A program made the position numbers and the translations under genes. From NCBI GenBank assembly GCA_031272145.1, contig JAISUL010000038.1:1-41260 (forward strand): a DNA stretch of 41,260 nucleotides. Direction: 5' to 3'. Numbering within the stretch: position 1 is the first letter of the stretch; every line of letters begins with the position of its first letter. The notes beneath the pieces were generated by a model, which saw only the letters and a program-made list of their open reading frames with translations, made no database searches and was not told the DNA's origin. Shown here in pieces: positions 1 through 41,260 of this stretch. Source of the stretch: Synergistaceae bacterium. GTDB lineage: Bacteria > Synergistota > Synergistia > Synergistales > Aminobacteriaceae.

Positions 1-1
1 G

Positions 2-1297
2 GCGGAGATCGTGGCGCGGAACGACGGCAACGCTGCTCTTGTGTCGGAGCTCAAGGCTCTGTGCCGCGCGCTCGACGCCGCTAAGAGGCCGCTTGTGCTC
101 TTCATAGACGAGATCGACGCCCTCGTCGGCGACACCCTGGTATCCGTCCTGCGCCAGCTTCGCACCGGCTACACCAACCGCCCGGAGAGCTTCCCCATCT
201 CCGTGATCCTCTGCGGCGTCCGCGACGTGCGAGACTACCGCATCAGCACCTCCGGCGGCGACGTCATCACCGGCGGAAGCTGCTTCAACATCAAGGCCGA
301 GTCACTGCGCCTAGGCGACTTCTCCGACGACGAGATACGCGAGCTCTACCTCCAGCACACGGAGGCCACAGGGCAGGTCTTCGAGGAGGACGTTTACCCC
401 AGAGTATGGGAGCTCACGCGAGGCCAGCCTTGGCTCGTAAACGCCCTTGCCCACGAGGCAACATGGCGCATGAAGGACGCACGCGACCGTGCTGTGCCGA
501 TAACTTTAGCGCGGATCGACCAAGCCGCCGAGAACCTGATCCTCGAACGCGCCACTCACCTCGACCAGCTTATCGACAAACTAAGCGAGCCGCGGGTCAG
601 GCGAGTCATAGAGCCGCTGCTCTCAGGCGACGACGCACTACTCAGCCTGCCCGACGACGACGTCCGCTACGCCATCGACCTCGGATTAATTAGGCGCAAG
701 GACGGCATCGGCAGCATCGAGATAGCGAACGCAATATACAAGGAAGTCATCCCGCGGCAGCTGACATGGACTACTCAGGCGACCATCACGCAGGACACGG
801 CATGGTACGTTGCGCCGGACGGCAGGCTAGACATGACGAAGTTAATCTGCGCGTTCCAGCAGTTCTTCCGCGAGAACGCCGAGAGCTGGATCGAGAGGTT
901 CGATTATAAAGAGGCAGGGTTTCAACTTCTGCTTCAGGCGTTTTTGCAGCGCATCGTGAACGGAGGAGGGCTAATTGAGCGCGAGTACGCCCTTGGGCGC
1001 AGGCGCGTCGACCTGCTAGTCCGCTGGCCGTACCCCAAGGACGCGGGGATGAGGGACAGGCTGGAGCAGAGGGTCGTGCTGGAGCTAAAAACCATCCGAA
1101 AGAAGCACTCGCCTGAATACGTCCTGCATGAGGGCTTGGAGCAGACCGCGGCTTACGCGGACGCGGCCGGTGCGGACGAGGCGCATCTGCTGATATGCGA
1201 CGAGCGGCCTGGCATTTCCCGCAGCTGGGACGAGAAGATCTACGACAGGGTGGAACGGGCTCAGGGCGGGAAACAGATTCACGTTTGGGGGATGTAA
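2..1297 (+). CDS. AAA-like ATPase fused to a PD-(D/E)XK nuclease domain (5' end outside window)
   Basis: The frame is open to the left edge, so the gene starts outside the window; residues here are counted from the GTG at 11. A Walker B-like strand (LVLFIDEIDAL, residues 28-38) follows what must be an upstream Walker A motif, and a sensor-like segment and helical lid run to about 250. The C-terminal 120 residues look like a PD-(D/E)XK nuclease: GRRRVDLLV around D334, then VVLELKT with E358-x-K360, and a Gln-x-x-x-Tyr helix at 378-382. This architecture recurs as a multicopy family in Synergistota, Bacteroidota and other anaerobes, and its role is not established. It converges on the fused ecfA gene with only 15 bp between stops. 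The AAA/nuclease reading is confident; the function is unknown. Confidence 0.75.
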   Translation, partial: AEIVARNDGNAALVSELKALCRALDAAKRPLVLFIDEIDALVGDTLVSVLRQLRTGYTNRPESFPISVILCGVRDVRDYRISTSGGDVITGGSCFNIKAESLRLGDFSDDEIRELYLQHTEATGQVFEEDVYPRVWELTRGQPWLVNALAHEATWRMKDARDRAVPITLARIDQAAENLILERATHLDQLIDKLSEPRVRRVIEPLLSGDDALLSLPDDDVRYAIDLGLIRRKDGIGSIEIANAIYKEVIPRQLTWTTQATITQDTAWYVAPDGRLDMTKLICAFQQFFRENAESWIERFDYKEAGFQLLLQAFLQRIVNGGGLIEREYALGRRRVDLLVRWPYPKDAGMRDRLEQRVVLELKTIRKKHSPEYVLHEGLEQTAAYADAAGADEAHLLICDERPGISRSWDEKIYDRVERAQGGKQIHVWGM

Positions 1298-1312
1298 AGC
1301 CTGCTCCCCCGT

Positions 1313-3019
1313 TCAGTCCAGCAGCTGCTCCGAGTCCCACGTCAGCGGCACGTCCACCCCTCGCTTTCTCAGCAGGTGTGCCACGCGCAGCACGTCTGGC
1401 ATGAACGCCTCCTGGCGCTCCAGCAGAACCGGCAGGCCATCCTCGACGCCTCCTTCGTAGACCTTAACCCCGTCCTCCAGAACGATAAGCCTGTCGCTCA
1501 TCTCGAAGGCCATCTCGAAGTCGTGCGTCACCGTAACGACCGTTTTGCCCTCGGCGCTCAGCCGTGCCAGAAGGCCGACTATCTTTGCGCGATACCGCTC
1601 GTCAAGGCCGGCGGTCGGCTCGTCCAGAACGACGCACTCCGGCTCGGCTGCTAGGACGGACGCGATTGCGACAAGGCGGCGTTCCCCGCCGGAGAGCATG
1701 AGCGGGCCGCGCTCGAGGTAGTCCTCGTCAAGCCCGACGGCCTCCATAGCGGACGCGACGCAGGCCTCGACCTTCTCCTTCGGAAAACCCCAGTTGAGCG
1801 GCGCGAAGGCCAGCTCCTCACGAACCGTCGGCGAGAAGAACTGGTCCTCAGGCGTCTGGAACACAAGCCCGACACGGCGGCGCAGGTCGCGAAGCGCAGC
1901 GCCGTCCTTCGGCATCGGCATCCCGTCGAACTCTATATCTCCAGACTGCGCAAGATAAAGCCCGTTCAGGTGCTGTACAAGCGTGGACTTGCCGCTGCCA
2001 GTGCGCCCTAGGATCGACGTCCACCGCCCCCTTGGGATCACGCATGAGACGTTTTTCAAGACTTTTGCATCAAGCGGCACAGGGCTGTAACAGAGATCGT
2101 TCACGGCGAAGAGCGCCTCGCTCGGAGGACGGCGCCGCTTCTCCGGTTTGCGCGGCGGACTCCCCTTATATTTGGCCGCCAGCTTTTCGGCGACGTCGTC
2201 CACGGTAGCCACGGCCCCGAGCCGGCGAGCCAGAGCGACCAGCGGCGGGAGGCGAAAACCCAGAGACTCAGCGGCGTCCCAAAACTCCTCCGCGCTTCCG
2301 CGCCAAGCCCATTTGCCGCCCGAAAGCACCATCACCCTAACGTCACCCGCTATGTCGTCCAGGCGGTGCGTTACCTGAACGACGGTCTTGTCCAACTCGT
2401 TCAAGACGCTCTCGACGTTCCGGCGCCCCTCGGGGTCGAGCATTGCCGTTGGTTCGTCGAGTATCATGGCATCCGAGTTCGCGGCGAGCGCACCGGCTAT
2501 CGCGAGGCGCTGCTTCTCTCCGCCGGACAGGGCCGATGACAGGGCGCCGCGTTTGGCCAACAGTCCGACTCGTCCCAGTGCCGCTGAGATTCGCGTTTCT
2601 ATTTCCGGCGGAGGCACGCCCTGATTTTCGCAGGCGAAGGCCGCGTCGTCCTCGACTATGGCGCCAATTATTTGAGTTTCGGGGTTTTGGAACACAATAG
2701 ACACGATGCGGTGTATTTCAGACGCATCCGCCGAGGAGTCGCGCCCGCACACGAAACAGGTGCCCCGCGTAGGAGTTTGCAGGGCACCCATTATCTTGAC
2801 GAGCGTGGACTTGCCTGAACCGTTGTGCCCAAGCACCACCACGCGCTCGCCCTTCGCAATTTCGAGCGATATGTCGGACAAAACAAGCAGGGGGTCTGTC
2901 CGCGCCGCGCCGCTGACGGTCTGCTCGCCGCCGACGTGTTCCCAGTCATAGGCGAAACAGACGGAGCGAAGGTCGAAAACGGCCTCTCCCCCTGCTTTTC
3001 GGTCTGCGTCAGCGCTCAA
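1313..3019 (-). CDS. ecfA: Fused energy-coupling factor ATPase (EcfA1-EcfA2 in one chain)
   Basis: The 568-residue protein contains two complete ABC ATPase domains. Domain 1 has Walker A GHNGSGKST (64-72), Q-loop FQNPETQ, signature LSGGEKQ, Walker B MILDEPTAMLD and a His switch in VTHRLDD. Domain 2 has GRTGSGKST (338-346), FQTPEDQ, LSGGERR, VVLDEPTAGLD and VTHDFEM. A basic Pro-rich linker spans about 285-300. ECF transporters normally use two separate ATPases with the membrane protein EcfT to drive vitamin or metal uptake through S components. Here both are fused, and no ecfT or truA follows, although that is the usual order after rplQ. The start is TTG at 3019, overlapping the rplQ stop by 11 bp, so translation is probably coupled to L17. 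Fused CbiO-type ATPases are known, so the domain call is secure; the substrate is unknown. Confidence 0.9.
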   Translation of the reverse strand: MSADADRKAGGEAVFDLRSVCFAYDWEHVGGEQTVSGAARTDPLLVLSDISLEIAKGERVVVLGHNGSGKSTLVKIMGALQTPTRGTCFVCGRDSSADASEIHRIVSIVFQNPETQIIGAIVEDDAAFACENQGVPPPEIETRISAALGRVGLLAKRGALSSALSGGEKQRLAIAGALAANSDAMILDEPTAMLDPEGRRNVESVLNELDKTVVQVTHRLDDIAGDVRVMVLSGGKWAWRGSAEEFWDAAESLGFRLPPLVALARRLGAVATVDDVAEKLAAKYKGSPPRKPEKRRRPPSEALFAVNDLCYSPVPLDAKVLKNVSCVIPRGRWTSILGRTGSGKSTLVQHLNGLYLAQSGDIEFDGMPMPKDGAALRDLRRRVGLVFQTPEDQFFSPTVREELAFAPLNWGFPKEKVEACVASAMEAVGLDEDYLERGPLMLSGGERRLVAIASVLAAEPECVVLDEPTAGLDERYRAKIVGLLARLSAEGKTVVTVTHDFEMAFEMSDRLIVLEDGVKVYEGGVEDGLPVLLERQEAFMPDVLRVAHLLRKRGVDVPLTWDSEQLLD

Positions 3020-3368
3020 TCAGCTGAATGACGGCCATAGGGGCGCCGTCGCCCAAGCGTTCACCCAGCTTGACTATGCGCGTGTAGCCGCCCTTGTCAA
3101 ACGAGGCGTAGCGCGGAGCTAGCTCGTCAAACAGCTTGACTATGGCGGCCTTGTGCGGCATGCGGGCGCGCACCAGCCGGCGGTCTTGAACCGTGCCGCC
3201 TCTAGCCCGCGTTATCAGCTTCTCGGCCACGCGCCGAAGCTCTTTGGCGCGAGTGACGGTCGTCTTCACATGGCCGTGCAGAAAAAGGCACGCCGCCATG
3301 TTGGACAACATCATCACGCGATGGCTCCCGAAGCGGCCAAGCGTTCTGTGGTCCATGCGGTGTCTCAT
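3009..3368 (-). CDS. rplQ: 50S ribosomal protein L17
   Basis: The 119 residues match bacterial L17: a start near MRHRMDHRTLGR, the SHRVMMLSNMAACLF helix, TTVTRAKELRRVAEKLITRAR, and the final GDGAPMAVIQLIE strand. L17 sits near the exit of the large-subunit peptide tunnel. The ATG overlaps the rpoA stop by four bases (ATGA), so the last ribosomal gene of the alpha operon is translationally coupled to the giant alpha subunit. The normal length and sequence here argue that the surrounding reading frames are sound and that the long rpoA frame is not a sequencing artefact. Confidence 0.97.
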   Translation of the reverse strand: MRHRMDHRTLGRFGSHRVMMLSNMAACLFLHGHVKTTVTRAKELRRVAEKLITRARGGTVQDRRLVRARMPHKAAIVKLFDELAPRYASFDKGGYTRIVKLGERLGDGAPMAVIQLIER

Positions 3369-6300
3369 GCGATTTCCATCTCCTTAGGTGGTTCGTTGGC
3401 GGCCTCTGCCGACTTGGTTCTCCTGCGTCTGGGCTTCTGCACGTGTTCAGGCCGCGTGCGGGCACGTGCCATATACTCTTCGAGACCGTTATCCAAAAAG
3501 TCGCGTAGTTCCTCACGGGATTTTGCGCCAAGGCCATGCAGCCCGTCAAGCCCGGTAGTCCACTGCTCGATGATGTCATCGAGAAAATGAAGTCCGGCGC
3601 GGATGAGGGCGTTCCGCGTGCGGCGTGAAAGCGGCAAATCCTCCGTGGGGACACGAGGTGGCAAAGGCCCCGTATTCTGCCAGCCGCCCATGGCTTTCTC
3701 TATGTCTCCGAAGCAGCGGCTAACTATCTCCGCCGCCTCGCACATGGCCGACTCCGGCGTGGCCACGCCGTTGGTCCGCACGTCCATAACCAGCTTCTCG
3801 AAGTCCGTCATCTGTCCGACGCGCGCGGCCTCGACTTCGTAGCTGAACCGCAGAACCGGCGAGAAAACGGCGTCCGTCATCAGCGCACCAGCCGGAATGT
3901 GGTCCGGCCTGGGGCGTTCCGCCGTGATGTAGCCGAAGCCATGCTCCACAAAAAGGTCAAGGGCTATGTCCGCTCCGTCCTCCAGAGTGCAGAGCACCGC
4001 GTCGGGGTCAATGAACTCGATCGACGTGTCGCCGCTCAGGTCTATATCGGAAGCTCTGACGACCTTAGGCCCCGTCGCGGCGAGGCGCAGCTTCCGCATC
4101 CCCTCATCACTGACGGAGCGAATCGGCAGACGCTTCAGGTTCATCAGAAGCTCCATGACGTTCTCCTTGACGCCGCTAATGATGCCGAACGGAGAAAGAA
4201 CGTCGGGACTCGGCGAAGGCAGTGGCCTGCCCAAAGCCAGCCTCGGGTTCTTGCGCCTCAGGGCGTTCTCTATGGCGTTCACGCAGTCCGCGCCGAAGAC
4301 CGGCTCGTCACGGAGGTTCAGGCATCTCTCGCGCAGGGCTCTCTTGATTAGCTCAATGGCGTTCGCCGTAAAAGCCGGCTCGCCGCAAAGGTTAAGCCCT
4401 CTGGCGCGCAGCGCCGCGACCAGCCGATCGACGTCGGGTGCGTCGAAAACAGCCCTGGATGGCACCGAACCGAGCTCCAAGCCCATTTTTTTCAGTGACT
4501 CCTCGATGACGTTGACGGCTGCGTCCTTGATGCCCTTGATCTTCAGGAGTTCATCCCGCGTCTTGGCCGCGAGCCTGCCCAGCGTCAGGAGGCCGCTCTT
4601 CTTGAGCGCGTCCCTCTTGTCGCTCGGCAGCTCCTTTATCTCGTCCACCGAGGTTCCTACGACGTTCGATTTGCCGCCAAGCTCGAGGCCCTTCTCCCTT
4701 AGAGCGGCCTCAATTCTGTCAACGGCTGACGAGTCGAAAGCGGGCTTGCCGGTCATGGCGCTGCTGAAGGCCTTCAAGGCGTCGTCCACAGCCTTCTCGT
4801 AGTTACCGCCCACGCCTGCGAGCTTGCGCCCCGTCCGTCTGGCATCCGCTAGGTCGGCGACCGTGTTGACTCCGCCGTTAGCGCGTATCTTGTTCAAAAG
4901 CTGCGTCGGGAGGCTCAGCGCCTCGATGGGCGAGTTCAGGCCAGTTGACTCCTCGCGGAGCTTCAAGCCCTTTCTCGCCAGGGCGTTCTTGATCTTCTCG
5001 ATCGCCAAGCCGCTGATCCTCTTCGGAACGCGAATCTCCTTCTCCGTGCTAGCGACCAGGCCGGCAGCGCTTGTGATCCCCCGGTCCTCGCGGAGCGTGT
5101 TCAGAATCAACGTCTTCATGTTGGCCGGCGTGATGTCGAGCTCGTTCAGCGGGAAGTCGTCGACGGCCTCGCTATCCTGCTCGTCGGGAAGCCTAATGCT
5201 CAGAAGGTCATCCCTCGTCCTCGCTATGAGCTCGCTCACCATGCGAACCCCAGCGTAGCGCAGGGCGTCTACGACTGCGTCCTTATCCCCTGCTATGCTT
5301 AGCATGTCGACTGGGAAGTCCGTTTCTGGCGTAATGACCTCGTATGGCGCACTGAGTGCCAGGAGGTCGTCCCTGGTTTTTGCGACAAGCGAGGCTGCCG
5401 TGGCGACGTCAGACTCACGCAGAATGCGGATGGCGTTCCCGTCGGGCATGGCGGCGGCGAGCTCCTCTATCGGAAAGTCGGAATCGACGTCCACTTTCTT
5501 GATCCGCACATCACGAAGCTCTTCGGCCCTCTTTTTGACGAGCCTGTCCACCGTATCCAGCCCCTCGGCGCGGAGCGCTGCAAGTATGGCGGCCTTCCCA
5601 CCGTTTTTGTCCTCGCCGTCAGAGTCTGGGATGTTGAGCACGTCAATGCTGATGCCTTGCCCGACGTGCTGGTTCTCGACCTTCATTGCCAGAAGGTCGT
5701 CTCTGCTCTTGGCCACGAGCTCTCCGCCCCTGTGTATCTTGACGTAGCTGAGCGCCGCCGCGACCTGCTTGTTTAGATAGGAAGGCTCTATATCCAGATC
5801 GTCCACCGAAAAGTCCTCGGGCGGCCTGCTGAGATCCAGTCCTCTTTCGTGAAGCGCCGCCTCGATTCGGCCAACGGACTCCGCGTCGAATATCGGGGCG
5901 TTATCCCCGCCGAGCAGGGCGGAGAGAGCGTCGTCTATCTTTTTCTGCGACGACTCGGCGGCGCCCTTGAGCTTTACTCCGGCCCTCTGGGCGTTGACGA
6001 GGTCGCCTATGGTGCCTACGCCGTTGTTTTTGATGACGTTCATAAGCTGCGTATTGACTCCCAACTCACCCAAGACGTCCACAGGCGCGCTCATGTCGGC
6101 CGACTCGGTGTTGCGGAGCTTAACCGACAGGAGCTCGTCCTTTGTCTTGGCGATCAGGTCGTCCATAACCATGACTATGCCAGCGGCGTGGAGCGACCGC
6201 ACGACCTCGTCCGGAAGGCCGAGCTCGCTCACGGGGAAGTCCACCGGGCGTACGGCGGTCACTGCCGCGCCGCGAAGCGAGGACAGCATAACCCTCTTCA

Positions 6301-7402
6301 TGGCGTTGCCGAGCGTCATGCCATAGCCGCGTTCGAGCGGCTCCAAGGTAACGCGCCCGACCGTCGGAGTGCTCTCTGCTATCTTCAGCCTAGGGTGGTT
6401 CGGCAGCGGGTCGGGAGGCAGCGGAGGCAGGTTCTCTCCCAACTTGAGGCCGAACTTCTCGTCCAGCTTTTTCTCTATCTCCAGGACTGAGACCCTGCCG
6501 AGGCCCTTGAGCCTGAGCAGCTCCTCCCGCGTGGTCTTTACCAGGTCTCCGATGGTTGTTATGCCCTCGCGCTGAAGGCAGTTTTCGCTTCGGATGGAAA
6601 GCCCCAGAGGATGAACCATCATGCGCAGCACGTCCGGGTCTAGGGGCTTTGCTGCCCCTGTTCCGGGGTTAGTCTCCACGTTGACCCATTTTAGGTCGTC
6701 CGCCATGTTGTCGAAGTACATGCGAACGGTATGGGCGGCCTCGCGCACGGCGTCCTTGGGTGTCATGGCTCGGTTCGTCCACAGATCGATGACCAGCCTC
6801 TCCTCAGCGCTGTTCTCGTTCTCGACTGCGTAGTTGACGCGCTGAACCGGGGTGAACAGCGCGTCCGCTAGGAGCGCATCCACCGGCAGAATCTGGACAC
6901 CGTTCGGCGTCGTCGGCCTCGGGCGCTCGCACGAGAGGTATCCGGTGCCGCTGTCGATGTAGATGTCCATCTCAAGGCTGTGCCCCTCTTCGAGCGTGCA
7001 TATGGGCGCGTCAGGGTTGACGAACTCGACGTCGGGGCCGTGAAGTATGTCCCCAGCCGTGACGAGCTTCGGCCCCCTGGTCTCCAGGCGCAGCGGCGCG
7101 CGCGAGCGGAAGTCCAGCTCAGAGATGCTGTCCAAGCGGAGCGGCACGCGCTTAAGGTTCATCAAAATCTCTATGACGTCCTCACGAACCCCCGGCACGG
7201 TGCTGAACTCGTGTAGCACACCGTCTATTCGGACAGCCGCGATGGCCGCGCCGTGTATGGACGAAAGCAGAACGCGCCGCAGAGCGTTGCCGACGGTCAG
7301 CCCGTATCCTTTGCCGAGGGGTTCGACGATCAGACGTCCATGAAGAGAGGGAGAGCCGTCCGGCTCCTTCGCTGGATTGCTCTCTTCCAACTTGATCTCC
7401 AA
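3365..7402 (-). CDS. rpoA: Tandem-fused RNA polymerase alpha subunit with an inserted array of alpha-CTD-like modules
   Basis: One uninterrupted 1345-residue frame replaces the usual ~330-residue alpha. Residues 1-235 are an alpha-NTD (GYGLTVGNALRRVLLSS dimerisation helix, then GVREDVIEILMNLKRVP) and 256-323 a CTD. This CTD keeps the DNA-contact set (E. coli numbering R265, N268, G296, S299, E302 = R271, N274, G302, S305, E308; K291 is R297). Residues 338-385 restart an NTD (GYGMTLGNAMKRVMLSS). It is then split by ~680 residues of repeats and resumes at 1066-1235 (GVKENVMELLMNLKRLP). A last CTD (1247-1308) and a basic tail follow. Matching segments of the two NTDs share 23 of 37 and 13 of 19 residues, so this is an old, diverged duplication. 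TTG at 7402 is the only start: an in-frame TGA lies 9 nt upstream and no Met follows until inside the fold. It lies 17 nt after rpsK; rpsD is missing between them. Confidence 0.95.
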   Translation of the reverse strand: MEIKLEESNPAKEPDGSPSLHGRLIVEPLGKGYGLTVGNALRRVLLSSIHGAAIAAVRIDGVLHEFSTVPGVREDVIEILMNLKRVPLRLDSISELDFRSRAPLRLETRGPKLVTAGDILHGPDVEFVNPDAPICTLEEGHSLEMDIYIDSGTGYLSCERPRPTTPNGVQILPVDALLADALFTPVQRVNYAVENENSAEERLVIDLWTNRAMTPKDAVREAAHTVRMYFDNMADDLKWVNVETNPGTGAAKPLDPDVLRMMVHPLGLSIRSENCLQREGITTIGDLVKTTREELLRLKGLGRVSVLEIEKKLDEKFGLKLGENLPPLPPDPLPNHPRLKIAESTPTVGRVTLEPLERGYGMTLGNAMKRVMLSSLRGAAVTAVRPVDFPVSELGLPDEVVRSLHAAGIVMVMDDLIAKTKDELLSVKLRNTESADMSAPVDVLGELGVNTQLMNVIKNNGVGTIGDLVNAQRAGVKLKGAAESSQKKIDDALSALLGGDNAPIFDAESVGRIEAALHERGLDLSRPPEDFSVDDLDIEPSYLNKQVAAALSYVKIHRGGELVAKSRDDLLAMKVENQHVGQGISIDVLNIPDSDGEDKNGGKAAILAALRAEGLDTVDRLVKKRAEELRDVRIKKVDVDSDFPIEELAAAMPDGNAIRILRESDVATAASLVAKTRDDLLALSAPYEVITPETDFPVDMLSIAGDKDAVVDALRYAGVRMVSELIARTRDDLLSIRLPDEQDSEAVDDFPLNELDITPANMKTLILNTLREDRGITSAAGLVASTEKEIRVPKRISGLAIEKIKNALARKGLKLREESTGLNSPIEALSLPTQLLNKIRANGGVNTVADLADARRTGRKLAGVGGNYEKAVDDALKAFSSAMTGKPAFDSSAVDRIEAALREKGLELGGKSNVVGTSVDEIKELPSDKRDALKKSGLLTLGRLAAKTRDELLKIKGIKDAAVNVIEESLKKMGLELGSVPSRAVFDAPDVDRLVAALRARGLNLCGEPAFTANAIELIKRALRERCLNLRDEPVFGADCVNAIENALRRKNPRLALGRPLPSPSPDVLSPFGIISGVKENVMELLMNLKRLPIRSVSDEGMRKLRLAATGPKVVRASDIDLSGDTSIEFIDPDAVLCTLEDGADIALDLFVEHGFGYITAERPRPDHIPAGALMTDAVFSPVLRFSYEVEAARVGQMTDFEKLVMDVRTNGVATPESAMCEAAEIVSRCFGDIEKAMGGWQNTGPLPPRVPTEDLPLSRRTRNALIRAGLHFLDDIIEQWTTGLDGLHGLGAKSREELRDFLDNGLEEYMARARTRPEHVQKPRRRRTKSAEAANEPPKEMEIA
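3479..4207 (-). other. rpoA domain block: remainder of the second alpha subunit (copy B)
   Basis: Residues 1066-1235 are the rest of the second NTD (FIDPDAVLCTLEDG matches FVNPDAPICTLEEG of copy A; YITAERPRP matches YLSCERPRP). Residues 1247-1308 are the second CTD, with LSRRTRNAL retaining R265 and N268 equivalents (R1261, N1264) and LGAKSREEL retaining G296, S299 and E302 equivalents. K291 is replaced by Gly. The first 48 residues of copy B lie at 6248-6391, on the other side of the insert. Confidence 0.88.
4208..6247 (-). repeat. rpoA insert: nine alpha-CTD-like helix-hairpin-helix modules plus repeated helical tails
   Basis: Residues 386-1065 interrupt the second NTD. Modules begin near 388, 439, 530, 585, 642, 696, 750, 824 and 917. 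Each opens with a [FS]P[IV][DE]xL-like strand and carries a [TS]-x-x-x-L-[IV]-x-x-[TS]-[RK]-[DE]-[DE]-L-L core, for example DLIAKTKDELLSV, ELVAKSRDDLLAM, SLVAKTRDDLLAL, ELIARTRDDLLSI and RLAAKTRDELLKI. That is the consensus of alpha-CTD, but the R265 and N268 equivalents are lost. Blocks 439-525 and 824-908 are homologous to each other, including their RIEAALxExGLxL tails. Residues 983-1055 contain three 25-residue tandem copies of that tail helix. Identity to alpha-CTD is by eye; DNA binding is not implied. Confidence 0.85.
6434..7402 (-). other. rpoA domain block: first, complete alpha subunit (copy A)
   Basis: Residues 1-323 of the fused protein form a full alpha subunit: NTD, linker rich in Pro and Gly (about 243-256) and CTD ending in GLKLGE. 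A normal gene would stop here; instead the chain continues through a Pro-rich linker (ENLPPLPPDPLPNHP) into copy B. Both determinants expected for function, the dimerisation helix and the helix-hairpin-helix of the CTD, look intact. Confidence 0.9.
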
Positions 7403-7419
7403 CCCCGTTCACGCTCCAA

Positions 7420-7812
7420 TCAAACTCTTCGGCGTTTCGGCGGACGGCAGCCGTTGTGCGGGATGGGCGTGACGTCCTTGATCTGGTTCACCTGAAGCCC
7501 CGCGGCCTGAAGCGAGCGAATGGCCGACTCGCGGCCAGGCCCAGGCCCCTTAACGATCACGTCGATCTCCTGCATCCCGACGTCCTGAGCGCTCTTGGCC
7601 ACCTGCTGCGCAGCTATCTGAGCGGCGAAGGGCGTCGACTTGCGCGTGCCCTTGAAACCCACGTTGCCGCCGCTGGCCCACGCCAGGATGTTGCCAACCT
7701 TGTCGCTGACGCACAGTATCGTGTTGTTGAACGTGGAGTAGATGTGCGCCACGCCGTAGCTTATATTCTTCTTATCGCGCTTCTTGCCCTTGCGAACGGT
7801 TCTCTTAGCCAA
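7420..7812 (-). CDS. rpsK: 30S ribosomal protein S11
   Basis: The 130 residues are typical S11: [18 protein letters not shown] near the N terminus, [11 protein letters not shown] in the middle, and the strongly conserved [18 protein letters not shown] end. S11 lies on the platform of the small subunit and contacts 16S rRNA near the mRNA exit. It follows rpsM by 30 nt. In most bacteria rpsD separates rpsK from rpoA; here the next gene is rpoA, 17 nt downstream. Confidence 0.98.
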
Positions 7813-7842
7813 AAGCGATTCCCTCCCACGTTACCCGCCGCG

Positions 7843-8220
7843 CTACTTCCCGGCCGTCTTCTTGTTAGCGACGGTGTGCCTCGGGCCCTTGCGCGTTCTG
7901 GCGTTGGTCTTGGTTCTCTGGCCGCGCACGGGAAGGCCAAGCTTGTGCCTGACACCCCTGTAACAGCCTATGTCCACGAGCCTCTTGATGTTCATGGAAA
8001 CCTCGCGGCGAAGGTCACCCTCGACGCGGTAGTTCTCCTCTATCTCGCGTCGGAGCTTCTGCGCGTCGTCCTCGCTCAGATCCTTCACGCGCACGTCGGG
8101 GTTGACGCCCGTCTTCGAGAGTATCCTCTTGGCGGAAGCCAGCCCGATGCCGAAAATGTAGGTCAGCGCTATCTCAATGCGCTTCTCCCTAGGCAGGTCA
8201 ACACCTGAAATACGAGCCAT
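7843..8220 (-). CDS. rpsM: 30S ribosomal protein S13
   Basis: The 125-residue product begins [21 protein letters not shown] and carries the GIG helix-two-turn-helix region, the [16 protein letters not shown] loop that binds 16S rRNA, and a basic C-terminal tail ending in KKTAGK. S13 forms inter-subunit bridges in the 30S head. A strong ribosome-binding site (GGAGGTAGGCAGGG) overlaps the end of rpmJ, 7 nt upstream. Confidence 0.98.
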
Positions 8221-8227
8221 TCCCTGC

Positions 8228-8353
8228 CTACCTCCTAGCGCCCTGACGCTGCTTGTGGCGCGGATTCCTGCTGCATATCACGCGCACAACCCCCTCGCGC
8301 CGAATAACGCGGCAAAACTCGCATATCGGCTTGACCGAAGGCTTAACCTTCAT
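8228..8353 (-). CDS. rpmJ: 50S ribosomal protein L36
   Basis: This short frame of 41 residues begins [19 protein letters not shown] and continues to [14 protein letters not shown]. It is the zinc-ribbon (C-) form of L36, with ligands C11, C14, C27 and H33. It sits in its canonical place between infA (12 nt upstream) and rpsM (7 nt downstream). The four residues after QRQG extend slightly beyond the usual 37-38. Confidence 0.96.
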
Positions 8354-8365
8354 GCTTACGCCCTC

Positions 8366-8602
8366 CTATTTATAACGGTAGATGATTCTCCCGCGGGTGA
8401 GGTCGTAGGGGGAGATCTCCACCAAAACCCTGTCGCCCGGAAGAATTCGGATGAAGTGCATCCTCATCTTGCCGGAAACGTGCGCCAGAAGCTTGTGACC
8501 GTTTTCCAGCTCCACGCGAAACATGGCGTTGGGAAGCGGTTCCGAGACGATACCCTTCGCCTCGATCACTTCTTCCTTGACGCCGGCTTCCTTACGCGCC
8601 AT
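8366..8602 (-). CDS. infA: Translation initiation factor IF-1
   Basis: The 78-residue OB-fold protein includes [47 protein letters not shown] and the typical end [15 protein letters not shown]-1 occupies the A site of the 30S subunit during initiation. The frame is open further upstream, but the ATG at 8602 gives the family's normal length. It starts 11 bp inside the end of the KOW-protein gene, so the two are probably coupled. Confidence 0.97.
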
Positions 8603-8903
8603 TCGCACCCCTGCCTCCCAGATCGGATAAAGCGCTGCAAAATCTCCCGCGGTCGATGTTCCCCACGACGCAAACCCCGTCCTCCGACGCAACGCCCTCC
8701 ATCACGCGGCTCGTCGCCTGAACGTGCTTCGGGTTCTTGAGCTTCGGACGATCAACGCTGAACCTCCCGGCGTCGGCGAGAGCCAGCCGCGCTTCACGCC
8801 GATCGGGATCGGGCAGCCCAACAACCACGTAGGCTCGCCCCGCGTCCTTTCCCTTTATAGAGGTAACTATCTGCCCAAGCCTGTACTCTGTCACGCAGAT
8901 CAC
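8592..8903 (-). CDS. KOW-domain RNA-binding protein (ribosomal L14e/L27e-like)
   Basis: The 103-residue product carries a KOW-type strand near its start ([24 protein letters not shown]) followed by [14 protein letters not shown]. This matches the small KOW protein that sits between map and infA in many Firmicutes and relatives, where it is usually annotated as RNA-binding. The GTG start at 8903 overlaps the map stop by four bases (GTGA); a second GTG nine bases on is an alternative. It probably binds rRNA or assists ribosome assembly, but no precise role is established. Confidence 0.85.
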
Positions 8904-9679
8904 TCCACCGCCAGCCAAGGGGTGAGAACCTCCGGCCCTGAGTCCGTTATCGCCACTGTTCTCTCGAAGTGAGCCGCGTCGGAGCCGTCTGCCGTGACGA
9001 CGACCCACCCGTCCGAACCCAGAGCGATCTTCTCACCGCCAGTCATAACCATCGGCTCGATCGCTATCGTCATGCCCTTTTTGAGCGTTACGCCGTGCCC
9101 AGCCTCACCGTAGTTCGGCACCTGAGGGGCCTCGTGCAGTTTGCGCCCAACCCCGTGCCCGGTGTAGTCGCGCACGACTCCGAAGCCGTTCGACTTGACG
9201 TAGCTCTCGACAGCGTGGCCGACGTCCCCGACGGTGTTTCCCTCGACCGCCTCGGCTATCGCCAGCTCAAGCGACCGATAGGTGACGGAAAGGAGCTTTC
9301 TCCTCGTCTCGCCGATAGCTCCTACTGGGTATGTACAGGCCGCGTCGCCGTGGTAGCCGTTCAAGAACACCCCCACGTCGACGCTGACTATGTCGCCCTC
9401 CTGAAGAATGCGCGAGTCGGAGGGTATGCCGTGGACGACCTCCTCGTTGACGGAGACGCATATCGCGCCCGGAAACGGACGGTCAGCGTTGGATGGACGG
9501 TATCCCTTGAATGACGCCGTGCCTCCGCTCTCGGATATGCACCGCTCCGCCGCCCGATCCAGCTCTCCCGTGGATACGCCAGGCCCAACCACGACGCGCA
9601 GGGTGTCGAGCACTGCGGCCACGACCTTGCCAGCGTCGCGCATGCGGTTGAGAGCGTCGCCCTTTTTGAGGTGTATCAT
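8900..9679 (-). CDS. map: Type I methionine aminopeptidase
   Basis: The 259-residue enzyme removes the initiator methionine from nascent proteins. The five metal ligands are all present: D101 (SVDVG), D112 (GDAA), H175 (TGHGVG), E208 (IEPM) and E239 (FERT). There is no N-terminal zinc-finger extension, so it is the short bacterial form. The start overlaps the adk stop by four bases (ATGA). The secY-adk-map-infA order is classic for the end of the spc operon. Confidence 0.97.
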   Translation of the reverse strand: MIHLKKGDALNRMRDAGKVVAAVLDTLRVVVGPGVSTGELDRAAERCISESGGTASFKGYRPSNADRPFPGAICVSVNEEVVHGIPSDSRILQEGDIVSVDVGVFLNGYHGDAACTYPVGAIGETRRKLLSVTYRSLELAIAEAVEGNTVGDVGHAVESYVKSNGFGVVRDYTGHGVGRKLHEAPQVPNYGEAGHGVTLKKGMTIAIEPMVMTGGEKIALGSDGWVVVTADGSDAAHFERTVAITDSGPEVLTPWLAVE

Positions 9680-10317
9680 CGGGAAAGCGCCATCCGTACC
9701 CTGCCGAAGACCTCCGCCGGCGAACCAACGGCGTCGACCCTGCGAAGCAGGCCCTTCTTTTCGTACCAGTCGGCCAGAGGCAAGGTCTGCTCGCAGTAGA
9801 CGTCCAAGCGGTTGCGTATGACCTCCTCAGCGTCGTCGTCACGAAGGTAGAGCGCCCCGCCGCACTCGGGACAGTCCGCGTCGCTCTCCACCGCGGCTAG
9901 GTTCCATATCTTGCCGCACTTCCGGCAGGTTCTCCGGCTCGTCAGCCGCTTGACCAGAACCTCCTCGTCTATGTCAAGAAGCAGAACGGCGTCGAGCGGC
10001 TTCTCCATGACGCGCAGGATATCCTCGAGCGCGGAAGCCTGAGGCAGAGTCCTCGGAAAGCCGTCCATCAGAAAACCTCCGGCGATGTCCCTCAGCCTGT
10101 CCCTCACCATGTCGACGACCACGCCGTCGGGAACGAGTGCGCCTTTGTTCATGTACGACTCGGCCAGCAGCCCCAGTTCGGTCTTGTCGCGCAGGTTGCT
10201 TCTGAAGATGTCCCCCGTGGAGATGTGCTCGCAGCCGTACTCGGTCGCTATAAAGTCCGCCTGAGTGCCCTTGCCTGCCCCAGGCGCTCCGAGCAGGACG
10301 ATCCTTATGTCCTTCAT
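9676..10317 (-). CDS. adk: Adenylate kinase (zinc-LID type)
   Basis: The 213-residue kinase interconverts AMP+ATP and 2 ADP. The P-loop is GAPGAGKGTQ (10-19), the AMP site contains STGDIFR, and GFLMDGFPRT is the core signature. The LID holds four cysteines (C131, C134, C149, C152), the zinc-binding form common in Gram-positives and deep-branching bacteria. It lies 14 nt after secY and overlaps map by 4 bp. Confidence 0.98.
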   Translation of the reverse strand: MKDIRIVLLGAPGAGKGTQADFIATEYGCEHISTGDIFRSNLRDKTELGLLAESYMNKGALVPDGVVVDMVRDRLRDIAGGFLMDGFPRTLPQASALEDILRVMEKPLDAVLLLDIDEEVLVKRLTSRRTCRKCGKIWNLAAVESDADCPECGGALYLRDDDAEEVIRNRLDVYCEQTLPLADWYEKKGLLRRVDAVGSPAEVFGRVRMALSR

Positions 10318-10331
10318 TTTCGCGCCGCCCC

Positions 10332-11636
10332 TTACGTCCTGAGCAGGCTCCCGATCTTGCCCGACTTCTTTATCAGCCCGTCGTAGTGCCGCATCAAAAG
10401 CTGGGCTTCGACCTGCTGAACCGTGTCAAGCGCCACGCCGACCACGATCAGCACCGCCGTCCCGCCGAAGTAGAAGCCCCTTATCCCCATCGTAGAGGAC
10501 ATAAAGTTGGGCAAGAGCGCCAGCACGGCAAGAAACACCGCACCGCCGAGCGTGACCCGCTCCATTACCTTGGCGATGTAGTCAGCCGTGGGCTGCCCCG
10601 GCCTTATGCCGAGGATGAAGCCGCCGTACTTCTTCATGTTGTTGGCTATGTCCGTCGGGTTGAACACGACCGCCGTGTAGAAATACGAGAAAAACACCAC
10701 CAGACCCGTGCTTATGACGCAGTACACGAAGTTGTGATACCAGCGCCCGTTGGACGTGAACTGGAAGTACATGGATAGGTCGTCGCTGATGACCCGCGTG
10801 ATCATAACGAAGAACATCGTTATTGACCCCTCGAAGATTATCGGGATGACTCCGGCCTGGTTCACGCGAAGCGGTATGAACGTGCTCTGGCCGCCGTAGA
10901 CCTTGTTGCCGACGACGCGCTTCGCGTACTGAACCGGCAGGCGCCTCTGGCCTTCCTGAAGGATGATGCACCCCGCTACCACCGCGACCATCAGGACGAG
11001 CGCCGCTATCAGGGCCAGTATGTTCATCGACCCGGCCGTAAGAAGCGCCCACGTCTGGCTTATCGCGCCTGGTATGCGCGCCACGATGCCGGCGAAAATC
11101 AAGAGCGATATACCGTTCCCTATGCCGTGGTCGGAGAGCTCCTCGCCGAGCCACATGACCGCTATAGACCCCGCCGTGACGGTCAGAACCACGATGAAGG
11201 CGTCGAAGAACGCACCTGAGAAGACCCCGTAGCTCCCGAGCCACGTGGTCATGCCGACGGCCTGAACCACCGCGAACAGGATCGCACCGTACCTCGTCCA
11301 CTGAATTATCTTTTTGCGCCCCTCGTCGTTGTCCTTCTGCAATTTCTCCAGCGTCGGGAAGATCACCACCAGGAGCTGCATGACGATGCTGGAGTTGATG
11401 TACGGCGCAACGCCGAGGGCGAATATGCTGAACCGGCTCAGCGCGCCGCCGGAGAACATGTTCAGGAAGTCGAGGATGCCCCCGCCGCTCTTGAACAGGT
11501 CAGACATCGCCTGAGTGTTGATTCCCGGCGTAGGGATGTGCGCCCCTACACGGAATATGAAGAGGACGCCTATCGTAAACAATATCCGCCTTTTGAGGTC
11601 AGGCAGCCGGAACATATCGCCAAGGGACTCAAACAA
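10332..11636 (-). CDS. secY: Preprotein translocase subunit SecY
   Basis: The 434-residue protein has about ten hydrophobic spans and the family signatures VGAHIPTPGIN near TM1, the plug region GGALSRFSIFALGVAPYI, and ADYIAKVMERVTLGG. It forms the inner-membrane channel used by SecA and ribosomes. The start is TTG at 11636, chosen because FESLGDMFRLPDLKRRILF aligns with the conserved SecY N terminus; the first ATG would remove it. Only 1 nt separates it from rplO. Confidence 0.97.
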   Translation of the reverse strand: MFESLGDMFRLPDLKRRILFTIGVLFIFRVGAHIPTPGINTQAMSDLFKSGGGILDFLNMFSGGALSRFSIFALGVAPYINSSIVMQLLVVIFPTLEKLQKDNDEGRKKIIQWTRYGAILFAVVQAVGMTTWLGSYGVFSGAFFDAFIVVLTVTAGSIAVMWLGEELSDHGIGNGISLLIFAGIVARIPGAISQTWALLTAGSMNILALIAALVLMVAVVAGCIILQEGQRRLPVQYAKRVVGNKVYGGQSTFIPLRVNQAGVIPIIFEGSITMFFVMITRVISDDLSMYFQFTSNGRWYHNFVYCVISTGLVVFFSYFYTAVVFNPTDIANNMKKYGGFILGIRPGQPTADYIAKVMERVTLGGAVFLAVLALLPNFMSSTMGIRGFYFGGTAVLIVVGVALDTVQQVEAQLLMRHYDGLIKKSGKIGSLLRT

Positions 11637-11637
11637 G

Positions 11638-12084
11638 TCAGATCACCTCGACCTTCCCGCCTGCGGCCTCGACCTTCTTTTTGGCGCCCTCGCTCGCGGC
11701 GTTGACCTTGAAGAAGAAGGGCGCGCCGACGTCACCTTTGCCCAGCAGCTTCACCGGCAGGCAGCCAGAATGGATGACGCCCGCCTCGACGAGGCGCTCC
11801 ACGGAGACCTCTCCGCCGGCCGGGAACTTCTCCGACACGGTGCCGATGTTGACTATGCGGTACTCCTTGGCGAAACGGGCGTTGTTGAACCCGCTCTTTG
11901 GCACGCGCCGCGCAAGGGGCATCTGGCCGCCCTCAAAGCCAGGGCGCACTCCGCCGCCCGTGCGGGACTTGTGCCCCTTGTTGCCCTTGCCGGACGTTTT
12001 GCCAGTGCCGCTGCCTACGCCCTGCCCAAGGCGCTTGGACGATTTTCTGGCGCCAGGCTCCGCTCTAAGCTCGTGAAGGTTCAT
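11638..12084 (-). CDS. rplO: 50S ribosomal protein L15
   Basis: The 148 residues show the L15 pattern: MNLHELRAEPGARKSSKRLGQG, the Gly/Lys-rich GSGTGKTSGKGNKGHKSR loop that binds 23S rRNA, GFEGGQMPLARRVPKSGF, and a C-terminal domain ending KKKVEAAGGKVEVI. It is a late-assembly protein. It lies between rpmD and secY as usual. Confidence 0.98.
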   Translation of the reverse strand: MNLHELRAEPGARKSSKRLGQGVGSGTGKTSGKGNKGHKSRTGGGVRPGFEGGQMPLARRVPKSGFNNARFAKEYRIVNIGTVSEKFPAGGEVSVERLVEAGVIHSGCLPVKLLGKGDVGAPFFFKVNAASEGAKKKVEAAGGKVEVI

Positions 12085-12097
12085 TCTATATACACCC

Positions 12098-12280
12098 CTA
12101 TTCGCTCTCCGTCAACTCAACGAGGTGACGAACCTTCTCGATCATGCCGCGTATCTGAGGCGTGTCCTCGTGCTCCACGACGGACTGGAGCTTGTGAAAA
12201 CCCAGCGCCTCGATCGTCCTCTTCTGGCGCTTGGAGAAGCCTATGGCGCTCTTGACCCACTTAGCTCTGATCTTAGCCAT
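12098..12280 (-). CDS. rpmD: 50S ribosomal protein L30
   Basis: The 60-residue product begins [20 protein letters not shown] and has the L30 core ALGFHKLQSVVEHEDTPQIRGMI. L30 is a small globular protein on the large subunit. Its ATG lies eight bases inside the end of rpsE, which suggests translational coupling. Confidence 0.97.
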   Translation of the reverse strand: MAKIRAKWVKSAIGFSKRQKRTIEALGFHKLQSVVEHEDTPQIRGMIEKVRHLVELTESE

Positions 12281-12803
12281 TTGCTTGAGCCGCTCCTCCC
12301 TCCGCCCTGTCGTACCTCTTGCCGCGCAGACGGAATATCTCCTCGACCGTGCGGCATTGGCGCAGTGCCTCCAGAGTCGCCCACGCCACGTTGACCGCGT
12401 TGGACGTACGACCGACGACCTTCGTCACGACGTTCTTGACGCCGCCAAGCTCCATTATGGCGCGCACAACCCCGCCCGCTATGACGCCGGTGCCAGCCGG
12501 CGCCGGTTTGAGCAGCACGCTCGCCGCGCCGAAGTCGGCCTGTATGGGGTGGGGCAGGGTGTCGCCCATGCGCTTCACCTCGACCAAGTCCTTGCCGGCC
12601 TTGTCTATGCCCTTGCGGACGGCCTCGGATATTTCCTTGGCCTTGCCGATCCCGACGCCGACGTAGCGATCGCCGTCGCCGACCACCACGAGAACAGCGA
12701 ACTTGAAGCGCTTGCCGCCCTTGACGACCTTGCTGACGCGGTTGATGGACACGACGCGCTCCTTGAGCTCCATCCCCTTGGCGTCTATTCTCTTGCCGAT
12801 CAT
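12273..12803 (-). CDS. rpsE: 30S ribosomal protein S5
   Basis: The 176-residue protein has the dsRNA-binding-like N-terminal domain ([19 protein letters not shown], then [18 protein letters not shown]) and the C-terminal ribosomal S5 domain ([33 protein letters not shown]). S5 helps set decoding accuracy and mRNA unwinding at the 30S entry channel. Length and order are normal. Confidence 0.98.
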
Positions 12804-12816
12804 AGTCTCGCTCCCA

Positions 12817-13182
12817 TCAGAATCTCAGGCCGGCTTCCCTGGCGGCGTCGGCCAGAGCCTTGACCTTGCCGTGGTAAAGGTGCCCGCCCCGGTCAAACAC
12901 GACCGACTCGATCCCCTTCGCCTTCGCGCGCTCCGCAGCCAGTTTGCCTATAACCTTGGCCGACTCTATGTTGCACGTCCCGACGCCCATCTCCCTGACA
13001 GGCTTCTCCAGAGTAGACGCAGCGGCAAGCGTGTGCCCCAGATCGTCGTCTATGAACTGCACATATATATGCTTCAGGCTGTGGTAAACGGCCATGCGCG
13101 GCACCGACGCAGTGCCGGCCAAAGTTCGGCGCAGGCGCTGATGGCGCACGACCCGCATGTCGTTTCTGGTCTTCTTCCTCAT
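12817..13182 (-). CDS. rplR: 50S ribosomal protein L18
   Basis: The 121-residue product has the L18 features [24 protein letters not shown], the [19 protein letters not shown] strand pair and the end [25 protein letters not shown]18 mediates attachment of 5S rRNA to the large subunit. The ATG at 13182 is preferred to a GTG nine bases upstream because GAGGTG sits about six bases before the ATG. Confidence 0.97.
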
Positions 13183-13196
13183 ATGCCACACCTCGG

Positions 13197-13745
13197 TTAC
13201 TTAGCGCCGGCCTTGCCGGTCTTCCCGGCCTTGCGGATCACGTTCTCGTCGGAGTAGCGAATCCCCTTGCCGTGATACGGCTCAGGCGGACGAAACGCCC
13301 TGATGTCCGCGCACACCTGGCCGACGGCCTGCTTGTCGATGCCCTTGACCACGAACTTCACAGGGTTCTCGACGGAGATCTCTATCCCATGCGGAGGCTC
13401 GTACTCCACCGGGTGAGAATATCCGAGGCTGAGCACGAGCTTCTTTCCCTGCATCTGCGCCCTCCAGCCGACGCCTACTATCTCCAGCGTCTTCTGGAAG
13501 CCCGCCGTTACACCGGTCACCATGTTGGCAACGAGCGCGCGGGTAAGCCCGTGCCACGCCCGCGTCTGCTGCTCGTCGTCGTCGCGCGTAACAAGCACAT
13601 GGCCGTCGGCGACGTCCACGTGGATCCTCGGCGGCACAGGGGCGTCGAGCTCACCCTTGGCGCCCTTCACGGTCACCTTGCCGTCCGAGGCCGTGACCAG
13701 CGCGCCCTTCGGTATCGGAACGGCCTTCCTACCTATACGGGACAT
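13197..13745 (-). CDS. rplF: 50S ribosomal protein L6
   Basis: The 182 residues form the two repeated L6 domains: [21 protein letters not shown] at the start, [22 protein letters not shown] in domain 1, then the second domain with [29 protein letters not shown]6 sits near the factor-binding centre. Order and length are normal. Confidence 0.98.
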
Positions 13746-13757
13746 GGACGCCCCTCC

Positions 13758-14162
13758 TCACCAAACGTAGCAGAGGACTTCTCCGCCGAGGCCGAGCTTC
13801 GACGCCTCTGCTCCGGTCTTCAGACCCTTCGGCGTCGAGACGACTACGAGACCCAGTCCCCCCATAACCACGGGCAGCTTGTCGTGCCCAACGTATATCC
13901 TGCGCCCAGGCTTGCTGACGCGCCGCAACCCCTGAATGACCCTCTGACGCTCCGCTCCGTACGCAAGAAAAATGCGGATCATCGCGTAGGGGGTCTTGGG
14001 GTTAGTTATCATCTTGAAGTTCCTGATGTAACCCTCTTCCTTCAAAATGCGGGCGATCGCAAGCTTCATCTTGCTGGCCGGCACGTCCACGCTCTCGCTG
14101 AAAATCATGTTCGCGTTGCGCACCCTCGTCAGCATGTCGGCGATCGGATCGTTCACGTACAT
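13758..14162 (-). CDS. rpsH: 30S ribosomal protein S8
   Basis: The 134-residue protein starts MYVNDPIADMLTRVRNAN and ends in the conserved GLGVVV-type strand, here LGLVVVSTPKGLKTG...GGEVLCYVW. S8 is a primary 16S rRNA binder and, in E. coli, the autogenous repressor of the spc operon. No separate operator mimic was identified here. Confidence 0.97.
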   Translation of the reverse strand: MYVNDPIADMLTRVRNANMIFSESVDVPASKMKLAIARILKEEGYIRNFKMITNPKTPYAMIRIFLAYGAERQRVIQGLRRVSKPGRRIYVGHDKLPVVMGGLGLVVVSTPKGLKTGAEASKLGLGGEVLCYVW

Positions 14163-14174
14163 CTCCCCGCCCCC

Positions 14175-14360
14175 TTACCAGCTGGACTTTACCACGCCGG
14201 GAGCCCTGCCCTCGCGGGCGAGCTTGCGGAAACAGCAGCGGCACATGTTGAACTTGCGTATGTAAGCGTGCACCCTGCCGCACAACGGGCAGCGATTGTA
14301 GCGCCGCACCTCGAACTTCGGTGTCTGAGTCGCCTTGTATCTTATCGCTTTTCTCGCCAT
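14175..14360 (-). CDS. rpsN: 30S ribosomal protein S14, zinc-binding type Z
   Basis: The 61-residue form carries two CxxC pairs, C24/C27 (RCPLCGR) and C40/C43 (MCRCCF), which bind zinc, and begins [20 protein letters not shown]. The short zinc form is usual in Firmicutes, Actinobacteria, thermophiles and Synergistota, in contrast to the ~100-residue proteobacterial form. Confidence 0.98.
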
Positions 14361-14377
14361 TATCCCGCTTCCCCCTC

Positions 14378-14920
14378 TTAACGGTTAAAGGGCATTCCCA
14401 TACCCTTCAGAAGCGCGTGAGCTTCCTCGTCGTTCCTCGCGGTCGTGACGATGGAGACGTTCATGCCGCGCGAGCGTATGACCTTGTCGTAGTTGATCTC
14501 CGGAAAGATAAGCTGCTCCCGAAGCCCAAGGTTGTAGTTGCCGCGCCCGTCGAAGCCGCGCCGCGAAACGCCCTGAAAGTCCTTGATGCTCGGCAGAGCC
14601 AACGAGATCAGCCTGTCGAGGAACTCCCACATCCGCGCACCCCTCAGGGTCACGCAACAACCGACCGGCATGCCCTCGCGAACCTTGAAGCCAGCGACGG
14701 ACTTCTTGGCGCGCTTCAACAGCGGCTGCTGGCCGGTGATGGCCCTCAGCTCCGATATGGCGGCATCCATGAACTTGATGTCAACCTTGGCGTCGCCGAC
14801 GCCTATGTTCACGACGACCTTCTCCACCCGCGGAAGCTGCATCGCGTTCTTGTAGCCGAACTCCTTCATCAGAGCGGGACATATCTCCGTTCTGTACCTC
14901 TCCAAAATACGCGGAGCCAT
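14378..14920 (-). CDS. rplE: 50S ribosomal protein L5
   Basis: The product (180 residues from the ATG at 14920) has [21 protein letters not shown], the conserved [18 protein letters not shown] strand, [25 protein letters not shown] and a normal C terminus. L5 binds 5S rRNA and contacts P-site tRNA. A TTG at 14926 is six bases from an AGGGGG ribosome-binding site and could be the real start, adding two residues. Confidence 0.96.
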
Positions 14921-15001
14921 AAGCAAAGCAAACCCCCTACTCAGAACCAGGCCCGCGTCCCAACGAAGGGCCGAGAGCCGTCCCGCCGAATCTCGTTCCG
15001 G

Positions 15002-15325
15002 CTAGGTCTTGTCTATTATCTCGTTGCACTTGCGGCAGACCCTGACCTTCCTGCCGCTCTCCAAAAACGAGCAGCCAACCCTCGTAGCCTTGCCGCACTG
15101 GGGGCACACGAGCATCACCTTCGCCGCGTATATCGGCGCCTCCTGCTTCACCATGCCGGACTGAGGGGTCTTCTGGCTGGGCTTGACGTGGCGCGTAACC
15201 ACGTTTACACCCTCCACCACAACCATGTCCTTCGCCGGTATGTGGCGCAGAATCTTGCCTTCCTTGCCCTTGTCCTTGCCGGAGAGCACCTTGACGCGGT
15301 CGTTTTTCCTGAGCCTCATGGCCAT
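15002..15325 (-). CDS. rplX: 50S ribosomal protein L24
   Basis: The 107-residue protein has the KOW motif ([21 protein letters not shown]) and the C-terminal part with Cys-rich strands ([20 protein letters not shown]). L24 starts 23S rRNA folding and sits at the tunnel exit. The 81 nt between it and rplE form the longest gap inside the S10/spc block; nothing recognisable was seen there. Confidence 0.97.
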
Positions 15326-15340
15326 GATACGTCTCTCCCC

Positions 15341-15709
15341 CTAAACGACTTCCGGGGCGAGGGAGAGGATGCGCATATACCTCTTCGCACGCAGCTCGCG
15401 CCCCACAGGCCCGAAAATTCGCGTACCCTTGGGCTCGCCGTTGTTGTCGATGATGACCGCCGCGTTGTCGTCGAACCGCACGTAGGAGCCGTCCTGACGG
15501 CGAACTTCCTTCTTGGTGCGGACTATGACGGCCTTCACGACGGAGCCCTTGGCTATGTTGCTGTTAGGTATAGCCTCGCGCACCGAGGCGACTATGACGT
15601 CCCCTATCGTGCCCCACTTGCGCTTGCTGCCGCCCATAACCTGTATGCAGAACAGCTTCCGCGCGCCGGAGTTGTCCGCCACGTTCAAAACCGTCGTGAG
15701 CTGGATCAT
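15341..15709 (-). CDS. rplN: 50S ribosomal protein L14
   Basis: The 122-residue product begins [21 protein letters not shown] and contains [20 protein letters not shown] and [26 protein letters not shown], all hallmark L14 segments. It contacts the factor-binding site and bridge B8. Its ATG overlaps the rpsQ stop by four bases. Confidence 0.98.
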
Positions 15710-16002
15710 TCTCTAGCGCCTCCGTCGTCCAGGATGGGCGCCTTGCGCACAATCTCGACCAGCACCCACCGCTTCGTCCTGCTCAGCGGGCGCGTCTCGC
15801 GTATGCGTATCTGGTCGCCCACCCGGCAGACGTTATCCTCGTCGTGAGCCACGTACTTCTTGGACTTGATGATCCGCTTGCCGTAAAGGGGATGCTCGGC
15901 ATGACGGCTCACCTTGACCACAACGGTCTTGTCCATCTTGTTGCTGACGACGACCCCAACACGCACCTTGGCGTGGTGGGCGTTCTCAATCTTGGGTTCC
16001 AT
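15706..16002 (-). CDS. rpsQ: 30S ribosomal protein S17
   Basis: The 98-residue product has the S17 OB-fold pattern: [40 protein letters not shown], and [19 protein letters not shown]. The frame is open further upstream, but the ATG at 16002 follows a good ribosome-binding site (GGGGGAGG) and gives a sensible start, MEPKIENAH. It overlaps the end of rpmC by 17 bp. Confidence 0.96.
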
Positions 16003-16207
16003 GCGCTGCCTCCCCCGCGCGAGCCTTCTCACCAGCGATAGTGAGCACCCTCGCGATAATCTTGCGCACATCTTTGATGCGGCTCGTGTTTTTCAGCTGC
16101 CCGATGGCGTTCTGAAAGCGGAGGTTGAACAGCTCCTCCCTGTACTGACGATACTTCTCCTGAAGCTCGTCAGGAGCAAGCTCGCGAAGCTTCGCCGCGT
16201 CCATCAC
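15986..16207 (-). CDS. rpmC: 50S ribosomal protein L29
   Basis: The 73-residue product has the two-helix L29 fold: [21 protein letters not shown] followed by [21 protein letters not shown] and [12 protein letters not shown]29 lies at the tunnel exit beside L23. Its ATG overlaps the rplP stop by four bases. The C-terminal dozen residues exceed the usual length and overlap rpsQ. Confidence 0.96.
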
Positions 16208-16629
16208 TGTTCACCGCCCATTCCATCTCTCGCCACGACCTTGACCTTGATCGGCAGCTTGTGCGAAGCAGTGCGAAAGGCCTGGTCGACCACGTCCTTG
16301 GGGACGCCGGCTATCTCGAACATCACGCGGCCGCGCTTCACCGCCGCGACCCAGAACTCAGGAGCGCCCTTCCCCTTGCCCATGCGCGTCTCAAGCGGCT
16401 TCTTGGTGTACGGCCTGTCGGGGAAAACCCTGATCCATATCTTGCCGCCCTTCTTCATCTTCCTCGAAATGGCGACACGAGTTGCCTCGATCTGGCGCGC
16501 AGTTATCCACGCGTTCTCCTGAGCCTGAAGCCCCCAGTCTCCGAAGGCCACGCTCACTCCGCCCTTCGATACGCCGCGAAGAGGACTGCGGTGCGACTTC
16601 CTGTACTTAACCCTGCTGGGCATCAACAT
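16204..16629 (-). CDS. rplP: 50S ribosomal protein L16
   Basis: The 141-residue product begins [14 protein letters not shown] and contains [49 protein letters not shown] and [24 protein letters not shown]16 helps position tRNAs in the A and P sites. It lies 3 nt from rpsC and overlaps rpmC by 4 bp. Confidence 0.98.
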
Positions 16630-16632
16630 TGC

Positions 16633-17325
16633 CTAACGCCCCCCGCGATCTCCGCGGTCACCGCCACGGTCTTTACCTCGGCGCGGCTGCATGGGACGCT
16701 CGTTCTCCCTGTCGCGGTATATCCATATCTTGCAGCCTATGACGCCGTACATCGTGACGGCCTCCGCAAAACCATAGTCTATGTCGGCCTTGATGGTCGA
16801 AAGCGGCAGACGGCCCTCGTTGTACCACTCCGTCCTGGCGATCTCCGCCCCACCAAGGCGTCCGGCGACCTGGGCCTTTATGCCCTTCGCCCCCGCCTTC
16901 GTCGCGCGGAAGATGGCCTGCTTCATGGCACGGCGGAACGAAACGCGGCGCTCCAGCGAGGACGCTATCCCCTCCGCCACGAGCTGAGCCACAACGTCAG
17001 GGTTCTTGATCTCCTGCACGTTGATCATGACCTTGCCGCCGGTGAGCTTCTGAAGCTCCTCCTTGATGACCTGTATCTCTGTGCCGCCCTTGCCTATGAC
17101 GACGCCTGGCCTTGCCGTCCAGATCGTGAACCGGATGACGTGCCCGACTCTCTCGATCTCGACCCTGGAAATGCCGGCCCCGTCCCATTTCTTCATGATC
17201 CACTCGCGGAGCTTTATGTCCTCATGCAGCTTCTTGGCGTAGTCCTTCGGGTTAGCGTACCACTTGGACTCCCACTCCGTCGTGACGCCCAGCCTGTATC
17301 CGATGGGATGTACCTTCTGGCCCAC
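16633..17325 (-). CDS. rpsC: 30S ribosomal protein S3
   Basis: The 230-residue protein has the KH domain ([22 protein letters not shown]) and the C-terminal S3 domain ([44 protein letters not shown]). It ends in an Arg/Gly/Asp-rich tail ([14 protein letters not shown]). S3 lines the mRNA entry channel. The start is GTG ([13 protein letters not shown]). Confidence 0.98.
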
Positions 17326-17344
17326 CTTGCCGGTCCCTCCTTCT

Positions 17345-17698
17345 CTACTTTTCCGCGACCGCGACGGTCACGTGGGACGTGCGGTGGACGTAGGCATGCG
17401 CCCTGCCCATCGACGCGGGACGAAAACGCTTCATAACGGGGCCCTGATCCGCGAAGGCGGCCAGCACTCTCAGCTTGTCCGTGTCCATCCCGTAGTTGTG
17501 CTCGGCGTTGGCTATCGCGCTCTGCAGAACCTTGAACACAACGCGCGCCGCCCTCTGAGGGCTGAAGCGCAGGATGGTCATGGCCTCGTCCGCCTTCTTG
17601 CCCCGAATCAGCGCGAGAACCTGCCTCACCTTGGTCGGGGATATCCTGACGCGGCTCGCAGTCGCCCTCGCTGGGGCTGTGGTCTCTTTCTCAGCCAT
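17345..17698 (-). CDS. rplV: 50S ribosomal protein L22
   Basis: The 117-residue protein has [19 protein letters not shown], the [23 protein letters not shown] region, and the beta-hairpin that lines the exit tunnel ([23 protein letters not shown] with an Arg-rich tip). The first 15 residues ([12 protein letters not shown]) are a short lineage-specific extension. Confidence 0.97.
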
Positions 17699-17707
17699 GC
17701 AGATCCC

Positions 17708-17989
17708 CTACTTTCCCTTCGTGGAGCGTTCCTGCCCCGCGTGCCGCCCAAACTTCCGCGTCTGGGCAAACTCGCCCAGCTTGTGTCCTACCATGTTCTC
17801 GCTGATGTACACGGGAAGATGAATCCGCCCGTTGTGCACGGCGATGGTGTGCCCGATCATCTGCGGCACAACCGTCGAACGGCGCGACCAAGTCTTGAGC
17901 ACCTTCTTGCTGCCGGAGGTGTTCATCTCCTCGACCCTGGCCAGAAGGCGCTGCTCAATGTAAGGCCCTTTTTTGGCGGAACGAGCCAT
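17708..17989 (-). CDS. rpsS: 30S ribosomal protein S19
   Basis: The 93-residue product begins [19 protein letters not shown] and contains the conserved [22 protein letters not shown] and [18 protein letters not shown] segments. S19 forms part of the 30S head with S13. Confidence 0.98.
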
Positions 17990-18004
17990 ACGTACCTTCC
18001 TCCC

Positions 18005-18832
18005 TTATTTCTCGTAACGGCGGCGGACTATCAGGCGGTCGGAGGGCTTCTTCTTGCGCGTCCTGTAGCCCTTGGCCGGAGTTCCCCAGGGTGACACGGG
18101 ATGCTTGTTGCCCTTGCTCCTGCCCTCGCCGCCGCCCATCGGGTGGTCGACGGGGTTCATGACCATGCCGCGCACAGACGGACGCCGCCCCTTGTAGCGG
18201 GTCTTGCCCGCCTTGCCCAAGGAGATGTTCTCGCAGTCCTCGTTCCCGACCTGACCCACCGTGGCCGTGCACTCCTGCAAAATCAGCCGCAGCTCGCCGC
18301 TCGGCATACGAATATAGGCGTACTTGCCTTCCTTAGCCATAAGCTGCGCCGACGTGCCCGCCGAACGAACCAGCTTGCCGCCGCGCCCAGGCTCCATCTC
18401 CAAGTTGTGTATGACGGTGCCAACCGGAATGTCCTTCAGCTTGAGCGCGTTGCCCGGCGTTATGTCGGCCTCAGGCCCAGCCACTATCTTGTCGCCGACC
18501 GACAGGCCCTTCGGAAGCAGGATGTACCTCTTCTCGCCGTCCGCGTAGTGGATAAGCGCTATCCTCGCGTTGCGGTTGGGATCGTACTCCACAGTCGCGA
18601 CCTTGCCGGGAACCCCGATCTTGTCCCTGCGGAAGTCGATTATGCGGTACGCCCTCCTGTGCCCGCCGCCGATGTGCCTCATAGTGATGCGGCCAGTGTT
18701 GTTGCGTCCGCCGCTCTTGCGCAGCTCAACGGTCAGCGAGCGCTCCGGCCTCTGGGCAGTTATGTCCTCGCGCCCCTGAATCGTCATCTTGCGGCGGCCC
18801 GGCGTATATGGTTTGAACTGTTTCACAGACAT
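18005..18832 (-). CDS. rplB: 50S ribosomal protein L2
   Basis: The 275-residue protein has the N-terminal OB domain ([28 protein letters not shown]) and the C-terminal SH3-like region with the peptidyl-transferase-proximal motif [20 protein letters not shown]2 is needed for subunit association and peptidyl transfer. Length and order are normal. Confidence 0.98.
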
Positions 18833-18842
18833 GACTGGCCTC

Positions 18843-19145
18843 CTATGCGCTCGCGCTTACGCCCTCAAAGAACTCGATGCGCTCCCCGGCTGGCAGGGAC
18901 ACGATCGCCTTCTTCCATGAGCGGGACGTCCCCTTGAACGCCCCCATCCTCTTCGGCTTGCCTCGGACGTTCAAGGTGTTAACGCTCAGCACCTTCACCT
19001 TGAAGACCTCCTCGACGGCCTTGCGTATCTGAATCTTGTTGGCGCTCCTGTGCACCTCGAAGGTGTACTTGCCGTTCGGCATCAGGGAGCTGCTCTTCTC
19101 CGTCACTATCGGGCGGATCAGTATCTCGTGAGATGAAAGGTTCAC
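18843..19145 (-). CDS. rplW: 50S ribosomal protein L23
   Basis: The 100-residue product has [42 protein letters not shown] and [24 protein letters not shown]23 is the docking site for trigger factor and SRP at the tunnel exit. The start is GTG, overlapping the rplD stop by four bases (GTGA). Confidence 0.97.
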
Positions 19146-19765
19146 TTCGCGTACACCTCCTCCAAACGCGCGACGACCTCCGGCGTGACTACCAAAGTCT
19201 TCGAGTTCAGAAGGTCGTAGACGCTTATGCTCGCGACGTTCCTCGCCTTGACGCCAGGTATGTTGCGCGCGGAGCGGGTAACGTTCTCGCCGTCGCCATG
19301 GAACAGCACCAGCGCCTTCTCGGCGCGCACCGCCTCCATGAACCCCTTTACGGCCTTGGTCGACGGCTTCTCAAGGTCGAAGGACTTCACAACCGTGAAG
19401 AGCTCCTCGCGCACCTTCATGGAAAGCGCGCTCCTCATCGCTAGACGCCTGACCTTCTTGTTCACCTTCTGGTGGTAGTCCCTAGACTTCGGGCCGTGAG
19501 CCACCCCGCCGTGAATCCAAAGCGGCGACCTAGTGCTGCCCTGACGCGCGCGGCCCGTGTGCTTCTGCTTCCACGGCTTCTTCCCGCCGCCCGACACGTC
19601 CCCACGGGTCTTGACCGCGTGAGTGCCCTGACGGCAGTTCGCAAGGTGAGCCACAACAACCCTGTGCATAGCAGGCATATGAAGCGGCGCGCCGAAAACC
19701 TCGTCCGAAAGCACGAGCTCCCCAGCCTCGTTCCCCTGAAAATCCACTATCTTAACGCTCGGCAT
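19142..19765 (-). CDS. rplD: 50S ribosomal protein L4
   Basis: The 207-residue protein contains the L4 loop RQGTHAVKTRGDVSGGGKKP and WKQKHTGRARQGSTRSP, which reaches the exit tunnel, followed by the globular part with FMEAVRAEKALVLFHGD. In E. coli L4 represses its own operon; no S10-leader-like structure was identified here, since rpsJ follows tuf directly. Confidence 0.97.
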   Translation of the reverse strand: MPSVKIVDFQGNEAGELVLSDEVFGAPLHMPAMHRVVVAHLANCRQGTHAVKTRGDVSGGGKKPWKQKHTGRARQGSTRSPLWIHGGVAHGPKSRDYHQKVNKKVRRLAMRSALSMKVREELFTVVKSFDLEKPSTKAVKGFMEAVRAEKALVLFHGDGENVTRSARNIPGVKARNVASISVYDLLNSKTLVVTPEVVARLEEVYAK

Positions 19766-19787
19766 GATTATCTCCCCCTCCTCCGGT

Positions 19788-20414
19788 TCAACCCTGCTTG
19801 CGGAGGAAGAGCAGGCCGTTTTTGGCGCCCGGCACAGCCCCCTTGACCAGAATGAGGTTGTTTTCAGCGTCGACTGCGACGACCGTAAGGTTCTTGACCG
19901 TCACTCGCTCGCTCCCCATATGTCCGGGCATCCGCTTGCCAGGGAAGACGCGCCCAGGGTAGGAGATGGCGCCGCTGGAACCGCCGTGCCTGTGCTCGAC
20001 GGACGTGCCGTGGCTGAACTGCTGTCCGGCGAAGTGATGCCTCTTCATGACGCCAGCAAAGCCCTTGCCCTTGCTCACGCCGCTGACGTCAATCTTCTCG
20101 CCAGCCGCGAAAATATCCACCTTGATCTCCTGCCCAACCTCGCTGCCAGCCGTGTCCATCCGAAACTCGCGCAGCGTGCGCTTGGGCTCCACCTTGGCCT
20201 TGTCGAAAAGGCCCTTCAAGGGTTTGGACAGCTTGTGCGGCTTGACCGCTCCATAGCCGAGAAGAACGGCCTCGTAACCGTTCTGTTCTGGGGTGCGAAG
20301 GGCGACCACTGAACAGGGGCCGGCGGCTATCACCGTCACGGCCACAGCTCGGCCTTCCTCGTTGAAGACCTGGGTCATGCCGATCTTTCTCCCCAATATT
20401 CCCCCCATGCCCAT
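19788..20414 (-). CDS. rplC: 50S ribosomal protein L3
   Basis: The 208-residue product starts MGMGGILGRKIGMTQVFNEEG and contains KGFAGVMKRHHFAGQQFSHG, HRHGGSSGAISYPGRVFPGKR and MPGHMGSERVTVKNL, the L3 core around the peptidyl-transferase centre. A start two codons later at 20408 is equally possible. Confidence 0.98.
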   Translation of the reverse strand: MGMGGILGRKIGMTQVFNEEGRAVAVTVIAAGPCSVVALRTPEQNGYEAVLLGYGAVKPHKLSKPLKGLFDKAKVEPKRTLREFRMDTAGSEVGQEIKVDIFAAGEKIDVSGVSKGKGFAGVMKRHHFAGQQFSHGTSVEHRHGGSSGAISYPGRVFPGKRMPGHMGSERVTVKNLTVVAVDAENNLILVKGAVPGAKNGLLFLRKQG

Positions 20415-20445
20415 TTCCTTCTCTCCTTTTGCAGCCCCGCGCCAG

Positions 20446-20751
20446 CTATAGCTTGATCTGGATGTCCACGCCCGACGGCAGGTTGAGCTGCATCAGCGCG
20501 TCCATCGTCTTCTGGGTCGGGTTGATGATGTCGATGAGGCGCTTGTGCGTGCGCATCTCGAACTGTTCCCTGGCGTCCTTGTCCTTGTGGGGCGACTTCA
20601 GGATCGTCACCTTGTCGATCTCGGTCGGCAGGGGAATAGGCCCGGACACGACGGCGCCGCTCTTCTCGGCCGTATCTGCTATCTGCGTCGCCGACATGTC
20701 CAAAACCCTGTGGTCGAACGCCTTTAGGCGAATCCGTATTTTTTTCGCCAA
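20446..20751 (-). CDS. rpsJ: 30S ribosomal protein S10 (NusE)
   Basis: The 101-residue protein has [39 protein letters not shown] and [20 protein letters not shown], the full S10 pattern. S10 also partners NusB in transcription antitermination. The start is TTG at 20751 (next codons AKKIRIRLK). It follows tuf by 14 nt with no leader, so the S10 block is a continuation of the str operon. Confidence 0.97.
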
Positions 20752-20765
20752 TTTCGCGTCCCCTG

Positions 20766-21968
<1,203 letters not shown>

Positions 21969-22046
21969 TGCTGCTTCCTCCTATCTCGATAGCTAAGCCG
22001 GCTGGGTAAAGAAACCCGCCGACTCCACTTCATCGCTTGACAAACT
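21969..22046 (-). promoter_or_regulatory. Leader between fusA and tuf with a stable hairpin
   Basis: On the minus strand the spacer contains GTCGGCGGGT-TTCTTT-ACCCaGCCGGC (plus-strand 21997-22023), a stem of about ten pairs with one bulge. No T-tract follows, so it is not a classic terminator. It may mark an RNA processing site, attenuator or internal leader that lets EF-Tu be expressed at a different level from EF-G. The rest of the spacer is the tuf ribosome-binding site (GGAGGAAG). Confidence 0.35.
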
Positions 22047-24113
22047 CTAAGATTTAAGAACCTTTTCGGCCACTTCCGGCGGCACGGGCTCGTAGTGGTC
22101 AAACTGCATCGTGAACGTGCCCCGCCCCGACGTCTTGCTCCTGAGGTCGGTGGCGTAGCCGAACATGCCGGCCAGCGGGACGAATGACCTCACAGCCCGC
22201 GCGTTGGCCCTCGTGTCCATGCCGTCGATGCGCCCGCGGCGCGACGACAGGTCGCCTATCACGTCGCCGACGTAGCCCTCCGGCGTCACGACCTCCACGG
22301 ACATGATGGGCTCCATCAGCATCGGGCCGGCGCGCCGCACCGCCTCCTTGAACCCCATCGACGCCGCTATCTTGAAGGCCATCTCGGAGCTGTCGACCTC
22401 GTGGTAGCTGCCGTCGACCAGCGTGACCTTGACGCCTATCACGGGGTATCCGCCGAGCACGCCGCTCTGCACGGCCTCCTCAAGCCCCTTCTCGACCGCG
22501 GCTATGTACTCCTTCGGGACGACGCCGCCGACGATCTTGTCCTCGAACTCGTAGCCCTTGGCGTCCGGCAGCGGCTCTATCTCGAGCACGACGTGACCGT
22601 ACTGGCCGCGCCCGCCGGACTGCCTGATGTACTTCCCCTCGGCAGAGGCCGGCTTGCGTATGGCCTCACGGTAGGCGACCTGCGGACGGCCAACCTTGAC
22701 GTCAACGCCGAACTCGCGCTTCAGCCTGTCCACGATGATCTCCAGATGAAGCTCGCCCATGCCGGATATGATGGTCTGAGCACTCTCCTCGTCCGTCCTG
22801 ACGCGGAACGTCGGGTCCTCGTCCGCAAGGGCGATAAGCCCCTTCGAGAGCTTCATCTTGTCAGCCTGAGTGGCTGGCTCCACGGAAAGGGATATGACCG
22901 ACTCCGGGAACTCCAGGCTCTCAAGCACTACGGGATCGCCCTCGGCGCAGAGCGTGTCGCCGGTCTTGGTGTTCTTCAGGCTGGGAACAGCCACGATCAT
23001 GCCCGCCTCGACTGAGTCGACGTCCTCGCGCTTGTTGGAGTGCATGCGCATGATGCGCCCGACGCGCTCCTTGTGGCCGCTGCTCGCGTTGTACACGGCG
23101 CTGCCCTTCTCCAGAGAGCCGGAGTAGACCCGCAGGAAGATCAGCTTCCCAAGGAACGGGTCGACAGCCACCTTGAAGGCCAGAGCTGTGAACGGCTCGT
23201 CCACCCTGCTGTGGCGCTCCACGACCGCATCAGGGGCACCTGGGCGCGCCCCTATGACTGGCGGCAGGTCAACAGGCGACGGCAGATAGTCAACTACGGC
23301 GTCGAGAAGCATCTCCACGCCCTTGTTTTTGAACGCCGAGCCACACAGCACCGGCACGGCCTTCAGCTCAATGGTCGCCCTGCGCAAAGCCGCGCGCAGC
23401 AGGTCGTCGCCGACCTCCTTGCCCTCCAGGTAGAGCGTCATTATGTCGTCGTCGAAGTCGGACATGGCCTCGATAAGCGCGTCGCGCCCGGCCTTGGCCG
23501 CCTCCGCCATAGACGCCGGGATCGGGGCGCTCTTCGGCGCCTCGTCCAGCACCCCGCTGCACATGACGGCCTTTTGTTCCACCAGGTCTATGACGCCGGA
23601 GAACTCCTCCTCGGCGCCGATTGGTATCTGGATCGGGACGGCGTTAGCGCCCAGCTTCTCCTTCATAGCCGCGACGACCGAGTCGAAGTCCGCTCCTATG
23701 CGGTCCATCTTGTTGACGAAGGCGACGCGCGGGACGCGGTACTTGTCCGCCTGGCGCCAAACCGTCTCGGACTGGGGCTCGACGCCGCCGACGGCGCAGA
23801 AGACCGCCACTGCCCCGTCAAGCACCCGCAGTGACCGCTCGACCTCCACGGTAAAGTCCACGTGGCCGGGCGTATCAATCAAGTTGATGGTATGGCCGCG
23901 CCATATGCAGGTGGTGGCGGCGGAGGTTATCGTGATGCCCCTCTCCCGCTCCTGCTCCATCCAGTCCATCGTGGCCGCGCCCTCATGAACCTCGCCGATC
24001 TTGTAGTTGCGCCCCGTGTAGTACAAAATGCGCTCGCTCGTCGTGGTCTTTCCGGCGTCGATATGGGCGGCTATGCCTATGTTCCTGAGTTTCGTGATTT
24101 CCAAAAATCGCAC
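22047..24113 (-). CDS. fusA: Elongation factor G
   Basis: The 688-residue translocase has the G motifs [43 protein letters not shown] and [10 protein letters not shown]. These are followed by domain 2, domain III ([10 protein letters not shown]), domain IV ([21 protein letters not shown]) and domain V ([21 protein letters not shown]). The start is GTG at 24113 ([13 protein letters not shown]). It is a single normal-length copy in str-operon position. Confidence 0.98.
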
Positions 24114-24128
24114 CTGCCAATGAGAGGC

Positions 24129-24599
24129 TTACCAGCGGTAATGAGCGAACGCCCTGTTGGCCTCGGCCATCTTATGCGTGTCCTCGCGCTTCTTGATGGA
24201 GCTTCCCTCGTTTTTGTACGCATCCATCAGCTCGCGCATCAGACGCTCCGACATCGGCATGCCCTTTTTGGACCGCGCGTAGGAGACTATCCACCGAATG
24301 GAGAGAAGCTGCCCCCTCTCCGGCGACACCTCGACAGGCACCTGATACGTCGCACCGCCGACGCGCCGCGGACGAACCTCTATCTGAGGCGCGACGTTGC
24401 TCATGGCCTTCTCGAACACGTCGAAAGGCTCGGTCTTCAGCTTCTCAGCCGCCTTGTCCAGCGCGTCGTAGAGTATCCTCTCGGCGATGCTCTTCTTGCC
24501 GCCCTTCATGAGGCTGGCCACGAACTTGGCCACCGCCGCGTTGCCAAACCGCGTGTCCGGCAGCGCGGCACGCTTTCTTACATGACCCTTGCGAGGCAT
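24129..24599 (-). CDS. rpsG: 30S ribosomal protein S7
   Basis: The 156-residue product begins MPRKGHVRKRAALPDTRFGN and contains KGGKKSIAERILYDALDKA, VRPRRVGGATYQVPVEVSPER and the AHYRW C terminus. S7 nucleates the 30S head. The frame is open upstream through the rpsL region, but the ATG at 24599 follows a good ribosome-binding site (AGGGGGAG) and gives the normal length. Confidence 0.98.
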   Translation of the reverse strand: MPRKGHVRKRAALPDTRFGNAAVAKFVASLMKGGKKSIAERILYDALDKAAEKLKTEPFDVFEKAMSNVAPQIEVRPRRVGGATYQVPVEVSPERGQLLSIRWIVSYARSKKGMPMSERLMRELMDAYKNEGSSIKKREDTHKMAEANRAFAHYRW

Positions 24600-24609
24600 A
24601 TCGCTCCCC

Positions 24610-24984
24610 CTAGCTCTTAGGCCTGCGCGCGCCGTACTTGGAACGGCTGCGCATTCTCTTCTCGACCCCGCCGCAGTCGAGAGTACCGCGTATGATGTGA
24701 TAACGCACACCGGGAAGGTCTTTCACGCGTCCGCCCCGGACAAGCACGACGGAGTGCTCCTGAAGGTTGTGGCCGATGCCCGGGATGTAGGACGTGACCT
24801 CTATCCCGTTGGTCAGACGCACACGAGCAACCTTCCGAAGGGCCGAATTAGGCTTCTTCGGGGTCACAGTGTAAACCCTCGTGCACACGCCGCGCCTCGC
24901 CGGGTTGCCCTGAAGCGCTGGCGAGTCGCTCTTCACGCGCTTCTCGGAACGCCCTTTGCGGACGAGCTGGTTAATTGTTGGCAC
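24610..24984 (-). CDS. rpsL: 30S ribosomal protein S12
   Basis: The 124-residue decoding-centre protein contains [50 protein letters not shown] and [14 protein letters not shown]. The lysines in KKPNS and VKDLP correspond to residues where streptomycin-resistance changes arise in other bacteria; they look wild type. The start is GTG at 24984, preceded by AGGAGGGG. It is the first gene after the main promoter. Confidence 0.98.
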
Positions 24985-25021
24985 AGAATCCCCTCCTGAA
25001 AAATTGAAAGACACGATCGCA

Positions 25022-25050
25022 AGAATATCAGAAACCGACGGGCCTGTCAA
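25022..25050 (-). promoter_or_regulatory. Consensus sigma-70 promoter for the str-S10-spc-alpha superoperon
   Basis: On the minus strand TTGACA (25050-25045) and TATTCT (25027-25022) are separated by exactly 17 bases. The -10 box directly abuts the murG stop codon (TGA at 25030-25028 lies in the spacer), and the start would fall about 30 nt before rpsL. This is the best promoter match upstream of the ribosomal genes and probably supplies most of the ~23 kb downstream. Confidence 0.75.
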
Positions 25051-26095
25051 GTGCTTTTTCCGTTGACTTTTGACCGGCACCCAAAGAAAACTCGGCCAGT
25101 GCCCACAGCCTCTCCGACGCGTCGTTCTGCCCGCTGACGCGCCCGGCGCGCGAGGCAGCGGCCAAGCCCAATAGGGCTCCGAAGGCGTCGGGGACAGTCC
25201 AGAGGGGGCAGCCGGTGCGGGCCGCGAAGAGCCGGGCGTTGGCCTCCTGGTGCCCGTCCGCCGCGCCAGGCCAGGGGACGGCCAGGGCAGGGACTCGGTA
25301 CGCCTCCGCCTCGGCAAGCGTGGACGCCCCGGCACGGCACAGGACAGCGTCGCAAAGGGAGTACACGGGCGCCATGTCCCACCTCCGCCCGACGAAGCGC
25401 AGCGAGCCGGACTCGGACTGCCCGTCGCCCAGCACGACGAAGAGCACCCCGTCGGAGCGCGCGCCGACGTTTCTCAACACCTCATCCGTGCCTCCGAGCG
25501 AGCCGCCCAGCACCCCTATCACGAGGCGCCTCTCGGCCTCCGCCGGGTCTAGGCCGAGCATGGCAGCCGCCTCGGCCCTGCTCATGCGGCGCAGGCTGCG
25601 CACTGGCACGCCGACCTGGGTGAATTTCTTGAGGGGACGGCACTCCTCCCAGCCGGACGCGACGGGGACGCCGAGCCGCGCCGCCAAGCGAGTGACCTTC
25701 CCGGCGCAGGCGTTCTGCTCGTGAGCGACGGCCGGGATGCCAAGAAGCTTCGCCCACAGAAGGGGCGCCAGCGAGACGTAACCCCCGAACAGGAAGCAGA
25801 CGTCAGGCCTCAGGCGCAGCATTACGCGTCCCGTCTTCACGACCGACGCCGCGAGGCCGAGCCACCGCCGCAGTTTTGTCCGGCCCATGCCCCGCCCCTG
25901 GCCCTGGCCTCCGAGAGGAGAACCCGACAGGGGCAGCACCACCGGCTCGATTCCATGCGCTTCGTATATCTCGCGCTCCAGCGGACGGCTGCCCGAAATG
26001 TAGAGCACCTCCTGCCCCCTGTCCGAGAGCCAGCGCCCAAAGGCCAGGGCCGGAAATATGTGCCCGCCTGTGCCGCCAGCCGCTATCAGTACCAT
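25028..26095 (-). CDS. murG: MurG, lipid II-forming GlcNAc transferase
   Basis: The 355-residue GT28-family enzyme adds GlcNAc from UDP-GlcNAc to lipid I at the inner face of the membrane. Visible motifs are [18 protein letters not shown] at the N terminus (acceptor/diphosphate loop), [27 protein letters not shown] at the start of the second Rossmann domain, and [25 protein letters not shown] near the UDP-GlcNAc site. It follows ftsW by 4 nt. murC and murB, usual next genes of the dcw cluster, are replaced by rpsL. Confidence 0.95.
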
Positions 26096-26099
26096 GCCG

Positions 26100-27230
26100 T
26101 CACCTCTGGCGCGCCTCGGCTATCTCCGCGCTCACCCGCATCAGGAGCCCTACCCTTACCCACATGAACACCATCGCAGTCCCTCCGGCGCTCATGAAGG
26201 GCAGGGGGACTCCGGTCAGGGGGATCAGCTTCATCACCCCTCCGAGGTTTACGAACATTGGGAAGAGAACCGACGCGGCGAGGCCCCATATCAGGACCGC
26301 GTGGTAGACGCTGTCGGCGCGGCGGTAGAGCGACCATGCCGCGAGAGTCCAAGCCGCGTAGAGAGCCAGCACGGCCATCGTGCCTATCAGGCCGAACTCC
26401 TCGCCTATCACGGGGAATATGTAATCCGTGTGGGCGGCTGGGAGGTAGTTCAGCTTCTGGAGCCCCTTGCCTATGCCGACGCCGGTCAGACCGCCGTTGC
26501 TGAAGGCCACCAGGCCCTGTATTATCTGGAAGCCGGTGTCGGTCGGGTCTTTCCACGGGTCTAGGAACGCGAAGAGGCGCCTCATGCGGTAGCCTTCCAT
26601 ATATATCATGGCCCAGAAAAATAGCGCCAGGCCGCACGACGCCAGCAGAGGGTACTTCCAGCCTCTGGCCGCCGCGTGAGTCGACATGCATATCGCAAAG
26701 ACCAGGATTATCCCGCCCATGTTTGGCTGAAAGAACATCGGCAGAGCGGACAGGCACGCCACGAGCATCGTCGGGCGCCAGAAGCACCCGGCGTCGTCGC
26801 GCTGGCTCTTCGCCAGACGGTCGGCCAAAAAAAACGGCGCAGCCATCGTCAGCATCTCCATCGGCTGGAACCGTATGAAGCCCAGGTCGAGCCACCGCCT
26901 AGCCCCTCCGACCTTGACCCCCACGCCGGGCAAGAGCGTCGCGAACGTCAGGGCGAGGGAGACAGCCCATATGAGCCAGCCAGCCCGCCTCAGGGGCGCC
27001 AGGGGCGTGAAGTACAGCACAAGCATGGCAGTTATGCCCAGCCCGAGGAAACGGCACTGCTTGAGCGGGATGTCGTAGGGCGCGTCGGGGAAGCTGTGCG
27101 ACGTCAGGGACGTGATCATTATGATCCCGGCGCCGCTCAAAACCAGCGGGATTAGCCACAGTGGCCAGATGCTGCGGTCATTAGTGCGCGTCCGGGCGTG
27201 GACCTGGGAAAAACCCTCTGACCACGGCAT
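26100..27230 (-). CDS. ftsW: FtsW, SEDS-family peptidoglycan glycosyltransferase of the divisome
   Basis: The 376-residue polytopic protein has about ten hydrophobic spans and the SEDS signatures GVGVKVGGARRWLDLGF, GFQIIQGLVAFSNGGLTGVG, AAHTDYIFPVIGEEFGLIG and LPLTGVPLPFMSAGGTA. With its partner PBP it polymerises lipid II at the septum. The frame is open upstream, but ATG 27230 follows GAGGGGAG at good spacing. This start overlaps the end of murD by 50 bp. Confidence 0.93.
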   Translation of the reverse strand: MPWSEGFSQVHARTRTNDRSIWPLWLIPLVLSGAGIIMITSLTSHSFPDAPYDIPLKQCRFLGLGITAMLVLYFTPLAPLRRAGWLIWAVSLALTFATLLPGVGVKVGGARRWLDLGFIRFQPMEMLTMAAPFFLADRLAKSQRDDAGCFWRPTMLVACLSALPMFFQPNMGGIILVFAICMSTHAAARGWKYPLLASCGLALFFWAMIYMEGYRMRRLFAFLDPWKDPTDTGFQIIQGLVAFSNGGLTGVGIGKGLQKLNYLPAAHTDYIFPVIGEEFGLIGTMAVLALYAAWTLAAWSLYRRADSVYHAVLIWGLAASVLFPMFVNLGGVMKLIPLTGVPLPFMSAGGTAMVFMWVRVGLLMRVSAEIAEARQR

Positions 27231-28572
27231 TGAAGTGTTCTCCCCTCTTCTTGTAGCTCTCGTACATGTCCCAGCTCGTGCAGGCGGGGGAGAGCAGGAC
27301 GACCATGCCGGGACGGGCAAGAGACCGCGCGGCCTCGACTGCCTCCTCCATGTTCGGCGCCGACCGGATGTTCGAGAAGCCGGCGCTCCTCAGGGCGGCC
27401 TCGATCTTCTCCCGCTCGGCCCCGAGCAGAACTGCGGCGTCGGCGTGGCGCTTCACGGCCTCGGCCAGAGGGGCGTAGTCCTCGCCCTTGCCCTTGCCGC
27501 CCAGGATGACCACCTTGCGCCCGTCTATAGACCCCATGGCCGTGGCGGAGGCGGCGACGTTCGTGCCCTTGGAGTCGTCGATGTACCTCACCCCATCGAC
27601 CTCCCCGACCAGCTCGCATCTGTGAGGCAGAGGGCGGAAGCCGTCGAGGAACTGCGCCGCGTCCTCGCCGCCGGCGTCCACCCCGAACAGGCGCACAGCC
27701 GCGAAGGCCATCGCCACGTTCTCCAGGTTGTGCCGACCTATCAGCGACGTGTCCCGGTATCTGAACAGAAGGCGTGAGTCCCCGTTGACGACCAGGTGCG
27801 CCGCGTCCTCGCCCATCGCGATCTTCCCTGCGCTCTTCCCCACGCTCGCGTCGCGCTCCTTTTGCCCCGCGTTTTCCCACTCGAGCAGGGCGGTCTTGGT
27901 CGGGGACGCGTTCAGGGCGAGGGCGTCGCACTGCTGCGCCACTCCCCAGCCGGAGGGGTCAACGAGGGAGAGCAAACGCGCCTTTGCCGCGGCGTAGGCC
28001 TCGTAGCTCCCGTGCCAGTCGATGTGGTCTGGCGCCAGGTTCGTCACGACCCCGACTCGGCACCTGAGGCGGCTCGTCCGCGCCAGCTGGAAGCTGCTCA
28101 GCTCCAGAACCACGCAGTCGAAGTCCTCCTTCGTGAAGAGCGACGCGGCCTCGCCAAGGTTGCCTCCGACCGCCGCTTTTAACCCTGCCTTCCTTAGGAT
28201 GTGGCCGCAGAGGGACGTGACCGTGCTCTTGCCGTTGCTGCCCGTCACGCCGATGACGGGGCCTCGTATGTGGGGCGCGGCGAAGTCTATCTCTCCGACC
28301 ACGGGGATGCCACGCCTCTCGGCCTCGGCGACGCAGGCCGCGCTCGGAGGAACCCCGGCGCTCAGCAGCACTGCGTCGGCTCCGCGAAACGCCCGCTCGG
28401 TGTGGCCGCCTGCCTCCCACTCGATGCCAGCCGCCCTGAAGCGCTCAGCCAAGGGGGCAGGCACTCCGCTCTCTTTTTCTTCCGAGACGAAGACCTTTGC
28501 CCCAAGATCGGCGGCCAAAAAGGCAAGCGCCGAGCCGCTCACCCCGGCACCGATGACGGAGAAATTTTTCAT
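27181..28572 (-). CDS. murD: MurD, UDP-N-acetylmuramoyl-L-alanine--D-glutamate ligase
   Basis: The 463-residue Mur ligase has a Rossmann-like N-terminal domain (VIGAGVSGSALAFLAADLGA), the ATP P-loop VTGSNGKSTVTSL, the central-domain signature APDHIDWHGSYEAYAAAKARL, and the C-terminal domain with YIDDSKGTNVAASATA. It adds D-Glu to UDP-MurNAc-L-Ala in the cytoplasm. It is the first gene of the murD-ftsW-murG run and diverges from the TRAP operon. Confidence 0.95.
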   Translation of the reverse strand: MKNFSVIGAGVSGSALAFLAADLGAKVFVSEEKESGVPAPLAERFRAAGIEWEAGGHTERAFRGADAVLLSAGVPPSAACVAEAERRGIPVVGEIDFAAPHIRGPVIGVTGSNGKSTVTSLCGHILRKAGLKAAVGGNLGEAASLFTKEDFDCVVLELSSFQLARTSRLRCRVGVVTNLAPDHIDWHGSYEAYAAAKARLLSLVDPSGWGVAQQCDALALNASPTKTALLEWENAGQKERDASVGKSAGKIAMGEDAAHLVVNGDSRLLFRYRDTSLIGRHNLENVAMAFAAVRLFGVDAGGEDAAQFLDGFRPLPHRCELVGEVDGVRYIDDSKGTNVAASATAMGSIDGRKVVILGGKGKGEDYAPLAEAVKRHADAAVLLGAEREKIEAALRSAGFSNIRSAPNMEEAVEAARSLARPGMVVLLSPACTSWDMYESYKKRGEHFNAVVRGFFPGPRPDAH

Positions 28573-28580
28573 AGCCGCAG

Positions 28581-28660
28581 CCCCCCATCAGGGGCCTAAT
28601 GCCCCCAAAAAATATCCCTATATTATAAGTGGATTATCGGCACCTGCGCGATATAATCCA
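28581..28660. promoter_or_regulatory. Divergent murD / TRAP-operon promoter region with inverted repeat
   Basis: The plus strand has a perfect TATAAT at 28652-28657 with only a weak -35 (GTGGAT, 28629-28634, 17-bp spacing). The minus strand has TATAAT at 28627-28622. A perfect 7-bp inverted repeat, GGATTAT at 28631-28637 and ATAATCC at 28653-28659, overlaps the plus-strand elements and could be an operator controlling the transporter. A G/C hairpin (GGGGC-CTAAT-GCCCC, 28591-28605) lies in the murD leader. Confidence 0.4.
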
Positions 28661-28672
28661 GGGCGCTTGTTT

Positions 28673-28759
28673 CTCAAGGGGATCAGTAGACCCCAAGAGG
28701 TCTTAGACCCCAAGGGGTATTAGCCCTCAAGGAGTCTTATGCCCCAAGGGGCCTTAGGC
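28673..28759 (+). repeat. Five tandem 17-19 bp hairpin repeats upstream of the TAXI gene
   Basis: Units at 28673-28691, 28692-28708, 28709-28725, 28726-28742 and 28743-28759 follow the pattern CYCAAGRGGTCTTAGRC. Junctions of adjacent units make small hairpins with a three-base TTA loop, the best being GGGGCC-TTA-GGCCCC at 28749-28763. The units lie in the 5' untranslated region between the promoter and the ribosome-binding site (GGGAGG). Related hairpins occur at 28591-28605, 30223-30294, 32309-32338 and 34140-34177. Confidence 0.85.
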
Positions 28760-28784
28760 CCCAACTTTAACGGGAGGTATTGCA

Positions 28785-29765
28785 ATGAAAAAGATTTTTG
28801 CGGTAATCGGGTTGTTTCTAGTTGTCTGTCTCACGGCATCGGCCTCCGGCGCCGCGGACGTGAAGCGCGGGGACTACTTCATCACGGTCCTCACAGGGCC
28901 TACCAGCGGGATTTACTTCCCAATCGGCGGGGCGTTTTCGACGTTCCTCGGCAGCATAGGCTACAAGACGTCCGCCACGGCCACCGGCGCCACAGCCGAG
29001 AACATCAACGCGCTCCTGACGGGGCAGGGCGAGATGGCCATCGCGATGTCCGACGCGGTCATCCAGGCCGTCGAGTCGTTCGGGGCCTACGAGGGGCAGC
29101 CGCCCGCGAAGGACCTCCGCGCCCTGATGGGGCTGTGGCCGAACGTGTGCCAGATCGTCACGACCGCCGACTCCGGCATCAAGAAGTTCTCGGATATGAA
29201 GGGCAAGAGGGTCGGAGTCGGGGCGCCCAACTCCGGCGTCGAGCTCAACGCCCGAATGATGTTCGAGGCGAACGGCATGACCTACGACGACTGCAAGGTG
29301 GACTACCTTAGCTACGGCGAGGCCATCGACCCGATGAAGAACGGCATGTGCGACGTGGCGTTCGTCACCTCCGGGCTGGGCAACGCGACAATCATGGAGC
29401 TCGGCACGTCCAAGAAGCTGGCCTTCGTGCCGGTCGAGGGCGAGGCCCTGAAGCGGCTCGTGACGAAGTACCCGTTCTACATCGAGTCCAAGATCCCCGC
29501 CGCGACCTACGGCACCGACAGCGACACAACGACCGCCGCGGTCATGAACATCATGCTCATAGCCAAGGAGCTCCCGGACGACGTGGTGTACGACGTGGTC
29601 AGCAACATCTACTCGCCCGCCGGCCTTGACGTCATCCACGCCTCGCACGCGGCGGCCAAGGCGAACATCAACCTCGACACCGCCACCAGAGGGATCGTCG
29701 GAACCTCCGTGCCGTTCCACGACGGGGCGGCTAAGTTCTACAAGGAGAAGGGCCTGCTGAAGTGA
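28785..29765 (+). CDS. TAXI-family TRAP transporter solute-binding protein
   Basis: The 326-residue protein begins with a signal peptide (MKKIFAVIGLFLVVCLTASA, cleavage near SGA-AD). The mature part has the TAXI pattern: VLTGPTSGIYFPIGGAFS, TGATAENINALLTGQGEMAIA, GVGAPNSGVELNARMMFEA and TTAAVMNIMLIAKELPDDVVY. It would capture a solute in the periplasm, in this family usually an organic acid such as glutamate or 2-oxoglutarate, for the fused permease. The substrate cannot be read from sequence. It opens a three-gene operon linked by GTGA overlaps. Confidence 0.95.
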   Translation: MKKIFAVIGLFLVVCLTASASGAADVKRGDYFITVLTGPTSGIYFPIGGAFSTFLGSIGYKTSATATGATAENINALLTGQGEMAIAMSDAVIQAVESFGAYEGQPPAKDLRALMGLWPNVCQIVTTADSGIKKFSDMKGKRVGVGAPNSGVELNARMMFEANGMTYDDCKVDYLSYGEAIDPMKNGMCDVAFVTSGLGNATIMELGTSKKLAFVPVEGEALKRLVTKYPFYIESKIPAATYGTDSDTTTAAVMNIMLIAKELPDDVVYDVVSNIYSPAGLDVIHASHAAAKANINLDTATRGIVGTSVPFHDGAAKFYKEKGLLK

Positions 29766-30301
29766 GGCATGACTGCGCGGCGCCGTTTCGCTTCCTGAGG
29801 CGGCGCCGCGCTGCTTTTTTGCTCGCGGTTCTGGCCGCTCTGTCACTGCGCGTACGCGACTGGAAGACCGGGGAGATATACGCGGAGCTCCCCGCGCATG
29901 TCGGGGACGCGCTCTTCTTCGGGTGGGTGCACTCGCTGGAGAAAATCCCGTGGAACGAGTACTACCACATAGACCCCGACTTGAACCTCGTGCTCGACAC
30001 CATAACGTTTCCCGCGTTCGGGGCCGGGATACCGGAGAACAAGGGCCGTGTCTGCCGCGTCGAGAACGGCCTCATATATATGGAAGAAATAGGCCAGGTC
30101 TTCGGCGAGCTCGTGTGGCTCAACTCTCCCACCGCCACGCGGGACATCAGGCTTAACGGAACGCTGCTGGCGAGCGGAAGCAGCCTGCCAGGGCGCGTCC
30201 GGCTCCGCCTGAAAGTAGAACAGGGGTCGTCAGGCCCTACGGGGTCTCAGGCCATCACGGGATCTCAGACCCCTACGGGGTCTCAGGCCATCAAGGAGTG
30301 A
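29762..30301 (+). CDS. DUF1850 protein of the TAXI-TRAP operon, with a repeat-derived C-terminal tail
   Basis: The 179-residue product starts at a GTG overlapping the TAXI stop by four bases. A membrane anchor lies at about 13-28. The DUF1850 core follows: FGWVHSLEKIPWNEYYHID (the usual YTHSxExxPVxE motif), then TITFPAFGAGIPENKG. DUF1850 genes commonly accompany TAXI-TRAP permeases, but their biochemical role is unknown. The last 25 residues are four hexapeptides (GSSGPT, GSQAIT, GSQTPT, GSQAIK), encoded by four exact-length 18-bp tandem repeats. These belong to the hairpin-repeat family upstream of the operon, so the tail looks like a repeat expansion in coding sequence. Confidence 0.88.
   Translation: MRHDCAAPFRFLRRRRAAFLLAVLAALSLRVRDWKTGEIYAELPAHVGDALFFGWVHSLEKIPWNEYYHIDPDLNLVLDTITFPAFGAGIPENKGRVCRVENGLIYMEEIGQVFGELVWLNSPTATRDIRLNGTLLASGSSLPGRVRLRLKVEQGSSGPTGSQAITGSQTPTGSQAIKE
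30223..30294 (+). repeat. Four in-frame 18-bp tandem repeats at the end of the DUF1850 gene
   Basis: Units at 30223-30240, 30241-30258, 30259-30276 and 30277-30294 follow GGGGTCTCAGGCCMTCAC. They make hairpins such as GGGATC-TCA-GACCCC, with a TCA loop in place of the TTA loop of the intergenic copies. The 3' edge of the last unit contributes the AAGGAG ribosome-binding site for the permease ATG at 30307. Confidence 0.85.
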
Positions 30302-30306
30302 ACTCA

Positions 30307-32259
30307 ATGGATGAGCAAGCCGAAAAGCAGCAAGAACTGCTAGAAAAGTTCGACAAGGAGGCAGTCACGCGGTCGTTCAGCTCTCCCACGCTGAAAAGTT
30401 TTTTCTATTTCCTCTGCGTGGCCGTGTCGCTGTACCACTTCGTGACGTCGGTCAATTTCACCCCGGTCGTGCTGGAGCACCGCTCGATACACGTGGCGAT
30501 GATGCTGGTGCTGGGGTTTATGATGTACCCCTTCGGCAGGCACAGCAGCCGGAAGACCGTGCCGTGGTACGACTGGCTCTTGATAGTTCTGGCCGTGGCG
30601 GTGCCGGTCTACATGTGCATGGACTACCAGGGCGTCGTGATGAGGGCTGGCCGCCCCAACACGCCGGACGTGGTCGTGGCGACGATCCTGGTGCTGCTCG
30701 TGCTGGAGGCGTCGCGCCGGATGTCGGGCTGGGCGCTTCCTATACTCAGCGTCATCTTCATAGCCTACGGGCTCTGCGGGCCTAGGGGGCTCTGGAACAT
30801 GAGCCTGCCCATCTTCGGGCACAGGGGATACACGTGGACGCAGCTCTCCAACCACTTCTTCGCGAACACTGAGGGCATATACGGCTCGTCGGTGAGCGTC
30901 GCGGCGAGCTACATCTTCCTGTTCATCCTGTTCGGGGCGGTGATGAACAAGTGCGGGATGGGGTCGTTCTTCAACGACATAGCGATGGCTCTCGCCGGAC
31001 ACACCAAGGGAGGCCCGGCCAAGGTGTCGGTCATCTCGTCGGGGCTGCTCGGCTCGATAAACGGCTCGGCAGTGGCAAACGTCGTGACGACCGGCGCGTT
31101 CACCATCCCCCTGATGAAAAAGACCGGCTACTCCAAGGAGTTCGCCGGCGCGGTCGAGGCGGCCTCGTCGGTGGGAGGCCAGCTGCTGCCGCCGGTCATG
31201 GGCGCCGCGGCGTTCATCATGGCGGAGATACTCAGCGTGAGGTACTCTAAGATCATCGTCCACGCCGCCATACCGGCGCTGCTCTACTACCTTGGGATAC
31301 TGATTCAGGTTCACCTGAGGGCAGGCAAGCTGGGGCTCATAGGCCTGCCCAAGGAGCAGCTGCCTAAGCCCGGCGCGGTCATGAGGGACAAGGGGCACCT
31401 GCTCATCCCGCTGATCTTCCTTCTATATATGCTCCTCGGCACGAGCTACACGGTCATCCTCTCCGCCGTGTACACGATCGTGGTCACGGTGGTCGTGTCG
31501 ATGTTCCGCGCCTCGACGAGGATGAGCATTAGAGACATCTTCGACTCGCTGGCGGACGGAGCCAAGCAGACCGTTCCCGTGGCCATGGCATGCGCCTGCG
31601 TCGGGATAATCGTGGGCGCCATCTCGAAGACCGGCTTCGGGCTCACGATGGCCGACGCGATAATCTCCCTCGGCAAGCACAACCTGCTCTTCACGCTGAT
31701 ATTCACGATGATAACCTGCATGATTCTGGGGATGGGCGTGCCGTCGATTCCGGCGTACATCATCACGGCGACGATCGGTGCCCGCGCCCTGTCGAAGCTG
31801 GGCATACCTGAGGTGGCGGCTCACATGTTCGCGTTCTACTTCGCCATGTTCGCGAACCTGACTCCCCCCGTGGCGCTGGCTGCCTTCGCAGCTGCCGGGC
31901 TTTCGGGCGGAGACCCGATGAAAACCGGCTACGCCGCCGTCAAGCTGGCCTTGGCAGGATTTATAGTGCCCTACATGTTCATATACTCCCCGCAGCTTCT
32001 TTTGATAGACACGACGTTCTTCGAGGGCCTGAGGGTGGCCATCGGGGCATGCGTCGGGGTGTTTATGATAGCGGCGGCGGTGGAGGGGTACCTGTTCACG
32101 AAGATGCACCCGATAGTGCAGGTCATATCGTTCGCCGGCGCCCTGTGCCTGATAGACAGCGGCCTGTACACGGACCTGGCCGGCGCGGCGTTGCTCGTGG
32201 CGGTGGTGCTTATACAGAGGGCCGCGGTTAGGAGGATGCCGCCGGTGATGCCGGCGTGA
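30307..32259 (+). CDS. Fused TRAP transporter permease (DctQM-type, 4TM/12TM)
   Basis: The 650-residue membrane protein joins the small and large TRAP permease subunits, as is usual for TAXI systems. An N-terminal helical part (about four spans) is followed by the DctM part with GLLGSINGSAVANVVTTGAFT and EAASSVGGQLLPPVMGAAAF, and later LGMGVPSIPAYIITATIGAR and MFAFYFAMFANLTPPVALAAF. It uses a sodium or proton gradient to import the solute delivered by the TAXI protein. ATG 30307 is chosen because AAGGAG lies eight bases upstream; a GTG at 30298 overlapping the DUF1850 stop is the alternative. No separate terminator is evident, but a long stem follows at 32287-32359. Confidence 0.94.
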   Translation: MDEQAEKQQELLEKFDKEAVTRSFSSPTLKSFFYFLCVAVSLYHFVTSVNFTPVVLEHRSIHVAMMLVLGFMMYPFGRHSSRKTVPWYDWLLIVLAVAVPVYMCMDYQGVVMRAGRPNTPDVVVATILVLLVLEASRRMSGWALPILSVIFIAYGLCGPRGLWNMSLPIFGHRGYTWTQLSNHFFANTEGIYGSSVSVAASYIFLFILFGAVMNKCGMGSFFNDIAMALAGHTKGGPAKVSVISSGLLGSINGSAVANVVTTGAFTIPLMKKTGYSKEFAGAVEAASSVGGQLLPPVMGAAAFIMAEILSVRYSKIIVHAAIPALLYYLGILIQVHLRAGKLGLIGLPKEQLPKPGAVMRDKGHLLIPLIFLLYMLLGTSYTVILSAVYTIVVTVVVSMFRASTRMSIRDIFDSLADGAKQTVPVAMACACVGIIVGAISKTGFGLTMADAIISLGKHNLLFTLIFTMITCMILGMGVPSIPAYIITATIGARALSKLGIPEVAAHMFAFYFAMFANLTPPVALAAFAAAGLSGGDPMKTGYAAVKLALAGFIVPYMFIYSPQLLLIDTTFFEGLRVAIGACVGVFMIAAAVEGYLFTKMHPIVQVISFAGALCLIDSGLYTDLAGAALLVAVVLIQRAAVRRMPPVMPA

Positions 32260-32286
32260 GCGGAGTGGGAATGCACGGCGAGATAA

Positions 32287-32359
32287 AGAGCGGCCTTCGC
32301 ACGACGCTGTGGGCTCTGAGCCCTCTGAGGCCTGAGACCTCAAGAGTGCGGGCCGCTCT
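32287..32359 (+). repeat. Long stem-loop downstream of the TRAP operon enclosing hairpin repeats
   Basis: AGAGCGGCC (32287-32295) pairs perfectly with GGCCGCTCT (32351-32359). After a small bulge CGCAC pairs with GTGCG, giving about 14 base pairs. The loop carries two smaller hairpins of the dispersed family, GGGCT-CTG-AGCCC and GAGG-N7-CCTC. There is no T-tract. It may stabilise the operon's mRNA end or act as a factor-dependent terminator. Confidence 0.5.
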
Positions 32360-32369
32360 GGTCGCCGCC

Positions 32370-32392
32370 ACGCTTCTCGACGCTAGAAGCGT
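32370..32392. promoter_or_regulatory. Perfect 8-bp inverted repeat upstream of the methyltransferase
   Basis: ACGCTTCT (32370-32377) and AGAAGCGT (32385-32392) are perfect inverted copies with a 7-nt loop, about 50 bp before the methyltransferase start. It could be the operator for the helix-turn-helix-like N terminus of that enzyme, or an mRNA hairpin. No convincing promoter boxes were found in 32260-32439. Confidence 0.4.
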
Positions 32393-32439
32393 GATGTTGT
32401 CCGCGCCGCGTTCGTAGCGGCAAGGAGGCGAAACGGACT

Positions 32440-34149
32440 TTGAACAATCTAATAAACGCCGCCCGCGACGTCCTCAGCATCGCCGAGGCAGCCGAATACG
32501 CTAGCCGTCTTCTCGGAAAAACGGTAACACCGTCCAACATCTCCTACCTCATTCAGTACGGGCGCGTCGCGCGCGTCGACATAGACGGAGTAGGCGGAGT
32601 GTCTAGACGCGAGCTTGAGGAGTATTACAGCTCTTACGGCCGCGCCTACAAACAGAAGTTCGGCATGGGGGAGACTGCTTCCTCGGAGGCGATTGACCCT
32701 TCAGAGACGACCGTCCCCAATTCCGTCAACTGGACGCTGTCCTTCGCTCAGTACAAGGAGGCGGAGACCACCAAGCACGTACACCGGCTGCACCCGTACA
32801 AGGGGAAGTTCATCCCACAGCTTGTGGAGTACTTCATCGACGGGCATACGGACGAGTTCAAGCGGGACGTCTACTTCCACCCGGGGGACGTGATTCTCGA
32901 CCCATTCGCGGGCAGCGGCACGACCCTAGTCCAGGCCTGCGAGTGCGGCATGCACGCGGTCGGAGTCGACGTCTCGGCCTTCAACGCGATGATAGCCAAC
33001 TGCAAGGTCGCGCGGTGCGACCTCATCGACCTCCAGACCGAGGCGATGCGAGTATCGGACGTGCTGAAGGAGAGCGTCGCTCGTTCTCGCATCCCTGAGT
33101 TCGAGGCGCGCCTGACGGACGCACTGGCCAGTTATAACGAGCAGTATTTCCCCTCCCCCGAGTATCGGTACAGGCTGCGCCGCGGCGAGATCGACGAGGA
33201 CGAGTACGGGCCAGCGCAGGCGGAGGCGTTCCTGCCCGTGTACCGCGCGCTGGTCGCCGAGTACGGGGTAGCGCTCCTCCAAGGGGTCTCAGAGGAGTCA
33301 GTCGAGGGAAGCAAGCCCCCCGACCCCAACCCCCAAGTCGATGACGGCTCGTTCTTAGGGAAATGGTACCTGCCCAGCGTGCGACGAGAGATAGACGTTA
33401 TCTTCGGCGAGATCGAGAAAGTCCGGCCTCCGGAGACGAAGCGGGCGCTCTCCGTTGCGCTCAGCCGCGCGATGAGGAGCTGCCGCGCCACGACTCACTC
33501 CGACCTAGCAACCCTGCTAGAGCCGGTCTCGGAGCCATACTACTGCACGAAGCACGGCAAGGTCTGCCGCCCGCTGTTCAGCATGGCCAGGTGGTGGGAC
33601 AGGTACGCAAAGGACACGGTCGCGCGCCTGGCCGAGTTCGAGGGGCTCCGGCGGCTCCGCGGGGCCGCGACGCACCAGCTCTGCCTAGTCGGCGACAGCA
33701 GAACTATAGACCTGCCCTCCGCCCTAGAGTGCGCCTCCTCTCCGGCGCTCGCCGCGCTCGCCGCGAACCGCGGGATAGCCGGAATCTTCTCCTCCCCGCC
33801 CTACGTGGGGATGATCGACTACCACGAGCAGCACGCCTACGCGTACGAGCTCTTCGGCTTCGAGCGCAACGACTCGGCCGAGATAGGCCCCATGTTCCGA
33901 GGCAAGACCAAGGATGCCCAGGAGGCCTACGTGGAGGGCGTAGCGCAGGTGCTCCTGAACTGCAAGAAAAGCTTGGCCAACGGGTATAACGTTTTCCTCG
34001 TGGCGAACGACAGACGTAACCTCTACCCAGCGATAGCCGCCAAGGCCGGTATGAGGATAGTGAACCGCTTCCACCGCCCGGTGCTGAACCGCTCCGAGAA
34101 GGACAGGACGGCGTACTCGGAGACGATATTCCATATGAAGGAGGCTTAG
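32440..34149 (+). CDS. DNA methyltransferase (N4-cytosine/N6-adenine class) of a type II restriction-modification pair
   Basis: The 569-residue protein starts at TTG after AAGGAGG. Residues 10-65 look like an excisionase/MerR-type winged helix (LSIAEAAEYASRLLGKTVTP, SRRELEEYY). Methyltransferase motif I is DPFAGSGTT (154-162) followed by AVGVDVSAFN, and motif IV is SSPPYVGMIDYHE (451-463). The ~290 residues between them probably include the target-recognition region, giving an alpha-like motif order. SPPY suggests exocyclic amino methylation (m4C more often than m6A). It lies 35 nt before a restriction endonuclease gene. Its last 28 codons are duplicated after that gene (34954-35035). Confidence 0.88.
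   Translation: MNNLINAARDVLSIAEAAEYASRLLGKTVTPSNISYLIQYGRVARVDIDGVGGVSRRELEEYYSSYGRAYKQKFGMGETASSEAIDPSETTVPNSVNWTLSFAQYKEAETTKHVHRLHPYKGKFIPQLVEYFIDGHTDEFKRDVYFHPGDVILDPFAGSGTTLVQACECGMHAVGVDVSAFNAMIANCKVARCDLIDLQTEAMRVSDVLKESVARSRIPEFEARLTDALASYNEQYFPSPEYRYRLRRGEIDEDEYGPAQAEAFLPVYRALVAEYGVALLQGVSEESVEGSKPPDPNPQVDDGSFLGKWYLPSVRREIDVIFGEIEKVRPPETKRALSVALSRAMRSCRATTHSDLATLLEPVSEPYYCTKHGKVCRPLFSMARWWDRYAKDTVARLAEFEGLRRLRGAATHQLCLVGDSRTIDLPSALECASSPALAALAANRGIAGIFSSPPYVGMIDYHEQHAYAYELFGFERNDSAEIGPMFRGKTKDAQEAYVEGVAQVLLNCKKSLANGYNVFLVANDRRNLYPAIAAKAGMRIVNRFHRPVLNRSEKDRTAYSETIFHMKEA
34062..34143 (+). repeat. 82-bp direct repeat, copy 1 (end of methyltransferase gene)
   Basis: This segment encodes the last residues of the methyltransferase, starting NRFHRPVLNRSEKDRTAYSE. 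It recurs 892 bp downstream at 34954-35035 with about five mismatches. The differences are mostly silent or conservative (K to R, T to A) in the methyltransferase frame. Confidence 0.95.
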
Positions 34150-34177
34150 CCTCCGAGGAGCCTTAGACTCCAAGGAG
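34140..34177 (+). repeat. Hairpin-repeat units spanning the methyltransferase stop and the endonuclease ribosome-binding site
   Basis: GGAGGC-TTA-GCCTCC (34140-34154) contains the methyltransferase stop codon in its loop. It is followed by GGAG-CC-TTA-GA-CTCC and by CTCCAAGGAG. The same architecture (TTA loop, CYCCAAGGRG core) is seen upstream of the TAXI gene. The AAGGAGG at the 3' edge is the ribosome-binding site of the endonuclease gene. Confidence 0.75.
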
Positions 34178-34184
34178 GAATAAG

Positions 34185-34979
34185 ATGCGGCAGAATTTGC
34201 GGAGCGAAGTTGAGAACATCATCAGAGTGTGCCTTAGGAAGAAGCTCCTGGTCTATACGCCGGAGAGTACAAACATGCCGTTTCACTATAGGCTGCTCGG
34301 CCGCGACAGGATGGCGCTGTTTTCGTTTATACATTCATTCAGTACGTCTTTCGGGACGTCGATCTTTGAACCAGTCGCGGTTGCGCTGGCGCGTGAGCGT
34401 TTCGTGCGTGCCGAAAAACAGTACGCTCTCGGAAAGGAGATATACGCCGCCTGCCAGAGAGCTATTCAAGACATCATAACCAATCTGTCGATAGCGCCTC
34501 GTCCCGATAAAACGCGCGAGCTGCGCATATTGCGAGAGCACCTGAACGGAGATTTCAGAGAGCTTAAAACGGTCAGGGCAGACCTGTTTCTTGAGGATAA
34601 GAACGGCGTTCGATACTTGTTCGACATCAAATCGCCCAAACCAAACAGCAACGAGTTCAAACGCTTCAAGCAGACGTTGCTGGAGTGGGCAGGCATCGAA
34701 ATGACCGCTCGGCCTGACGTTACCGTAAACACGTTCATCGCCATTCCATATAACCCCTACGAGCCAGAGCCCTATAAGCGCTGGACTATGGCTGGCATGA
34801 TCGACGTCGGTGCTGAGTTGAAGGTCGCCGCTGAGTTCTGGGACTTTATCGGTGGCGATGGTGCCTACGAAGAGCTTCTCGATTGTTTCGAGCGAGTGGG
34901 TGTTCAAATGCGCGATGAAATAGACGAGCGCTTCAAGGAGTTCGTCAAGATGGGAACCGCTTCCACCGTCCGGTGCTGA
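34185..34979 (+). CDS. TdeIII-like type II restriction endonuclease
   Basis: The 264-residue protein has MPFHYRLLGRDRMALFSFIH, SFGTSIFEPVA, a PD-(D/E)XK-like core with D133 (VRADLFLED) and D147-x-K149 (YLFDIKSPKP), and IPYNPYEPEPYKRWT. I recall these features from the TdeIII restriction endonuclease family, whose prototype is reported to cut GGNCC; the specificity here is not read from the sequence. It has a strong ribosome-binding site (AAGGAGG). Base composition is visibly less G+C-rich than its neighbours, suggesting transfer. The natural C terminus ends at about residue 256: the final GTASTVRC is translated out of frame from the duplicated methyltransferase end, so the gene was joined there by recombination. 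Confidence 0.78.
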   Translation: MRQNLRSEVENIIRVCLRKKLLVYTPESTNMPFHYRLLGRDRMALFSFIHSFSTSFGTSIFEPVAVALARERFVRAEKQYALGKEIYAACQRAIQDIITNLSIAPRPDKTRELRILREHLNGDFRELKTVRADLFLEDKNGVRYLFDIKSPKPNSNEFKRFKQTLLEWAGIEMTARPDVTVNTFIAIPYNPYEPEPYKRWTMAGMIDVGAELKVAAEFWDFIGGDGAYEELLDCFERVGVQMRDEIDERFKEFVKMGTASTVRC

Positions 34980-35035
34980 ACCGCTCCGAGAGGGACAGAG
35001 CGGCGTACTCGGAGACGATATTCCATATGAAAGAG
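34954..35035 (+). pseudogene. Orphan 3' end of a second methyltransferase gene (direct repeat, copy 2)
   Basis: In the third frame relative to the endonuclease this reads NRFHRPVLNRSERDRAAYSE, then TIFHMKERS and TAG (ending 35043). It is homologous to the end of the upstream methyltransferase but with amino-acid differences, so it derives from a related allele and not a fresh copy. The endonuclease frame runs into it and stops at 34979. Confidence 0.85.
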
Positions 35036-35047
35036 CGGTCGTAGCCC

Positions 35048-35372
35048 GGCCTACCCCCCCCCACTCTCAGGTGTTGCAGTGTTGCTTACAGCCCATGAAC
35101 CAGCACCACCGTTGGGCTGGCGGCTGCAACAGGGGGTATGATCTCTGACGTTGCAGCTGTTGCAGAACTCCCCCCTCCATGAGGCCGCAGACCTCGGATG
35201 CCGCTTATTTCCTTATTTCACACTAAAAAGCTGCTGCAGTATGGCCCTCGCCAGATCCAGCTGCAACATCTGCATCACCAGAGATCACCCCCCTTGTTGC
35301 AGCCTCAATCCCAGTGACCGTGTGGGTTTGAGGCTTTAAGCAACACTGCAACACCGGAGAGGGGGGTAGGCC
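35048..35372. repeat. 325-bp nested palindromic element (MITE-like or structured RNA)
   Basis: Outer arms 35048-35088 and 35337-35372 are inverted copies (GGCCTACCCCC and GGTGTTGCAGTGTTGCTTA in both, with a few differences between). Inner arms 35122-35147 and 35279-35304 (GGCTGCAACA and GATCTCTG in both) and a third pair, near 35150-35165 and 35261-35276, are nested inside. Between the outer and inner arms sit two side hairpins: CAGCCCA/TGGGCTG at 35089-35119 and GCCTCAA/TTGAGGC at 35302-35334. The whole folds as a branched cruciform with an unpaired centre of about 80 nt. GTTGCAG recurs in several arms. There is no transposase and no supported gene inside. Confidence 0.8.
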
Positions 35373-35437
35373 CCATGAGCCGGGGTTGCGAAAAGAGCGT
35401 TCAGACATTTTTGCACGCATTTGGGTCGGCTGCCCTC
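35373..35437. other. Intergenic stretch with no recognised feature
   Basis: Together with the palindrome, leader and promoters this belongs to the 35041-35627 gene-free zone. No supported reading frame, tRNA or terminator was seen between the palindrome and the first of the two promoters. Confidence 0.5.
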
Positions 35438-35466
35438 TTGACTTCCCGGGCTGGCTGTGCTATGCT
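35438..35466 (+). promoter_or_regulatory. Strong sigma-70 promoter P1 (extended -10)
   Basis: TTGACT (35438-35443), 17 bp, TATGCT (35461-35466), preceded by TG one base upstream. The 18 bases GGCTGTGCTATGCTCTTT and the 8 bases CTTGACTT are identical in P2 at 35785-35813; only eight spacer bases differ. The transcript would start near 35473 and carry a ~155-nt leader before the small gene at 35628. Confidence 0.75.
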
Positions 35467-35472
35467 CTTTCA

Positions 35473-35627
35473 CGAGGGCTCGTTTGCAGCATGGGTCACG
35501 CCACTCGGGTTGGAGGTCTTGGTCCCTCCCGACTAAGCCCGCCTGAGGAAGTCCCCCCGTGGAGTCTGGACGAGTCCCTCATCCGTTAAATGGCGTGGGG
35601 GAGCCCGCTCCCTGGAGGTGAGAAGTT
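35473..35627 (+). ncRNA. Structured 5' leader of the small antitoxin-like gene
   Basis: The leader predicted from P1 contains the hairpins GGAGG-TCTTGGTC-CCTCC (near 35512-35529) and GGGAG-CCCG-CTCCC just before the ribosome-binding site GGAGGTGAG. The second hairpin is close enough to affect access to the start codon. No known riboswitch core was recognised. Confidence 0.35.
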
Positions 35628-35756
35628 ATGCAGCCGATCGATGAACGCGCCGATTATCCTATGACCATAGAAGACCTCTTCCGAAGCTATGACGGGCAGC
35701 CTTTTGAAGCCGAACTGGTTGACCTCGGCCCGGCGGTGGGGGAGGAGAAATGGTGA
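35628..35756 (+). CDS. 42-residue peptide resembling the C-terminal tail of MazE/PemI-type antitoxins
   Basis: The peptide MTIEDLFRSYDGQPFEAELV plus DLGPAVGEEKW (residues 12-42) resembles the toxin-binding tail of AbrB/MazE/PemI antitoxins, which often end in xxWGxxVGxExW. The usual N-terminal swapped-hairpin DNA-binding domain is absent. The ATG follows a strong GGAGGTGAG and a promoter, so it may be expressed. The toxin normally overlapping the antitoxin stop is missing: ATGGTGAAAGTG at the junction could be its old start, but that frame stops after 12 codons. It is either a remnant of a mazEF-like pair or a stand-alone antitoxin peptide. Confidence 0.5.
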   Translation: MQPIDERADYPMTIEDLFRSYDGQPFEAELVDLGPAVGEEKW

Positions 35757-35784
35757 AAGTGTTGACTGCCCAGGCAGATAGGGC

Positions 35785-35813
35785 TTGACTTTCTATGAGG
35801 GCTGTGCTATGCT
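35785..35813 (+). promoter_or_regulatory. Strong sigma-70 promoter P2 (near-copy of P1)
   Basis: TTGACT (35785-35790), 17 bp, TATGCT (35808-35813) with the same TG-extended -10 and flanks as P1. It lies 150 bp before the 3' end of the convergent unknown gene and directly in front of a hairpin-rich ~85-nt segment ending in a terminator. Confidence 0.75.
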
Positions 35814-35819
35814 CTTTTT

Positions 35820-35904
35820 ACCGGCGGCGTGGAGGAGAGCGTCCTCCTGTGAAACACCGTGGTCGGTCGCGGGCCCTGACGATTTAGGTGCGCCCGCTAT
35901 TTTT
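35820..35904 (+). ncRNA. Candidate small RNA with its own promoter and terminator
   Basis: From the start predicted by P2, an outer stem ACCGGC (35820-35825) / GTCGGT (35862-35867) encloses the hairpin GGAGGA-GAGCG-TCCTCC (35831-35847). Next comes the intrinsic terminator GCGGGC (35869-35874) / GCCCGC (35892-35897) followed by TATTTTT. No reading frame with a ribosome-binding site lies inside. It does not resemble 6S, SRP, tmRNA or RNase P RNA. Because it ends within the convergent 145-residue gene, antisense action on that mRNA is possible. Confidence 0.55.
35869..35904 (+). terminator. Rho-independent terminator of the small-RNA transcript
   Basis: A six-pair G/C stem (GCGGGC/GCCCGC) with a 17-nt loop is followed by TATTTTT on the plus strand. 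The minus-strand copy lacks a T-run after the stem, so it acts mainly on plus-strand transcription. Confidence 0.65.
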
Positions 35905-36334
35905 GAAACAGTGAGCTATAAATAATTTCCTCAGCGTCCTCAATTTGTTGCAGTATCTTCTTAGCCACAGCCTTTTTGTCTTTTTTTGAGTTCCTGGTGA
36001 TGAAGGTGGTTAGCACGCGCCCGTCGTTGTCGGCCTCTACGACGATCCGATGAAGCATATCCTTGCCGTCAGAATACAGCTTAGAGTAAACGCTGCGCCC
36101 ACCCTTTTTATTCGCGCCAACCTTCTTGTTCACGGTGTGCAAATCAGGACGGGCAATCGTGCTTTCGACAAGCCACAGAGCCTGAGCGCGGAGAGCGGTC
36201 AAGTCTTTCGTGTGAACGATGTCGTCGGCACCAGGAGACGCGTCGAATATTTTCTCACGCCTAACGAGGGATAGCGCCTCTTCTATAGCAGCCTGAGTCA
36301 CCGCCTCGTGCAAGATGTTCTCATTGACATCCAT
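35897..36334 (-). CDS. Unknown 145-residue protein
   Basis: The ATG at 36334 follows GAAGGTGAG; the frame is open further upstream through comEC but without support. The product is rich in Lys, Asp and Glu. It has an N-terminal helical half and a C-terminal half with DMLHRIVVEADNDGRVLTTF followed by a Lys-rich helix (NSKKDKKAVAKKILQQIEDA). The strand pattern and VLTTF are faintly like BECR-fold (barnase/EndoU/colicin/RelE) nucleases, which is only a guess. Base composition is lower in G+C than comEC. It lies 29 nt after comEC in the same direction, so it may be cotranscribed. Confidence 0.7.
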   Translation of the reverse strand: MDVNENILHEAVTQAAIEEALSLVRREKIFDASPGADDIVHTKDLTALRAQALWLVESTIARPDLHTVNKKVGANKKGGRSVYSKLYSDGKDMLHRIVVEADNDGRVLTTFITRNSKKDKKAVAKKILQQIEDAEEIIYSSLFQK

Positions 36335-36363
36335 GTTCTCACCTTCAGAGAAGTTGGGGGGGA

Positions 36364-37788
36364 CTACCCCCCGAACAGCCAAAACGCCCCCGCCCCCAGC
36401 GCCGGCACCACCACCGCGACGCTCCTCCACGGCACCAGCAGCGACCGGCATATCAGAGTCAGAAGGACTCCGGTGCAGAGCCACGCGCCCCAGACGCTCC
36501 ACTCGGCCTGCCACGGCATAATTTGCGCTGCGGCGTCGGCCAGCACCGCCCACAGCGCGAACGTGCCGTCGACTGCCTCAAGCAGCAGGTCAGGCAAGAG
36601 GCCGGCTAGGCTCAGCAGCGCCGCGGCGGAGGCCACGGTCAGGGCGAAGGCGAAGAGCGGAGGGGCGATTAGGTTCAGCGGAAGGCCTACAAGCGGGACG
36701 CTGCCGAACGTCCGCGCCACCTGCGGGTACGTCGCGAGCCATATCAGCAGGCTCAGCACCGGCCACGTCCGCCAGTCGCCGGGCTCAGCGCGCTCCAGCA
36801 CAGCCCCGATGGTCAGAGCGGCCAGAACCGACAGGCGCCAGCCTATGTCCCAAAACCTGTAGGGGTTGCCCATTAGAAGGACGACCGCGGCCAAGGCCAC
36901 GGAGTTAAGCGCCCCGGCTGGGCGTCCGGCAAGCTCGCCGAGAAGCGCGGCCTGGATCATCAAGCCGGCGCGAAGGGCGCTCGGCGCTCCGCCGGTCAGC
37001 AGCAGGTACGCCCACAGAGTCAGGCTCAGCCAAAACACGCGCATAACTCCGCGCCGGAACAGGCACGACGCGCACATCATCACGATCCCCACGTGGAAGC
37101 CCGACACGGCCAAGAGGTGACTTGTGCCCCAGACCCTGTGCGCGGCCAGAAGCGCCTCGTCGCGCTTGCCCGTCCATGCCGCCTTCAGGTAGTCGCCGGT
37201 CAGAGCCGGCATGTGCACGCTCAGCGCCCGCGTGAGGTGGCGCCGCCACGCGTGGATGTTCCAGTGTTGTTCAGGTAGCGCCTCCGCGGCTGCCGACGTG
37301 AGGCGCGCCGCCACGCCGCGCGAGTACCAGAAGCGGTCCTCGCGGAAGCCGTCCCCCTGCGCGCGAAACGGCCTGACCACGCCCGACACGCGCACCGCCG
37401 CCCCCTCCGGCAGCGTGTCAAACGGCTGCGTCAGCACGAAGCGCCCCCGCGGCGTGTCGACGGCGAAGGCGTACATCCGGCCCCAAGCCCGCCCCTCAAC
37501 GACCGTCCCCGTAGTATCCAGCCGCGAGCCGAGCAGCCCGTTCCCCGTGACGCGGCGCGGGAAGCCCAGTCCGTAGGCAGCCCAGCAGGAGCAGACGAAC
37601 GCGCAGAGCAGGGTAAACGCCCCTACGCGCCACTGCCCGATTCGATCGTGGCGGAACGACACCAAGGCCACGCCCGCCGCGCCAAGCACCGCGACGAGCG
37701 GCATAGTCCATATTGGAATAGGAAGGGCCAGCATCGCAGCGAGCCCGGCTAGGATGGGCAGGAACGGCGCTCGGGCTAGGACGATCAC
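36364..37788 (-). CDS. comEC: ComEC/Rec2-family DNA uptake channel, short form
   Basis: The 474-residue polytopic protein has an N-terminal DUF4131-like OB region (TVVEGRAWGRMYAFAVDTPR) and the Competence domain with HRVWGTSHLLAVSGFHVGIV (218-237) and several hydrophobic spans. It lacks the metallo-beta-lactamase-like C-terminal domain of full-length (~750-residue) ComEC, believed to degrade the non-transforming strand. The start is GTG, 5 nt after comEA. A role in DNA import is inferred from the family and the comEA neighbour. Confidence 0.87.
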   Translation of the reverse strand: MIVLARAPFLPILAGLAAMLALPIPIWTMPLVAVLGAAGVALVSFRHDRIGQWRVGAFTLLCAFVCSCWAAYGLGFPRRVTGNGLLGSRLDTTGTVVEGRAWGRMYAFAVDTPRGRFVLTQPFDTLPEGAAVRVSGVVRPFRAQGDGFREDRFWYSRGVAARLTSAAAEALPEQHWNIHAWRRHLTRALSVHMPALTGDYLKAAWTGKRDEALLAAHRVWGTSHLLAVSGFHVGIVMMCASCLFRRGVMRVFWLSLTLWAYLLLTGGAPSALRAGLMIQAALLGELAGRPAGALNSVALAAVVLLMGNPYRFWDIGWRLSVLAALTIGAVLERAEPGDWRTWPVLSLLIWLATYPQVARTFGSVPLVGLPLNLIAPPLFAFALTVASAAALLSLAGLLPDLLLEAVDGTFALWAVLADAAAQIMPWQAEWSVWGAWLCTGVLLTLICRSLLVPWRSVAVVVPALGAGAFWLFGG

Positions 37789-37793
37789 GGGCG

Positions 37794-38504
37794 CTACCGC
37801 CCCACTGTCAGGCGGCCTCTGATGGCCTCCAGCGTCTTTGCGCCGATGCCCTTCACTTTTCTGAGTTCGTCGACGGAGTTGAAAGGCCCGTGCAGGGTTC
37901 GGTACTCGATTATCCTGCCGGCGAGGGAGGGGCCGATGCCGTTGACGGAGACGAGCGCCTCGGCGCTAGCAGTGTTGACGTCGATTAAGCCGGTTTTCTC
38001 TGGCTCCGGCTTAGCCGTTTTTGCCGTCCCCCCCGAACGCCCAGCAGGAGCGGTAGGAGCGGGAGTAGAAACCGGGGCGATAACGCTCTTGGCCTCGCTC
38101 CTGCTTGGGATGTGGACATGGTCTCCGTCCTGCAGTACAGCCGCCATGTTGACGGCGGGGGAGGCGCCGGGGAGCAGCCCTCCGGCGGCCTCGGCCAGGT
38201 TGTAGACGCGCGCGCCGCTGCCGAGCTTGTACACGCCGGGGCGGGGCACCGCGCCGGTGATATAGAGCACCAGCTGCCCGTCCGCCGCCTGCTTCGCGGC
38301 AGATTTTTGCTCAGTTTGCTCAGCTTGCACAGCTTTCTCAGACTGCTCAGAATGTCCCGACTGTCCCCGCGGCGCCAACGGCTGCCGCTGCTCGGGTTCT
38401 CCGGGTGAGCGAGTGGCGCTCACGACTAGGCCGGCGGCCAGGAAGAGGAGCATTCCGACGGCTAGGATGAGTTCGCGTCTGTGTCTGCTCAGGAAGTCCC
38501 GCAT
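37794..38504 (-). CDS. comEA: ComEA-family DNA-binding protein (SLBB + helix-hairpin-helix)
   Basis: The 236-residue protein has a membrane anchor at 11-29, a Gln/Glu/Ser-rich linker (about 48-75), an SLBB domain at 77-135 (YITGAVPRPGVYKLGSGARV) and a C-terminal double helix-hairpin-helix domain at 172-236 (IDVNTASAEALVSVNGIGP, VKGIGAKTLEAIRG). It would hold incoming double-stranded DNA at the outer face of the inner membrane and pass it to ComEC. The linker is coded by degenerate 9-bp repeats around 38308-38355. Confidence 0.93.
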   Translation of the reverse strand: MRDFLSRHRRELILAVGMLLFLAAGLVVSATRSPGEPEQRQPLAPRGQSGHSEQSEKAVQAEQTEQKSAAKQAADGQLVLYITGAVPRPGVYKLGSGARVYNLAEAAGGLLPGASPAVNMAAVLQDGDHVHIPSRSEAKSVIAPVSTPAPTAPAGRSGGTAKTAKPEPEKTGLIDVNTASAEALVSVNGIGPSLAGRIIEYRTLHGPFNSVDELRKVKGIGAKTLEAIRGRLTVGR

Positions 38505-38518
38505 CTTTACTTATCCCC

Positions 38519-39988
38519 TTATCCCCTGTCTTTGACCTGGAATAATCCGAGGCTGCGGCGTGCCTTGCGGCGGTAGTCGTCCATCTCGTCGGGCGTCAGG
38601 CCGTGATAGCTGGCGACCTTGGCCTTCTTCTCAGGGGTGGAGAAGTTGATCCTGTCCCACTCGAAGGCGCGCAGAATTTCCAACTCCGTTTTTGCAAACT
38701 GGTCGGTCTCTAGCATCGCCGCGCCGAAGCCGACGTACTCGAAGTCTCTGAAGCGAAAGCCATTTGGCAGCAAGCCCATCTCAACCGCCGTGTCATAGAG
38801 GCGCGTTTTGGGATAGACCTGGGCGATATTTATCTGCAGGTTGTCGAAGCCGCACTTCTCGGCGAAGGCCAGCGAGCTTCTTATCTCGTCCCACGTCTCG
38901 CCGGGGAAGCCGATGATGAAGGCGCCTGTCACCTCTAATCCGACCTCGTGGCACTTGCTCACGATGTGCAGGACTTTGTTCAGGTCGTGGTATGGCTTGC
39001 CGATGATGTCGCGAAGCGTCCGCTCGCAGCCGGACTCGACGGGCAGCGTGACGTGACAGCAGCCGTGCGCCTTCGCGAACTCGATTATGTCGTCGTCCAT
39101 GAATGGCACGCTGGAATTTTGTAGCCACCACGTCATTTGGTGTCCCCTGCTCTCCAGCGTCGTGAAGAGTTTCTTAAACCTAGCGCGGTCGAACAGGATA
39201 TTGTCGTCGTAAGTTTCGAGCCCTCTAACTCCGTACTTCTCGATGAAGTACTCTATCTCTCGTATCACGCTGTCCAGCGGACGGAACACGATGTGCCCGC
39301 CGCATAGTATGCGTGACGCGCAGAAGTTGCAGTTGTAGGGGCAGCCGTAGGACGTGGAGATGGTCATGACCCGCGTGTCGGAGTACTCAGGAAACGGCAG
39401 GAATGTCCCTTTCACGACGGGCGTTTCGATGTAGGGGCGCAGATCCCAGAGGGAGTAGTCCGGGTCGACGAGCTTCTTGACGTCGTGCAGGTAGGTCTTC
39501 AGAGGGTTGATCCTGACGCCGTTTCCGTCGCGGTAGCCGACGCCATCCATACTGCGGACGTCGTCCCCATCGAGCAGAGCCGTCACGAAGGCGTCCGCCC
39601 TCTCCTCGGCGTGCCCGAGGAAGATATAATCGACGTTGGTGTCCTCGATGCACTCCGTATCGCACAGGGTCGGGTAGCCGCCGCCCATGACGACGGTTGA
39701 CTCCGGCAGAGCCTCCTTGGCCAGCTTCGCGCAGTGGTGGGCCTGGGCCTGGGACTCAACCGTGAGGGCTGTGATCAGGACGACCGCTGGGGCGAGGTCG
39801 ATTAGGGCGCGCTTCATGGCCTCGTCAGACATGTCCTGTCCGTTGGCGTCAAGCAGGGAGAAGTCGCAGACCGGCTTCAATATGGCTGTCAGAATGGCGG
39901 GGGATTGGAATAGCATCCGCTGTTTCTTTTTGGAGCACCACGCGGAGTTCGGAATTATGAGGGCCGCTTTTCGCGAGTTCGCGCTCAT
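38519..39988 (-). CDS. B12-binding-domain-type radical SAM protein
   Basis: The 489-residue protein has an N-terminal Rossmann-like region resembling cobalamin-binding domains (VLITALTVESQAQAHHCAKL, VVMGGGYPTL), but the canonical DxHxxG cobalamin motif is not apparent. The radical SAM core follows with C216-x3-C220-x2-C223 (YGCPYNCNFC) for the 4Fe-4S cluster. PVESGCERTLRDIIGK and GAFIIGFPGETWDEI are typical of the elongator/MiaB-like fold. The class includes methyltransferases and unusual C-C bond-forming enzymes. The reaction cannot be assigned and no partner gene is adjacent. A consensus promoter lies upstream at 40051-40078. Confidence 0.88.
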   Translation of the reverse strand: MSANSRKAALIIPNSAWCSKKKQRMLFQSPAILTAILKPVCDFSLLDANGQDMSDEAMKRALIDLAPAVVLITALTVESQAQAHHCAKLAKEALPESTVVMGGGYPTLCDTECIEDTNVDYIFLGHAEERADAFVTALLDGDDVRSMDGVGYRDGNGVRINPLKTYLHDVKKLVDPDYSLWDLRPYIETPVVKGTFLPFPEYSDTRVMTISTSYGCPYNCNFCASRILCGGHIVFRPLDSVIREIEYFIEKYGVRGLETYDDNILFDRARFKKLFTTLESRGHQMTWWLQNSSVPFMDDDIIEFAKAHGCCHVTLPVESGCERTLRDIIGKPYHDLNKVLHIVSKCHEVGLEVTGAFIIGFPGETWDEIRSSLAFAEKCGFDNLQINIAQVYPKTRLYDTAVEMGLLPNGFRFRDFEYVGFGAAMLETDQFAKTELEILRAFEWDRINFSTPEKKAKVASYHGLTPDEMDDYRRKARRSLGLFQVKDRG

Positions 39989-40017
39989 GGCCGTTCACCC
40001 GCGCAAGCGCAAAAATA

Positions 40018-40050
40018 GCGCCGAGCGCCGAGCGCCGAGCGCCGAGCGCC
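40018..40050. repeat. 7-bp tandem repeat (about 4.7 copies) in the radical SAM leader
   Basis: GCGCCGA is repeated head to tail 4.7 times without error. It lies just downstream of the -10 box of the promoter for the radical SAM gene, so it would sit at the very start of the mRNA (as GGCGCTC units). Such exact short repeats are prone to slippage. Confidence 0.85.
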
Positions 40051-40078
40051 ATTATACAAATTTCACTGAAAAAGTCAA
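40051..40078 (-). promoter_or_regulatory. Sigma-70 promoter for the radical SAM gene
   Basis: On the minus strand TTGACT (40078-40073) and a perfect TATAAT (40056-40051) are 16 bp apart. The -35 box overlaps the lepA stop codon. Transcription would begin within the 7-bp tandem repeats, about 55 nt before the ATG at 39988. Confidence 0.75.
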
Positions 40079-41260
40079 GACCTAGAATCATCTTTTTCCT
40101 CCTCTACTCTCAGGAACGCCAGAAACGCCTCCTGCGGTATGGACACCTTGCCTATCTGCTTCATGCGCTTCTTGCCCTCTTTTTGCTTCTCGAGCAGCTT
40201 GCGCTTGCGCGTGATGTCGCCGCCGTAGCACTTGGCCAGCACGTCCTTCCTCAGGGCGCGGACGTTGGCGCGCACTATCACGCGGCGGCCTATCGACGCC
40301 TGTATCGGCACCTCGAAGAGCTGGTTCGGGATCAGGGCCTTCAGCTTCGTCACGGCGGCCTGGCCTCGGTGGTACGCGGCGTCTTTGTGGCATATGAACG
40401 AGAACGCGTCCGCGGCCTCGCCGTTCACCAGCACGTCCACCCGCACGAGGTCGGCGGGCCTCAGGCCGATGAACTCGTAGTCCAGCGACGCGTAGCCCCT
40501 TGTGATGGACTTCAGCTTGTCGTGGAAGTCCACTATGAACTCCGACAGGGGCATGTCGTATATCAGGCGCACCCGCTCCGGCGTCAGGTAGTCCATCGAC
40601 CGGTACGTCCCGCGCCGCTCCTGCACCAGCTTCATCACCCTGCCCACGTAGTCCGACGGGAGGAACACCGAGAGCTTTATGAACGGCTCGCGCACCTCGT
40701 CGATCTCGCCGGCGTCGGGGAAGTCCGTCGGGCGTCTCGCCTCTATGACCGAGCCGTGCGACTCTATCTCGTAGACAACGTTGGGCGCGGTGGCAACGAG
40801 CTCCACGCCGAACTCGCGCCGCAGCCGTTCGCGCGCCACGTCCATGTGGAGCAGGCCTAGGAAGCCGCAGCGGAAGCCGAAGCCCAGCGCGGCGGAGGTC
40901 TCCGGCTCCCAGGCTATCGCGGAGTCGTTCAGGGTCAGCTTCTCCAGGGCGTCGCGCAGCTGGGGGTAGTCGTCGCGCTCGACGGGGTAGAAGCCGCAGA
41001 ACACCACTGATTTAGCTTTCCGATAGCCGGGCAGGGGGGCCGGGGCGGGTGATGCGGCGTCGGTCACCGTATCGCCTACTCTGGCTTCTGCTAGGGTTTT
41101 GATTCCGGCGGCTACGTATCCGACCTCGCCGGGGCCGAGCGAGTCCGTGGGGGTCATGGCAGGGCGGAACACCCCGACCTCCTCCGCTGTGAAGCGCCCT
41201 CCCGTCGCCATGAAGAGGATGTCGCGCCCGCTGCGCAGCACCCCGTCGACGACCCTGACG
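40075..41260 (-). CDS. lepA: Elongation factor 4 (LepA), C-terminal part; start outside window
   Basis: About 395 residues are visible and the frame is open to the right edge (RVVDG precedes VLRSG). The GTPase domain lies outside. Visible features are FCGFYPVERDDYPQLRDALEKLTLNDSA, LGFGFRCGFLGLLHMDV, RRGTYRSMDYL and the LepA-specific C-terminal domain with CYGGDITRKRKLLEKQKEGK and KRMKQIGKVSIPQEAFLAFL. EF4 binds ribosomes and affects translation initiation or back-translocation. Confidence 0.96.
   Translation of the reverse strand, partial: VRVVDGVLRSGRDILFMATGGRFTAEEVGVFRPAMTPTDSLGPGEVGYVAAGIKTLAEARVGDTVTDAASPAPAPLPGYRKAKSVVFCGFYPVERDDYPQLRDALEKLTLNDSAIAWEPETSAALGFGFRCGFLGLLHMDVARERLRREFGVELVATAPNVVYEIESHGSVIEARRPTDFPDAGEIDEVREPFIKLSVFLPSDYVGRVMKLVQERRGTYRSMDYLTPERVRLIYDMPLSEFIVDFHDKLKSITRGYASLDYEFIGLRPADLVRVDVLVNGEAADAFSFICHKDAAYHRGQAAVTKLKALIPNQLFEVPIQASIGRRVIVRANVRALRKDVLAKCYGGDITRKRKLLEKQKEGKKRMKQIGKVSIPQEAFLAFLRVEEEKDDSRS

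Follow-up and report, generated by a model that had tools for sequence, protein, structure and literature searches.

An endonuclease gene bracketed by copies of its partner methyltransferase's 3' end: an apparent recombination scar in a type II restriction-modification operon of a Synergistaceae bacterium

Introduction

How does a restriction endonuclease gene come to lie between two copies of the 3' end of its partner methyltransferase gene, and does the arrangement provide a dedicated way of discarding the nuclease while the protective enzyme is kept? Both questions are raised by a locus in the draft genome of a Synergistaceae bacterium. Solitary methyltransferases are widely held to come from restriction-modification (R-M) systems that have lost the endonuclease, and a repeat built from the methyltransferase's own end would offer a simple physical route for such a loss.

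R-M systems that are flanked by direct repeats and deletable are already known. In Helicobacter pylori, direct repeats of 65-395 bp, with 86-98% identity within a strain, flank six type II systems, and the strains lacking those systems have single-copy sites (PMC10423294). For HpyAII (HpyII) of H. pylori, PMC7494987, citing Aras et al. 2001, describes deletion or restoration by recombination at 80-bp flanking repeats. New in the present case is that one of the repeats is the methyltransferase gene itself, so that deletion would spare it. The window, by which we mean the whole stretch of 41,260 nucleotides analysed, is one entire contig of a 2.05-Mb draft genome in 107 contigs, probably metagenome-assembled; ~188 genomes of its phylum were available for comparison.

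Results

A type II operon with the order methyltransferase, endonuclease

The locus consists of a DNA methyltransferase gene (M) and an endonuclease gene (R) immediately downstream (Table 1). The motifs DPFAGSGTT and SPPY were read from the sequence of M, and R matches PF09520 (RE_TdeIII) with an E value of 3.1e-82 and 276 bits (cut-off 27.2), across positions 2-242 of the 242 in the model. Asp133 and Lys152 of R, invariant in an alignment of five divergent family members, would represent the conserved acidic and lysine residues of the nuclease core, for which a catalytic role is presumed. The motifs are intact. Given that R adjoins M and that the pairing is kept in relatives, the two genes are a type II R-M operon in the order M, then R.

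Table 1. Features of the M-R locus in window coordinates.
Feature	Position	Strand	Description
M, DNA methyltransferase gene	32440-34149	+	N6_N4_Mtase; 569 aa from TTG; PF01555, E 1.1e-12
Repeat copy 1	34062-34143	+	Final 27 M codons preceding the terminal Ala and stop
M-R intergenic stretch	34150-34184	+	Ribosome-binding site AAGGAGGA, 5 bp 5' of the R start
R, TdeIII-family type II restriction endonuclease, native part	34185-34952	+	256 aa; C-terminal end ...EIDERFKEFVKM; PF09520
Out-of-frame extension of R	34953-34979	+	GTASTVRC and stop, from copy 2, apparently replacing the lost R stop codon
Repeat copy 2 with its own M-frame end	34954-35044	+	Repeat 34954-35035, then CGG TCG TAG (Arg-Ser-stop); likely tail of a second M allele
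Inverted-repeat element	35048-35372	.	Just 3' of copy 2; second genomic copy elsewhere

Two further features touch the borders of M. A perfect palindrome, GGAGGCTTAGCCTCC, extends across the M stop codon (34140-34154), immediately 5' of R, and could influence the translation or transcription of R. A tRNA-Leu at the M start was considered as an integration site and dismissed: the ARAGORN call is weak and overlaps M, Rfam yields no tRNA match, and the relatives' loci have no counterpart.

The repeat consists of two methyltransferase gene ends

That R is bracketed by a direct repeat of the M end had been proposed in a first-pass annotation, and the repeat finder bears this out with two copies of 82 nt at 94% identity. 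By script, 77 of the 82 positions are identical, in exact runs of 15, 22, 6, 31 and 3, at a start-to-start spacing of 892 bp; the probability of at least 77 matches in 82 at one offset by chance is ~1e-37. The five differences are transitions, and each copy is in phase with the reading frame of M. The coordinates proposed earlier for copy 2 hold for the repeat, but the M stop codon of this copy is at 35042-35044, one base past the end that had been assigned.

As had likewise been noticed, the R frame runs into copy 2 out of frame and terminates there, so that the full frame, extension included, is 34185-34979. Since residue 256 of R ends at 34952 and copy 2 starts at 34954, copy 2 is recognizable on its left side as joined to R at the stop codon. 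On the right, the repeat simply runs out at the ends of the two M genes, Ala-stop in copy 1 and Arg-Ser-stop in copy 2. The first of these ends, KEA-stop, is followed like the M genes of relatives by a short spacer and R, and the second, KERS-stop, by unrelated DNA. Apart from M itself, the 2.05-Mb genome contains copy 2 and no other M-like sequence. Recombination between the copies had been predicted to delete R while preserving a complete M with a KERS end; a simulated 892-bp deletion gives exactly this product, M then reading ...NRFHRPVLNRSERDRAAYSETIFHMKERS before its stop codon in place of the present ...SEKDRTAYSETIFHMKEA.

Homologous loci have a single methyltransferase tail

Homologues of M, sought in 393 genomes of the phylum represented by L022, from a Spirochaetota metagenome-assembled genome (MAG), were detected in 23, with 47-60% identity, and 22 M loci were inspected (L022; L023, from a Bacteroidetes MAG; L042-L061). 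The Spirochaetota and Bacteroidetes loci share with the window the TdeIII-family R (PF09520), the N4/N6-type M, the gene order and the short spacer; they differ from it in that the second M tail after R is present in the window's genome only. R is placed immediately 3' of M in 16 of the 22 loci, the R match starting 16-62 bp beyond the M match, and further downstream in three (one past a 341-bp gap with a small ORF, two past an AIPR-family gene). The remaining three are a locus with an AIPR gene and just a trace of R (L055), one devoid of R (L049) and one at a contig end. None of the 22 revealed a second M tail after R, with the proviso that the locus cut by the contig end cannot show its downstream side; distant relatives have a single M tail.

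The R proteins of the relatives terminate at the position of the last residue before copy 2 in the window's R (...EIDEYFEKYKDM in L042; ...EIDEYFSKFKDM, ...EIDQHFTRYQ and the like in others). Because they stop just before the junction, the last eight residues of the R considered here are understood as an addition: the gene appears to have lost its stop codon and gained GTASTVRC out of frame. The M genes of the relatives finish in the same region as the two M ends of the window, with differing final residues (KEK, KEL, KEA or KEWR before the stop). With no relative possessing a second M tail, and with the relatives' R proteins ending at the junction, the repeat presents itself as a one-off, a real scar of past recombination that no other examined genome shares.

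Among 100-150 relatives from the window's phylum, no congeneric genome among them, no close homologue of M or R was found beyond the window, and two other TdeIII-family matches in the phylum are paired with unrelated methyltransferases. R and M had no close relatives in viral contigs, and in plasmid and phage records the R homologues were all distant (26-28%) and the M matches partial.

The relatives also display variation between M and R. An AIPR-family gene (PF10592) is located between the two in L062 (G353), L064 (G218) and L065 (G213); genomes G353 and G520 are ~88% identical on both sides and differ by a clean AIPR insertion of ~1.7 kb, which suggests a three-gene defence variant M-AIPR-R. 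M seemed at first to be solitary in L044, L050 and L055; R loss was rejected for L044 and L050, where an AIPR-family gene sits between M and R. In L067 (G193), a 98-aa ORF that has no Pfam match occupies the position between M and R.

Origin of the second copy

We consider it probable, though well short of assured, that the event was recombination of an incoming M-R segment with an M allele already resident, whose tail was stranded after R. The incoming (or rearranged) segment would have met a resident M gene or M-R locus, and with the R stop codon joined to a point inside the resident M, ~91 bp of the latter's 3' end would have been left behind R. Homology in M would have anchored one side, with the other joined through little or no homology. 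We infer both the direction of the event and its mechanism, a one-sided process of homology-facilitated illegitimate recombination or similar, which fits because the joint on the R side is at the R stop codon and M homology was available on the other. The by-products would be the eight extra R residues and an 82-bp repeat able to mediate an 892-bp deletion in which R is lost and M is kept.

Homology-facilitated illegitimate recombination has been proposed for the type VI secretion system (T6SS) effector modules of Vibrio cholerae, where old immunity genes are left downstream (PMC5361080). The likeness consists in a conserved gene that serves as anchor, a downstream module that is swapped and remnants of a protective gene further downstream; the gene types are different, and the remnant in the window is only a 3' fragment that has no function of its own.

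The first-pass annotation had assigned copy 2 to a second, related M allele on account of its amino acid differences. Derivation from an M gene end stands, but the differences are no proof of a second allele, since five random transitions produce at most two amino acid changes and no stop codon in ~20% of cases. A second allele is better argued from the ends themselves: each of the copies has a natural-looking M stop of its own, followed by DNA of its own. Two M alleles, of which one had R and the other lacked it or had another downstream region, best account for two such ends, and copy 2 likely derives from the second allele. We count in favour of recombination with a resident allele that the genome offers no other M homologue as possible donor of copy 2, and against it that trees of M and R exhibit neither a clear conflict nor clearly different origins.

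Base composition adds to the picture. The GC content at fourfold degenerate positions (GC4) is 0.80 for M, compared to a mean of 0.77 (sd 0.09) for host genes, and 0.63 for R, the total GC of which is below that of 99.6% of 224 genes; in relatives, M and R are nearly equal in GC. M being host-like, R being lower in GC and the relatives' genes being matched, the data suggest that R joined a longer-resident M, with the qualification that low expression or amino acid composition could contribute to the low GC of R.

The main rival is an insertion with long target duplication, which we judge unlikely while according it serious weight: R, possibly alone, would have landed in the 3' end of an M already resident, with ~82-91 bp of that target duplicated, both copies thus descending from a single M and having diverged by five transitions. 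Insertion of R-M DNA in this manner was inferred in H. pylori by Nobusato et al. 2000, according to the passages of PMC3031569 and PMC3874152 that cite the work. There, as in the window, direct repeats of variable and often considerable length border the R-M DNA; the window differs in that the bordered unit is R alone and the target would be its partner gene. The two copies are far closer to each other than either is to any other M, their length and identity are within the range of the H. pylori type II repeats (65-395 bp, 86-98%; PMC10423294), R differs from M in composition, and the five differences are compatible with neutral drift (P ~0.2). To arrive at the observed structure, however, the insert must start no more than two codons from the M stop, bring an in-frame stop one codon later and also retain the kind of spacer seen in natural M-R operons, and copy 2 still has an open M frame with a separate natural end.

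Two other routes have less to recommend them. A tandem duplication of M-R, followed by loss of most of the second unit except the M tail, would give the same final order from event types that are generally common; it requires two events, and the DNA 3' of copy 2 is unrelated and includes no remnant of R, which makes this history improbable. An assembly chimera of two strains might be contemplated for a draft genome so fragmented, in whose sample two M alleles could coexist. We find it scarcely credible, given that the joint of R and copy 2 has no shared stretch that would cause an overlap assembler to make it and that both copies keep distinct SNPs.

Site avoidance and the residence time of the endonuclease

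GGNCC, which we take to be the site of the TdeIII family, occurs 865 times in 320 kb of the window's genome against 2058 expected (0.42) and is the most avoided XXNYY palindrome in that sequence; GGWCC is reduced to 0.16 of expectation in the window's genome. Considered alone, this avoidance would argue against a recently arrived R. The argument is weakened by a control genome, G036, a member of the bacterium's family without this gene, where no TdeIII gene was detected and GGNCC and GGWCC amount to 0.35 and 0.08 of expectation. Avoidance as strong as this in G036 means that it cannot be credited to the present R, and its use as proof of long R activity was abandoned after the control. Searches for the SinI and Eco47II families in the window's genome and in G036, conducted without a positive control, gave no matches.

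Discussion

Possible deletion of the endonuclease through the repeat

Whatever its origin, the repeat could plausibly mediate a deletion confined to R. Direct repeats of 82 bp and 35 bp on E. coli plasmids recombine without RecA (PMC7063769). Deletion at this locus is credible because repeats of 82 bp recombine in this way and because repeat-flanked systems of H. pylori delete, and it would take R only because one of the repeats is M itself. The route might be RecA-independent slippage or RecA-dependent exchange. HpyAII is similar in having type II R-M genes between direct repeats of comparable length and identity, with recombination removing what is bracketed. Its repeats flank the whole cassette, however, so that M and R are lost together and can be regained, whereas those in the window flank R only, copy 1 being part of M, and R alone would leave. 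Deletion is demonstrated for HpyAII and is for the window a prediction from sequence.

A further step would be to regard the repeat as an evolved device that selection maintains for shedding R and keeping M. We consider this very improbable. The geometry does yield precisely the loss of R with retention of M, and deletion of R-M systems through direct repeats is documented for HpyAII (PMC10423294; PMC7494987). Yet the arrangement is conserved in none of the 22 relatives, R is frameshifted in about five of them and absent in one without any repeats, any null mutation in R would be equally safe and make a dedicated device unnecessary, and the repeat, besides being short, has five mismatches. Among the frameshifted genes is the R of L053, with a one-base deletion relative to the 99%-identical L052; some frameshifts in relatives may be sequencing errors. 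Nothing indicates that selection maintains the arrangement for the sake of R deletion, and the adaptive reading is unlikely. Highly doubtful, too, is the notion of a built-in, R-only excision route that is used in the population and generates a mixture of restricting and methylate-only cells.

The first-pass annotation had described the exit as built-in and one-way. The former is unsupported, no second M tail having been seen at the 22 homologous M loci. The latter does not strictly hold: unequal exchange between sister chromosomes would give a reciprocal product in which the R unit is tandemly duplicated, and transformation can bring R back, as described for HpyAII.

The present evidence amounts to a single scar and a useful case rather than a new system, a variant of the direct-repeat-flanked R-M arrangement. 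The locus is also a record of the way in which an R gene can become joined to a resident M, and deletion alleles, if found, would supply a clean natural example of R lost with M retained.

Other features of the window

The element directly behind copy 2 is an inverted repeat of ~310 bp forming a large imperfect hairpin, and its second copy (L037; contig C28 of the same genome, 13292-13598) is situated directly 3' of an rlmH-like gene; it looks like a small non-autonomous element or an extragenic palindromic repeat. A promoter-like 34-mer (TTGACT...TATGCT) is present in two copies further downstream (35437-35620 and 35784-35817), ahead of short, GC-rich and possibly structured segments that have no Rfam match. 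At the position of rpoA (3365-7402, minus strand), an ORF of 1345 aa encodes two RNA polymerase alpha subunits in tandem, with two matches each for RNA_pol_A_bac, RNA_pol_L and the alpha C-terminal domain (CTD); a long series of repeats resembling the alpha-CTD or helix-hairpin-helix motifs apparently lies between the two, and this tandem-alpha rpoA is very unusual.

Follow-up and report, generated by a model that had tools for sequence, protein, structure and literature searches.

The origin oriR of P1 combines 19-bp direct iterons, DnaA sites and its own repA gene with a spacer that is a required G+C-rich stretch, to which, to our knowledge, no role has been assigned. In lambdoid phages, such as Sf6, HK75, HK633 and mEpX2, the origin also contains direct iterons and lies within the coding sequence of the O gene. 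The satellite phage P4 carries at crr/ori 8-bp type 1 repeats in both orientations, with an A+T-rich spacer of 35 nt between opposed repeats, and encodes its own alpha primase. In phage-inducible chromosomal islands (PICIs) of the EcCICFT073 type, the origin function of which has been demonstrated, two iteron sets lie on either side of an A+T-rich region (PMC6092414). REPINs and BIMEs are inverted doublets that form hairpins in intergenic DNA (PMC3116915).

The element analyzed here occupies positions 35048–35372 of the window, that is, the whole 41,260-nt stretch of Synergistaceae bacterium DNA under analysis. The original prediction had described a palindrome with three concentric arm pairs, two side hairpins, recurring GTTGCAG motifs and no protein gene. 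All three arm pairs were recovered with the right coordinates (Table 1), the side hairpins correspond to a GC box that occurs twice in inverted orientation, TGTTGC-type motifs occur eight times and in both orientations, and an ORF check agreed that no protein gene lies inside. The RNA fold of the 325-nt element reached −178 to −177 kcal/mol, compared with −116 ± 6 for its shuffles (z −10.4, 0/100) and −121 ± 14 for 250 other stretches of the window, the lowest of which was −158. The A+T-richest stretch of the element (65% A+T in 40 nt) sits in the central loop.

Table 1. Coordinates of the palindrome, its parts and the preceding genes in the window.
Feature	Position	Strand	Basis or remark
Whole element, putative double inverted origin-type module	35048..35372	.	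arm analysis, fold, alignment
Outer arms	35048-35059 / 35361-35372		12 bp, 100%
Middle arms	35059-35093 / 35332-35366		35 bp, 91%
Inner arms	35098-35165 / 35261-35328		68 bp, 75%
Additional inner arm pair	35147-35159 / 35258-35270
Outer left iteron-like repeat pair TGTTGCAG TGTTGCTT	35072..35087	+	repeat scan
Left GC box AGCCCAACGGTGGTGCTGGT, degenerate (left side hairpin)	35099..35118	-	four-arm alignment, unit line-up
Left inner-facing repeat CTGCAACA	35124..35131	-	repeat scan
Loop-proximal left repeat TGTTGCAG	35158..35165	+	repeat scan
Central loop, 92 nt	35166..35257	.	sequence unrelated to C28 loop
Loop-proximal right repeat CTGCAACA	35261..35268	-	repeat scan
Right repeat TGTTGCAG, 5 nt before right box	35295..35302	+	unit line-up, repeat scan
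Right GC box ATCCCAGTGACCGTGTGGGTTTGAGG (right side hairpin)	35308..35333	+	outside-origin matrix score 12.8, window best
Outer right repeat pair AAGCAACA CTGCAACA	35338..35353	-	unit line-up, repeat scan
ORF with N6/N4 DNA methylase domain	32440..34149	+	PF01555
TdeIII-type restriction endonuclease gene	34185..34979	+	PF09520, E 3e-82, full-length match

The genome assembly (about 2.05 Mb in 107 contigs) was searched for further copies, which are labelled here by contig, the 35048–35372 copy being C6. DNA comparison revealed another copy, C28:13292-13600, which is flanked by rlmH and rsmI and has arms 81–85% identical to those of C6. A profile of the four C6 and C28 arms, followed by a pattern search of the genome, then yielded sites at C5, C58, C33, C78, C52 and C99 and at the contig-end pairs C38/C43, C76/C65 and C77/C107. 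The search for more copies suggested by the original prediction was thus positive, with at least nine sites besides 35048–35372, and the family in this single genome amounts to about ten chromosomal sites. Most elements directly follow the end of a gene, and the ORFs of rsmI (C28) and coaBC (C76) extend into the element. Most copies have housekeeping genes as neighbors (rlmH/rsmI, argG, coaBC, Mur ligase and AIR carboxylase), and one further copy adjoins an AAA_5-domain gene resembling McrB. The C6, C28, C52 and C78 elements lie between convergent genes, other copies between tandem genes. The arms of some copies are near-perfect (C5, 80 nt at 99%; C52, 33 bp at 100%), the outer ends differ from copy to copy, and a check for target-site duplications gave just short chance-type flanking matches, AAAGAGCG at C6 and CCATTA at C28. 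At L103:2510-2737 with L102:1-100, and at L098:130-345, units of differing repeat type seem nested, as if one element had inserted into another.

All sites share a unit in which a conserved GC box of about 20 nt, AGCCCAGTnrnnGCGCGG, lies between inverted repeats of 6–9 bp. Each half element reads repeat, 5–7 nt, box, 11–13 nt and inverted repeat, the repeats often being in tandem. Five repeat types occur in the family, with arms complementary within each unit: TGTTGC(AG) in C6 and C28, TGTCCCT or GTCAC in C33, C78, C99 and C52, and ATGGTCGCT, TATGGCAACC and CGTACATCA as types three to five. The outer left pair TGTTGCAG TGTTGCTT does not vary among the four arms of C6 and C28. The loops of other copies are 70–93% A+T, compared with at most 65% in 40 nt at C6, and several hold an inward sigma-70-like promoter, TTGAC(T/G)-n17-TATAAT. 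In five members (L133:2000-2262, L132:1990-2240 on the minus strand, L096, L097 and L098) the loop carries an A-tract and a strong sigma-70-like promoter just inside the right half, and the C5 and C58 loops have a common short reading frame, starting MSTSKKTYDPRTLVQSYKFGALDG in C58.

The box pattern gave 17 matches in the source genome vs. 0 for the control, and its frequency across the order's 182 other genomes was that of chance; the matches in relatives G012, G001, G128, G045, G059, G035 and G024 were rejected as chance-like, being without palindromic flanks and in several cases clearly within coding sequence. BLAST of the whole element against phages, plasmids and the 182 relatives returned no match, as the arms evolve fast and the box alone is shared. 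A 17-mer arm scan of IMG/VR and 84,980 species gave single matches near the chance rate, with no second arm in any, and neither this IMG/VR scan nor the phage and plasmid searches found a phage, host- or helper-derived, that carries the TGTTGCAG repeat.

The original prediction had noted compensated differences between the arms, and these hold across the family and not just within the 35048–35372 copy. With rows put in register by hand using artificial anchors, 81% of arm cells were paired vs. 47% when shuffled, and the covariation score was 0.872 vs. 0.238 (0/500 shuffles), slid registers giving 0.09–0.41. In a four-arm alignment, the boxes keep their left or right identity, and much of the remainder looks swapped between arms, a pattern that would be the product expected from recombination between inverted arms. 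Inverted binding sites suffice to explain compensated arms, for which no RNA is required; the arms appear to behave as inverted initiator-type repeats (iterons), that is, as putative binding sites. A structured RNA or a bidirectional terminator would also account for the very stable fold, the arm covariation and the convergent-gene position of four copies. However, the two strands fold about equally strongly, inverted protein-binding repeats predict covariation equally, other copies lie between tandem genes, and no Rfam match at gathering score was found in the window, so that we regard this explanation as extremely improbable.

The GC box was also found at replication origins outside the source genome. 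It lies within the annotated origin of Sf6, itself inside the initiator gene, and many lambdoid phages carry it in their O genes. P1 oriR has it, as AAGCCAGACGTGGCGCGGCCTGCAAC, within the 39-bp spacer that separates the iterons from the Dam-site and A+T part, and in the P1-like SJ46 it lies upstream of repA. Further, it occurs near RepB/RepE initiator genes and adjoins the primase gene in the CFT073 PICI and similar islands; rolling-circle rep genes have it about 200 nt upstream. Box AGCCCAGTAATGGCGCGGCTT is common to origins with unrelated initiators, namely O, RepA/RepB, rolling-circle Rep and several primase-helicases, the P1 spacer included. The annotated outside boxes are nearly all from Gammaproteobacteria replicons, probably far from the host. 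A literature search, covering sources outside subscription, found no description of the box as a shared element. As the box is conserved across origins, its role is directly testable.

Exact box scans of IMG/VR gave phage contigs with iteron-like repeats around the box, and a longer box pattern matched at least 120 contigs. From the IMG/VR matches listed and the earlier matches, 26 sequence contexts were assembled. An 8-mer recurred at least three times within 120 nt in 13 of the 24 testable contexts among the matches listed, vs. 3.3% of control sites, and the genes nearest the box in phage contexts, again among the matches listed, were often primases, helicases or O-like initiators; D5/DUF5906 primases, Prim-Pol, AAA_25 helicases and DnaD-like initiators were among the neighbors. 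On phage contigs L252, L255, L303 and L309, the box lies near terminase genes instead of replication genes. The reversed-box control matched 1 plasmid vs. 22 for the true box, and no phage replication gene. When position 9 of the box was set to G, the query matched mostly one Salmonella phage tail gene and was set aside as chance.

An ERIC-like MITE had been the first reading of the family, and it was dropped after the IMG/VR scan had given these phage contigs. An ordinary palindromic transposable repeat of MITE or REPIN type, the origin-like box being coincidental, would fit the dispersed, intergenic and non-coding copies with their inverted arms, the nested copies and the position at gene 3′ ends, which is like that of REP/ERIC-type repeats. 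However, the box matches origins and its reversed control does not, terminal sequences differ between copies with no target duplication established, and the Y1 transposase (PF01797), RAYT in REPIN/BIME systems, is absent from the assembly although this search detects it in control genomes; this explanation is thus very unlikely. Of the original interpretation, the non-autonomous element fits these results, whereas the structured RNA is not the best reading of an element the conserved part of which is an origin box.

A weight matrix was built from 20 outside phage and plasmid origin boxes, none of them from the source genome. It ranked the right box first of all window positions on both strands, the next match scoring 10.1, and the left box was not among the top window matches. 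At nearly every other family locus the top match was also the box, the exception being C28, where the box came second in the 20-kb stretch. Among the features of an iteron-type origin, the repeated initiator-type sites and, in the right half, the box are present at 35048–35372. Scanning the phage contexts with the same matrix revealed a site in a phage, IMGVR_UViG_3300004448_000122 (L255:4934-5141), that resembles the family in its inverted box pair, one canonical and one degenerate, in the inverted repeats CTTGTACGCC/GGCGTACAAGG flanking each box, in its A+T-rich loop and in its nested palindrome fold. It differs from the family in its repeat sequence, in being a single site and in its location beside terminase genes.

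In PICIs of the EcCICFT073 type, the box lies between iteron sets and adjoins the primase gene, but PICIs carry pri-rep, int and packaging genes, and the family elements carry none. In the lambdoid origins, the box lies between iterons and overlaps the Sf6 rep_origin; these origins and P1 oriR, unlike the family, have direct iterons and one box each. The spacing between opposed repeats in P4 is close to that in the family, but the P4 spacer is without a GC box. No PICI- or P4-type satellite genes (integrase, primase or packaging) occur in the non-coding 35048–35372 element, no initiator or primase gene lies in it or among the neighbor genes checked, and the P4-type primase (TIGR01613) had no match in the assembly.

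These comparisons identify a family of dispersed elements with a common GC box and iteron-like arms, in which the box and the layout are homologous to those of replication origins. The homology of the element itself to origins is very likely. Because the box occurs at phage and plasmid origins, the elements are best read as double inverted iteron-type origin modules dispersed without an initiator gene. They are probably of the kind with which phages, plasmids and phage satellites replicate, would have their initiator supplied by a helper, and would be, now or formerly, helper-dependent origin-only parasites. From the sequence we infer initiator binding, firing, helper dependence and mobility as follows. 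Each half would consist of an iteron-like repeat, a GC box and one or more inverted repeats, with the halves facing each other across a loop that is A+T-rich in several members. An initiator or primase-helicase from a visiting phage, plasmid or satellite would bind the short repeats in trans and open the loop, and the GC box could then serve a common origin-firing step on each strand, for example primer start or helicase loading. The element would thereby have been copied into gene 3′ ends. That helper-dependent spread is the reason for the copies is plausible, though held with somewhat less than even confidence. Several results weigh against this reading as a whole: the searches gave no initiator or primase gene in or beside the element, no phage with the TGTTGCAG repeat and no established target-site duplication, and the annotated outside examples are nearly all gammaproteobacterial. 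A phage or plasmid with TGTTGCAG, ATGGTCGCT, TATGGCAACC or TGTCCCTG repeats beside a primase would name the helper.

Each copy might instead be the decayed, now inactive remnant of an origin that had integrated separately and came from a phage, satellite or plasmid. The origin homology of box and layout, the missing P4-type primase gene, the degenerate left box at 35048–35372 and the five repeat types, which suggest several source replicons, all fit such a history. However, the elements hold little beyond the origin, the layout recurs at all complete sites, arms as near-perfect as those of C5 and C52 are unexpected after old decay, and the elements directly follow gene ends and do not sit in prophage remains, so that separate decay is unlikely. 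For the 35048–35372 copy itself, the degenerate left box and the just moderately A+T-rich loop indicate that it may be dead.

A role in host protection, in which chromosomal decoy or suicide origins titrate or misfire an incoming phage initiator, would suit the several repeat specificities within one chromosome and the position of the 35048–35372 copy behind a restriction-modification pair and of another copy beside the McrB-like gene. However, most copies are beside housekeeping genes, and we give this role little credence. Taken more broadly, it is a tentative and somewhat improbable possibility that the family consists of origin-only parasites or decoys, that is, dispersed bare double origins of several initiator specificities that are fired only by an incoming replication protein. 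If so, bare double origins would either spread, which would make them the smallest known satellites, or abort infection, in a set built on a GC box common to otherwise unrelated phage and plasmid origins. Genome-wide, such a set would represent either a minimal replicon parasite of a new kind or a decoy defence.

The original prediction had placed the palindrome just after the stop codon of a methyltransferase remnant, which proved incorrect: the upstream gene encodes the TdeIII-type restriction endonuclease and stops 68 bp short of the palindrome, and the methyltransferase lies one gene earlier. On the other flank is an ORF without a family match, adjoining ComEC. Two 34-nt promoter-like repeats (TTGACT...TATGCT; 35437–35470 and 35784–35817), 82% alike, lie around a 42-aa ORF (35628–35756) with no match in Pfam or PHROGs, the C-terminus of which we take to resemble MazE-type antitoxins. 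The rest of the window is ordinary chromosome, with ribosomal protein and translation genes, a TRAP transporter and tRNA-Leu, then the restriction-modification pair. On the minus strand at 3365–7402, a single open frame of 1345 aa encodes an entire RNA polymerase alpha subunit and, after it, a second N-terminal domain of alpha, apparently split by several hundred residues of alpha C-terminal (helix-hairpin-helix)-like repeats; after the repeats come the rest of this domain and another C-terminal domain, so that the frame looks like a fused double rpoA.
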